From the NCBI RefSeq assembly GCF_000337215.1, contig NZ_AOHZ01000051.1, forward strand, positions 1 to 43,658: a DNA stretch of 43,658 nt, given 5' to 3'. Of this stretch, positions 1-43,658 are shown piece by piece (position 1 is the first letter of the stretch; each line of letters starts with the position of its first letter). Position numbers and translations under genes: made by a program. Under the pieces are notes generated by a model. That model was not told where the DNA came from. It did no database searches and worked only from the letters and a program-made list of their open reading frames with translations. Source of the stretch: Natronolimnohabitans innermongolicus JCM 12255. Lineage in GTDB: Archaea > Halobacteriota > Halobacteria > Halobacteriales > Natrialbaceae.

Positions 1-99
1 GAAGCTGACATGGGCGGCGGCGGCGGCATGAGCCCGTCGTTCCCCGGCGAGACCGTCGACGACGGCGAAGCCGACGAAGGACCGGAAGCGCCGTTCTAA
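1..99 (+). CDS. C-terminal fragment of an unidentified protein (5' truncated)
   Basis: The window opens inside a reading frame whose last 32 codons run to a TAA at 97-99. The visible tail has a run of five glycines after Asp-Met, then a Pro/Ser stretch, then an acidic end finishing in APF. The acidic, G/C-ending codons fit a real haloarchaeal gene. A Gly-rich, acidic tail occurs on many unrelated haloarchaeal proteins, so I cannot name the family. It converges on the ketopantoate reductase gene on the other strand. Confidence 0.6.
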   Translation, partial: EADMGGGGGMSPSFPGETVDDGEADEGPEAPF

Positions 100-117
100 C
101 GCGCAGCGTCGCCTCGA

Positions 118-128
118 GTTTCGTTTTT
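118..128 (+). terminator. T-rich terminator after the first gene
   Basis: A T-rich stretch with a run of five T (124-128) lies about 20 nt after the stop of the fragment at 1-99, in the gap between two convergent genes. Archaeal transcription usually ends at such T-runs without needing a hairpin. Assignment is by position and composition only. Confidence 0.4.
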
Positions 129-174
129 GGCGTCTTCGACTCGACAGTCTCGACGCCTCGCAACACCAGTACGG

Positions 175-1080
175 TTAGCGAAGGCCGTGCGATCGCTCCC
201 ACGTCCGCACCAGCGACGTGAGCAACCGGTTCGTCGAGACCTCGAGCGCGCACTCCTCACCCCGATCGACCACGTAGCCAGAGATTGCATCGATCTCCGT
301 GCGCCGCGTCGCGAGGATGTCCTGGTGCATCGAGGACGTGTTCGCGGTCGTCTCGCTCGCGACGCGTTCGAGCGCGGCCACCGCCTCGCGATTCGAGAGC
401 CGAACGTCGCACGCGCGAGCGACGCGGGCCGTTTCGCGAGCCGCCGAGCGGGCGAGATCGTTCGCCTCGTGTTCGAGAATAGCACCGTTTTCGCTTCTCG
501 AAAGCGCCGTCACCGGGTTGATACCGGCGTTGACGGCGAGTTTCTCCCACAATCGTCGCGGCATGTCGTCGGCGACGGTGGTCTCGAGTCCGGCCGCCTT
601 GAACAGGTCACCGATCCGATCAGCGCGGGCCGAACGGCCGCCCTCGCGTGGGCCGAGGACGATTTCACCGATTCCCGTACAGGCGACGACGCCGGGATCG
701 CGAAATAGCGCGCCGTAGGAGGCCGTTCCCGCGAGAACCGTGGTCTCGAGCGCGTCGGCGAGCGTCGTCTCGTTACCCATGCCGTTCTGGAGCGAGAGGA
801 CGGTGTCGTACGATCCGGTCGCGAGCGTTTCGGCCGCCGCTGCCGTGTCGAACGACTTGACGGTCACGACGGCGAGGTCTGCCTCGAGACCGCTGCCATC
901 GGTCGTCGCGTTCGGTGAGACCGTCGCCTCGAGTTCACCGACCAGTTCGAGGCCGGTCTCGCGAATCGTCCGTACGTGTGGATCCCGGCCGACGAGCGTG
1001 ACCTCGTTTGCGGCCTCGCGTGCCAGTGCGGCGCCGACGAGGCTGCCGAGGCTGCCGGCGCCGAAGACGACGATCTGCAT
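175..1080 (-). CDS. panE: 2-dehydropantoate 2-reductase (ketopantoate reductase, ApbA/PanE family)
   Basis: This 301-residue cytosolic enzyme should reduce ketopantoate to pantoate with NAD(P)H, a step of coenzyme A synthesis. The N-terminus is a Rossmann fold with GAGSLG at residues 7-12. The C-terminal helical domain carries the family pattern WEKLAVNAGINPVTAL, with the expected catalytic Lys180 and Asn184, followed by a segment with SSMHQDI and TEID that matches the substrate-site signature. The length is normal for the family. The start at 1080 is chosen because the glycine-rich loop begins at residue 7; an upstream in-frame start at 1167 would add 29 unrelated residues. The family is clear. 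Several paralogous 2-oxoacid reductases share it, so the exact substrate is likely but not proven. Confidence 0.9.
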   Translation of the reverse strand: MQIVVFGAGSLGSLVGAALAREAANEVTLVGRDPHVRTIRETGLELVGELEATVSPNATTDGSGLEADLAVVTVKSFDTAAAAETLATGSYDTVLSLQNGMGNETTLADALETTVLAGTASYGALFRDPGVVACTGIGEIVLGPREGGRSARADRIGDLFKAAGLETTVADDMPRRLWEKLAVNAGINPVTALSRSENGAILEHEANDLARSAARETARVARACDVRLSNREAVAALERVASETTANTSSMHQDILATRRTEIDAISGYVVDRGEECALEVSTNRLLTSLVRTWERSHGLR

Positions 1081-1121
1081 GGCCGAAGCGTTGGGTTCGT
1101 GTCGATAAAAGGGGTGGCGAC

Positions 1122-1375
1122 TCAGTCCTCGGTCCAGTAGTAACTGGCCTCGCGGCCAGGCCCACACGACGGACGGGAATCCGGGAGGCCGTCGTCGAGG
1201 GCGCCCATCTCACCGCACTCGAGACAGCGCCAGCGCGGGTGGACTTCGCCGAACTCGTGGCTCGACCGGACGTGTTCGATGCTCACCCCTCGAGGCCCTC
1301 CCACGGCGTGACGGAGAGTCACTCCTCGTCGTAGCCGCGAATGTGGTCGATCGCCTCTCCCACCTCGGTGGACAC
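1122..1375 (-). pseudogene. Broken rubredoxin-like zinc-ribbon protein (DUF7130-like)
   Basis: The 3' part reads as an intact 54-residue C-terminus (1122-1286) with SIEH, a WRCLECGEMG knuckle and the ending YYWTED. From memory this matches a small haloarchaeal family annotated as DUF7130. The usual N-terminal half is present but displaced. From a GTG at 1375 the frame encodes VSTEVGEAIDHIRGYDEE, then hits an in-frame TGA at 1319-1321 where a Gly codon is expected. It continues as LSVTPWEGLEG and shifts frame at the CCCC run near 1286-1289, where one base appears to be missing. The second zinc knuckle has also lost a Cys (RPSC instead of CPSC). A stop, a frameshift and a lost ligand together indicate a decayed gene. 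A shortened product from the GTG at 1286 remains possible. Confidence 0.7.
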
Positions 1376-1900
1376 CTCGTCTCGAGGCCGAATCGCGTCC
1401 GCTCTCGTTTGTGTGCAATGTGTATACGTAACACGAATTGGGTAACGGACCGCTCACGGATCCTGAACAGCGGAATATCGTCTTCGCGGGACGCTCTCGA
1501 GAACGGTTGCGAACCCAGCGGTGAAGTGATATAAACTCCAAGGCGCGATATCGAATGGGCTGGAGCCTCGAAACCCGGGCCGACCGGAGTGTCGACCGCG
1601 ACAGAAAACATGCCAGCATATCACATGGTAATAGAAAGCAATATACACCCTCCGTTCCGATACCCGTGAGATGGTAGTTAGCCGCGTCACTGGAACGGTC
1701 AGCCGGACGTTTCCAGTCGAATCAGGGGGTTTCAAAGCGACAGAATGGGCTATCTCCGCTTCAAGAAGTTACAGAGCACTCGGTATATGGCCGGTTCGAG
1801 TGGCTCTGGTTCGACCGCCGGTGACCGACGCGGGGCGGGCCATCAGATGCTCGCCTGTACTTGATACGTTCTCGAGCCGTCATACGGATGTGATCCACGG
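1376..1900. other. Intergenic region, no convincing gene
   Basis: The stretch between the broken zinc-ribbon gene and the hydrolase has no frame with haloarchaeal coding character. A 77-codon frame at 1671-1904 starts 27 nt after a TATA-like box (AATATAC, about 1639-1645) and overlaps the next start by ATGA, but its product is poor in acidic residues and its third positions are not GC-rich, so it is probably non-coding. It may mark the promoter region of the hydrolase. The segment around 1617-1650 is AT-rich. Confidence 0.4.
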
Positions 1901-2809
1901 ATGACAGGGACTGGTGTGACGACCGTTGGCAACTGTCGGATTAGCTACCGGCGAGCAGGGACAGACGGTCCACCTGTTGTCTTGCTTCACGGGGCCGGCA
2001 TCGACGACGCGACGGTCTCGTGGCGTCACGCGATCGACGTGCTAGCCGAGGACTATCGCGTCTACGGGATCGATTGGCCGGAGTACGGTCGGAGCACGGG
2101 TGACGTGACCCACACCATCGACACGTACGTCGACGTCCTCGAGGGCTTTCTCGAGTCGTTGCCCTACGAACGCGTCTCACTGGCCGGTATCTCGATGGGC
2201 GGCGGCGTGGCGCTGGGTTACGCCCTCGAGAACCCGAACCGCGTCGAGCAGTTGGCGCTCGTCGATAGCTACGGTCTCGGCGGTCGACTGCCGAACGCAC
2301 TCCCCTGGAAGGTACTGGGACAGATGCCCGGGGTGACCGAGTTCAGCAAGATCGCCGCCAGCGCCACGACCGACAGCGTTCGTCTGGTGCTCGATCATCT
2401 CGTCGCCGACGCGTCCGAGCTTCCCGACCCGTTCGTCGCGGACATCCGCCAGAAACTGATGGAACCGGGATCCATTCAGGCGTTCAAGGAATTCCAGAAC
2501 AACGAACTCTCCTTTAACGGCCGCGTCGCGACGAACTTCGTCGACGACCTCGAGTCGCTGTCGATGCCGACGCTGCTCGTCCACGGGAAACAGGACCCGT
2601 TGGTTCCCGTCGAGTGGTCGGTCCGCGCCGCGGATCGGATTCCGGAGGCCGACCTCGAGTTGCTCGACGACTGCGGCCACTGGACACCCCGCGAACGTCC
2701 CGAGCGGTTCAACGAAATGCTCCTCGAGTGGCTCCCCGACGACCGATGCGTCCCGACGCCTGAGTATCCGCCGGCCGAGATTCCGGGGCTGACTCGAGCG
2801 AGTTACTGA
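1901..2809 (+). CDS. Alpha/beta-hydrolase fold protein
   Basis: This is a 302-residue soluble hydrolase of the alpha/beta fold, in the group that includes C-C bond hydrolases and carboxylesterases. The oxyanion-hole motif HGAG lies at residues 30-33. The nucleophile elbow is GISMGGG with Ser98. The acid is in HGKQDPLVP (Asp232), and the catalytic His260 is in DCGHWTPRERP. All three catalytic residues are in their canonical places, so the enzyme should be active. The order and spacing resemble BphD/MhpC-type meta-cleavage product hydrolases, but no aromatic-degradation genes are nearby, so the substrate is unknown. It is transcribed alone, followed by a long AT-rich gap. Confidence 0.88.
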   Translation: MTGTGVTTVGNCRISYRRAGTDGPPVVLLHGAGIDDATVSWRHAIDVLAEDYRVYGIDWPEYGRSTGDVTHTIDTYVDVLEGFLESLPYERVSLAGISMGGGVALGYALENPNRVEQLALVDSYGLGGRLPNALPWKVLGQMPGVTEFSKIAASATTDSVRLVLDHLVADASELPDPFVADIRQKLMEPGSIQAFKEFQNNELSFNGRVATNFVDDLESLSMPTLLVHGKQDPLVPVEWSVRAADRIPEADLELLDDCGHWTPRERPERFNEMLLEWLPDDRCVPTPEYPPAEIPGLTRASY

Positions 2810-2943
2810 TCGATCGCCTTCTCGACACGGAGGGGTATAGTTTTATTACACTTTTATATTCTCAACCATCTCATCCGCAACTATCCCTCGTAATGAAACA
2901 GTAGCTAATTCGAATATATTCTGTACTAATTTGGGTGAACGGA

Positions 2944-2950
2944 TTTATAT
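2944..2950 (+). promoter_or_regulatory. TATA-like box upstream of the first secreted paralogue
   Basis: TTTATAT sits in an AT-rich tract (about 2835-2970), far richer in A/T than the surrounding genes. It is 62 nt before the ATG at 3012, predicting a leader of roughly 35-40 nt. Two further T/A-rich clusters at about 2840 and 2915 could be alternative or upstream elements. Confidence 0.4.
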
Positions 2951-3011
2951 CACCGATAATAATTGTGATGAGTGAGTTATCGGTTCTCGCCCGCTGGGCT
3001 GGAAGCATACG

Positions 3012-3878
3012 ATGGCAAATCGAACACCACTCTCACGACGTGATAGCTTGATGGCGATTGCGACCGGGAGCACGCTACTTGGCGGCGGCGCGCTGGTCGT
3101 ATCGGCCACTATGGACGACGACGGACGAGATGCCGAGGACGACGAAAACGGCGGAGACGACGAATCAGCCGAGGTCGATCCCGACGAAATCGAGTTCGTG
3201 GCAGCGTGCGTCGACGAGGAACGCGAGTTCGCGACGTTCCGGGTCGACAACGACAACGACGAGTCGGTCACGCTGACGACGGAGGGGACGTCAGTTATCG
3301 ACTTCGGTCGGAACGGCACCGATGAAACCGACGCCAGCAGCGACGACGACAGCGGCGACGTCGATCACGACGAGGCGGTCGAGCAGGTCAACTCGATCAT
3401 CGAAGACACGAACGAACGCCTCGAGAACGTCGATGATGTCGAACCGATCGACGAGATCGACGCGAATACCGGCGACGATGTCCAGGAGGAAGTATTCACG
3501 CAAGTCGTTGCCGAGATCAACGCTCAGTCCCAGGAGCTCCTCGGGACGGACATTGCGGGTGCTGTCGACACGCCCGACGAAGCTCGCGCGGAAGCCGACG
3601 AGATCGAAGCGGAGTACGGCGCCGCAGCACAAGAGGCCGTTGATGGGCTAAACGACGCCGCCGACAACGTCGAGGAGATACGTGAACTCACCGACCGTGG
3701 CGGCAGCGGGGACGGTTCGGCCGACGAACTGACCGTCGGCGCCGACGACTCGGAGACGGTCACGACCGGACTCGAGGACGACACGGCGACGGTATCGCTT
3801 CACCTGGACGGCGACGAGATCGCAGAGGCGACCGCCGATTACGACGAGATGGACAACTACTGCTCTCACAGCCCCTGA
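3012..3878 (+). CDS. Tat-exported acidic surface protein with an inserted helical domain
   Basis: The function of this 288-residue protein is unknown. Residues 8-32 look like a Tat signal (SRRDSLMAIATG, then a hydrophobic stretch), with no Cys, so it is probably released or surface-associated rather than a lipoprotein. An acidic linker follows. Residues about 59-96 (EFVAACVDEE, FATFRVDNDN) start a beta-sandwich of a type common on haloarchaeal surface proteins. The matching strands (ELTVGADDSETV, TATVSLHLDG, final NYC) come only at 239-284. Between them lie residues 121-227, a predicted helical segment about 63% identical (68 of 108 aligned positions, counted by eye) to one in the protein at 5789-6535. 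Cys66 and Cys284 could form a disulfide closing the beta domain. The start follows an AT-rich promoter tract. Confidence 0.8.
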   Translation: MANRTPLSRRDSLMAIATGSTLLGGGALVVSATMDDDGRDAEDDENGGDDESAEVDPDEIEFVAACVDEEREFATFRVDNDNDESVTLTTEGTSVIDFGRNGTDETDASSDDDSGDVDHDEAVEQVNSIIEDTNERLENVDDVEPIDEIDANTGDDVQEEVFTQVVAEINAQSQELLGTDIAGAVDTPDEARAEADEIEAEYGAAAQEAVDGLNDAADNVEEIRELTDRGGSGDGSADELTVGADDSETVTTGLEDDTATVSLHLDGDEIAEATADYDEMDNYCSHSP

Positions 3879-4221
3879 AGGCCAATGGACAGTAGAGAAC
3901 CGCTGTCCGTGAGGCACAACGGTTCCGCGATCGTTTCGATCACGCTGTTCTGTTGCACCGCTCGTTTCTGACGGGAGCGATACCTACGGTAGCGTTCCGG
4001 CTACCTGCGTCGCAGCGCGCTCGAGAACCGAAGGTCGGTCCGATCGGGAGATTCAAAAGCTGTCATCCGGTTATCGAACCACCGGTTCTGCGCTTTCGTT
4101 CGCCCGTCGTTCACCGCAGATCCGCACCGGCTACGGCGACCGAGCTAGTTCAGTACTAAACTACAATGAATTATAAATTTGTTTTTCGTCCATAACTTCT
4201 AAATATCAATGTTGATAATTA
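3879..4221. other. Intergenic region with AT-rich promoter
   Basis: No convincing gene. An imperfect hairpin with GGACAG/CTGTCC arms lies just after the upstream stop (3887-3908). The 3' end (about 4155-4221) is strongly AT-rich, with ATTATAAATTT near 4168-4178, and is the likely promoter for the membrane protein at 4222. A 68-codon frame at 3953-4159 is rich in Pro and Arg and lacks haloarchaeal acidic character, so I do not call it. Confidence 0.4.
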
Positions 4222-4842
4222 ATGGGCGTGGTTATCGATAACGAGTCGAAAGCCGCGATCGCACTCGGCGCGCTCGCTGGCGCACTCGCGTGGATCGTCG
4301 GATACGGCCTTACCTACGCCGCCTCGATCAGCGATCTCCGATCGAACGAACAGTACGACACCCTCGAGGCTGCAACCGACGAATCACTCGCCGTCGAGAT
4401 GGTCGGGTTGCTCTACTACAACGCGCACAACGTTGTCGCGGACGTTCCGCAGTACAGCGTTCTACAGGCGCTCGAGCCGAGTCACAACTTCGTCCTCGCA
4501 GAAGGCGGGAGCACCCTGGCGTTGTACGCGATCCCCGTATTGTTCTTGATGGGCGCCGGGGCGGTGGTCACGCTATACACCCACAGCACCGACGAGTCGG
4601 CGACAGACGCCGCGCTCTCCGGGTCGGTGATCGTCGTCGGCTACCTCCCGCTCGTCGTCTTCGGAACGTTCGTGTTTACGGTCGATCCGGGCAATGGAGC
4701 GATGGCGCCGGACCTGTTCCTGGCGATCGGGCTAGCCGGAACGTTCTATCCGCTCGTCCTGGGCGCACTCGGCGGCGTCGTCGCACACGTCGTTTCGCGC
4801 ACGCCCCAGAGCGGTTCGGTCTCCGATCCGAACAGTACGTGA
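4222..4842 (+). CDS. Multi-pass membrane protein of unknown function (DUF7978-like)
   Basis: This 206-residue protein has four predicted membrane helices: about residues 11-33, 92-113 (after a conserved-looking loop with YYNAHNVVADVP), 131-152 and 164-190. The tail is short and Ser/Asn-rich. The long outside loop between helices 1 and 2 is aromatic and acidic. The arrangement resembles a haloarchaeal membrane family annotated as DUF7978, recalled from memory and not checked. No enzymatic motif is visible. It lies between the two secreted paralogues, but promoter-like AT-rich DNA on both sides suggests it is transcribed separately. Confidence 0.75.
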   Translation: MGVVIDNESKAAIALGALAGALAWIVGYGLTYAASISDLRSNEQYDTLEAATDESLAVEMVGLLYYNAHNVVADVPQYSVLQALEPSHNFVLAEGGSTLALYAIPVLFLMGAGAVVTLYTHSTDESATDAALSGSVIVVGYLPLVVFGTFVFTVDPGNGAMAPDLFLAIGLAGTFYPLVLGALGGVVAHVVSRTPQSGSVSDPNST

Positions 4843-5788
4843 CGACCGTCACCATGTAGACGCCCGGGTTCTCGTCCGCGAGTCGCCGCCTCACGGACCA
4901 CCGAGGACCGTCACTGCACACCTGATCGCCAGAGGGCGTTCCGATCAGTGTATAACTCGTTTCAGTAGCTCCGCTACCATCGAGGTCGTTCCGAACTCGC
5001 CGACTCGCTCAGTCACGAGAATCGACGATTCTCGAACGACGTGGCCTCGAACTGATTCACCGACAGCCTCGAGCGACGTGTTATCGTGTGGTGGGTTCCC
5101 TCGAGCGGATGCGAGAACGAGTACGCCATCCGCAACCGGAACGGATCACCGGACGGCGCGACCGACACACCACGAGGGTCACGGGAGTATTCCGCCGTGG
5201 ATCCAACGTGCGTTACCGCGATTCAGGGACGGTCGCCCTCGAAGCCGTGCCGGGATCCGTATCCCTCGAGGTGACGAGTCCCCACCGGTTGCGACGGTAG
5301 TGACGTGACCGCTCCGTTCGACGGCTTCGACGGTCCTCGCGGCCGGTCGGTCGAGGGACGGCTTCGAGCGGATCGACTCAGCACGAACCGCTCGGTGTTC
5401 CGAAGCGAAGCGAGTTTCACGCTATCTAACCGATCGAGAGGGTACACCGTGGTATCGGCTCGAGTGGTGGATACGCGGATTCGTCTCCGTCGCGACGAGA
5501 GGGCAATCGTGCTATTGTCGTGGGGAACCCTCTTTCAACGCCCAGAGACGGCTGATTCGAGCTGTCGGTGACAAATAATCACGGTCCTCGACTGGTTCGA
5601 TCAAGCGGTAGTTCGATACGATGTTTATCTAATTCTCGAGTAATTATTCAGGTAATTAGTTGCAGAAATCTCAATTGGAATCAGTAGAACTAATGGGAGA
5701 ACTGGGAACTTTGAACGATATCTTCGTTTAATAGTGTCGTCTGCTGACCTTCCACACGCCTTCGTTACACTGCGAAGGTAGTGATCAA
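4843..5788. other. Long gene-poor gap with a gene remnant and AT-rich promoter
   Basis: Nearly 950 nt lack an intact gene. The minus strand carries a 66-codon coding-like remnant (4945-5145, listed separately). Further upstream on the same strand are short coding-like pieces interrupted by stops, for example a stretch around 5270-5340 reading RTVEAVERSGHVTTVA. The right end, about 5570-5790, is AT-rich and should contain the promoter of the gene at 5789. The pattern suggests a decayed gene on the minus strand. Confidence 0.45.
4945..5145 (-). pseudogene. Possible remnant of a decayed gene (C-terminal part)
   Basis: A 66-codon minus-strand stretch with good haloarchaeal codon use ends at a TGA at 4945-4947. 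It includes ADGVLVLASARGN, then VGESVRGHVVRESSILVTE. It has no start codon of its own and is closed upstream by a TGA at 5146-5148. The order of a hydrophobic strand, Gly/Arg turn, VGxSV helix and another strand is weakly reminiscent of the end of a universal stress protein, but this is only a resemblance. I infer a truncated, inactive gene; chance coding character is the alternative. Confidence 0.35.
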
Positions 5789-6535
5789 ATGAGTCAACAA
5801 CGATGGACACAGGTCCTTGCGGTAACGTTCGCCATCCTTATGGCGTCATCTGCGGCGCTGGTCGGCTTCGGGTCGGTCGCGGCGCAGACGTCTGAAGAAG
5901 ACGCAGTCGAAGAGGTCAACGAAGACATCGCGGAAATCAACGAACGGTTCGAGAACGTCGACGACATCGAAGAAGTAGAGGAGTTTGACGCGGACGTACA
6001 GGAAGACCTACAGGATGAGACGTTCGATCAAATAGTTGCGGAGATCAACGCCCAGTCCCAGGAACTCCTCGGGACGGACATTGCGGATGATGTCGACACG
6101 CCCGAGGACGCCCGCGAGGAAGCTGACGCGATCGAAGATGAGTACGGTGTCGCAGCCCAGGACGCCGTTGACGCGCTGAACGACGGCGCGGACACCGTCG
6201 AGGACTGGCAGCAACTCGCCGAAGAACTCGAAGAGGCTGAGGAAGAGGCCCCTGACGAAGACGAAGAAGAGGCCCCTGACGAAGACGAAGAAGAGGCCCC
6301 TGACGAAGACGAAGAAGAGGCCCCTGACGAAGACGACCTCGAGATCCCTGATGACGCCGGAACCATCGTCGTCGAGGAACTCACCGTCGAAGAGCTGACC
6401 GGCATGGAGATCAATATCGAGAACATCTACGTGATCCTCGACAGTATCGTGGAGGACATGCCGGTTGACGACCTACCGGAGGACCCCAACGATGACGAGT
6501 CGTACGATGAGAGCGACGACAAACACTGTCCGTAG
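5789..6535 (+). CDS. Secreted acidic protein sharing a helical domain with the 3012-3878 product
   Basis: The function of this 248-residue protein is unknown. Residues 1-33 form a Sec-type signal peptide (hydrophobic VLAVTFAILMASSAALVGF, cleavage near AAQT). Residues about 36-143 are the helical domain shared with the upstream protein, including an identical run VAEINAQSQELLGTDIA. Next comes a very acidic linker with four EEAPDEDE-type repeats (about 151-183), then a C-terminal part with VVEELTVEELTGMEINIENIYV and an acidic tail ending DKHCP. Unlike its paralogue, it has no beta-sandwich halves around the shared domain. It has a Sec rather than a Tat signal, which is unusual between relatives in one genome. 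A T-run terminator follows. Confidence 0.82.
   Translation: MSQQRWTQVLAVTFAILMASSAALVGFGSVAAQTSEEDAVEEVNEDIAEINERFENVDDIEEVEEFDADVQEDLQDETFDQIVAEINAQSQELLGTDIADDVDTPEDAREEADAIEDEYGVAAQDAVDALNDGADTVEDWQQLAEELEEAEEEAPDEDEEEAPDEDEEEAPDEDEEEAPDEDDLEIPDDAGTIVVEELTVEELTGMEINIENIYVILDSIVEDMPVDDLPEDPNDDESYDESDDKHCP
6242..6336 (+). repeat. Four 24-nt tandem coding repeats (EEAPDEDE)
   Basis: A 24-nt unit beginning GAAGAGGCCCCTGACGAAGA starts at 6242, 6266, 6290 and 6314, nearly identical at the nucleotide level. The repeats keep the frame and encode an acidic, Pro-containing linker. Near identity at silent positions suggests recent expansion by slippage, so copy number may differ between strains. Confidence 0.95.
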
Positions 6536-6583
6536 CGACTGACGAACACCACTCGAGGGCGCGAGCGACTCTCGAGCGCACCG

Positions 6584-6592
6584 TTCTTTTTT
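6584..6592 (+). terminator. T-run terminator after the secreted protein gene
   Basis: TTCTTTTTT lies about 50 nt after the stop at 6535, preceded by a GC-rich stretch with CTCGAG inverted words. This is a standard archaeal termination signal and separates this gene from the convergent polymerase gene. Confidence 0.5.
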
Positions 6593-6800
6593 GTACTCGG
6601 CGGAAGCGTCCCGTAGTTCACTCGGCGTTGAACGCACTCACCAAGCACTCTGGCACCGAGTACATCGGCTTGCAGACAGCGTACCAGACCCGTCGACGGC
6701 TACGAGAGCACCGGTCTCGGTTGCGGACAGTTTCGTTTCCGTTCTGAGAAACCGTCCGATGAACTACGCGCCGAAGATGGAAGAAGAGCGAAACACGGTA

Positions 6801-9800
6801 CTATCCATCTCCGGGCCCGCCACCCATGAAATCCGCAATAGTCGTGGGCTTATTCTTGTCGTTCTCGAAGATGCTCTCGAGAGATTTCTCGAGGACCTCT
6901 AAGCGCTGTTTCGTGTAGTCTCGACAGTCGTATTCGTCGGCGACCTGGATCGCGGTCTGCATGTACTTGTTGACCGAGCCCTTGTGAACGGTGAGGTTGA
7001 CCCGACCGCCACACTCTCGACAGTCGCCGGTCAGGGGCATCCGGCGGAACTTCTCGCCGCAATCTAGACAGCGGGTTTCCTGGCGCGAAAAGGCCCGCAA
7101 GTTCCCGATCAGGTCCGGCAGGAAGTGATACTCGATGACCCGTTCGGCGACGTCGGTCTCGTCGACGGCCTCGAGTTTGCGCGAGAGCTCGAGCTGGGCG
7201 TCCATCTTGTCCATCATCGAGCCCAGCGTCTTGTACGCCGAGAGGTCGGGCCCCATCGCGATGTCGGTGGTGTCGTGGGTGTGCTCGAAGCCGGTGTACT
7301 CGCCGTCCGTGCCGAGGGTATCCTCGCCGATCTGGATGTCTACGGATTCAGGATCGGCCTGCTCGCGGGTAGCGAGGTAGAACTCGCGGGGGTACTGGCT
7401 GACGATGTCCATGTTGTGGGCCTCGTCGTCGATCTCGGAGGGATCGATGCGTGAGGACATGACGAGGGGCGCGTCCATGCGGCCGCCCCGAGAGGAGGGG
7501 AGGAACGACCGGCTAAAGTTGATGAGACCGTCCATGAGCAACATGACGCAATCTTCGTCGCCGTCACACTGGGCCGAGTAGAGGTCGTTTGCGACGAGCG
7601 TATGCGTCCCTGAAACCGTCAGACAATACGTGTAGTCGGTGTCGGCCGGGAGCGGTTCGGTTCGGTCGACGATATCGACCGGCGGACGACCTCCGTCGGT
7701 GACGCCCGTCGCTGCTGTGGCTCCGATATCCGTCGGAGACCGATTTGGCGTCGGAATCTCGTCGCCGGGCTCGAGTTCGCTCGCGGCGATTCGTTCGAGA
7801 CCGTCGTTCCAGACGACCATCGTGTGATCCGGGGTTACGGTCAACGACCGTCCGTTGCGGGTTTCGACGCGGATCAAATGGTCGGGAGCCGGGTGCTTCG
7901 ACACGGCGTCGACCGGTCGGCGAACGCGTCGTCCGTCGTCGTCGATCGACGGGACGGTAATCGATTGCTCGAGTTCCTGAACGAGCGTCCCGAAGTCGTC
8001 TTCGCGGGGATCGGTTAGCCGCGACTCGACGAACGCCTCGATCGATTCCTCGCGCGCGATTCCGGCTTCGTCTTCGTAGCGGACCGTCGTCTCGGGGTGG
8101 AAACAGTTCCGACGCTTCGCGGCGTGAAAGTACGGATGCGCGTATCCGACCGCGGCGCTCGTAAATCCCACCACTCTCCCGACGGTCGCCGCGCTCGTGT
8201 GCGGCGCCATCCCGAAGACCAGCTCCCCGACGAGCTCCTGGCGATCCTCGAGTTCGTAAAACGGCTCGAGGCCGTAGTACTGCTCGAGCAGGTCGTCGAT
8301 GAAGTTCGCCGTCTGCAGCATGTGCTCGGCGGCGCCGTCCGAGAGGACGATGTCCTGGACCTTGAGCTCGACCAGCTGGTCCTCGTGGGTCAGGGGCTCG
8401 CCGTGGATGTCTTCCTCGTAGCCGAGCGCCTGCAACTGGCCGACGTCGACGTCGAGTTCGCTGGCCCGAACCGAGGTGACGGGCAGGTCGGTCATGTCGT
8501 AGCGGACGGTGCCGTCCTTGAACGACGAGACGTCGTGTTTGGCCCGTAGGATTCCTTTCTCGATGGGTTCGGGAACCTTGGTCGTCGAGGTCAGCCCCTT
8601 GACGCCTTTCAGGATGTCGAAGGCGTTCTCGCGTTCGCCGACCGACTCGAGGGCGTTGCGAAACTCCTCGTTGATGTCGATCTCCCGGGTCTCGACGCAG
8701 GTGGCCTCGACCTCACAGCGGCCACACTCGACGCGGCCGGCCTCGTCGGGTTCGACGCGGTCGTCGCAGTCCGGACAGCGGTAGTCGGGCTTCGTTCGGG
8801 CGGAACACTCGGGACAGCGGTTCTTGAACGTCTCCTCGTGACAGTCGGGACAGCGCTGGCGACCGATCTGCACCTCGACGACGCCGGGGGTATCCCGCAT
8901 CGTCTCGGCGTGTTTGGCCGCGTCGGCGACGTTTCGCTGCGTGCCGCCGGCCTCGCCGATGGGAAAGAGCGTGTGGACGGCGGGGCTCAGGTCGCGGCTC
9001 TCCGACTTTTCGGGTCGGCCCATTCGGTTTCCGATTCGCGTGGGCGCGCGCTCGCGAACGCGGAAGGGGGCGACCTCGTTGACCGCCTCGATGGCGTTGG
9101 CGCCCGGGTCTTCGCTCTCGTGGCCCCACTCGCGGGCGCGCTCGGAGAGGTCGTCGTCGGACCAGGTGCGCTCGAGTTCGACGATCGGTTCGTCCTCGCG
9201 ACCGTCGGGATCGAGCGCGGCTCCGTCGGCGACCGCTCGTCGGGGTTCACAGCCGACGGTGCGGGCGAACGGCAGCCAGTCGTCGATCTCGATTCTGTCG
9301 TCGCCCTCGCGCTGGCGGTGTTCGACGATGAGCGCCTCGAGGATCGCCGCCGTAGACTCCTCGTAGGGGAGCACGAGCGTCCCGTCGGCGTCGGCTTCGT
9401 CGCCACCGATTTCGTCGTCGTCGGCGCCTTCGATCCGGCCGGCGGCGACGGCGTCGGTCAGTTCGCAGAACTCGTCGACCGAGATATCGTGCCAGAGGTA
9501 GGTGTAGGCGGGGTGAAGCGGCGCGTCGTACTCGAGGGCCCACTCGAGGGCCTCGTCGGCGTCGGGGTTTTCGAGGTCGATTCGGGGGTCGTCCTCGAAG
9601 GCCTGTACGTCGGCGCCGGCGGCCGCTAAGTCCTGTATCCACCACTCGTCGGTGTAGGAGGCGGGTGCGAGCGGGTGGTTGTTCTCGATGAACTCGCCGT
9701 AGTTGACGAGGTACTCGCCGAGGTCGACGATCTTCTCGACGCCGTTTCTGATCTCGAGGGCTTCCTCGGGATCGTCGATGCGTCGAACGTCGCCGTTTGC

Positions 9801-11036
9801 GAGTTTGACGGTCGGCCCCTCGATGGTGTCGACGGGGACGACGCCGGCGGCCTTGCCGGGGCGTTCGGTCTTGATCTGCGTCCCGGTCGCGAGGAAGTCG
9901 TCGACGAGGTGCATCGCGGCGGGGTGGACGCCGGCGGTCGCGAAGCCGTGGTTGCGCGCGCGACCGTAGCGCAGTCGGAACCCGCCCTTCGCACAGGGGT
10001 GGGAGAAGACCGGTCGGCCGGCGATCAGGTCCCGAAGGAACTTCTTCGATTTCTCGACGCGGGGCGGCCCCGCGGACTCGTCGGCGTCGTCATCGCCGTC
10101 GTCGGCCGAATCGGGCGCCTCGTCTTCGTCCTCGGCGGCGTCGTCACCTGCGTGCTCGACGGCGTCTTCGCTCTCCGCATCGGCGTCGCTCGAGTCGCCG
10201 TAGTTGCCGTCGATCAGGTCCTGGAGCCACGGCCAGTCGATCTCGTCGAGGTTGCGGGTGTAGCGCTGGATCTTGGGCGCTTTGAGGGCGATCCCTTCGG
10301 CGAGGACCAGACACATCCCTCCGCGGGCACTGTTAGTGTCGACGCGGTCCAGGTCCCGAAAGCCGGAGACCTCCTCGTCGCCGGTGGCCTCGCCGTCGAG
10401 CATGATCGGCATGTGTTCGGCGATGAACTTCGTCTCCTTGTCCTTGGGCGTGTACTGCAGTCCGGTTTCCTTGTCGTAGAGGCCGATCTCCTCGGCGTAG
10501 CGTTCGACCTCTTCGTCTCGGGCCTCGTACTGTCCCATGCCGACGAGCGCGCGGGTGTAGTCCGCGACGAGCACCGAGAGGGCCTGTGCGGTCCCGCCTG
10601 CAGAGCGGATCGGCCCGGCGTAGTAGACGTTGACGAACTCGCTGCCGTCGTCGTTTTCGAGGATCTCGACCTTGTCGATGCCCTCGATGGGCGCGGCGAC
10701 GACACCTTCGGTCAGCAGGGCGACCGCGGTGCGGACGGCCCCCTCGACCTTCCCGGCTTTCGTCTCGTAGTCGCCGACCCGACCCTCCGCGAAGTCCTTC
10801 GCGAGTTCCAGTGCGGCCTCCTCGCGGGACATCTCACCCTCGAGTTCGCGCACGCGCTCGGCGACACCGTCGATTCCGAGGATGTTCTCGACGCGGTCGG
10901 CCATGTCGCGTGCGGTCGGAATCTCGACCTCCGGTTCGGGATCTGCGCCACGTTGTTTCGCCTCCTCGGCGACGTCCATCGCCGCCTCGAGCTGGGATTC
11001 GAGCCGTTCGAAGTAGCGTTCGTCTGCCTCGCGCAT
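6801..11036 (-). CDS. polC: DNA polymerase D (polymerase II) large subunit DP2, containing an intein
   Basis: This is the catalytic subunit of the archaeal replicative family-D polymerase. The precursor has 1411 residues; removing the 179-residue intein leaves 1232, normal for haloarchaea. The N-terminus (DRVENILGIDGVAERVREL) is characteristic of DP2. An acidic low-complexity insert sits at about residues 265-330 (DDAAEDEDEAPDSADDGDDD), followed by SHPCAKGGFRLRYGR. Zinc-binding clusters occur in the middle (RCPDCHEET, RCPECSA, YRCPDCDDR) and near the end (CLDCGEKF, DCRECGG). The catalytic double-psi barrel motif NCDGDEDCVMLL is interrupted by the intein exactly between N and C. The start at 11036 lies 1 nt after the stop of the upstream PPC-domain gene, implying co-transcription. 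The small subunit gene is not in the window. Confidence 0.97.
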   Translation of the reverse strand: MREADERYFERLESQLEAAMDVAEEAKQRGADPEPEVEIPTARDMADRVENILGIDGVAERVRELEGEMSREEAALELAKDFAEGRVGDYETKAGKVEGAVRTAVALLTEGVVAAPIEGIDKVEILENDDGSEFVNVYYAGPIRSAGGTAQALSVLVADYTRALVGMGQYEARDEEVERYAEEIGLYDKETGLQYTPKDKETKFIAEHMPIMLDGEATGDEEVSGFRDLDRVDTNSARGGMCLVLAEGIALKAPKIQRYTRNLDEIDWPWLQDLIDGNYGDSSDADAESEDAVEHAGDDAAEDEDEAPDSADDGDDDADESAGPPRVEKSKKFLRDLIAGRPVFSHPCAKGGFRLRYGRARNHGFATAGVHPAAMHLVDDFLATGTQIKTERPGKAAGVVPVDTIEGPTVKLANGDVRRIDDPEEALEIRNGVEKIVDLGEYLVNYGEFIENNHPLAPASYTDEWWIQDLAAAGADVQAFEDDPRIDLENPDADEALEWALEYDAPLHPAYTYLWHDISVDEFCELTDAVAAGRIEGADDDEIGGDEADADGTLVLPYEESTAAILEALIVEHRQREGDDRIEIDDWLPFARTVGCEPRRAVADGAALDPDGREDEPIVELERTWSDDDLSERAREWGHESEDPGANAIEAVNEVAPFRVRERAPTRIGNRMGRPEKSESRDLSPAVHTLFPIGEAGGTQRNVADAAKHAETMRDTPGVVEVQIGRQRCPDCHEETFKNRCPECSARTKPDYRCPDCDDRVEPDEAGRVECGRCEVEATCVETREIDINEEFRNALESVGERENAFDILKGVKGLTSTTKVPEPIEKGILRAKHDVSSFKDGTVRYDMTDLPVTSVRASELDVDVGQLQALGYEEDIHGEPLTHEDQLVELKVQDIVLSDGAAEHMLQTANFIDDLLEQYYGLEPFYELEDRQELVGELVFGMAPHTSAATVGRVVGFTSAAVGYAHPYFHAAKRRNCFHPETTVRYEDEAGIAREESIEAFVESRLTDPREDDFGTLVQELEQSITVPSIDDDGRRVRRPVDAVSKHPAPDHLIRVETRNGRSLTVTPDHTMVVWNDGLERIAASELEPGDEIPTPNRSPTDIGATAATGVTDGGRPPVDIVDRTEPLPADTDYTYCLTVSGTHTLVANDLYSAQCDGDEDCVMLLMDGLINFSRSFLPSSRGGRMDAPLVMSSRIDPSEIDDEAHNMDIVSQYPREFYLATREQADPESVDIQIGEDTLGTDGEYTGFEHTHDTTDIAMGPDLSAYKTLGSMMDKMDAQLELSRKLEAVDETDVAERVIEYHFLPDLIGNLRAFSRQETRCLDCGEKFRRMPLTGDCRECGGRVNLTVHKGSVNKYMQTAIQVADEYDCRDYTKQRLEVLEKSLESIFENDKNKPTTIADFMGGGPGDG
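7569..8105 (-). other. Mini-intein within polC, ending in Gln
   Basis: Residues 978-1156 of the precursor begin with Cys (CFHPETTVRY), matching splicing block A. Block B is visible as GRSLTVTPDHTMVV, with the TxxH feature. The end, YCLTVSGTHTLVANDLYSAQ, is followed by the extein Cys of the CDGDED motif. At 179 residues it has no room for a homing endonuclease, so it is a splicing-only mini-intein. The last residue is Gln rather than Asn and the residue before it is Ala rather than His. Gln-terminated polymerase-II inteins are known from Pyrococcus and can splice, so activity is plausible. If splicing failed, the polymerase active site would be disrupted. Confidence 0.92.
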
Positions 11037-11037
11037 C

Positions 11038-11457
11038 TCAGAGCCAGAGGTCCAGTTCGGTGGTCTCGTCGTACTCGCGCTCGAGTCCGTCGGCGAAGAC
11101 GCGCATGTAGACCTCGCCGGCCCAGACGGTCGCCTCGTTCAGGTGGCCGGCGTACGCCGTGCCGTCGGGATCCGAGAGCACCGTGTGCGTGTGCGCGAAT
11201 CGGTCTCCGTCGAGCCAGGAGACGTTACCGACGCAGCTTGCCACCTCGAGTGGCTCGTCGAATTCGATGGGATAGTACTCACACGCTTCCTGATCGTAAA
11301 ACCAGAGTTCGGCGTCCTGGACCGCGCCGAGGGCGCTGAACCAGGCTGCGTCCGCGTCGACGTCGTCCGCGAGCGACTCGATCTCGGCCCGCCACTCCGC
11401 GCCGGTCTCGAGGCGGGCGACGTACTCCGATTCGGTCTCGACCGCCCGATAGTTCAT
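11038..11457 (-). CDS. PPC (DUF296) domain protein
   Basis: This 139-residue protein has the PPC/DUF296 fold, found in plant AT-hook DNA-binding proteins and in stand-alone prokaryotic proteins that form trimers. Visible family features are the opening YVARLETGAEW, the segment AAWFSALGAVQDAELWFYD, GNVSWLDGDRFAHTHTVLSD with conserved histidines, and GHLNEATVWAGEVYMRVF. The start at 11457 (MNYRAVE) is preferred; another ATG at 11466 would add three residues. It ends 1 nt before the polymerase ATG, so the two genes are almost certainly one transcript. Its molecular role is unknown; a DNA-related role is suggested only by the neighbour and the family. Confidence 0.85.
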   Translation of the reverse strand: MNYRAVETESEYVARLETGAEWRAEIESLADDVDADAAWFSALGAVQDAELWFYDQEACEYYPIEFDEPLEVASCVGNVSWLDGDRFAHTHTVLSDPDGTAYAGHLNEATVWAGEVYMRVFADGLEREYDETTELDLWL

Positions 11458-11703
11458 ACGCACCATCACCGCCGCCACGACAAAAATGCCACCGGTCCGT
11501 CGCCGCGCGTTCATCGAGTGGCACTGCTGGGCCGTACTGACCGTCTTCGATTCGCGGCGACCAGATGTGGCCGCCAGCCGCCTCTTTTATAACGGTTTCT
11601 CATCTAGTTTTTCGCCACGAATTCTACCACGAATTGAAATAAACAGACTTTGAAAGATTATGGCGTCGGTAAACGTTGCTTGGACGAGGTCTAGATCCCT
11701 GCT

Positions 11704-11713
11704 ACCAATATAC
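11704..11713 (+). promoter_or_regulatory. TATA-like box for the peptide ABC operon
   Basis: CCAATATACC is centred about 27 nt before the ATG at 11737, the spacing expected for a leaderless haloarchaeal transcript. A second AT-rich element, TTTTATAA near 11584-11591, could serve the divergent PPC-polC operon with a leader. This supports the ATG at 11737 over the TTG at 11725. Confidence 0.5.
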
Positions 11714-11736
11714 CACGGGAGTTATTGTATACCGAG

Positions 11737-13341
11737 ATGGTGCACGATCAGATCACGCCGACGCGACGGCAGCTACTCGCGTCCGGTGCCGCATTGAGCG
11801 CAACGATGGTGGCCGGCTGTATCGGTGGGGACAGCGGTCCGGGAGACGGGCTTCTCTATACGCAGGAAGTCCATCCGGAGGGGGATTTCGATCCGGTCGT
11901 CTCGAACGACGCCTACAGCGCGCAGGTTATCCACCAGGTCTTCGACGGGCTCTACGAGTACGACTACGACCTCGAGCTCCAGCCGAAGCTCGCGGCGGGC
12001 GAGCCCGAAGAAGAACAGGACGGCGAGCGTTACATCATCGAGATCGTCGAGGACGCCGAGTTCCACAACGGCGATCCCGTCACCGCCGAGGACGTCGCTC
12101 ACTCGTTTACCGCGCCCGTCGAGGAGGACACCGACAACCGGCCGGAGTACGACTTCATCGACGTCGACGGAACCGAAGCGATCGACGAACACACCGTCCA
12201 GATCGACCTCGAGCATCCCTACGGTCCCTTCGAGACGCTGACCGTGGCGACGTACGTCGTCAACGCGGACGTCCGGACGGACGATCCCGGCGACTACAAC
12301 ACGAACCCCGTGGGCTGTGGGCCGTTTACGTTCGAGGACTGGACCTCCGACGAGTACGTGGAACTCGAGGCCTGGGACGACTACTGGGCCAATCCGGAGC
12401 CGGAACTCGAGTCGGTTCGGTTCGAAGCCGCCGAGGACGACGCGGGGCGGGTTTCTCAGATCCTCGCGGGGGACACGGACGCGATCGCGACCGTGCCGCC
12501 GGAGGACTGGGATCAGATCGAGGGCGAGGAGGGGATCGAGGTCTACCGAACGGAGAGCCCCTCCTACCAGTACGTCGCGTTCAACTGCAACGAGGGCGAG
12601 ACGACCGATCCCGACGTCCGCCGGGGCATCGCTCACGCGTTCTCGATGAGCGACTTCGTCGAGACGAATCTCGGCGAGAGCGCGACGCCGGTGAGTTCGC
12701 CGATCCCGCCGATCGTCGACGACCTCGGCTGGGACTTCCCGAGCGACGAGTGGGAAGAACAAGCGCCGGAGTACGACCCCGACGAGGCCGAAGCGCTGCT
12801 CGAGGAGGGGCTGGACGATCCGGACGACTGGGAGCCGACGATCATCGTGCCGCCGGACGACGTTCGCATCGCGCTGGGCGAACTGATCGCCTCGCGACTC
12901 GACGAACTCGGCTACGACGCCGAGGTACAGGCGCTCGACTTCGCGACGCTGACGGACACGTACATCTCCGGTGACGCGGACGACTACGAAATGTACATCC
13001 TCGGCTGGACCGGCGGCCCCGACCCCGACGTCTACCTGTACAACCTCTTCCACGAGGAAAACGCCGGCGTCACGCAGGGGCACTTCTACGAGGGCAGCGA
13101 CGACTTCCACGACAACATCCTCGAGGCCCGCGAGACGGCAGACCAGGAGGAACGCCGGGAACTCTACGTCGACGTCATCGACGAACTCGTCGAGGAGGTG
13201 CCCGTGATGCCCGCCTACTCCGAGCACAACACGATCGCGGCCCAGGACTACGTTGGTGACGTGCAACCGCATCCGAACGTCTCGTACAATCCGGAACTCG
13301 TCTCCGACGAGAACAACGTCTACCTCGAGGACGATGAGTGA
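11737..13341 (+). CDS. Peptide-type ABC importer, substrate-binding lipoprotein (SBP_bac_5 family)
   Basis: This 534-residue protein captures the substrate outside the membrane for the importer encoded downstream. The N-terminus is a Tat lipoprotein signal: TPTRRQLLASGAALSATMV followed by AGC, the lipobox cysteine. The mature protein has DppA/OppA family features: VIHQVFDGLYEYD near the start, FHNGDPVTAEDVAHSFTA, NPVGCGPFTFEDW, and DVRRGIAHAFSMSDFVE. The length is normal. The ATG at 11737 sits 27 nt from a TATA-like box. It is the first gene of a plus-strand operon with two permeases and two ATPases, in the canonical dpp/opp order. The family carries di- and oligopeptides, nickel, heme or sugars; the sequence does not say which. 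Confidence 0.92.
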   Translation: MVHDQITPTRRQLLASGAALSATMVAGCIGGDSGPGDGLLYTQEVHPEGDFDPVVSNDAYSAQVIHQVFDGLYEYDYDLELQPKLAAGEPEEEQDGERYIIEIVEDAEFHNGDPVTAEDVAHSFTAPVEEDTDNRPEYDFIDVDGTEAIDEHTVQIDLEHPYGPFETLTVATYVVNADVRTDDPGDYNTNPVGCGPFTFEDWTSDEYVELEAWDDYWANPEPELESVRFEAAEDDAGRVSQILAGDTDAIATVPPEDWDQIEGEEGIEVYRTESPSYQYVAFNCNEGETTDPDVRRGIAHAFSMSDFVETNLGESATPVSSPIPPIVDDLGWDFPSDEWEEQAPEYDPDEAEALLEEGLDDPDDWEPTIIVPPDDVRIALGELIASRLDELGYDAEVQALDFATLTDTYISGDADDYEMYILGWTGGPDPDVYLYNLFHEENAGVTQGHFYEGSDDFHDNILEARETADQEERRELYVDVIDELVEEVPVMPAYSEHNTIAAQDYVGDVQPHPNVSYNPELVSDENNVYLEDDE

Positions 13342-13436
13342 CGAGTGACGAGGACGACTGACGGCGTCGCCTTCGAAAAACGGAACCGGCCGCGCGGCGG
13401 CTCGAACAGATTCGAACCCACGACAGCATTCGACGA

Positions 13437-14435
13437 ATGGGACTGCTCAAGTACACGATCTACCGACTGCTACAGGCGATCCCCGTCCTGATCGGTATCT
13501 CGATCATCACGTTCCTGCTGGCGAATCTGGCGCCGGGCGATCCCGTCCGGCTCATGCTACAGGGCCAGCAGGCGGACGAGGAACTGGTCAGGACGATCGA
13601 ACAGCGCTACGGACTCGACCAGCCGCTGCACGTCCGGTACTGGAACTACATGACGGGACTCGTCCAGGGCGACCTGGGCTACAGCATTCACCGCGATCGG
13701 CCCGTCTCGGAGCTAATGCTCGAGCGGGCCGGCCCGACGCTGTTGCTGGTGCTGTCGGCGTACGTCTTCGCGATCGTGACGGCGATTCCGCTCGGCATCA
13801 TCGCGGCGAAGCGGCGCAACGAACCGACCGATCACATCTCCCGGATCGTCGCCCTGATCGGCGTCAGCACGCCGTCGTTCTGGATCGGCATCATGCTGAT
13901 CATCATCTTCGCGGTACAACTCGGCGTCTTGCCGTCGGCGGGGCTGGTATACCCGTGGCAGCCCCCCGAGGCGGCCGGCCACGACGGCTACCTCGAACAC
14001 TGGATCGAGTCGATCAGACACCTGATACTGCCGATGATTGCGCTGGGGACGCTCCAGATGGCGACGCTGATGCGAGTCGAGCGAACGCAGATGATCGAGT
14101 CGCTCCAGGAGGAGTACGTCAAGCTCGCCCGCGCCTACGGCGTGCCCGAGCGGACGATCCTGCGCAAACACGCGTTCCGCTCGGCGCAGTTGCCGATCAT
14201 CACGATCATCGGCCTCAACCTCTCGACGGCCCTCGGCGGCGCCGTCCTGATCGAGACCGTCTTCGCCATCAACGGGATGGGGCGGCTGTTCATCGAGGCG
14301 ATCCAGCAACTCGACTACCAGCTGATCATGGGCGTCACGATGGTGCTCGGCGCGATCTTCGTGATCGGCGTCGTCATCACGGACATTTCCTACGCGTACA
14401 TCGACCCGCGCGTAACCTACGGGGAGCGTGAGTGA
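13437..14435 (+). CDS. Peptide-type ABC importer permease, DppB-like
   Basis: This 332-residue inner-membrane subunit has six predicted helices. The first helix (LLQAIPVLIGISIITFLLANL) and the following APGDPVRLML are hallmarks of the DppB/OppB group. The cytoplasmic coupling loop EYVKLARAYGVPERTILRKH is the EAA motif that contacts the ATPase subunits. The end carries ETVFAINGMGRLFIEAI. It starts 95 nt after the binding-protein gene, and the gap has no obvious terminator, so it belongs to the same operon. It pairs with the DppC-like permease encoded 65 nt downstream. Confidence 0.93.
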   Translation: MGLLKYTIYRLLQAIPVLIGISIITFLLANLAPGDPVRLMLQGQQADEELVRTIEQRYGLDQPLHVRYWNYMTGLVQGDLGYSIHRDRPVSELMLERAGPTLLLVLSAYVFAIVTAIPLGIIAAKRRNEPTDHISRIVALIGVSTPSFWIGIMLIIIFAVQLGVLPSAGLVYPWQPPEAAGHDGYLEHWIESIRHLILPMIALGTLQMATLMRVERTQMIESLQEEYVKLARAYGVPERTILRKHAFRSAQLPIITIIGLNLSTALGGAVLIETVFAINGMGRLFIEAIQQLDYQLIMGVTMVLGAIFVIGVVITDISYAYIDPRVTYGERE

Positions 14436-14500
14436 TCGTGAACGCGACCGAAACAGCGAGCGACCGGCGAACGAACGCGGCGATGCGAGGTGAGTGAGAC

Positions 14501-15526
14501 ATGGCAACGACTGAATCCCAACTCGAGGAGCAACAACCGAGCGTCGGCCCCGGCGAAGACGAGGCCGACGAGGAAGTCGAGACGCGCGTCGGCTGGCGGT
14601 ACACGCTGGCGAAGATCAAGCGGGACGCGACGGCGCGTATCGGGCTCTACATCGTCGCCGTCGTGCTCTTTATCGCGACGTTCGCAGCGATCGACAGCAA
14701 CGTCGCGCGGCTCACGTTCGGGGCGGTCCAGGATTATCCCGCGGCGCGGGCGCTCCCGATCTTCGACCATCCGACGGCGATTCCGCCGCCGGGCGAGGCG
14801 AACGCGAACGCGCCGCCGGCGTTCGTCGACGGCGGGACGCTCTCGCATCCGCTGGGGACCGATCCGCAGGGACGGGACTACTTCACCCGCATCGTCTACG
14901 GCTCGCAGGTGTCGGTCAGCGTCGGCATCGTCGCGACGGCGATCGGACTGATCGGCGGGACGATCGTCGGCGCTATCTCGGGGTACTACGGCGGCAAGGT
15001 CGACGACGTCCTGATGCGCCTCGTCGAGACGCTGTATGCGATTCCGCCGCTGGTCTTGATCATCGTCTTCATCGTCTTCCTCAGCGGCGGCAGCCCGGAC
15101 ATTCGGTACGCGATCGTCGGCGTCGGGATCACGTTCATTCCCGTCTTCGCCCGCATCATCCGCAGTCGGGTGCTGTCGGTCCGGGAGATGGACTACATCG
15201 AGGCGGCCCGCGCCGCGGGCGTCAAGGATCGCAACATCATCCGCAGACACGTTATTCCGAACAGCTTCTCGCCGGTACTGGTGTACGCGACGCTCCAGAT
15301 CGGCGTGACCATCCTGACCGTCGCCGGCCTCTCCTTTCTCGGCTACGGCGCCCAGCCGCCGACGCCTGACTGGGGCGAGATGCTGCGGATCGCCCACGGC
15401 CGGTACATGCACTCGAACATCTGGCTGTCGATCTGGCCGGGGCTGGCGATCCTCGTGACGATTATGGGATTCAACCTGTTCGGCGACGGCCTCCAGGACG
15501 CGCTCGATCCGCGGATCAAGAATTAA
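14501..15526 (+). CDS. Peptide-type ABC importer permease, DppC-like
   Basis: This 341-residue partner permease has a long acidic cytoplasmic N-terminus (about residues 1-40) and a first helix at IGLYIVAVVLFIATFAAI. A large outside loop contains LSHPLGTDPQGRDYFTRIVYG, the typical OppC/DppC signature. The remaining helices include the coupling loop DYIEAARAAGVKDRNIIRRH. The C-terminus with GDGLQDALDPR is also typical. The outside loop is longer than usual, with an Ala/Pro-rich segment around residues 84-106. The next gene begins only 3 nt after its stop, implying tight co-translation with the ATPases. Confidence 0.93.
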   Translation: MATTESQLEEQQPSVGPGEDEADEEVETRVGWRYTLAKIKRDATARIGLYIVAVVLFIATFAAIDSNVARLTFGAVQDYPAARALPIFDHPTAIPPPGEANANAPPAFVDGGTLSHPLGTDPQGRDYFTRIVYGSQVSVSVGIVATAIGLIGGTIVGAISGYYGGKVDDVLMRLVETLYAIPPLVLIIVFIVFLSGGSPDIRYAIVGVGITFIPVFARIIRSRVLSVREMDYIEAARAAGVKDRNIIRRHVIPNSFSPVLVYATLQIGVTILTVAGLSFLGYGAQPPTPDWGEMLRIAHGRYMHSNIWLSIWPGLAILVTIMGFNLFGDGLQDALDPRIKN

Positions 15527-15529
15527 CCC

Positions 15530-16714
15530 ATGTCCGAACCACTCCTTCGCGTCGAGAACCTGAAGACACAGTTCTTCACCGAGAGCGGTACCGTTCGCGC
15601 CGTCGACGGGATCTCCTTCGAGGTCCACGAGGGCGAGATCGTCGGCCTCGTCGGCGAGTCCGGCGCCGGCAAGTCCGTCGCCTCGATGAGCCTCATGCGC
15701 CTCGTCGAGGATCCCGGCGAGATCGTCGGCGGCGAAATAACCTACAGAGGAGAGACGCTCTTCGGCCTCGAGGAGGGGCCTGACGGCGAGTTGCGAGAAC
15801 GCGACGAGATGCTCTCCGAATCGGAGATGCGCGAGCGAATCCGCGGTCGGGAGATCGCCGTAATCTTCCAGGACCCGATGGAGTCGCTCAACCCCGTCTT
15901 CACCGTCGGCGGCCAGCTCCGGGAGTTCATCGAACTCAACCGAGACCTCTCGAGCGGCGAGGCCAGAGACGAGGCGATCCGGATGCTCCGCGAGGTCGGC
16001 ATTCCGGATCCCGCCGAACGGTACGAGGAGTATCCCCACCAGTTCTCGGGCGGGATGCGCCAGCGCGTGCTCATCGCGATGGCGCTGGCCTGCGAGCCCA
16101 GCCTGATCATCGCCGACGAGCCGACGACGGCGCTGGACGTCACCGTCGAGGGGCAGATCCTCGATCTGGTCGACGACCTGCAGGACCGCTACGACACGAG
16201 CTTCGTGTGGGTCACCCACGACATGGGCGTCGTCGCCGAGATCTGCGACCGCGTAAACGTGATGTATCTGGGCGAGATCGTCGAGCAGGCGCCGGTGGAC
16301 GAATTATTCTACGACACCAACCACCCCTACACGAAGGCGCTGCTGGACTCGATGCCACGCCCCGATCGCACCGTCGACGAACTCGATCCCATCGAGGGCG
16401 TGATGCCCGAAGCGATCGAGCCGCCCTCCGGCTGCCGGTTCCACCCGCGCTGTCCCGACGCCCGCGAGGTCTGTACGCGCGTCCACCCCGAGACCCTCGA
16501 GGTCGACCGCGCCGACGGCTATCCGCACCGGACGGCCTGCGTGAAACACGACGTCTTCGACGTCGACTACGACGGGAGCGTGCCGCTCGAACCGGGCGAC
16601 GAGGCCGAGACGCGGGTCGGCGGGACGGGGACGGAGGCGGGCGCGGACTCGAACTCGAGTTCGACCGGCGAAGAAGAGCCCGCGTCGCCCGACGGAGGTG
16701 ACCCGCAGCGATGA
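15530..16714 (+). CDS. Peptide-type ABC importer ATPase, DppD-like
   Basis: The first of two nucleotide-binding subunits has 394 residues. Walker A is GESGAGKS (43-50), the signature motif is FSGGMRQRV (172-180) and Walker B is LIIADEPTTALD (192-203). The switch His is in VTHDMG. The C-terminal oligopeptide-transporter domain has Cys302, Cys308, Cys315 and Cys337 in the spacing C-x5-C-x6-C-x21-C, the pattern recently linked to an iron-sulfur cluster in some peptide importers. A disordered acidic and Ser-rich tail follows from about residue 345. Its last codons overlap the next gene by 4 nt (ATGA). Confidence 0.94.
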   Translation: MSEPLLRVENLKTQFFTESGTVRAVDGISFEVHEGEIVGLVGESGAGKSVASMSLMRLVEDPGEIVGGEITYRGETLFGLEEGPDGELRERDEMLSESEMRERIRGREIAVIFQDPMESLNPVFTVGGQLREFIELNRDLSSGEARDEAIRMLREVGIPDPAERYEEYPHQFSGGMRQRVLIAMALACEPSLIIADEPTTALDVTVEGQILDLVDDLQDRYDTSFVWVTHDMGVVAEICDRVNVMYLGEIVEQAPVDELFYDTNHPYTKALLDSMPRPDRTVDELDPIEGVMPEAIEPPSGCRFHPRCPDAREVCTRVHPETLEVDRADGYPHRTACVKHDVFDVDYDGSVPLEPGDEAETRVGGTGTEAGADSNSSSTGEEEPASPDGGDPQR

Positions 16715-18072
16715 GCACGCCCGACGATCCGATCGGCTTCGGGGAGAGCGACCTCGCCCACGGCGAGACGTTACTCGAGGTCGAGGAGCTGACCAAACAC
16801 TTCCCGGCCGACTCGGGACTGCTCGCGGGCGTCAACCTCGAGCCCGGCCAGTTCCCGCCGGTGAGTTTCGGCGTCGATCAGGTCGAAGCCGTCGACGGCG
16901 TCTCCCTCGAGATCAAGAAAGGCGAGACGCTGGGGCTGGTCGGCGAATCGGGCTGTGGAAAGAGCACGCTCGGCCGGACCATCCTGCGGCTGCTCGATCC
17001 GACCGACGGAACGATCCGGTTCAAAGGCGAGGATCTGGCCGAGTTGAGCGGCGAGGAACTGCGCCGGAAGCGCTCGGAGATCCAGATGATCTTTCAGGAT
17101 CCCCAGTCGTCGCTGGATCCGCGGATGAAGGTCGGCCAGATCATCGAGGAGCCGATGCGAGCCCACGACATGTTCGACGACGAGGGCCGGGAAGCGCGTG
17201 CGAAGGAGCTACTCGAGAAAGTCGGCCTCGATCCGCGCCACTACAACCGCCATCCCCACGCCTTCTCCGGGGGACAACGCCAGCGGATCAACCTCGCGCG
17301 GGCGCTGTCGGTCGACCCCGACTTCGTGGTCTGTGACGAACCCGTCTCCGCGCTGGACGTCTCCATTCAGGCCCAGGTGATGAACACGATGGAGGAACTC
17401 CAGGCGGAGTTCGGCCTCACGTACCTCTTTATCGCCCACGACCTCTCCGTCATCCGCCACATCTCCGACCGCGTGGCGGTGATGTACCTGGGCCACGTCG
17501 TCGAGGTCGCCGAGAAGGAAGAACTGTTCGAGAATCCGCAACATCCCTACACGAAGGCGCTGCTCGAGTCGATCCCCGTTCCGGACCCGCGGGAGTCTGG
17601 CGCCCGGGGCGTCCTCGAGGGGGAGGTCCCGAGCCCGCAGGACCCGCCGTCGGGCTGTCGGTTCCGAACGCGGTGTCCGCGAGTGATCGCACCCGAGGAG
17701 TACGAACTGACCGACGAGGAGTGGGGCCACACGCGGGCGTTCATGCGCGCGGTCAAACGACGAACGTTCGAGCCGATGACGGCAGCCGACCTCCGTCGAG
17801 AGTTCTTCGACGGCGACCTGCCCCGCGGCGGCGCCGGCGAAATCGTCGACGAGGCGATCGGGTACGTCGCAACCGATCGTCGGACTGACGACGAGCGCGG
17901 TGGAGACGGGGACGAGGACGGCGTCACCGACGACGACTGGGAGCGCGCCACCGAGTTACTGCTCGAGTCGTTCGCCGAACGGAGCATCTGTGCGCGGGAG
18001 CAACCGGCCTACGAACTCGAGGCCCAGCACGGGTCCGACCCCCACTTCGCGGCGTGTCATCTGCATCGGTAA
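16711..18072 (+). CDS. Peptide-type ABC importer ATPase, DppF-like, with split cysteine domain
   Basis: The second nucleotide-binding subunit has 453 residues, about 100 longer than typical. Walker A is GESGCGKST (78-86), the signature is FSGGQRQRI (185-193) and Walker B is FVVCDEPVSALD (205-216). There are two unusual parts. About 25 residues (LLAGVNLEPGQFPPVSFGVD) are inserted before the first beta-strand block. The C-terminal cysteine domain is split: Cys316 and Cys322 are followed by roughly 100 acidic residues before Cys427 and Cys449. If the four cysteines bind a cluster, the insertion forms a large loop. It is the last gene of the five-gene operon. Confidence 0.93.
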   Translation: MSTPDDPIGFGESDLAHGETLLEVEELTKHFPADSGLLAGVNLEPGQFPPVSFGVDQVEAVDGVSLEIKKGETLGLVGESGCGKSTLGRTILRLLDPTDGTIRFKGEDLAELSGEELRRKRSEIQMIFQDPQSSLDPRMKVGQIIEEPMRAHDMFDDEGREARAKELLEKVGLDPRHYNRHPHAFSGGQRQRINLARALSVDPDFVVCDEPVSALDVSIQAQVMNTMEELQAEFGLTYLFIAHDLSVIRHISDRVAVMYLGHVVEVAEKEELFENPQHPYTKALLESIPVPDPRESGARGVLEGEVPSPQDPPSGCRFRTRCPRVIAPEEYELTDEEWGHTRAFMRAVKRRTFEPMTAADLRREFFDGDLPRGGAGEIVDEAIGYVATDRRTDDERGGDGDEDGVTDDDWERATELLLESFAERSICAREQPAYELEAQHGSDPHFAACHLHR

Positions 18073-18281
18073 GCGCGGGCGCACGGCGCGGCTTCGAAGG
18101 CGTTGCCCAACTCGAGTCGAGCTATCGGATATCAAACACCTGTTCATCGTCCACAGTACTCGAGCAAGAAGTACAGATAATCGACCATAAGATGCCGTTA
18201 GATGGTTTGAATCGAGCATTCGACCGATCGGCGATTCTGCGTCGGTTTCGGCAAAACCAACACCATCTTTCATCTCGAAAA

Positions 18282-18290
18282 TACTTATGT
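18282..18290 (+). promoter_or_regulatory. TATA-like box for the 52-residue protein
   Basis: TACTTATGT lies about 26-34 nt before the ATG at 18316, the classical spacing for a leaderless haloarchaeal gene. This is the main support for calling the short gene downstream. Confidence 0.5.
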
Positions 18291-18315
18291 ACACGACGCA
18301 CTTGGTTACTCGTGT

Positions 18316-18474
18316 ATGAGTAAACTCCTCGCCACCGTCACGGCAGGCACGCAGCGACTCGCGAAGGCCCGACGAACGATCCGCCACTCCCCGCAGTTCG
18401 GCGACGATCAGTCGAGCGACGACGACGAGAGCCCGGCCGGCCGCATTCCGCCGGGCGGCTTCCTCACCGGGTGA
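18316..18474 (+). CDS. Small basic-then-acidic protein of 52 residues, unknown function
   Basis: A short gene from ATG at 18316 to TGA at 18474. The product begins MSKLLATVTAGTQRLAKARR, an amphipathic basic helix. It continues with HSPQFGDDQSSDDDESP, an acidic patch, and ends GRIPPGGFLTG. The codon use (G/C-ending, many GAC/GAG) is haloarchaeal and the promoter spacing fits a leaderless start. I do not recognise the family. The basic helix plus acidic tail could be a small adaptor or regulator, but this is speculation. Confidence 0.6.
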   Translation: MSKLLATVTAGTQRLAKARRTIRHSPQFGDDQSSDDDESPAGRIPPGGFLTG

Positions 18475-18604
18475 GGACTCGAACCGATGATCGACGTCCG
18501 CGGTTGCGGTTTCCGTTCTTCTCTCGAGTGACCGCGAGACTCGAGCGACGCGTATTCGCCGTCCGTCGTCACCCGCAACTCGACCCCTCGGTGAGCGCCC
18601 GGCG

Positions 18605-19111
18605 TCACTCGAGGACGGACGCGGGATGTTTGAGATACGCGTCCTGGTCGGTCACGCGCTGGTACCACTCGTAGAGCGTCGCGACGGCGGCCTCGTCGGG
18701 ATCGAATCGAACGTGGGGTGCGCCGTGGTAGCCGCGACAGCTGACGAGGAAGAAATAGAGCGTCCGGTGGTGGTCCGGCGTCGCGTCGACGACCCCCATC
18801 GTCCGGCCGCCGAGGTCGTCGGAGAAGTCGTTCAACAGGGCGGCGATATCGTCCTGCAGCTGTTCGTCCGGGCGATATCGCGCCACGCCGAAGGCCTGCT
18901 GCATGTACGTCGTCGCCGCCTCGAGAAACGGGTTCGAATCCAGTCCGGTTGGATCAACACTCTGGAAGGCCTCGTAGAGTTCGAGGACGGTCGTCAGTTC
19001 CTCGCTCGTGACCGCAATCGGCATCACTGGCTCGCCCTTCGGCAGCGAGTAGTCGGGGAACGCGTGCGTACCGGGATCGGGCAACTGGCCGAATAGCTGC
19101 TCGAGGGACAT
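18605..19111 (-). CDS. Conserved-looking soluble protein of unknown function
   Basis: This 168-residue soluble protein has no signal peptide or membrane helix. It looks predominantly helical, with segments SEELTTVLELYEAFQSVD, NPFLEAATTYMQQAFGVARY and EQLQDDIAALLNDFSDDLGG. It ends in a more mixed region with a His-rich DATPDHHRTLYFFLVSCRGY and VATLYEWYQRVTDQDAYL. The start at 19111 (MSLEQLFG) is preferred to one at 19123 that adds only four residues. Codon use and composition are those of a real gene. I do not recognise the family. It is probably monocistronic, since the next minus-strand gene upstream ends 75 nt away. Confidence 0.75.
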   Translation of the reverse strand: MSLEQLFGQLPDPGTHAFPDYSLPKGEPVMPIAVTSEELTTVLELYEAFQSVDPTGLDSNPFLEAATTYMQQAFGVARYRPDEQLQDDIAALLNDFSDDLGGRTMGVVDATPDHHRTLYFFLVSCRGYHGAPHVRFDPDEAAVATLYEWYQRVTDQDAYLKHPASVLE

Positions 19112-19186
19112 ACGTGGTACCACGACCCACGGGACTAAACGGTTGCCGGCGTACGCTGACTCCGATCGCGTGCACTCGAATCCATC

Positions 19187-19702
19187 CTACTCGAGTCGGA
19201 TCGTCGTCGCGTCGCTCGGCCGGTACGTCTCCTCGCCGGTCGCGATGAACGCCCGCAGTTCGTACTCCCCGGGGTCGGGAACGACGGATTCGCGGCGACC
19301 GCCCGCGGTTCGCTCGAAGCGGCCGTGCCAGGTAAACCGGACCTGTTTGCGCTCGCCGCCGCGAAAGCGGAAGACGGCGGGTCGGTCGGGGACGTACCGT
19401 CGCTCGTCGCTGGCCTCGAGGTCGCCGTCGACGGTCCACCCCCACCGTCGTTGGCTGGGCGTCGGAATCGAGACGGGAATCGGCAGTCGATTCTTGAAGT
19501 CGACCGTGATCGCGACGGGGTCGTCGCGCGCGTAGACGTCGCGGTCGGTCCTGATGGAAACGGCGACCGCTCGCCGGGCCAGCGCCGCCGGAACGAGCGA
19601 CGAGAGAAACGTGGTAATCGTGTACCGCGAGTCGTCTCGCTCGAGGTCGAACGCGTCGCTCGCGTCGTCGGCGGACTCGCGAGGTGGCCGTGGCCCGACC
19701 AT
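19187..19702 (-). CDS. Beta-sandwich protein resembling the BsuPI/proteinase-inhibitor fold
   Basis: This 171-residue protein has an acidic N-terminus followed by a probable beta-sandwich: AVAVSIRTDRDVYARDDPVA, then ITVDFKNRLPIPVSIPTPSQ, WGWTVDGDLEA, a segment RFRGGERKQVRFTWHGRFER and finally PDPGEYELRAFIATGEETYR. This succession (free-standing strand, polar ligand strand, GE-type turn, PGxYxLRA strand) resembles BsuPI-type intracellular proteinase-inhibitor domains. No signal peptide is obvious with the start at 19702; a start at 19825 would add 41 Arg/Ser-rich residues. The function is unknown. Confidence 0.7.
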   Translation of the reverse strand: MVGPRPPRESADDASDAFDLERDDSRYTITTFLSSLVPAALARRAVAVSIRTDRDVYARDDPVAITVDFKNRLPIPVSIPTPSQRRWGWTVDGDLEASDERRYVPDRPAVFRFRGGERKQVRFTWHGRFERTAGGRRESVVPDPGEYELRAFIATGEETYRPSDATTIRLE

Positions 19703-19894
19703 CGACGGGAGGTCCAACGGTCGGCTACTAAACTGTCGGGGGCGGCTCTCAGATCGCGGCCGCTGCGTCGGCGTCGTGACGATCGAGTCGTGTGAACGTT
19801 CGGCAGCCGAAACGGCCGATAACACCGGCGTTACCCGGTGAAACGGATGTCCAAGAACGGCTATTACAGTTCCGTTCCTCTATCAGGTTACACG

Positions 19895-20344
19895 ATGTTA
19901 GTTGCTATCGAAACCGTACCGTTGCAGACGTTCGACGGCCCCTTCGCCGACGAGTTGTTCTTCGCGGGCCGCGTCATCTTCGGCCTCGTACTCGCGTTTA
20001 CCGGACTGAATCACTTCCTCGACCTCGAGAACATGGCCGGCTACGCCGAGTTCAAGGGCGTCCCGGCGCCGAAACTGTCGGTCGTCGCCTCCGGCGTCGT
20101 GTTGATCGCGGGCGGGCTCGGCGTCGCACTCGGGGTCTTCCCGGCGCTCGCGGCGGCCGCGCTCGCGGGCTTCCTGCTCGTGACGACGCCGATGATGCAC
20201 GACTTCTGGGCCGCACCCGAAGAAGAGCGCCAGACCGAGATGACCCACTTTCTGAAGAACGTCGGCCTGTTCGCGGCGTCGATCGCACTGCTGGCCGTCA
20301 GCGCGCTCGAGTGGCCGTACGCGCTCGGGCTGACGGTTTTCTGA
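19895..20344 (+). CDS. DoxX-family membrane protein
   Basis: This 149-residue membrane protein has four predicted helices. FAGRVIFGLVLAFTGLNHFL followed by DLENMAGYAEFKGVPAPKLS is the typical DoxX opening. Later come GVVLIAGGLGVALGVFPALA, ALAGFLLVTTPMMHDFWAAP and a last helix near LFAASIALLAVSALEWPYA. DoxX proteins are related to the small subunit of archaeal quinol oxidase and to oxidoreductase-associated membrane proteins; the substrate of this member is unknown. The start at 19895 places the first helix naturally; an in-frame ATG at 19838 adds 19 residues without support. Confidence 0.85.
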   Translation: MLVAIETVPLQTFDGPFADELFFAGRVIFGLVLAFTGLNHFLDLENMAGYAEFKGVPAPKLSVVASGVVLIAGGLGVALGVFPALAAAALAGFLLVTTPMMHDFWAAPEEERQTEMTHFLKNVGLFAASIALLAVSALEWPYALGLTVF

Positions 20345-20541
20345 GCGAGTCTGACGCTGACGAGGACTGAAAACTGAATTTCCGCGGTTCGTCCGTAATC
20401 GACGTCGACGGACGGGACGGCGCCACGTTGCCGTAGCGTCGCCAGTCAGTCGGCTCACTCCTGGGACCGTGACTTCTCTCGGCCGCCCGCGACGGTCCGC
20501 GAGAGCGGTTTGCGCCGTCGCGTCGTCCCGTCCCCACCCCC

Positions 20542-20700
20542 TTATCGCCAGGCCGTAAGCGTCGGCGCGTCGGTCGCCTGCATCGAGAGCCAGGCCCCGT
20601 CGGCCGAAATATCGGCGATGACGTAGTTCGTACTCGAGTCGCTCGAGTCGATCGAACCGACGATGGTGTCGGACGTCATGACGTGGGGGTTCGTCGCCAT
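20542..20700 (-). CDS. Small 52-residue protein (DUF7556-like)
   Basis: This short soluble protein reads MATNPHVMTSDTIVGSIDSS at the start, then YVIADISADGAWLSMQATDA and ends PTLTAWR. The ADISxDxAWLSM block and the C-terminal LxxWR resemble, from memory, small haloarchaeal proteins annotated as DUF7556. An alternative start (MTSDT) would remove seven residues. A strong TATA box on the minus strand, 23-30 nt upstream, supports a leaderless start at 20700. The role is unknown. Confidence 0.7.
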   Translation of the reverse strand: MATNPHVMTSDTIVGSIDSSDSSTNYVIADISADGAWLSMQATDAPTLTAWR

Positions 20701-20722
20701 GTATGTGAGTGTCACCCACTCA

Positions 20723-20730
20723 TATATAAA
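20723..20730 (-). promoter_or_regulatory. TATA box for the DUF7556-like gene
   Basis: Read on the minus strand as TTTATATA, it lies 23-30 nt before the ATG at 20700, ideal for a leaderless transcript. It sits in the divergent gap shared with the CBS-domain gene. Confidence 0.7.
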
Positions 20731-20807
20731 CTCGTCGAATCGAACGGACACGTCAATTGGTTGAATGGCTGCGGACGACCGGCGACTCCGGTCTGCGAAA
20801 CACTGGG

Positions 20808-20813
20808 TTTATA
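20808..20813 (+). promoter_or_regulatory. TATA box for the CBS-glyS operon
   Basis: TTTATA is 26-31 nt before the ATG at 20839. The spacing supports that ATG over the much earlier in-frame start at 20683 and predicts a leaderless mRNA for the CBS-glyS pair. Confidence 0.65.
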
Positions 20814-20838
20814 CTCATTTTCGCCGTATCGATGGGAT

Positions 20839-21693
20839 ATGAACGTAGCCGACGCGATGACGGCCCGCGAAGACGTGGTAACGGTGGAGCTTCCGGGCAC
20901 CCGCTCGGACGTCCTCGAGTACCTCCAGGAGAAATCGTTCTCGTCGGTGCCGGTCGTCAAACCCGGCGACGACGGCCTCGAGTACCGCGGAATCGTCTCC
21001 CGCGAAGAACTGATCAAACAGCCCGACGAGGACCAGCTCGTCATGCTGATGGACGACGAAGTTGTGACGACGACGGCCGACACCGCCCTCGAGGACGCCG
21101 CGCGGACGATGGTCGAGGAGGGGGCGCGTCGCGTTCCCGTCGTGGACGGCGAGTTCGAGGGAATCATCACGGTGACCGACGTGATCCACGCCATCGCGAC
21201 GGGCGACCAGGAGACCGACGGCACCGTCGAGGGCTACGCGAGCACGGACGTGAACACGACCTACGAAGGCGCGCCGTTGCCCGTCGCCGAGCGCGGACTG
21301 TACTACGCGAACGTTCCGTACACGGTCGTACTGGACGACGACGGCGATGTCAGCGGCGTCCTGACCGAAGTCGACATCATCGACGTCGCACGCATCGTCG
21401 AGGGCGAAGAGGAGACGGGCGACAATTTCCCGGACCAGGACTCCGAGTGGTCCTGGGAGGGAATCAAGGGCGTCGGGAGCCGCTACCTGCCCACGCGGGA
21501 CATCGAAATCCCCGCGGAGACGGTCGGCGAGTTCATGAGCGACGACGTCGTGACGGTCGCCGCGAGCACGTCGATTCAGGAGGCCGCCCAGCGGATGATC
21601 AGCAACGACATCGAGCAGATCCCGATGGTCTCCGGCGAGCAGTTGGTCGGTATCGTCTGTGACGTGGATCTGCTGGAGGCGCTCTATGAGTGA
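20839..21693 (+). CDS. Four-CBS-domain protein
   Basis: This 284-residue soluble protein is built from CBS motifs, which bind adenosyl ligands such as AMP, ATP or S-adenosylmethionine. Repeating elements are visible: VADAMTAREDVVTV and FSSVPVVK; MDDEVVTTTADTALEDAART with RRVPVVDGEFEGIITVTDV; YYANVPYTVVLDDDGDVSGV with LTEVDIIDVAR; and VGEFMSDDVVTVAASTSIQE with QIPMVSGEQLVGIVCDVDLL. No catalytic domain is attached. Its stop lies inside the first codons of glyS (8 nt overlap), so the two are translated from one mRNA. This suggests a link to glycyl-tRNA synthetase supply or a shared housekeeping operon, but the ligand is unknown. Confidence 0.92.
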   Translation: MNVADAMTAREDVVTVELPGTRSDVLEYLQEKSFSSVPVVKPGDDGLEYRGIVSREELIKQPDEDQLVMLMDDEVVTTTADTALEDAARTMVEEGARRVPVVDGEFEGIITVTDVIHAIATGDQETDGTVEGYASTDVNTTYEGAPLPVAERGLYYANVPYTVVLDDDGDVSGVLTEVDIIDVARIVEGEEETGDNFPDQDSEWSWEGIKGVGSRYLPTRDIEIPAETVGEFMSDDVVTVAASTSIQEAAQRMISNDIEQIPMVSGEQLVGIVCDVDLLEALYE

Positions 21694-23509
21694 GGACACC
21701 GCGGCCGACGGCGACGCGGCGACGAGCGAGAAACTCGTCGAACTCGCCAAGCGCCGGGGGTACTTCTTCCAGTCCAGCGGCGCCTACGGCGGCGTCGGCG
21801 GCTTCTACACCTTCGGTCCGCAGGGCGCGTCGCTGAAGGGCAACCTCGAGGACGCCTGGCGCGACCGTTTTGCCGTCGCCGAGGGCAACATGGAGATCGA
21901 CGCGCCGACGATCATGCACGAGCCCGTCTTCGAAGCCTCGGGCCACCTCGACGGCTTCGACGACATGCTGATCGAGTGTCCCGAGTGCGGGACGAGCAGC
22001 CGCGCGGACCACCTCGTCGAGGACAACACCGAGTACGAGGACGCCGAGAGCCTCCCAATCCCGGAGGTCGAGGAGGTCATCGCCGAGTACGAACTCTCCT
22101 GTCCCGAATGCGGCGCGGGGCTGGCCGGCGTCGCCGTCGAGGACTTCAACCTCATGTTCGCGACGAACATCGGCCCCGGCGACGCCCAGCCGGGCTACCT
22201 GCGGCCCGAGACGGCCCAGGGCATCTTCGTCGAGTTCCCCCGACTCAAGGAGTACGCTCGAAATCAACTGCCGTTCGGCGTCACGCAGATCGGGCGCGCC
22301 TACCGCAACGAGATCAGCCCGCGCCGGTCCATCATCCGCACGCGGGAGTTCACGCAGGCCGAACTCGAGTACTTCATCGACCCCGAGACCGACGACCCCG
22401 ACCTCGAGTCCGTCGCGGACGTCGAGGTGAGCCTGTATCCCGCGAGCGAGCAAAACGCCGCGGACGGCGACGAGATCGAGACCACGATCGGCGACGCCGT
22501 CGAGGAGGGGATCATCTCGAGTCCGTGGGTCGCGTACTTCCTCGGCGTCGCCAAGCCGTGGTACGAGGCGGTCGGCGTCGACATGGACCGATTCCGGTTC
22601 CGCCAGCACCTCTCGGGCGAGCGCGCTCACTACGCCAGCGACTGCTGGGACGCGGAAAGCGAGATAGACGGTAATTGGATCGAGATGGCCGGCTTCGCCT
22701 ACCGCGGCGACTACGACCTCTCGAAACACGAGGAGTACTCCGACGATCGGTTCACGATCTTCAAACAGTACGACGAGCCCAAAACCGTCGAGCGCGCCAC
22801 CGTCGACCCCGATATGAGCTATCTCGGCCCCGAGTTCGGCGGCGACGCCCAGGCCGTCGTCTCGGAACTCGAGGATCTCGCGGCCCGCGATCGGTCCGCG
22901 TTCGAGGGCGACAGCGTCGAGATCGACCTCGAGGGCGAGACCCACGAGATCCCCGTCGAAAAAACCGGCTTCGCGGTCGAGGAACAGACCGAGGCCGGCG
23001 AGCATATCACCCCCCACGTCGTCGAACCCTCCTTCGGCGTCGACCGACTCGTCTACACCGTCCTCCACCACGCCTACCGCGAGGACGAGGTCGACGGCGA
23101 GGAGCGCACCTACCTCGACCTCGAGCCCGAGGTCGCGCCCACGTTCGTCGGTGTCTTCCCGCTCCAGAGCGACGACGAGCTCGAGGCGCAGGCGAACGAC
23201 ATCGTCGCCGACCTGCGCGCGGAAGGGCTCTCCGTTACCTACGACGACTCGGGGAACATCGGCCGGCGCTACCGTCGCCAGGACGAGGTCGGCACGCCGT
23301 TTTGCGTGACCGTCGACTACGAGACGATCGAAGAGCGCGAGGCGCAACGCGCCTCGGATAGTGCGAGCGGCGATGAGCCGCGAGCAGACGAGACGACCGT
23401 TACCGTCCGAGAACGCGACACGACGAACCAGAAGCGACTCCCCGTCGACGACCTGGCCGAGACGCTGGCGGCGATTCGCGAGGGCGACCTCGAGTTCGAG
23501 TCGCTGTAG
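21686..23509 (+). CDS. glyS: Glycyl-tRNA synthetase
   Basis: This 607-residue class II synthetase joins glycine to tRNA-Gly. It is of the archaeal/eukaryal single-chain type. The N-terminal catalytic opening RGYFFQSSGAYGGVGGFYTF is followed by motif 2, GVTQIGRAYRNEISPRRSII with REFTQAELEYF, and motif 3, EPSFGVDRLVYTVLHHAY. The C-terminal anticodon-binding domain includes APTFVGVFPLQSD and GRRYRRQDEVGTPFCVTVDY. A zinc-ribbon-like pair (CPECGTSSRADHLV and CPECGAG) sits in the insertion typical of this enzyme. The start at 21686 overlaps the CBS gene and puts RRGYFF near residue 25, as in the family. Confidence 0.97.
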   Translation: MSEDTAADGDAATSEKLVELAKRRGYFFQSSGAYGGVGGFYTFGPQGASLKGNLEDAWRDRFAVAEGNMEIDAPTIMHEPVFEASGHLDGFDDMLIECPECGTSSRADHLVEDNTEYEDAESLPIPEVEEVIAEYELSCPECGAGLAGVAVEDFNLMFATNIGPGDAQPGYLRPETAQGIFVEFPRLKEYARNQLPFGVTQIGRAYRNEISPRRSIIRTREFTQAELEYFIDPETDDPDLESVADVEVSLYPASEQNAADGDEIETTIGDAVEEGIISSPWVAYFLGVAKPWYEAVGVDMDRFRFRQHLSGERAHYASDCWDAESEIDGNWIEMAGFAYRGDYDLSKHEEYSDDRFTIFKQYDEPKTVERATVDPDMSYLGPEFGGDAQAVVSELEDLAARDRSAFEGDSVEIDLEGETHEIPVEKTGFAVEEQTEAGEHITPHVVEPSFGVDRLVYTVLHHAYREDEVDGEERTYLDLEPEVAPTFVGVFPLQSDDELEAQANDIVADLRAEGLSVTYDDSGNIGRRYRRQDEVGTPFCVTVDYETIEEREAQRASDSASGDEPRADETTVTVRERDTTNQKRLPVDDLAETLAAIREGDLEFESL

Positions 23510-23602
23510 CGGTCGTCGAGGGTGTCGTAGAACAATTGGCACACCAAAGAGCAGGGTGAACGCTGTGATGAATGAGCCCAGTGACTCTGCTCTCTGGCAT
23601 AA

Positions 23603-23686
23603 TATAGTAGCCACTGAAACGATTTACACACTGATCGCAACGCCGTACTGCGATCAGGTGTGCATTGACGTTCAGTGGCTACTATA
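23603..23686. repeat. MITE-like imperfect palindrome, 84 bp
   Basis: The ends TATAGTAGCCACTGAA and TTCAGTGGCTACTATA are perfect 16-nt inverted repeats. Inside them, ACACACTGATCGCA pairs with TGCGATCAGGTGTG apart from small bulges, leaving an 8-9 nt loop. If the element is taken as 23607-23682, TATA is directly repeated at both edges and could be a target duplication. No gene fits inside. It looks like a short non-autonomous transposon relic or solo palindrome just downstream of glyS; it could also act as a transcription stop. Confidence 0.7.
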
Positions 23687-23768
23687 ACTATTCTATGACG
23701 CCCTCATTTTCACTTAAACTATGGGATTATGGGTTTTTAGCTTTCGAATGGACAGGTCCCAATAGGAT

Positions 23769-24182
23769 TCAACTCGTCGGACCCGCCAACACAACGATCT
23801 CCTGTTGGCTTTCCGGCCAAAACTGAATCTTCGCTTTGGATGCGGGCACTCCACCACCATGTTGGACAGGCCACGAGAATACCAGGCTGTCCCACTGATC
23901 ACCCTCATCGATAGTAATAGTTAGCGCTCCCGGGATGCCGTCAAATGAGATCGTTTCGTCAGCGGAATTCGCTTCGAGTTCGACCGCTTCAATATGGAAG
24001 AATTTGCCAGGTCGTTCTCCGATATGGATGTGAAACGTTCTGGAAGTGGACTGATCGTAATTGTATACTGCGATCGAATACTCTCGGTTATCATCCGAAC
24101 CGAACCCAAGCGATGTACAGCCAGCGATTGCTCCGCTAATGACTATCCCACTCCCGCAGAGAATTTTTCTTCGTGATTTCAT
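23769..24182 (-). CDS. Putative lipoprotein in a low-GC island
   Basis: This 137-residue protein begins MKSRRKILCGSGIVISGAIA followed by GCTS, a lipobox with a twin-Arg-like n-region, so it is probably a surface lipoprotein. The remainder looks like a beta-sandwich: YSIAVYNYDQSTSRTFHIHI, FHIEAVELEANSADETISF, ALTITIDEGDQWDSLVFSWP and IQFWPESQQEIVVLA. Codon use is clearly different from neighbouring genes, with many A/T third positions, and the product is less acidic. These features and the flanking repeats suggest recent transfer. The function is unknown. Confidence 0.75.
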   Translation of the reverse strand: MKSRRKILCGSGIVISGAIAGCTSLGFGSDDNREYSIAVYNYDQSTSRTFHIHIGERPGKFFHIEAVELEANSADETISFDGIPGALTITIDEGDQWDSLVFSWPVQHGGGVPASKAKIQFWPESQQEIVVLAGPTS

Positions 24183-24859
24183 ATTTCACTCGATAATAGA
24201 CTCTCATATGCCAAAGTAGGCTTTGGTGAATCGCCATACTGCGTTCGGATGTAGTGTCTCACTGTCTTCCTGAGATTGGTCAATCGGTTCGGTACCCCGG
24301 ATTCCCAAGGGTGCAGTCACGACCGTTCCACCATGACGCCTCGAGCGACGTACTTTTCGGTGCTGTCTCCGTAGCTACGATATTCAAAAAGTCGTCTACC
24401 GAAGCTACGTCTTGCAGGGTTGCACTAGTGCTGGACACACATCTTGCACCCTGCAGCTTCCATTGTGAGGCGTTCTATGACACGCTCGTAGTCGGGTATA
24501 CGGTTTCGTTATTCGGAGTTGGAGATGAAACTCGCGGCACGTACAGGCACAGGCGTTACCGCTAGCAACCGCGAGCGAACGGGCCAAGGAATCCCTCGAA
24601 GCCGCACGAACGGCGCGGCTGAGGGGGTGACGTGGTTCGAAGACGCATTGCGTCTTTCGTCATCACGAGATGGCTTTGCCGTCTCGAACGACCGTGTTTT
24701 TCATCAACGCTAAGCGGGATCGAAGATCCCGCGGGGTCGTCGGCGCTTCGCGCCGACTGCTCGAGGGACCGTCGGTCCCTCGCTGTCCGAGAGAGCTTCG
24801 CTCTCTCGGTGTTTTGCCGAGTGCGGTCGCTTCGCGACCGCACGCAGAGCAAAAGGTTG
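24183..24859. other. Intergenic part of the low-GC island, no convincing gene
   Basis: From 24183 to about 24560 the DNA stays relatively AT-rich. A 103-codon plus-strand frame (24254-24565) encodes PCSFHCEAFYDTL, similar to a reversed segment near 23519-23575 (listed as a finding), but lacks other support. A hairpin with TGCAGGGT/ACCCTGCA arms lies at about 24414-24458. From 24640 onward the region becomes a dense row of short hairpins described separately. Confidence 0.4.
24640..24843. repeat. Array of seven short hairpins with 3-nt loops behind prs
   Basis: Seven self-complementary words follow each other: 24640-24656 (7-bp stem, loop ATT), 24666-24686 (9 bp with one G-T pair, loop TTT), 24714-24732 (8 bp, loop GAA), 24739-24757 (8 bp, loop TTC), 24762-24782 (9 bp, loop GTC), 24787-24809 (10 bp, loop TTC) and 24821-24843 (10 bp, loop TTC). 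The stems differ in sequence but share size and 3-nt loops. Three have GCTTCGC cores, which read GCGAAGC on the minus strand, a very stable mini-hairpin. The array begins 17 nt after the prs stop, so it lies in the prs 3' untranslated region. Confidence 0.9.
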
Positions 24860-25714
24860 TTAGAGTTCCTCGGCGAGCGTCGGCGCGACCGAGACCGCGC
24901 TGACGCCGCGTTCGATCGTGTCGGTGCCGTAGATCGCCTCGACGCCGGCCCGGCGGAGTTTCGTAACCGCGTTGCGCGCCAGCAGCGGGTGGACACAGGT
25001 GACGAAGACGCGTCCGACGGCTCGCTCCTGGAGGACGCCGACCGCCTCGCTCATCGTCGATCCCGTCGCGATGATGTCGTCGGTGACGACGACGTCTCGG
25101 CCGGCCACGTCGACGTCGCTCGGCGTGATCTCGACCGCCGTGCCGGAGTGGCGAACCTTCTCGAAGTAGTCCGTCTCGCCGTCGCCGTAGGCGTCTCGAA
25201 CGGTCTCCGCGAGGTCGATCGCGCCCGCGTCGGGCGAGAGGAAGACCGGCTCCTCGAGGCCGGCGGGCAACGGCTCGGCGAGTCGACCGGCCGCGCTGAC
25301 GGCGGTCGCCGTCGGCTCGAAGAACTCGCAGACGGCGGCCTCGTGGGGATCGACGGTCAGCACGCGGTCCGCGCCGGACGAGATCGCACGCGCGACGGCC
25401 CGCGCGGAGATCGGATGCCCCGCTTCGAAGGCTTTGTCCTGGCGGGCGTAGCCCATGTAGGGGACGACGGTGACGACCTCGTCGGCGCCGGCCTCGCGGA
25501 CGGCGTCCTGGAGCAAGAGCAGTTCGAGGTGGGCGTCGCTCGAGACGGTCGAGCCGACGACGATCGCGCGGTCGTCGTCGAAATCGGGTGCAGCCGCGAG
25601 CAGTTCGCCGTCGGGAAACCGGTCGTACTCGACGCCGGCGAGCGGTACCTCGAGTTCGTCTGCGAGGGCGGCGGCCAGCGCCTGCGAGGCCGAGCCGCTG
25701 ACGATCGTGGTCAT
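24860..25714 (-). CDS. prs: Ribose-phosphate pyrophosphokinase (PRPP synthetase)
   Basis: This 284-residue cytosolic enzyme makes PRPP from ribose 5-phosphate and ATP for nucleotide, histidine and tryptophan synthesis. Visible family elements are EYDRFPDGELLA near residues 29-40, YMGYARQDKAFEAGHPISAR (86-105), the divalent-metal region LTVDPHEAAVCEFF, and the PRPP-binding loop VVVTDDIIATGSTM (208-221). The length is typical of short archaeal forms. Upstream on the same strand, 69 nt away, is a lipoprotein gene; downstream is the hairpin array. rpiA, which supplies its substrate, lies 2.3 kb away on the same strand. Confidence 0.95.
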   Translation of the reverse strand: MTTIVSGSASQALAAALADELEVPLAGVEYDRFPDGELLAAAPDFDDDRAIVVGSTVSSDAHLELLLLQDAVREAGADEVVTVVPYMGYARQDKAFEAGHPISARAVARAISSGADRVLTVDPHEAAVCEFFEPTATAVSAAGRLAEPLPAGLEEPVFLSPDAGAIDLAETVRDAYGDGETDYFEKVRHSGTAVEITPSDVDVAGRDVVVTDDIIATGSTMSEAVGVLQERAVGRVFVTCVHPLLARNAVTKLRRAGVEAIYGTDTIERGVSAVSVAPTLAEEL

Positions 25715-25783
25715 ACTCGAGCAGACAGCGCGCGGGCTAAACCCGTTTCCGTTTTCGATTTCGATTGCGGCCGGACGGGGACG

Positions 25784-26269
25784 TCACTCCTCGTCGGCGT
25801 CGTCGGGATCTCGCCCGTCGTCGCAGTGACCCGGCGAGGTGTTACTCGAGTACGTCATCCGCTCGTCGTCGGTGATACGGACGAAGATGCTGAGACAGTC
25901 CGATTCGTTCCACCCCGACGGCGTGATGTCGATCGGGTCGCCCTCGTTGAGCCGCGCGGTCACGCGAAAGCCCTCGCGGTCGGCGTCCCAGTCGCGCTCG
26001 AGCGTCGCGCTGTTGCCACCCTCGAGGGTTTCGGTCTCCCACGCTTCGATCTCGCCGTCGAACTCGACGAGGAGGTCGATCGTGTGCGCCTCGTCGTCTA
26101 AGTTGTCGACGATGATCCCGCCCGACACGGTATGTGCGTCGTCTTCGGTTTGGTCGTCTTCGTCGCCGTTCTCGTCGCTAGCGTCGCTGCTACTCGTACA
26201 GCCGGCGGCGACGCCGACGAGACCGACGCCGGAGACCGCGAGCAGTCGCCGTCGTGAAATCCCACTCAT
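25784..26269 (-). CDS. Putative Tat lipoprotein of unknown function
   Basis: This 161-residue protein starts MSGISRRRLLAVSGVGLVGV then AAGCTSS, a twin-arginine lipoprotein signal. A short acidic linker (about residues 28-48) leads to a beta-rich domain: GGIIVDNLDDEAHTIDLLVE, then ETETLEGGNSATLERDWDAD, FRVTARLNEGDPIDI and CLSIFVRITDDERMTYSS. Two cysteines in the mature part (in SDC and GHC) may form a disulfide. The product is highly acidic, as expected for a surface protein of a halophile. It sits between the beta-propeller gene and prs and may share their transcript. No specific function can be read. Confidence 0.82.
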   Translation of the reverse strand: MSGISRRRLLAVSGVGLVGVAAGCTSSSDASDENGDEDDQTEDDAHTVSGGIIVDNLDDEAHTIDLLVEFDGEIEAWETETLEGGNSATLERDWDADREGFRVTARLNEGDPIDITPSGWNESDCLSIFVRITDDERMTYSSNTSPGHCDDGRDPDDADEE

Positions 26270-26357
26270 GTTCGAAGTGCAAAGTATCCGGGATAGTTAA
26301 ATCTCCGTCAGACGCTCGAGCCGAGATCGGCGGGAACCGCGGGGCGTGACGAGTAAC

Positions 26358-27311
26358 TCAACCGTCGTCGGCTACGGCGAGACCGGTCACATCCCCGACA
26401 CCGATCGTCTGCGAGCGCCACCGACCGCCGACGTCGTCCGGCGTCGCGGAGAGGAAGGTTCCGCGCTCGGTGACGGCGTAGACCGTCGCGCCGTAGCCGA
26501 TCCCCGCAATCGGCGCGCTCGAGCGATCGTACTCGCTCCAGGACTCCGCGTCGGCGTCGTAGGCGTAGACCGTCTCGCCGGCGACCGCGTGCGCTCGGCG
26601 CAGTCGGCCGCGTTCGCTTCGCGGATCCGCGGCGACGGTCTCGAACTCGCCCTCGAGTACCGCCATCCAGCCGTTGCCGAGCTTGTAGAGGCCGTCTGCG
26701 GTCGCGGCCAGCGGAACGCCGGCCGCGGAGACGTCCCGGACGTCCGTGAGCCCGGCGTGATCGAGCGCGCCCTCGTGGACGCGGTAGACGCCGCTGTCGG
26801 TCCCAACGAGGTCGCCGTCGATCGCGCGAACCGTCGCGACGCCGTTGTGCTCGAGCGGCGTCCACTCGGCATCGACGGTCGGCGAGGAATCGCCGCTTTC
26901 GTGACCCGTTTCGACCGCGGCGGCGACCGCATCCGCCTCGAGTCGCGCGACCTCGCCGTCGGGTCCGGCGGCGATCAGTCCGCGGTCGTCGGCGCCGACG
27001 GCGACGGCAGGGCCGAAGCCGGCGTCGATGACGGGCGACTCGTCCGCACTCTCGGTCTGCGCTTCGGTGTCACGGTCGCCGTCGCGCTCGGGTCCGGACT
27101 CGAGCGCGAGCAGCCGGACGTCCTCGTCGGTCGCCATCGCGACGACGCCGCCGCCCGCGGCGATATCGCGGGCGGTACAGCGGTCACAGAGGCCGAACTC
27201 CCCGACGGTGTCGCCGGCGACCCGGACGCGAACGACGCCGATCGAACTGGCGACGTAGGCCTCGAGGGCGCCCTCCCGGTCGCCGTAGACGCGTTTTTCC
27301 TCGATATCCAT
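26358..27311 (-). CDS. Beta-propeller protein (HVO_0234-like)
   Basis: This 317-residue protein opens MDIEEKRVYGDREGALEAYV and has repeated short strand-rich blocks with GV/GL/GD turns, for example VVAMATDEDVRLLALESG, VAVGADDRGLIAAGPDGEVA, VATVRAIDGDLVGTDSGVYR and LAATADGLYKLGNGWMAVLE. They suggest a beta-propeller. The family is recognised from memory as the haloarchaeal HVO_0234-type propeller. A CDRC motif lies near residue 48. No signal peptide is seen with the start at 27311; upstream in-frame sequence to 27728 is Arg/Ser-rich and unlike coding DNA. The function is unknown; it is probably the first gene of a unit with the lipoprotein and prs. Confidence 0.8.
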   Translation of the reverse strand: MDIEEKRVYGDREGALEAYVASSIGVVRVRVAGDTVGEFGLCDRCTARDIAAGGGVVAMATDEDVRLLALESGPERDGDRDTEAQTESADESPVIDAGFGPAVAVGADDRGLIAAGPDGEVARLEADAVAAAVETGHESGDSSPTVDAEWTPLEHNGVATVRAIDGDLVGTDSGVYRVHEGALDHAGLTDVRDVSAAGVPLAATADGLYKLGNGWMAVLEGEFETVAADPRSERGRLRRAHAVAGETVYAYDADAESWSEYDRSSAPIAGIGYGATVYAVTERGTFLSATPDDVGGRWRSQTIGVGDVTGLAVADDG

Positions 27312-27387
27312 ACGTAACCGGTCGGGGTCGCACGCCGAAAGCGTTCTGTCTGCTGGGTGAGTCGGCGTGCCGATCGGACGGGCCACG

Positions 27388-27408
27388 CTCGAGTCGGATC
27401 GACTCGAG
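27388..27408. promoter_or_regulatory. Perfect palindrome in a divergent promoter region
   Basis: CTCGAGTCG-GAT-CGACTCGAG has perfect 9-nt arms. It lies between the divergent propeller and membrane-protein genes, followed by further GAGTCGG/GAGTCAGG-like words up to about 27440. CTCGAG is a frequent word in this genome, so part of the symmetry could be chance. It is a candidate operator for either gene. Confidence 0.35.
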
Positions 27409-27551
27409 TTAGGTCGGGCCGAGTCAGGTCGAGTGGAATCGGATTTCGGTCGCGCTGCTCGCGCCTCGAGGAGGACCCGCTCGGTGCGCCGGTTGCCCGC
27501 GGACACCGGCGCAACGCACAACCACTTTGCCGAGAGCGTCGTACCCGTGCT

Positions 27552-27968
27552 ATGCGAAAAATTCTCGCACTCGTCGCCGCCCTGCTCGCCGTCCTCGTTC
27601 CGAACCGAATCGTCGACGCCGCCGAACGACTCGCCTTCGAGGATCCCGATGCGGGTCGACTCCGGTCGTGGACGCTCCCGATGGCCAGACTCGAGGGGCT
27701 CGTCGTTTGCTGGCTGCTCGTTCGCCACCCCGCACAGACGACGATCCTCAAGCGTCCGCTCTCGGTGCTCGGACTGGCGATGGCGCTCGTCCCCCGCCAG
27801 AGCCTCTCGGTCGGCCTCGAGTTGGCCTACGAGAATCCCGACGAGCTCGAGGTGAAACCGTGGATCGGGCCGGCGACGCGGCTGCTCGGTGCGGTGTACG
27901 TCGTCGTCGGACTCGCCGCGGTTCGCGCGACCGGGCGGTCGAACAGACGACGGACGACGGACGAGTGA
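27552..27968 (+). CDS. Small membrane protein of unknown function
   Basis: This 138-residue protein starts MRKILALVAALLAVLVPNRI, a hydrophobic N-terminus that may be a membrane anchor. Two further hydrophobic stretches lie around residues 48-85 (MARLEGLVVCWLLVRHPAQT and LGLAMALVPRQSL) and a last one at LLGAVYVVVGLAAVRA. The tail is basic (RSNRRRTTDE). The paired phrases AERLAFEDPD and GLELAYENPDELEV suggest an internal duplication: each follows a hydrophobic segment and precedes a similar sequence (SWTLPMARLEG, KPWIGPATRLLG). The family is not recognised. Confidence 0.75.
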   Translation: MRKILALVAALLAVLVPNRIVDAAERLAFEDPDAGRLRSWTLPMARLEGLVVCWLLVRHPAQTTILKRPLSVLGLAMALVPRQSLSVGLELAYENPDELEVKPWIGPATRLLGAVYVVVGLAAVRATGRSNRRRTTDE

Positions 27969-28060
27969 TACGGTTTACTGTCCGTCAGTTCCGGTGCAAC
28001 CGCCGTCCAGGTAGCGGTTGCGCCGATACATCGTTGCAGCAATCCGTATGAGCGGGCGCG

Positions 28061-28768
28061 TCAGTACTCGCGGGTCTCGACGCCCGACTCGGTACCGACG
28101 TACGTGACGTCCGCGAGATCGACGAACAGGCCGTGTTCGAGGACGCCTGGGAGTCGCGAGAGTCGCGTCGCGAGGTCGCCCGGATCGTCGATCGCACCGA
28201 ATTCGCAGTCGAGCACGAGGTTGCCGTTGTCGGTGACGACCGGCCCGTCTTTGGCCCCGGCCTCGCGAAGCGTCGGCTCGCCGCCCAGGTCGCGAACGCG
28301 GTCGGCGACGACCGTGTGGGCGTCGGGGATGACTTCGATCGGGACGGCCCGCTCGAGCGTCGCCGCGAGCTTCGACGGATCGGCGACGACGACGAACCGG
28401 TCCGCCGCGGCGTCGACTACCTTTTCGCGCGTGTGTGCGGCGCCGCCGCCCTTGATGAGCGCGCCGTGGCCCGCCGACTCGGGGTCGTCGGCGACCTGAT
28501 CCGCGCCGTCGATGGCGATATCGACCGTTTCGACCGCGTCGAGCGTCGTCAGCGGAATTCCGACCTCGAGTGCGAGCTGGCGCGACTGAAACGAGGTCGG
28601 AACGCCGCGGATCGTAAGGCCGTCGTCGACCGCTCGGCCGAGCGCTCGGATCGCGTGGGCGGTCGTCGAGCCCGTCCCGAGCCCGACGACGGCGCCGTCG
28701 GCGACCTCGTCGGCCGCGCGTTCGCCCGCTCGGCGTTTCGCTGCGTCGGATCCGCCTGCCGTCTTCAT
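28061..28768 (-). CDS. rpiA: Ribose-5-phosphate isomerase A
   Basis: This 235-residue cytosolic enzyme interconverts ribose 5-phosphate and ribulose 5-phosphate and supplies prs. Characteristic blocks are VGLGTGSTTAHAIRALGRAV, DIAIDGADQVADD, the active-site loop LIKGGGAAHTREKVVDAAAD with RFVVVADPSKL, and TDNGNLVLDCEFG near the end. The length is typical. The start at 28768 (MKTAGGSDAAKRRAGERA) is preferred over an upstream start at 28795 that adds nine residues. It follows the ABC exporter permease gene by 52 nt on the same strand. Confidence 0.96.
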   Translation of the reverse strand: MKTAGGSDAAKRRAGERAADEVADGAVVGLGTGSTTAHAIRALGRAVDDGLTIRGVPTSFQSRQLALEVGIPLTTLDAVETVDIAIDGADQVADDPESAGHGALIKGGGAAHTREKVVDAAADRFVVVADPSKLAATLERAVPIEVIPDAHTVVADRVRDLGGEPTLREAGAKDGPVVTDNGNLVLDCEFGAIDDPGDLATRLSRLPGVLEHGLFVDLADVTYVGTESGVETREY

Positions 28769-28820
28769 GGCTACTACGGCGAGCGGCGGCGGCAAAAACG
28801 TTGTACTCTCCGACGCCCGG

Positions 28821-29678
28821 TTAGAGATCGGCGCGACCGAACGCCCAGAGGCCGATAGCGAGCGGGAGCAGGGCCCACAGCGCGAGGATGACGAAGCCGA
28901 ACCACGGCTCGGCGACCAGGGGCAGTTCGCCGACGTCGTACTGGTAGGCGTCGGCCATCGTAAACGACGAGTCGCTGAAGACGGCGCCGATAGCGGAGCC
29001 GTAGGCGGCGTCCGGCGAGATCGAAAGGAGGCTGATGTACCACTCGGGGAACTCCTCCATGAAGAACTCGCCCTCGACGAGATAGAGCGCGACCTGGACG
29101 AGGGTGCTCCAGAGGAACCAGAAAAAGAGGATGATTCCGAACGCGCCGATCGCCGCCCGCGAGGTCGATTTCGTCAGCGAGGAGACGCCGACGCCGAGAC
29201 AGACGTAGACGACTCCAAACAGGATCGTCACGAGCGTAAACAGGAGATAGTCGACGATCGAGACGCTGCCGACGAACGCCAACAGACCGACGAAGCCGAC
29301 GCCGAAGCCGATCAGGATCGAGACGGCGACGACCGCCGAACGACCGAGGATCTTTCCGACGACGACGTCGCGTCGCGTGTGCGGCAGCCCGAGCAGGAAC
29401 TTCAGGCTCCCGCTCTCGCGCTCGCCGGCGATAGCCTTGTAGCCGACGACCAGGGCGATAATCGGCACCAGAAAGCCGGCGGACGTCTGGAGGGCGAGGA
29501 CGAGTTCGATCGTCGACTGTGCGCCGTCGCCGAGTTCCTCCCCGAACAGCTCGCCGAACTCCGCGGCGAGGTAGGCGCCGCCGAGCGTGAACAGCGCGAA
29601 CACCGCCGTCAGCAACATCAGTTTCCGCGAGCGGACGGCGTCCTCGAAGTCCTTCTTTGCGACCGTGACCGCGCTCAT
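28821..29678 (-). CDS. ABC-2 type exporter permease
   Basis: This 285-residue membrane subunit has six predicted helices. The N-terminal VAKKDFEDAVRSRKLMLLTA is typical of the NosY-like ABC-2 permeases, followed by a helix AVFALFTLGGAYLAAEFG, then SAGFLVPIIALVVGYKAIAG with ERESGSLKFLLGLPHTRRDV, the conserved cytoplasmic loop of the family. Later helices include AIGAFGIILFFWFLWSTLV and a final FVILALWALLPLAIGLWAF. Its start overlaps the ATPase gene stop by 4 nt (ATGA), so the two make one complex. The substrate is unknown. Confidence 0.9.
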   Translation of the reverse strand: MSAVTVAKKDFEDAVRSRKLMLLTAVFALFTLGGAYLAAEFGELFGEELGDGAQSTIELVLALQTSAGFLVPIIALVVGYKAIAGERESGSLKFLLGLPHTRRDVVVGKILGRSAVVAVSILIGFGVGFVGLLAFVGSVSIVDYLLFTLVTILFGVVYVCLGVGVSSLTKSTSRAAIGAFGIILFFWFLWSTLVQVALYLVEGEFFMEEFPEWYISLLSISPDAAYGSAIGAVFSDSSFTMADAYQYDVGELPLVAEPWFGFVILALWALLPLAIGLWAFGRADL

Positions 29679-30613
29679 GGCGCCACCCCGCGGGCGTCGG
29701 CGTCGCCTTCGGTGTAGGCGACGAACAGGTCCTCGAGCGAGGAGCTATCGGTCGTAAAGTCCTCGACGGTGACGCCGTACTCCTCGACCGTGTGGAGGAC
29801 GGTCGTCTTCGCGCTGTCCTCGCAGGTGACGAGCAGCGACGGGCCGTCGGCCTGCACCTCGCTCACGCCGTCGATCGAGCGGACGGCCTCGAGCGCACCC
29901 TCGGCGTCGTCGGGGATCCGATCGAGCTGGACGCGCAGGCGCGTCTGGGTGGGCATCGTTTCGCGGAGCCCCTCGACGGTGTCTTCGGCGATCAGGCGGC
30001 CGTCCCGGAGGATGCCGACGCGGTCGCAGACGGCCTCGACCTGACCGAGGACGTGCGAGGAGAAGAAGACGGTCGCGCCGCGTCGGTTTTCCTCGCGGAT
30101 GATCTCGCGCATCTGGCGGGCGCCGTTCGGATCGAGGCCCGTGGAGGGCTCGTCTAAGATGAGCAGGTCGGGTTCGCCGACCAGCGCCGTCGCGAGCATC
30201 AGTCGCTGGGTCATCCCCTTCGAGTAGCCGCCGGCTTTCTTGTCGGCGGCGTCGGCGATGCCGACGCGCTCGAGCAGTTCGTCGGGGTCGTCGTCGGCGT
30301 CTTTCGACTCGATGGCGAACTCGACGTGTTTGCGGCCGGTCAGCCGGTTGTACGTCTCGACGCCCTCCGGGAGAATCCCGGTTCGTTCGCGGATCTCGAG
30401 CGTGTCCTCGGTGGCGTCGAGGCCGAAGACGCTGACCTCGCCGGCGGTCGGCCGGATGAAATCGAGGATCAGGTTGATGGTCGTCGACTTCCCGGCGCCG
30501 TTCGGGCCGAGGAACCCGTAGATATCGCCGGAGTGGACGGTGAGATCGAGACCTTCGAGGGCGGTTTCCGAGCCGTAACGTTTCGTCACGGAGGAAATAT
30601 CAATAGCTGTCAT
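29675..30613 (-). CDS. ABC-2 type exporter ATPase
   Basis: This 312-residue nucleotide-binding subunit has Walker A GPNGAGKST, the signature YSKGMTQRLMLATAL, Walker B LLILDEPSTGLD and the switch His in FFSSHVLGQVEAV. The C-terminal part (about residues 215-300) is a small alpha/beta extension (TRLRVQLDRIPDDAEGALEA, SLLVTCEDSAKTTVL) often found in exporters of the NosF/CcmA group. An AT-rich element read as TATATGTA on the minus strand, about 35-40 nt upstream, is the likely promoter with a short leader. It forms an operon with the overlapping permease. Confidence 0.93.
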   Translation of the reverse strand: MTAIDISSVTKRYGSETALEGLDLTVHSGDIYGFLGPNGAGKSTTINLILDFIRPTAGEVSVFGLDATEDTLEIRERTGILPEGVETYNRLTGRKHVEFAIESKDADDDPDELLERVGIADAADKKAGGYSKGMTQRLMLATALVGEPDLLILDEPSTGLDPNGARQMREIIREENRRGATVFFSSHVLGQVEAVCDRVGILRDGRLIAEDTVEGLRETMPTQTRLRVQLDRIPDDAEGALEAVRSIDGVSEVQADGPSLLVTCEDSAKTTVLHTVEEYGVTVEDFTTDSSSLEDLFVAYTEGDADARGVAP

Positions 30614-30999
30614 AGCCTGCGTATCAGCGGTGTTCTTAGGCAGAATACATATATCTTGCTACAGTTTACGTCGCCGCGGCGTCGCTCCCGCTCGTTGCAA
30701 AGTACGGAGACGACAGCGGGATCGCCACCCTTCCGTGAGTCAGAGTACCGGACGAAAGATACATACCCGCTGATATGTATGTGACGGGCTAGACAGATGC
30801 ACAGAAGTTCTCACCGCCGCCTCGAGGCGGGAAGTGACTACCGGCGAACGGAGGCGCAAGCGACGACTCGTGATACTGCCGGACAGCACGCGTTGCCGAT
30901 CGGTCGCGCGACTGCGGTCGTCGCCGTCGGAGCCGACCGCGAATTCGCGACCGACCGCTCGCTGACTGCTGTCCGACAGCATGAGTACGGAGGTACCGA
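30614..30999. other. Divergent gap with inverted repeat and possible small frame
   Basis: The left part contains the minus-strand TATA element of the exporter genes (about 30646-30655). At 30759-30780, ATACATA and TATGTAT form a perfect 7-nt inverted repeat with an 8-nt spacer, and ATATGTAT doubles as a TATA-like box. An ATG at 30797 lies about 25 nt after it and opens a 71-codon frame to 31012 overlapping the next gene, but its Arg-rich, weakly acidic product is not convincing. A perfect GGAGGT at 30989-30994 precedes the next ATG. Confidence 0.45.
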
Positions 31000-31431
31000 A
31001 TGCTCGAGTTGACGGCGACGCTGCTGCAGGTCGAAGAAGAGATTTCGCCGGAGATGATGATCGCCAGTCTCGTCATCGGACTGCTCATCGCCGCGGGAGC
31101 GGGTTACTGGGTCTACCGCGACGCTTCCAACCGCCAGAACAACGAACTCCTCTGGGCGCTCGGTATCGGGTTCTTGCTCTTCCTGTTTCTCCCGGTCGGC
31201 CTCGTCGCGATCGTCGCGTACCTCTTGCTCCGCGGCGACGTGACCGAATCGACGGACGAACACGGCGGTGACTGGGACGCCGACTCCGGGGCCGACGACC
31301 GGGGCAGAGACACCGAAACCGACGACTGGGGATCGCCAGACGAGGGGGCGACCAACAGCTGGGACTCCTCGACCGACGACGCAGACGACTGGGGCAGTTC
31401 GCGAGACGAGCAGGACGACCGCGACTGGTAA
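31000..31431 (+). CDS. Two-helix membrane protein with acidic Trp-Gly tail
   Basis: This 143-residue protein has helices at about residues 19-39 (MMIASLVIGLLIAAGAGYWV) and 51-74 (WALGIGFLLFLFLPVGLVAI), joined by YRDASNRQNN. The region resembles the membrane anchor seen in small PLDc_N-type proteins (a second helix after an RNN-like loop), which is a weak resemblance. After VAYLLLRG the tail is acidic and contains DDWGSPDEG, NSWDSSTDD and ADDWGSSRDE, a short imperfect repeat. A GGAGGT six nt before the ATG supports this start, unusual among the mostly leaderless genes here. The function is unknown. Confidence 0.78.
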   Translation: MLELTATLLQVEEEISPEMMIASLVIGLLIAAGAGYWVYRDASNRQNNELLWALGIGFLLFLFLPVGLVAIVAYLLLRGDVTESTDEHGGDWDADSGADDRGRDTETDDWGSPDEGATNSWDSSTDDADDWGSSRDEQDDRDW

Positions 31432-31490
31432 TCCGCTCGCCGACCGTTCGAGACCGAAATGTATTCTACGAGACAGTACGTGGCGCCGCT

Positions 31491-31898
31491 ATGGACGCCG
31501 CCGAACGACGCGATCTCATCGAGCGCGCTAACCGCCAGAGCGCGACTATCGGCCAGCAACTCCCCGAGACGATCACCGTCGGCGACGACGACCTCCCGCT
31601 CGAGGAGTTCGTCATCGAGACTCGCAAGGTCGAAGGGATTCCGGACGACCTCAAACCGGTGGTCCGGGAGGCCCAGGTGGAGTTGACGAACGAGCGGAAA
31701 CAGCTCGTCGACCGCCTCGAGTCGGCTCCGATCGACCGCGAGGAGGGCGAGGAGGTCGTCGAGCGCATCGTCGGCATCGACCGCGCGCGAAACGCCCTCC
31801 AGAGCCTGCGACGCGATCGATTCGGCTCGGAGGTGCAGACGGCGACGCTCGACGGTCACGAGCGCTGGCTCGAGTTCGTCGACGCGATCCGCGGGTAG
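31491..31898 (+). CDS. DUF5788-like small soluble protein
   Basis: This 135-residue helical soluble protein has segments ERRDLIERANRQSATIGQQL, DLPLEEFVIETRKVEGIP, a long helix LKPVVREAQVELTNERKQLV with DRLESAPIDREEGEEVVERI, and a closing DGHERWLEFVDAIRG. The order resembles a haloarchaeal family annotated as DUF5788, recalled from memory. A TATA-like AATGTATT about 27-33 nt before the ATG supports a leaderless start. There is no catalytic motif, and the function is unknown. Confidence 0.75.
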   Translation: MDAAERRDLIERANRQSATIGQQLPETITVGDDDLPLEEFVIETRKVEGIPDDLKPVVREAQVELTNERKQLVDRLESAPIDREEGEEVVERIVGIDRARNALQSLRRDRFGSEVQTATLDGHERWLEFVDAIRG

Positions 31899-31920
31899 CC
31901 GGGTCGTTAGGCAATTGAAC

Positions 31921-31930
31921 CTTTTTACTT
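31921..31930 (+). promoter_or_regulatory. TATA-like box for the MacB-type ABC pair
   Basis: CTTTTTACTT lies 21-30 nt before the ATG at 31951, fitting a leaderless transcript and favouring that start over the ATG at 31915. Confidence 0.5.
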
Positions 31931-31950
31931 CGGGCTGTAGTCCTCGGCCC

Positions 31951-32796
31951 ATGGCGACATCGGAGTCCGGAAGTGCCGACGGCGACGGCGGTAGTGACAG
32001 CGGCGATCACGATAGCGGTGTCGGCGGTCGCGGCTCGGCGGTCTCCCTGCAAAACGTTCGGAAAACGTACCAGCTCGGCGAACCGGTCCACGCGTTAGAC
32101 GGCGTCTCCCTCGAGATACCGCGGGGGTCCTACACGGCGATCATGGGACCCAGCGGCTCGGGGAAGTCGACGCTGATGAACCTCGTGGGCTGTCTCGACA
32201 CGCCGACGGAGGGCACCGTCGTCGTTGACGGCGCGGACGTGACGACGCTCGACGACCGCGAGCGGACGACACTTCGCGGAACGACGGTCGGCTTCGTCTT
32301 CCAGACGTTCAACCTCATGCCGCGGTTGACGGCCCTCGAGAACGTCGCGTTGCCCCAGCTGTTCCAGAACGTCGGCCGCGGCGAGCGCCGCGAGCGGGCG
32401 CGGGAACTGCTCGAGCGCGTCGGTCTCGCCGACCGCGAGGATCACCTTCCGAACGAACTCTCGGGGGGCCAGCGCCAGCGGGTCGCGCTGGCGCGGGCGC
32501 TGGTCAACGACCCCGCCCTCGTGTTGGCCGACGAGCCGACCGGAAACCTCGATACGGACACCGAAGACGACATCCTCGACCTCTTCGCGGACTTTCACGA
32601 CGCCGGGACGACGATGGTCGTCGTCACCCACGAGCGCCACGTCGCCGAACGTGCCGACCGGATCGTCCACCTCCTGGACGGGAAACTCGAGCGGATCGAG
32701 CGGCTGGACGAGGAGACGGCGGGCACTCGAGTTCGCAGCAGCTCGAGTGCCGGAGACGAAGACGGAAACGAAAACGAAAGCGGGGCCGAGCGCTGA
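31951..32796 (+). CDS. MacB/LolD-type ABC ATPase
   Basis: This 281-residue ATPase belongs to the MacB/LolD/FtsE group that drives extrusion or lipoprotein transfer rather than import. It has a short acidic N-terminus, then [20 protein letters not shown], Walker [13 protein letters not shown], the X-loop region [20 protein letters not shown], the signature [17 protein letters not shown] and Walker [13 protein letters not shown]. The C-terminus is Ser/Glu-rich. Its stop and the permease start share one base (TGATG), so the two are co-translated. The substrate is unknown. Confidence 0.94.
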
Positions 32797-34166
32797 TGCG
32801 TCCCCTCGAGAGCCTGCGTCTCTCCTGGCGCTCGATCCGTGGTCACAAACTGCGCTCGTCGCTGACGACGCTCGGCATCGTGATCGGCATCGCGGCCGTC
32901 ATCGCCTTCGTCACGCTCGGCGCGAGCCTGCAGGCGGGCGTCATCGGCGACATCAGTCCAGACGACCAGCGCAACGTCTACGGCTGGGCCGCCGATCCGG
33001 ACACCGAGGGCGGGCCGTTAGCCGGCGCCCAGCCGGTCTTCAGCCAGGACGATCTGGACGAACTCGAGAGCCGCGAGGAGATCGACGCGGCCTACGGCTA
33101 CATGCCGATCTCGACGCAGGCGCTGGTCTACGAGGGGGAGCTATCACCCCAGAGCGACGCCCTCGTAGCGGCCGGACCGACCTACATCCGGGAGGACACG
33201 CTCGACGAGGGCCGTCAGTTCGAGCAGGGCGAGCGCGAAGCCGTGATCAACCCGGCCGTCGCGGGCCAGTTCGAGGAGGACGTCGAGGTCGGCGACGAGA
33301 TCACCGTCGCCCTGCAAGGCGGCGAGCAGACGTCGGTCACGGTGGTCGGCATCACCGAAACGTCCGAAGGGCTGAGTCCGTTCGAGGGCTTCGAGCCGTC
33401 GCCGCGGATCTACGTCCCGACCGATCCCTACTACACGGAGGACGCGGCCGGTGACATTCCCGGCGGTGGTGACGGAGGCGGTACCGACGGACCCGGCGCG
33501 GGTGACGACGGTGGCGGCGGTGACGGCGGTGACGACGAAGACGCTGACGAGCAGAACGACGACGGAATCGGCGGCGGAGACGGCGACGGCGCCCTGTTCC
33601 TCGCGATCGTCGTCGAAGCCCCTACCGCCGACGACGACGACGTCGACGCCGCCCGCGAGAGCGCGCTGGCCTACCTCGAGGGCGACGACTCCGACGCCGG
33701 CGAACTGCTCGGCGACGATCTCGCGGTGACGCTCCAGACCAGCGCCGAGTTGCTCCAGCAACTCGAGGACGTCCTCTCGCTCTTACAGAACTTCATCGTC
33801 GGCATCGCGGCGATCTCGCTGCTCGTCGGGTCGATCGGAATCGCGAACATCATGCTTGTCTCGGTGACCGAACGAACCCGCGAGATCGGGATCATGAAAG
33901 CCGTCGGCGCCCAGAACCGGGAGATACTCGGGCTCTTCCTCGCGGAGGCGGTGATCCTCGGCGTCGTCGGAGCGATTCTGGGGACCGTACTCGGTCTCGT
34001 GACGGGCTATCTCGGCGTCTGGTACATCGATCTCCCGCTGGTCTACCCCTACGAGTACGTCGCGCTGGCGATCGTCGTCGGGGTCGTCGTCGGCATCGCC
34101 TCCGGCCTCTATCCGGCCTGGCGGGCGGCGCGGACGGATCCGATCGACGCGTTGCGGTACGAGTGA
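32796..34166 (+). CDS. MacB-like ABC permease (FtsX family)
   Basis: This 456-residue membrane protein has the MacB layout: helix 1 near LTTLGIVIGIAAVIAFVTLG, a large external domain, and three C-terminal helices (NFIVGIAAISLLVGSIGIAN, LAEAVILGVVGAILGTVLGL, YVALAIVVGVVVGIASGLYP). The motif MLVSVTERTREIGIMKAVGA is the FtsX signature. The external domain contains a Gly/Asp-rich low-complexity insert at residues about 219-266 (GGDGGGTDGPGAGDDGG and so on), unusual in length. The family couples to the ATPase through the helix after TREIG. It ends with ARTDPIDALRYE, as in typical members. Confidence 0.93.
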   Translation: MRPLESLRLSWRSIRGHKLRSSLTTLGIVIGIAAVIAFVTLGASLQAGVIGDISPDDQRNVYGWAADPDTEGGPLAGAQPVFSQDDLDELESREEIDAAYGYMPISTQALVYEGELSPQSDALVAAGPTYIREDTLDEGRQFEQGEREAVINPAVAGQFEEDVEVGDEITVALQGGEQTSVTVVGITETSEGLSPFEGFEPSPRIYVPTDPYYTEDAAGDIPGGGDGGGTDGPGAGDDGGGGDGGDDEDADEQNDDGIGGGDGDGALFLAIVVEAPTADDDDVDAARESALAYLEGDDSDAGELLGDDLAVTLQTSAELLQQLEDVLSLLQNFIVGIAAISLLVGSIGIANIMLVSVTERTREIGIMKAVGAQNREILGLFLAEAVILGVVGAILGTVLGLVTGYLGVWYIDLPLVYPYEYVALAIVVGVVVGIASGLYPAWRAARTDPIDALRYE

Positions 34167-34245
34167 TCGAGATCGCCACCACGTATCTGTAAGGTATTTG
34201 GTTGGTTGGGAACGAGACTTACGTTCGCCCTTCCTACACACCCGT

Positions 34246-35385
34246 ATGAACCGTCGGAGGGTCCTGCGGACGGTCGGCGGCGCCGGCAGCGTCGGCGTCG
34301 CCGGACTCGCGGGCTGTCTCTTCGCCGACGACTCGGACGAACCGAACGAAGACGACGAGGAACCCGAGGACCCGAATCACGACGAAACGCTTCGCGTCGT
34401 CACCTACCGATCGATGGTCAGCGGACCGAACCCGCCCGGTCCCTGGCTCGTCGAGGCGTTCGAGGAGGAGTATCCCGACGCCGAACTCGAGTGGGTGGTG
34501 CCCGAAGCCGGCGTTGAACATTACCTCCAGCGCGGCGAGTACGGCGGCGAGATCGACGCCGACGTCTGCTTCGGCTTTACCGTCGGCGACCTCACGCGGA
34601 TCGACGACCGAATCGAAGAGGGTGGATTGCTGCGGGAACTCAACCACGACCGGATCGACGGCGTCGATCGAATTCAGGACGGACTCGACCTCGAGGATCC
34701 GCACGGTCGGGCGCTCGCGTACGACGCGGGCTACGTCTCTCTCGTCTACGACGATACGGTCCTCGAGCCGCCCGAGGCGTTCGCGGATCTGGTCGAAAGC
34801 GAGTACGCGGATACGTTGCTAACGCACCATCCCGGCTACTCGATGCCCGGACAGGCGTTCTTGCTGTGGACGATCGCGACCGGCGGGCCGAGCGACGCGA
34901 TGAATTACTGGGAGGAACTGGCCGCCAACGGCGCCCGGATTCACCGATCCTGGAGCGCCAGCTACGACGCCTATCTGGACGCCGAGCGCCCGCTCGTCGT
35001 CTCCTACTCGACCGACCCCGTCTTTGCGGCCCGCGAGGGCTACGACGAGCGCCGCCACCGAGTCGCGTTCCTCGAGGACGAGGGGTACACGCTGCCGGAG
35101 GGCATGGGCATCTTCGAGGCGGCGACGGCGCCGGACCTGGCCTACGCCTTCCTCGAGTTCGTCCTCACCGACGAGGTGCAGGCCGAACTCGCCCGGCGGA
35201 ACGTCCAGATCCCGGCCGTAGAGGGTGTCGATCCCGGCCTGGGCTTTGTCGGCCTGGCCCGCGAGCCGCCGGAACCGGTCGCGACGAGCTACACCGAACT
35301 CCGCGGGGAACTCACCGAGTGGCTCACGGAGTGGGCGGATCGGTTCGACGAGCACCTCGTCGAAGAGCGCCCGCCAACCGAGTGA
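34246..35385 (+). CDS. Thiamine-type ABC substrate-binding lipoprotein (TbpA-like), orphan
   Basis: This 379-residue Tat lipoprotein begins MNRRRVLRTVGGAGSVGVAG followed by LAGC at the cleavage site. The mature part matches the thiamine/TPP-binding family: TLRVVTYRSMVSGPNPPGPW, FGFTVGDLTRIDDRI, a middle block YDAGYVSLVYDDTVLEPPEA, then HHPGYSMPGQAFLLWTIATG and YWEELAANGARIHRSWSASY. ThiP and ThiQ partners are not in the window; the upstream ABC pair is of the unrelated MacB type. The start at 34246 is required for the signal peptide. Whether it binds thiamine is inferred from the family only. No TPP-riboswitch-like sequence is visible upstream. Confidence 0.85.
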   Translation: MNRRRVLRTVGGAGSVGVAGLAGCLFADDSDEPNEDDEEPEDPNHDETLRVVTYRSMVSGPNPPGPWLVEAFEEEYPDAELEWVVPEAGVEHYLQRGEYGGEIDADVCFGFTVGDLTRIDDRIEEGGLLRELNHDRIDGVDRIQDGLDLEDPHGRALAYDAGYVSLVYDDTVLEPPEAFADLVESEYADTLLTHHPGYSMPGQAFLLWTIATGGPSDAMNYWEELAANGARIHRSWSASYDAYLDAERPLVVSYSTDPVFAAREGYDERRHRVAFLEDEGYTLPEGMGIFEAATAPDLAYAFLEFVLTDEVQAELARRNVQIPAVEGVDPGLGFVGLAREPPEPVATSYTELRGELTEWLTEWADRFDEHLVEERPPTE

Positions 35386-35546
35386 GTCCGCAGCGGACAC
35401 TAATGGCCGAACACGTTCGCACCGTTCTTTACGAGTGAGAACGGGCGACGCCACTCAAGTACGCGGCTGCGGGAGTAGCCGATATCCGACCGGACGACGG
35501 GTCGGCGTCTCGGCGCCCGGCCGACGTCCAACAGTACTTGATACGC

Positions 35547-35885
35547 ATGGGACTGGACGAATACGCGCTCCTGATCGCAATCACGAACACCGCGACGCTG
35601 TGTACCGGCGGCGCGGTCGCGTTGCTCTCCTATCGCGCGTTCAAACGCACGGGTTCGCAGGCGCTCCGAGCGCTCGCCATCGGCTTCGGCTGTATCGTTC
35701 TCGGCGCCGTCGGGGGTGCGATCGCACACCTCTACGGCGGGAACGTCGGCCTCGGCGTCGCGATCCAGAGCGCGTTCACCGCCGGCGGCTTCACGATCTT
35801 GCTGTACTCGCTGTACGCGGAGACCACGACGACCACGACGGTGACGATACGGCGATCCGACGAGACGGAACGGAGCGGCGATTGA
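35547..35885 (+). CDS. Small membrane protein (DUF7521-like)
   Basis: This 112-residue protein has three predicted helices: YALLIAITNTATLCTGGAVA, QALRALAIGFGCIVLGAVGG and VAIQSAFTAGGFTILLYSLY. The loop SYRAFKRTGSQALRALAIGF and the ending LLYSLYAETTTTTT match, from memory, haloarchaeal proteins annotated as DUF7521, often found near winged-helix regulators. The tail is polar and acidic. The ATG at 35547 is preferred to a TTG at 35538. It is followed after about 75 nt by the SHOCT protein, which has its own promoter. The role is unknown. Confidence 0.78.
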   Translation: MGLDEYALLIAITNTATLCTGGAVALLSYRAFKRTGSQALRALAIGFGCIVLGAVGGAIAHLYGGNVGLGVAIQSAFTAGGFTILLYSLYAETTTTTTVTIRRSDETERSGD

Positions 35886-35930
35886 CGGCGGTCGAGATGG
35901 TTGTGGGCGATGCTGTCAGCTCGGCGTCAC

Positions 35931-35938
35931 AATTATGA
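35931..35938 (+). promoter_or_regulatory. TATA-like box for the SHOCT protein
   Basis: AATTATGA is 23-30 nt before the ATG at 35961, consistent with a leaderless transcript and with choosing that ATG over the in-frame one at 35901. Confidence 0.55.
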
Positions 35939-35960
35939 CGATCTGTTACCACGATACAAT

Positions 35961-36506
35961 ATGGTTCGCGGCTCCTCGCGATTTCCGCTGTCCCGCCGGT
36001 GGCACGCGCGCATCGAACACTACACGCCGGACGGCGCACTCGGTCGCTGGCTACTCGGCTCGCTCGTCGGGACAGGCGGGCTCTGGATCCTCGCGCTAGC
36101 ACTGTTCGACCCGACCGTCCCGGCCGGCTTGAGCGTCGCCTTTCTCGGAATGGCGGCGCCGACGCTCCTCTTTGCGGGACTCGTTCTCTGGCCAGTCTAC
36201 CTCTCGCTCATCGGAACCCTCGAGTCGACCGACGAGTACGCGATCGATCGTGCGGGAATCTCGGGGGGCGACTCGAATCGAAGATCCAACGGCGACGGCG
36301 GCGAAGAACCACTCGACGACCTGAAGCGACGATACGCCGACGGCGAAATGGACGAGACCGAGTTCGAGCAGCGCCTCGAGCACCTCCTCGACGCCAATTC
36401 GAGCGATCGATCGAGCGACGGGAACGCGGATCGAACGGACGCGAGCACGGGTCTCGACGGGGACGGGGACGAGTACGAATACGAACGCGGACGCGAACGC
36501 GAGTGA
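35961..36506 (+). CDS. Membrane protein with C-terminal SHOCT domain
   Basis: This 181-residue protein has two hydrophobic segments: residues about 33-52 (LLGSLVGTGGLWILALALFD) and 55-83 (AFLGMAAPTLLFAGLVLWPV). A Ser/Asn-rich linker leads to LDDLKRRYADGEMDETEFEQ with RLEHLLD, a clear SHOCT (short C-terminal) motif that usually mediates oligomerisation. The end is very acidic with Arg (DEYEYERGRERE). It is a typical haloarchaeal SHOCT membrane protein of unknown function. The convergent helicase gene ends 60 nt downstream. Confidence 0.85.
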   Translation: MVRGSSRFPLSRRWHARIEHYTPDGALGRWLLGSLVGTGGLWILALALFDPTVPAGLSVAFLGMAAPTLLFAGLVLWPVYLSLIGTLESTDEYAIDRAGISGGDSNRRSNGDGGEEPLDDLKRRYADGEMDETEFEQRLEHLLDANSSDRSSDGNADRTDASTGLDGDGDEYEYERGRERE

Positions 36507-36565
36507 CGACGAAACGAGAGCGGCCGCCGGCGCTCGGCGACGGCTCGTCGCTCAGCGACGGGTCG

Positions 36566-38947
36566 TCACGGCTTCGTCTCGAGCCGATCCCGAAATCGAT
36601 CCAGCCCCAGTCCCAGCATGTCCGGGCTGACCGGCTGGAACTCGCCGTCGTCGGGGAGGTACGGTCGAACGGAGTCCCAGCTGTCTCGAGCGTAGCGTTC
36701 GTCTAAGAGGACGCGGACGCCGACGTCGTCGGGACTGCGGATGACGCGACCGATCGCCTGCCTCGCCTTGCGGACCGCGGGGATGGTCAGCGCGTACGTG
36801 AAACCGTCGCCGAACTCGTCGTCGTAGGCTCGCCGGACCGCCTTCGTGCGCGGACTCGAGGTGTTGACGATCGGTACGCCACAGACGACGGCCGCGGCGA
36901 GGCGGTCGCCGCTGTAGTCGACGCCCTCGGTCAGCGTTCCCCGGAGGCTCGTCACGAGCACCTTCCCGTCGCCCTCGAAGAACTCGCGTTTGAGCGACTG
37001 GGTGGTCTCGTCGTCGCTGGCGGCGTCGAGAAGGACGGGTTTCTCGAGGCGGTCCTCGAGCACGCCCGCGATCCAGTCGGCCTCGGCGTAGCTCGGCATG
37101 CCGACGAGGACGTTGCCGGGCAGTTCGCCGACGTTCGTGATGGCGTCGATATACTGGGTTCGGGTCGGATTCTGGTCGCCGGGTCGGCCGCGGTTGTCGT
37201 AGGTGAACTTCGGCGCCGCGACCGCGAAACTCTCGCGGTTCTCGTCGGGGAAGTGCAGCCCGTAGCGTCGCTCGACGACGGGGCGGTCTTCCTCGCGCGC
37301 TATGTACTGGAGGCCCGTCACCTCGGTGAAGGCGTCCATCGGCTCGAGGGTCGCGCTCATCAGGATGCCGCTGCCGAAGGTAGCGAGACGCTCGCCGATG
37401 GCGTCGCTGGGGACGCAGTTGTGCAGGGCCATTCGGGCGTTGTACGCGCGGCGCCAGGAGTCGGCGGGTTCGGTGTCGTCCCAAGTGCGTTCGAGTTCGA
37501 GCTCCCGGAAGTAGTCGGTGTGGCCGCGTCGGTACCACTCGCCGAGGAGGCGGCCCACGGCGGGGGCGGCGCGGGTGCGGTCTTCGTCCTCCGCTTCGTT
37601 CAGAATCCGCTCGACCACGGCGCCGACGGCCTCGGCGCGAACCCAGTCGGCGTCGCCGTAGCCGGCCTCGCGAGCCCACTCGGAGAGTTCGTCCTCGGCG
37701 GGGACGGCGGGGTCGCGAAGCGGGATCTCCTCGTCTCGAAGGTCGGTCAGGTCCGACTCCCACCCCCTGTAGTTCCGGTCGAGATAGGCGGTGATCCGTC
37801 GGTCGAGTTCGACGCGCAGATCCTGTACGAACTCGAGGGTCCGCTCGAGTTCGTCGTAGGAGACGTCGCTGTCGTTCAGTTCCGCGCGCACGAGGTCGGC
37901 GTCGGCGGTCTTCGAACCCCCCTGTGCGTCGCGTCCCTCGCGTTCGAACTTGACCGGCTGGATGACCCGCGAGAGTTCGGTTTCGGCGTCCCGGAGCGTC
38001 GAGTCGGCGATCCCGTCGCTGACCAGATCGCGCACGCGGGGCTCGAGCATGTGTGCCTCGTCGCAGACGACGAACGTCGAGTCGTCGAGCAAGGCGCCCG
38101 TAAACGAGCCCGTGGTTCGGGGGTCGAACGCGTGGTAGTAGTTACCGAGGACGATCTCGACGTGGCCCAGAACCGCGCCCATCACCGAGTGGGGGCAGGT
38201 ACCGTGGGCGGCCGAACGAGCGACGAGGTCCTCGGGGGTGATCATCCCCGCCTCGGTGAAGTCGTAGGGGACGGCCTCCGCGGCGTCGCCGTCGCTGCCC
38301 TCCTCGGGGAGGTCCTCGAGGTACTGGGCGTAGAACGGACAGTACTCCGTGGAGGCGTCGATCGGGCCGCCGTCGCTGTACTCGGGGAGGTCAGGCGGGT
38401 ACGGCGTTGGTTCATCGGCGGTGCGCAAGAATGTCGCACCGCCCCCGCGGGCGCCGCTGTCGGCTAACCCGATCTGCTGGCTACGGGCCTGATCGACGAG
38501 GCTTCCCGCGGTGGTGTCGCCGCCCTCGCCGGTCAGGTCGCGCGTCCGGTCTCGGAGGGTCTCACAGCGGTCGTAGACGTTGCCGTCGTCGATGCCGGCT
38601 GCGTCCTCCCGGTTGTACGGACAGACGTCGGCCTTCCCGACCAGCGTGAGCCCCGAAACGGGGGCCGCTTCGTCGGGCAGATTCGCGTTGATCGTCTCGA
38701 GGTCCGCTTCGAACTGGCGCAGTTGCTGTTTGACGCTCGTCAGCACGAACACGCGCTCGTAGTCGGTGTCCGGATCTCGCACGAGGTCTATCCCCGCGGT
38801 GAGCGCAATCATCGTCTTCCCGGTGCCACAGGCTCCCTCGATGACCGTGTAGCCGCCGTCTCGAGCGGTGTCGACGGCGGTCTCGATACCGTCGACCTGC
38901 TCGTCGTAGGGTTCGTCGTGGCCGAAGATCGAGCGCCAGTCCGTCAT
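36566..38947 (-). CDS. XPD/Rad3-like Fe-S DNA helicase
   Basis: This 793-residue superfamily 2 helicase is related to XPD/Rad3/DinG and probably acts in DNA repair. Walker A is EGACGTGKT (37-45) and motif II is CDEAHML (DEAH at 297-300). Between them four cysteines (Cys110 in DVCPYN, Cys129 in DRCETL, Cys204 in YCPFYA, Cys252 in TCPHSV) match the 4Fe-4S domain of the family. The C-terminal helicase domain contains FGSGILMSATLEPMDAF, FFEGDGKVLVTSLRGTLTEG and motif VI, RQAIGRVIRSPDDVGVRVLL. The start at 38947 (MTDWRSIFGHDEPYDEQVDG) resembles the Q-motif region. The TATA box 62-69 nt upstream predicts a leader of about 35 nt. Confidence 0.95.
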   Translation of the reverse strand: MTDWRSIFGHDEPYDEQVDGIETAVDTARDGGYTVIEGACGTGKTMIALTAGIDLVRDPDTDYERVFVLTSVKQQLRQFEADLETINANLPDEAAPVSGLTLVGKADVCPYNREDAAGIDDGNVYDRCETLRDRTRDLTGEGGDTTAGSLVDQARSQQIGLADSGARGGGATFLRTADEPTPYPPDLPEYSDGGPIDASTEYCPFYAQYLEDLPEEGSDGDAAEAVPYDFTEAGMITPEDLVARSAAHGTCPHSVMGAVLGHVEIVLGNYYHAFDPRTTGSFTGALLDDSTFVVCDEAHMLEPRVRDLVSDGIADSTLRDAETELSRVIQPVKFEREGRDAQGGSKTADADLVRAELNDSDVSYDELERTLEFVQDLRVELDRRITAYLDRNYRGWESDLTDLRDEEIPLRDPAVPAEDELSEWAREAGYGDADWVRAEAVGAVVERILNEAEDEDRTRAAPAVGRLLGEWYRRGHTDYFRELELERTWDDTEPADSWRRAYNARMALHNCVPSDAIGERLATFGSGILMSATLEPMDAFTEVTGLQYIAREEDRPVVERRYGLHFPDENRESFAVAAPKFTYDNRGRPGDQNPTRTQYIDAITNVGELPGNVLVGMPSYAEADWIAGVLEDRLEKPVLLDAASDDETTQSLKREFFEGDGKVLVTSLRGTLTEGVDYSGDRLAAAVVCGVPIVNTSSPRTKAVRRAYDDEFGDGFTYALTIPAVRKARQAIGRVIRSPDDVGVRVLLDERYARDSWDSVRPYLPDDGEFQPVSPDMLGLGLDRFRDRLETKP

Positions 38948-39008
38948 TCTGCGCGTACTCGGCGGCGGTCGTCCATAGCGTTGACGAACTGCGTTGGCCG
39001 CGTTTCAG

Positions 39009-39016
39009 TATATAAA
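39009..39016 (-). promoter_or_regulatory. TATA box for the helicase gene
   Basis: Read on the minus strand as TTTATATA. It is 62-69 nt before the helicase ATG at 38947, so the mRNA should carry a leader of about 35 nt, unlike most genes here. Confidence 0.6.
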
Positions 39017-39147
39017 TGTCCGGAACGTCCGCCCGGAACATCGGTGTCTGGGGTGTACGATCACGCTCACGGCGGCCGATCGACGCGAGCGGCGGTCGGG
39101 ACGCGTCGCGATCGCGTATCGGTTCCCTGCCGTTCCGCCGTCTTCAC

Positions 39148-40167
39148 TCACTGCTGCCCTCGCTCGTCGGCGCCTAACTCGTCGTCCGTCGTCGATTCGA
39201 CCGCGCCCCGATCGCGGCCGTCGGTCGCGTCGGCGTCACCGTCGGTCTTCCCAGCGACGGCCCAGTTCGCCTCGAGGGACGGCGGGCCGCGGACCGCGAT
39301 GGCAGCGGCGGCGAGACCGAAGACGAGGATCCCGATCGCTCCCACGGGGTTGACGACGAGCTCCGAGCCGCCCTGCGCGAAGACGATCATCGTCGCCGCG
39401 AAGGCGTTGAACGTACCGTGGAAGATCGCCGGCGCCACGACCGACCGCGCGGCGACCGCGACGTAGGTGTAGACCGGTGACATCGCGAGACAGGCCGCGG
39501 TCATCACGGCGACGCCGAGAACGGGATAGCTCGGGTAGTTGTACCCCTCGAGGATGATCGGCGCGTGCCACAGCCCCCAGAGCACGCCGATGACGGCGGA
39601 GGCACCCCAGAATCCCAGCGGTGCGAGCGCCGTCAGGAGGACGCCGCGCCAGCCGAACTCCTCGCCGAAGGCGAACACCGCGTTGAACGTCGCGCCGATC
39701 GCGACCGCGGCGACGATCGCAACGAGGAGGTTCAGCGGCCAGTCGGGAAGCGACGGCCCGGCGGGCTCACCCTCCTGGGCCGGTGCGAAGTCGGTCCCCT
39801 CACCGGTCAGCGGATTCGCGTCGGGGACGAACTCCACGCCCGGGAGCGCCAGCGCGAGGGCGGTGCCCAACAGGACGAGCACGATCGGGACGACCGCGGC
39901 GATCCCCAGCCAGCGGAATCGATTCCGCGGGAGCCGGAGGCCGGCCCGTTCGAACGACGGCGGACCGACGATACAGGTCGCGATCCCGGCGAGCATCGGC
40001 GTGAACATGTACAGCGGTGCGAGCGCGATCATGCTCACGTCCGAGAGCCGCGAGACGGCGACGACGCCGCTCGAGAGCGCCACGAGCGCGCCGAGAAAGA
40101 CGGCCACCGATCGCAGATTTCGGGCCCCCGTTCCCGCATCGCCGTCGGCGTTCGACGCGACCGTCAT
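39148..40167 (-). CDS. CPBP-family intramembrane metalloprotease
   Basis: This 339-residue multi-pass membrane protein has about eight predicted helices. The CPBP (CAAX protease/bacteriocin-processing, Abi) motifs are present in order: FGEEFGWRGVLLTALAPLGF (EExxxR), IGVLWGLWHAPIILEGYNYP (second motif with the zinc His) and IFHGTFNAFAATMIVFAQGG (third motif). These predict a metal-dependent intramembrane protease. The start at 40167 (MTVASNADGD) is chosen over 40221 because a CTTATCTATC element about 25-35 nt upstream fits a leaderless promoter. The C-terminus is hydrophilic and acidic. The substrate is unknown. Confidence 0.92.
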   Translation of the reverse strand: MTVASNADGDAGTGARNLRSVAVFLGALVALSSGVVAVSRLSDVSMIALAPLYMFTPMLAGIATCIVGPPSFERAGLRLPRNRFRWLGIAAVVPIVLVLLGTALALALPGVEFVPDANPLTGEGTDFAPAQEGEPAGPSLPDWPLNLLVAIVAAVAIGATFNAVFAFGEEFGWRGVLLTALAPLGFWGASAVIGVLWGLWHAPIILEGYNYPSYPVLGVAVMTAACLAMSPVYTYVAVAARSVVAPAIFHGTFNAFAATMIVFAQGGSELVVNPVGAIGILVFGLAAAAIAVRGPPSLEANWAVAGKTDGDADATDGRDRGAVESTTDDELGADERGQQ

Positions 40168-40277
40168 AGCGTTCGCTATCTGTTCACAGTATGATAGATA
40201 AGCGTTACGCAAGCGGGACACTCCTCCCGGACGCTGCCAGCCTGCTTCTTTAACTCACCGAGCGCCTACTGACGGCT

Positions 40278-40517
40278 ATGAAAGTCCCCAGCTCCCTGAA
40301 AAACGTCGATCGAGACGACGTCGTCGTCCGCACCTTCGACTACGATGACGGCAGCGTCATCGCGGTCGATTTCGGTAACTCGGCTGCGGACATCTCGATG
40401 GACATCCTCGGCTCGACCGCGATCATCCTCGCCGACGGCGAGCAGTACGAGTTCGACCTGCCGCCGGAGGCGAGCGACGTCACCGCGCGAAACGGGATCC
40501 TGACCATCGAAGAGTGA
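40278..40517 (+). CDS. Small Hsp20-like protein (DUF7127-like)
   Basis: This 79-residue soluble protein is likely all beta: DDVVVRTFDYDDGSVIAVDF, SAADISMDILGSTAIILADG, EQYEFDLPPEASDVTARNGI and the terminal LTIEE. The last part resembles the C-terminal half of an alpha-crystallin/Hsp20 domain, where a PxxAxxVxAxxxxGxLTI motif is typical. From memory it matches haloarchaeal proteins annotated as DUF7127. A TTCTTTAA element 25-32 nt before the ATG supports a leaderless start. Either a small chaperone-like or an unknown role is possible. Confidence 0.78.
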   Translation: MKVPSSLKNVDRDDVVVRTFDYDDGSVIAVDFGNSAADISMDILGSTAIILADGEQYEFDLPPEASDVTARNGILTIEE

Positions 40518-40622
40518 CAGACCGACACCGGGTGATGCCTCTCGCGGCGTTCGAGAGGCGACCGCCTGACGGGCGTCCGAAAACCGGTTCGACCGGGCGT
40601 TCGATGGGATACCCCGACGGTA

Positions 40623-41222
40623 TCAGGAGCGACGCGACGACTCGAGTGCCCGCTTGCACCACAGCAGGAGTTCTCTGGCGACGGGCGCCCCGTCGTAGAG
40701 CCAGATTCCGGCGGCGGCCGCGAGCATGCCCATCTGGACGAGGATGTACGTCGACGGATCGCCCGACAGTAGTTCCTGCTGGTACCGCCCGAACAGCACG
40801 GCGAACTGCTCGACGAACCCGTGACCGTGACCGTGGTCGGGAACCTGCTCCCGCCCGAGCGGCCAGAGCATGATCCAGACGTTGAACGCACCGTCCCGAA
40901 CGTAGCCGTCGACGACGTCCGCCGGGAGGTGGAGCAAGTAGCCGAGTGCGAACGCGACGCCCGCTCGCGGTCGGTCGGACGATCTGGCGAGCGCGCCGAC
41001 GGCGATCGACAGCGGGATCGCGAAGAAGATCGAGTGGCCGAGCGCGTAGCCGGCGTCGAAGACGCCGAACTCCCAGGCCAACGGCTTGTCGATGAGGTCG
41101 GGCAACACGGACGCGAAGACCGCGGCGAACGCGTCGAGACCGCCCGGCGACTCCCGGTAGTAGACGCGGGCGAAGAGGGAGTAGACCAGATACCCCATGA
41201 TGGCGTGTTCCCAGGGCCACAT
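40623..41222 (-). CDS. Membrane-bound metal-dependent hydrolase, YdjM/DUF457-like
   Basis: This 199-residue membrane protein has four or five predicted helices. The N-terminal MWPWEHAIMGYLVYSLFARV carries a conserved His, followed by AFAAVFASVLPDLIDKPLAW with a conserved PDLID, then GYALGHSIFFAIPLSIAVGA and YLLHLPADVVDG. His/Asp residues in these places are the metal ligands of the YdjM-type (LexA-regulated, DUF457) hydrolase family. A His-rich HGHGHGF lies in a loop around residue 141. The start at 41222 leaves WPWEH at the N-terminus, as in relatives. The substrate is unknown. Confidence 0.85.
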   Translation of the reverse strand: MWPWEHAIMGYLVYSLFARVYYRESPGGLDAFAAVFASVLPDLIDKPLAWEFGVFDAGYALGHSIFFAIPLSIAVGALARSSDRPRAGVAFALGYLLHLPADVVDGYVRDGAFNVWIMLWPLGREQVPDHGHGHGFVEQFAVLFGRYQQELLSGDPSTYILVQMGMLAAAAGIWLYDGAPVARELLLWCKRALESSRRS

Positions 41223-41463
41223 CGTTACGCCTCCGTAATCCGGCCCGGTTCGGCCCCGCGATAGCAAACTGCGGACTGACCGGTCGTCGTCGTGTGATGG
41301 CGTCGCGGTCGCGGCGACGGCGAGAAGTGAAGAGACGTCATTGGCGAAGTTCCAAGTTCATAATTCGGTACCAAGAATTAATATACGTTTCTACTCGAGT
41401 TTCTTGTTTAGCCTTGTCTAATAATTGGGTCGTGGGACCGTGACTCACGCACGAGAGCCCACC

Positions 41464-41498
41464 GGCGTCCGAACGTAACCCCTTCCCGGACGGACGCC
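41464..41498 (+). promoter_or_regulatory. Inverted repeat upstream of the DUF1684 gene
   Basis: GGCGTCCG at 41464-41471 and CGGACGCC at 41491-41498 are perfect inverted 8-nt words, the right arm ending 11 nt before the ATG at 41510. It could be an operator or a leader hairpin masking the start. AT-rich sequence at about 41350-41430 likely holds the promoter. Confidence 0.35.
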
Positions 41499-41509
41499 GA
41501 ACGGTCGGT

Positions 41510-42085
41510 ATGACCGACACCGTCGACGTCGAACAGTGGTGCGACGAACTCGAGTCGAAACGCGCCGAGAAAGACGAGTTTTTCGCCGACCACCCCCAGT
41601 CGCCGATTCCGCCGGAGGAACGCGACGAGTTCGACGGCCTGGAGTACTTCGAGCCCGATTTCGACTACCGCGTGCACGCGACCGCGACGGTCCACGACGA
41701 TCCCGAGGTCGTCCTGATGGACACCACCGCGGGCCGGGAGATGCGGTACCTGCGAGTAGCGATCCTCGAGTTCGACTTAGAGCGCGAGGACGAAGACCTC
41801 GAGGACGGCACCTACGAACTCGCGGCCTACCAGCTAGAGAGCCCCAACGAGGAGCCGCTCTTCGTCCCGTTTCGCGACAAGACGACCGGTCAGCAGAGCT
41901 ACGAGGGCGGCCGGTACATGGAACTCGCGCCGGATCGCGACCTCGCGGACGGCGACGAACTCGTCGTCGACTTCAACCTCGCCTACACCCCCTTCTGTGC
42001 CTACAGCGAGACGTTCGACTGCCCCCTGCCGCCCGAGGAAAACTGGCTCGAAGTGGCGATTCCGGCGGGCGAACGGTTCGAATAA
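41510..42085 (+). CDS. DUF1684 family protein
   Basis: This 191-residue soluble protein has clear DUF1684 features: WCDELESKRAEKDEFFADHP at the start, DEFDGLEYFEPDFDYRVHAT, a central PLFVPFRDKTTGQQSYEGGR with YMELAPDRD, and the closing VDFNLAYTPFCAYSETFDCP with LPPEENWLEVAIPAGE. The family is widespread and of unproven function; the conserved Cys, Tyr and Pro residues near the end suggest a binding site. The start at 41510 is the natural family start. It is transcribed alone and followed by a repeat-bearing gap. Confidence 0.93.
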   Translation: MTDTVDVEQWCDELESKRAEKDEFFADHPQSPIPPEERDEFDGLEYFEPDFDYRVHATATVHDDPEVVLMDTTAGREMRYLRVAILEFDLEREDEDLEDGTYELAAYQLESPNEEPLFVPFRDKTTGQQSYEGGRYMELAPDRDLADGDELVVDFNLAYTPFCAYSETFDCPLPPEENWLEVAIPAGERFE

Positions 42086-42586
42086 TCTGCGGGGAGACCT
42101 GCCGACGAGCGAGCCGCAGAAACTGACTCGAGGCGGACGCTTTCGAGTCGAACACTGTGACGAAAACCGACAGACAGCGGGCCGACTCGAGTCGAAGCCA
42201 AGGGGTTGTCAGGAGTCGGATATCTCGAGTCGAAACGGCCCCCTACAGTGAGGGGAAATGGTATCGAGACAACGCCGGATAACGCGTACTGGTGTGACTC
42301 GACACGGAACAACGCGTACTGCTGTGACTCAACGCGTCGAACACGATGACGCACCCCTCGCCGACGTCGCCGGAACAACGCGTACTGCTGTGACTCGCCG
42401 GAACAACGCGTACGACGGCCGTGGCAACAGGGAATTCCCACGTCCTCCCCAGCCGATTCGCTCGTTCCCGCCGGTCACTCGCTCATCCCTCACACGACGT
42501 CGATGATCGTCCTCGCGCTCGCTCGGACGATCAGCAGCGCGTGCCACCGCACGACGGCGTTTCGTTCGTTGTGAAAGCGACCGGCG
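42086..42586. other. Intergenic region holding a repeat cluster
   Basis: No gene is evident between the DUF1684 gene and the methyltransferase, which converge here. The middle holds four copies of a repeated 26-nt word (42275-42413). In one minus-strand frame the repeats read ESQQYALFR three times, but the frame has no typical start or acidic bias, so this is probably incidental. The right part (42420-42586) has no recognisable element. Confidence 0.45.
42275..42413. repeat. Four copies of a 26-nt direct repeat
   Basis: The consensus begins CGGAACAACGCGTACTGCTG and ends TGACTC. Copies start at about 42275 (with GGATAACGCGTACTGGTG), 42305, 42371 and 42399; the last is truncated after GTAC. 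The two middle copies are identical over 26 nt. Spacing is 30, 66 and 28 nt, so they are neither a CRISPR array nor a uniform tandem repeat. They lie in the 3' region of two convergent genes. The repeats contain ACGCGT palindromes. Confidence 0.85.
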
Positions 42587-43267
42587 TCAAGGTGCGACGC
42601 CGACGGTCAGCAGTGTGCCGTACTCGCGGTAGCGTTCGACCATCGCCTCGCGGGTGTCCCAATCCTCGAGCGGGAACTCGGCTTCGGCGGGGATCGTGAT
42701 CTCCCGGTCCGGAATGTTGTCCTGCTCGGCCACGTGGAGACCGGCCTCGCGGAAGGCCTCGCGGTACCGCTGGCGGTCCCAACGGGTCATCTCGATCGAG
42801 ATGAACTCCTGCCACTCGTGGGAGTGGACGTTCTCCTCGTAGTAGTTGACCGCACAGTAGAACGTCCCGCCGGGCCGGAGGATCCGTTCGATCTCCTCGA
42901 GGGTGTGCTCGGGATCCGGCGCGTAGTAGAACGCCTCCATCGAGAAGACGTGGTCGATCGAGTCGTCGGCGAAGGGCAACTCGTCGAAGTCGCCGACGAC
43001 GTAGCCGACCGCGGGATCGTCGGTGTAGCCGGCGGCGTTGCGGGCCATCTCGGGCGAACCGTCGAGCCCGTAGACGCGACCCGCGCCCTTGGTGTCCCGG
43101 AGCGCGCGGCCGGCGTAGCCGCTGCCGCAGCCGAGGTCGAGGATCGTCTCGCCCGGCTCGACCGGCATCCGCGCCAGCGCGTGTTTGGCGGTGTGCCAGT
43201 GGCGGTCTTCCATGCCTCTGTCCCGGCCGCTTGCGGCCCAGTCGTCGAACTCCTCGCGGACGCTCAT
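42587..43267 (-). CDS. Class I SAM-dependent methyltransferase
   Basis: This 226-residue soluble methyltransferase has the S-adenosylmethionine-binding loop ILDLGCGSGYAGRAL. The acidic end of the second strand is in VYGLDGSPEMARNA, and further motifs are DFDELPFADDSIDHVFSMEA and ILRPGGTFYCAVNYYEENVH. The fold is complete. The C-terminal part (residues about 150-226) has REAGLHVAEQDNI and no DNA- or RNA-specific motif, so the substrate (small molecule, lipid, tRNA) is unknown. The start at 43267 is the only one giving the normal N-terminus. Its promoter faces the operator-bearing gap to its right. Confidence 0.9.
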   Translation of the reverse strand: MSVREEFDDWAASGRDRGMEDRHWHTAKHALARMPVEPGETILDLGCGSGYAGRALRDTKGAGRVYGLDGSPEMARNAAGYTDDPAVGYVVGDFDELPFADDSIDHVFSMEAFYYAPDPEHTLEEIERILRPGGTFYCAVNYYEENVHSHEWQEFISIEMTRWDRQRYREAFREAGLHVAEQDNIPDREITIPAEAEFPLEDWDTREAMVERYREYGTLLTVGVAP

Positions 43268-43402
43268 ACTCGAGTGTTCACTCTCGGGAGAGAAAATGGG
43301 TTCGACTCGCCGTCGGCGCTGGGGACAGCGGTCGATCGAGCGGCCGACTCGAGCCCGAAACCGACCGATGAGTTCGAGCGAATCAGCGTCACCGACAGAC
43401 TC

Positions 43403-43418
43403 TTTAGGATGGCCTAAA
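43403..43418. promoter_or_regulatory. DtxR-like operator 1
   Basis: TTTAGG-ATGG-CCTAAA, a perfect 6-4-6 inverted repeat. It resembles the core of the DtxR/IdeR consensus (TTAGGNTAGCCTAA-like). It lies about 135 nt upstream of the methyltransferase start and 150 nt upstream of the gene at 43567. Confidence 0.6.
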
Positions 43419-43436
43419 AAGAAATGGTTGGAGGAG

Positions 43437-43452
43437 TTTAGGCCGGCCGAAA
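43437..43452. promoter_or_regulatory. DtxR-like operator 2 (imperfect)
   Basis: TTTAGG-CCGG-CCGAAA, with one mismatch to the palindrome, placed 34 nt after operator 1. Together the sites could bind a cooperative pair of repressor dimers. Confidence 0.45.
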
Positions 43453-43534
43453 TCCCGTGGGCACCGGGCGAACGCCGAACGAACAGCTCCTGCTAGTTCG
43501 TCTTTTTGTCATAACATCCGGTAAAACCGGAATC

Positions 43535-43560
43535 TATATGTGTTTTAGGTTGGCCTAAAA
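43535..43560 (+). promoter_or_regulatory. TATA box and DtxR-like operator 3 of the last gene
   Basis: TATATG at 43535-43540 is 27-32 nt before the ATG at 43567. Directly after it, TTTTAGG-TTGG-CCTAAAA at 43543-43560 is a perfect 7-4-7 inverted repeat. The operator occupies the space between TATA and the predicted transcription start, where a bound repressor would block RNA polymerase. An inverted TCCGG/CCGGA pair (43517-43531) lies just upstream of the TATA box. The palindrome closely resembles metal-dependent DtxR/SirR-type sites. Confidence 0.65.
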
Positions 43561-43566
43561 CTAGAT

Positions 43567-43658
43567 ATGCAACAGCGTGATCGCGGTAGGAAGCAGCGAA
43601 CGACGATCGATCGACGGCGGTTCCTCGCCACGACGGGGGCCGCAGTCGCGGGAACAGT
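43567..43658 (+). CDS. N-terminus of a Tat-exported protein (3' truncated by window end)
   Basis: Thirty codons are visible from ATG at 43567. The product begins MQQRDRGRKQRTTI, then a clear twin-arginine motif DRRRFLATTGAAVAGT, and runs off the window. With a DtxR-like operator over its promoter it is likely metal-regulated. Iron-siderophore binding lipoproteins have just this kind of Tat start and context in haloarchaea, so that is my leading guess, but no mature sequence is present to confirm it. Confidence 0.75.
   Translation, partial: MQQRDRGRKQRTTIDRRRFLATTGAAVAGT

Follow-up and report, generated by a model that had tools for sequence, protein, structure and literature searches.

A three-helix module carried by unrelated exported proteins of Natrialbaceae, with signs of domain shuffling, gene conversion and cassette insertion in Natronolimnohabitans innermongolicus

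Two exported proteins, P1 and P2, encoded on a 43,658-nt stretch of the Natronolimnohabitans innermongolicus JCM 12255 genome (contig NZ_AOHZ01000051.1, positions 1 to 43,658; hereafter the window) carry a common helical module on otherwise unrelated scaffolds. Structure prediction indicates a three-helix bundle of about 105 residues, and the module seems specific to Natrialbaceae, where it is found on exported, probably cell-surface proteins. The overall explanation that we favor, and in which we have a reasonable degree of confidence, is that the module has been shuffled among exported proteins of this family, that the cores of its two window copies have been converted, that the cassette encoding them was inserted at its present site, and that the module would serve as a surface interaction unit. 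A sequence-only reading of the window had offered duplication, gene conversion or a mobile module as the origin of the pair; we find evidence for all three, and that interpretation is largely supported.

Results

Residues 122-225 of P1 and 39-142 of P2 align without gaps, with 67 of 104 positions identical (64%) and 83 of 104 positive (BLASTP, E 3e-38). BLASTP returns no alignment between the proteins beyond this one continuous module, in agreement with the initial view that they have a helical domain in common and are unrelated elsewhere. At the DNA level the match falls into two blocks, 79% over 221 nt (3474-3694 and 6002-6222) and 71% over 96 nt (3369-3464 and 5897-5992), both at a constant offset of 2528 nt, and 240 of 321 nt are identical over the complete module. 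The best 72-nt stretch agrees at 66 positions, compared with 40-45 in codon-shuffled controls (n = 20). The tract pair originally singled out does match at 65 of 72 nt when placed in the right register, but its coordinates were 2 nt out of register, since 3512 pairs with 6040 and not with 6038. The proteins had been taken not to be full-length paralogues, and this holds: nothing aligns beyond the module, and the orthologues of each protein in other genomes (carrier types A and B, described below) keep separate architectures. These two copies are the only ones in the N. innermongolicus genome, of which the window is one entire contig (C51). The features of the locus are collected in Table 1.

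Table 1. Features of the P1-P2 locus in window coordinates
Feature	Position	Strand	Basis and remarks
Cassette island between convergent hydrolase and DNA polymerase II large subunit genes	2810..6800	.	GC 58.5% vs 64.8% for the window; only 228 nt (G001) and 68 nt (G016) at this place
P1, Tat-exported protein, 288 aa, carrier type A (module in loop of split beta domain)	3012..3878	+	ORF; type-A orthologues L037, L038, L039, L041, L033
Host beta domain of P1, N-terminal half (about residues 55-100)	3174..3311	+	Profile match, positions 1-48; AF2 strands 60-67, 73-80, 86-88 (low confidence)
Helical module, copy 1 (P1)	3369..3692	+	DNA and protein match; AF2 helices 119-136, 153-177, 188-230 in full-length P1
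P1 core tract, apparently homogenised with P2 by gene conversion	3505..3583 (limits approximate)	+	
Host beta domain of P1, C-terminal half (about residues 238-285)	3723..3866	+	Profile match; AF2 strands 240-276 (low confidence)
Membrane protein, 206 aa, about four predicted TM segments; cassette partner gene	4222..4842	+	Hydropathy
P2, 248-aa protein exported by Sec, carrier type B (signal and module, then acidic and VEELT repeats; Cys close to the C-terminus)	5789..6535	+	ORF; type-B orthologues L004, L034, L035, L036
Helical module, copy 2 (P2)	5897..6217	+	DNA and protein match; AF2 pLDDT 96.4, helices 2-16, 32-58, 69-105
P2 core tract, apparently homogenised with P1	6033..6111 (limits approximate)	+	
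24-nt tandem repeats of P2 coding the acidic linker EEEAPDED	6230..6335	+	Repeat family D2
V-E-E-L-T five-residue repeats of P2 ahead of the C-terminus	6368..6400	+	Sequence; longer in L004 and L034

The module had been put forward as a domain without a recognised name, which agrees with our searches: neither P1 nor P2 matches a Pfam or NCBIfam model, sub-threshold coiled-coil noise aside, and the best 25 of 57 matches of 61 module copies to Pfam-A (E <= 1) were all weak and coiled-coil-like. The best Pfam candidate, DUF948, was rejected because it falls below its gathering cut-off (single-module best E 5e-4; whole L018 protein 33.0 against a cut-off of 37.2). Nor did the open-access papers listed by our literature searches include a description of the domain. 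AlphaFold2 models the module, from a 61-row alignment, as a confident three-helix bundle (pLDDT 96.4, pTM 0.88; helix limits in Table 1). Comparison of this model with the PDB by Foldseek and VIA, with ferritin-like/Dps, BAG and spectrin folds included, yielded generic helical bundles only; the best Foldseek E was 2.4 and the best VIA Z was 4.8, for Dps (77 residues, rmsd 4.3), which is the range expected for unrelated bundles. Ten positions are near-invariant (N8, F43, I50, A72, R73, A76, L94, A98, D99 and E102), and the core motifs FTQVVAEINAQ and TPEEAR are among the best-conserved parts of the module across the family.

Profile searches gave 63 module matches on carriers of several architectures, all within the Natrialbaceae, where the module occurs in 23 of 125 genomes and 8 of 29 genera (the weakest match, in G049, is marginal at E 0.009). 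Samples of 392 order-level and 391 class-level genomes yielded no copy outside the family; the genome searches start from an approximate initial screen that may overlook very divergent copies. They were nevertheless far more sensitive than a contig scan with P2 alone, which matched Natronococcus pandeyae only. Altogether there are about 60 copies; a single protein has one to six of them, and the exported scaffolds that bear them are of at least six kinds. The proposal of a mobile module is thereby upheld as far as the module itself is concerned. Carrier signal and anchor types were read from the sequences, without a dedicated prediction program. Type A, exemplified by P1, has a Tat signal and a beta domain split by the module, its relatives having one or two modules, and type B, exemplified by P2, has a Sec signal followed by one or more modules, an acidic linker, V-E-E-L-T-like repeats and a Cys near the C-terminus. 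Type C begins like a lipoprotein and has a longer module; type D combines a Tat-like signal with a beta-rich part and up to three modules; type E joins the module to CarboxypepD_reg and a C-terminal TM segment, PGF-CTERM-like in some members; and type F comprises giant proteins (1400-2300 aa) in which three to six modules are combined with as many as 13 Ig-like repeats (CarboxypepD_reg). The type-F carrier L047, with a single module, DUF7827 and a PGF-CTERM-like tail, we read as S-layer-like. Complete carriers have export-type N-termini, and many share the build of haloarchaeal surface proteins. Where modules stand in tandem, acidic or Gly-Ser linkers join them. The five-residue repeats of type-B carriers follow the pattern [VI]-E-E-L-[TN] close to the C-terminus and are succeeded by a Cys at or near it (window 6368-6400; L034:5558-7003; L004:6001-7527); they possibly form a pentapeptide-like beta helix.

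The position of the module in P1 points to how it may have reached at least one of its scaffolds. We excised the module from five type-A proteins and used the rejoined beta part (A3) as a search profile, which gave unbroken matches spanning the insertion point in about 20 proteins of other genomes (one of them at G057:C1:3589691-3589927, with E 5e-8 over profile positions 1-82). In the alignment the module occupies the loop between 'GTxxSG' and the following strand. The full-length P1 model places strands on either side of the three helices with low confidence (pLDDT 57), and because that model is weak the split beta domain rests on the sequence alignment. On the strength of that alignment, we regard insertion of the module inside the host beta domain of P1 as established. 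A different domain ('EFIDCQTVRVVGDF...', with no Pfam match) sits at about the same loop in L107:1363-2211 and stands outside the host domain in L113. The loop thus seems to accept more than one insert and, to judge from these sequences, may be a general insertion socket.

Gene conversion had also been suggested, and here the module proves to have two histories. We compared the window copies (win) with the P1, P2 and P3 orthologues (pan) of N. pandeyae (G091). In its first third the module follows orthology (P1win-P1pan 74% vs P1win-P2win 66%; P2win-P2pan 78%). The middle third groups by genome, both in the window (P1win-P2win 81% vs P1win-P1pan 72%) and in N. pandeyae (P1pan-P2pan 84% vs P2win-P2pan 77%). 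In the last third P2win is 89% identical to P2pan, and P1win is 77% identical to both P1pan and P2win. Informative sites are ordered O...O C...C O...O along the module, and a permutation test on quartet sites gives p of about 0.001 per site and 0.004-0.005 per codon for their clustering. Core and flanks differ as 10:2 vs 4:16 (Fisher p 8e-4), although the permutation test is the fairer of the two because the core limits were partly known beforehand. In a core tree P1win and P2win are joined (UFBoot 95); in a flank tree P2win falls with P2/P3pan (100) and P1win with P1pan (84). The signal rests on roughly 36 informative sites, and in N. pandeyae a contig end truncates the P1 copy.

Could these be old paralogous modules without recent exchange, whose core similarity has been kept by selection? 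The core motifs do rank with the best-conserved segments of the module in the family as a whole. At synonymous positions of the core, however, both window copies have GGG, ATT and GCG and both N. pandeyae copies GGC, ATC and GCC, while flank sites follow orthology, and such synonymous sharing within a genome is not predicted by selection on the protein. We therefore find the selection account improbable. Since the flanks group by gene and the core by genome, at synonymous sites too, we attribute the pattern to gene conversion and count the partial overwriting of the P1 and P2 module cores as an established signal of these sequence comparisons. The chromosome copies of Haloferax volcanii are described as undergoing gene conversion with high efficiency (PMC11276520). 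In N. pandeyae, two contigs stop within a module copy or shortly behind one (L004:10385-10842 and L033:5449-5916), as if near-identical modules broke the assembly.

P1, the membrane protein gene and P2 make up a cassette of roughly 4 kb. Exactly 9 of the 125 family genomes, counting that of the window, have a close orthologue of the membrane protein (57-65%); the best of the remainder fall to about 40%. All nine genomes carry the module, and in 9/9 the membrane-protein orthologue lies a short way upstream of a module gene, a linkage whose probability by chance is about 5e-8 if phylogeny is ignored. Neither the membrane protein nor five distant homologues has a Pfam match above cut-off. Most carriers (types D, E and F) are without a close membrane-protein orthologue, so the module as such does not depend on that protein. 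The 946 nt that separate P2 from the membrane gene (4843-5788) contain no obvious gene; in relatives, too, a spacing from several hundred bases up to 1 kb recurs there. A Peptidase_S8 gene (subtilase family) separates two module genes in N. pandeyae (L004:8160-9779).

The convergent hydrolase and polymerase genes that flank the cassette are 3.99 kb apart in the window but 228 nt apart in the congener G001 and 68 nt apart in G016, a member of another genus. The cassettes of genera g9, g16 and g23 are found elsewhere, near nog1, pdxT or DUF151, none of which occurs in the window or at the N. pandeyae locus. Together with the empty sites, these different loci indicate that the cassette has changed place, either as a unit or piecemeal. 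An ancestral cassette at the hydrolase-polymerase site, lost from G001 and independently from the other genus with nothing ever inserted, would also leave such sites, and the comparison within the genus involves two genomes. The 228-bp gap of the congener holds no recognisable cassette remnant, a state that such loss could have left. This scenario nonetheless strikes us as quite unlikely, given that the two genes are adjacent in another genus as well and that the cassettes of other genera occupy a different locus. Insertion of the cassette between two housekeeping genes in N. innermongolicus is accordingly the reading of these spacings that we favor; the island itself we count as established. 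The polymerase gene itself contains about 534 extra nt in the window (7569-8102, minus strand) that read like a mini-intein without an endonuclease; the stretch is absent in G091, G057, G016 and G023, and the ORFs of G001 and G102 are much longer (1951 and 1763 aa).

What moved the cassette has left little trace. No exact repeat of 10 nt or more is common to the two island edges, which bear no mobile-element signature, and the window has no tRNA. The patchy distribution of the module and the lower GC of the relocated cassette might suggest a viral or plasmid-borne system, but we found no relative among IMG/VR viral contigs or PLSDB plasmids, and with neither tRNA nor edge repeats in view we consider such an origin highly improbable. 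The earlier suggestion of a mobile module thus holds for the domain, given its place within a loop of the beta domain, and for the gene cassette, whose site is empty in a congener. Neither transposition machinery nor a target duplication or viral carrier was found. We apply the term solely to the evolutionary outcome.

Discussion

The best-supported reading of the module is that of an extracellular unit displayed on several scaffolds for binding or spacing. In the mechanism that we envisage, the module would spread by shuffling, being inserted or duplicated into unrelated exported scaffolds and sometimes, as in P1, into a host beta-domain loop, and neighboring copies would exchange their cores by gene conversion. 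P1 would be exported by Tat and P2 by Sec, both would stay at the cell surface near their membrane partner, and the module they display would act as an interaction unit, either toward a ligand common to both or between the two proteins, with the acidic linkers acting as spacers suited to high salt. Surface retention, the binding role and the partnership with the membrane protein are what we infer from the data.

One alternative that we take seriously, while judging it unlikely, is that the module acts passively, as a stalk or spacer determining how far surface proteins reach, so that copy number counts and binding does not. Tandem copies do vary from one to six with acidic or Gly-Ser linkers, and the giant carriers alternate the module with many Ig-like repeats. 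Spacing alone fits less well with the near-invariant polar residues N8, R73, D99 and E102, with the single copy that small carriers (P1, P2 and the lipoproteins among them) use, or with the fact that the core rather than the ends is homogenised. The polar residues and single-copy use slightly favor binding, just as tandem amplification and low-complexity linkers slightly favor spacing. A bolder version of the interaction-unit reading, which we offer as a long shot, is that P1, the membrane protein and P2 form one surface recognition cassette in which conversion keeps the P1 and P2 interaction cores matched within a genome while they diverge between genomes. The outcome would be self-recognition or adhesion specific to a strain, and the beta-domain loop would serve as a socket whose inserts can be exchanged.

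GA modules are less than 60 residues long and bind serum albumin, a ligand not expected in the N. innermongolicus habitat. Found in Gram-positive surface proteins, including protein PAB, they are a case of a shuffled three-helix module (PMC3962080). The haloarchaeal module is likewise predicted to be a three-helix bundle, a weak criterion in itself, and likewise stands on several unrelated scaffolds by shuffling, their export signals being read from sequence. It differs in being archaeal, in its length of about 105 residues, in having spread also by insertion inside a host domain and in sequence, no GA family standing among the best 25 of the 57 Pfam-A matches of 61 copies, all of which are weak. 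The best reading of this comparison is that the module may work like GA modules and is not homologous to them by any test applied here. The VARTIG gene modules of Thermococcales, variable archaeal loci with Ig-domain genes, are also shaped by recombination between copies (PMC8416519). There, however, variation falls on the C-terminal Ig domain of a single large protein, whereas here a helical module moves between unrelated scaffolds; the Thermococcales are another clade, and we liken the two by description. Closer to home, the carrier L047 has the module together with DUF7827 and an anchor-like tail at its C-terminus, as in haloarchaeal S-layer-like and archaeosortase-type surface proteins, although P1 and P2 have no such anchor. 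Similarly, CarboxypepD_reg (PF13620) repeats are frequent neighbors of the module in types E and F but are absent from P1 and P2, and the module itself is not CarboxypepD_reg. We therefore file the module as a new domain family with a known kind of evolution, the less usual elements being insertion in a host-domain loop and core-limited conversion between differently built neighbors.

With this module the cell surface of haloarchaea, itself poorly known, gains a domain family that is uncatalogued yet predicted with confidence. The module also offers a readable case of archaeal domain shuffling, in which host-domain insertion, tandem amplification and partial gene conversion are all visible in living genomes, and the membrane gene linked to it in nine genomes provides a concrete partner for experiments.
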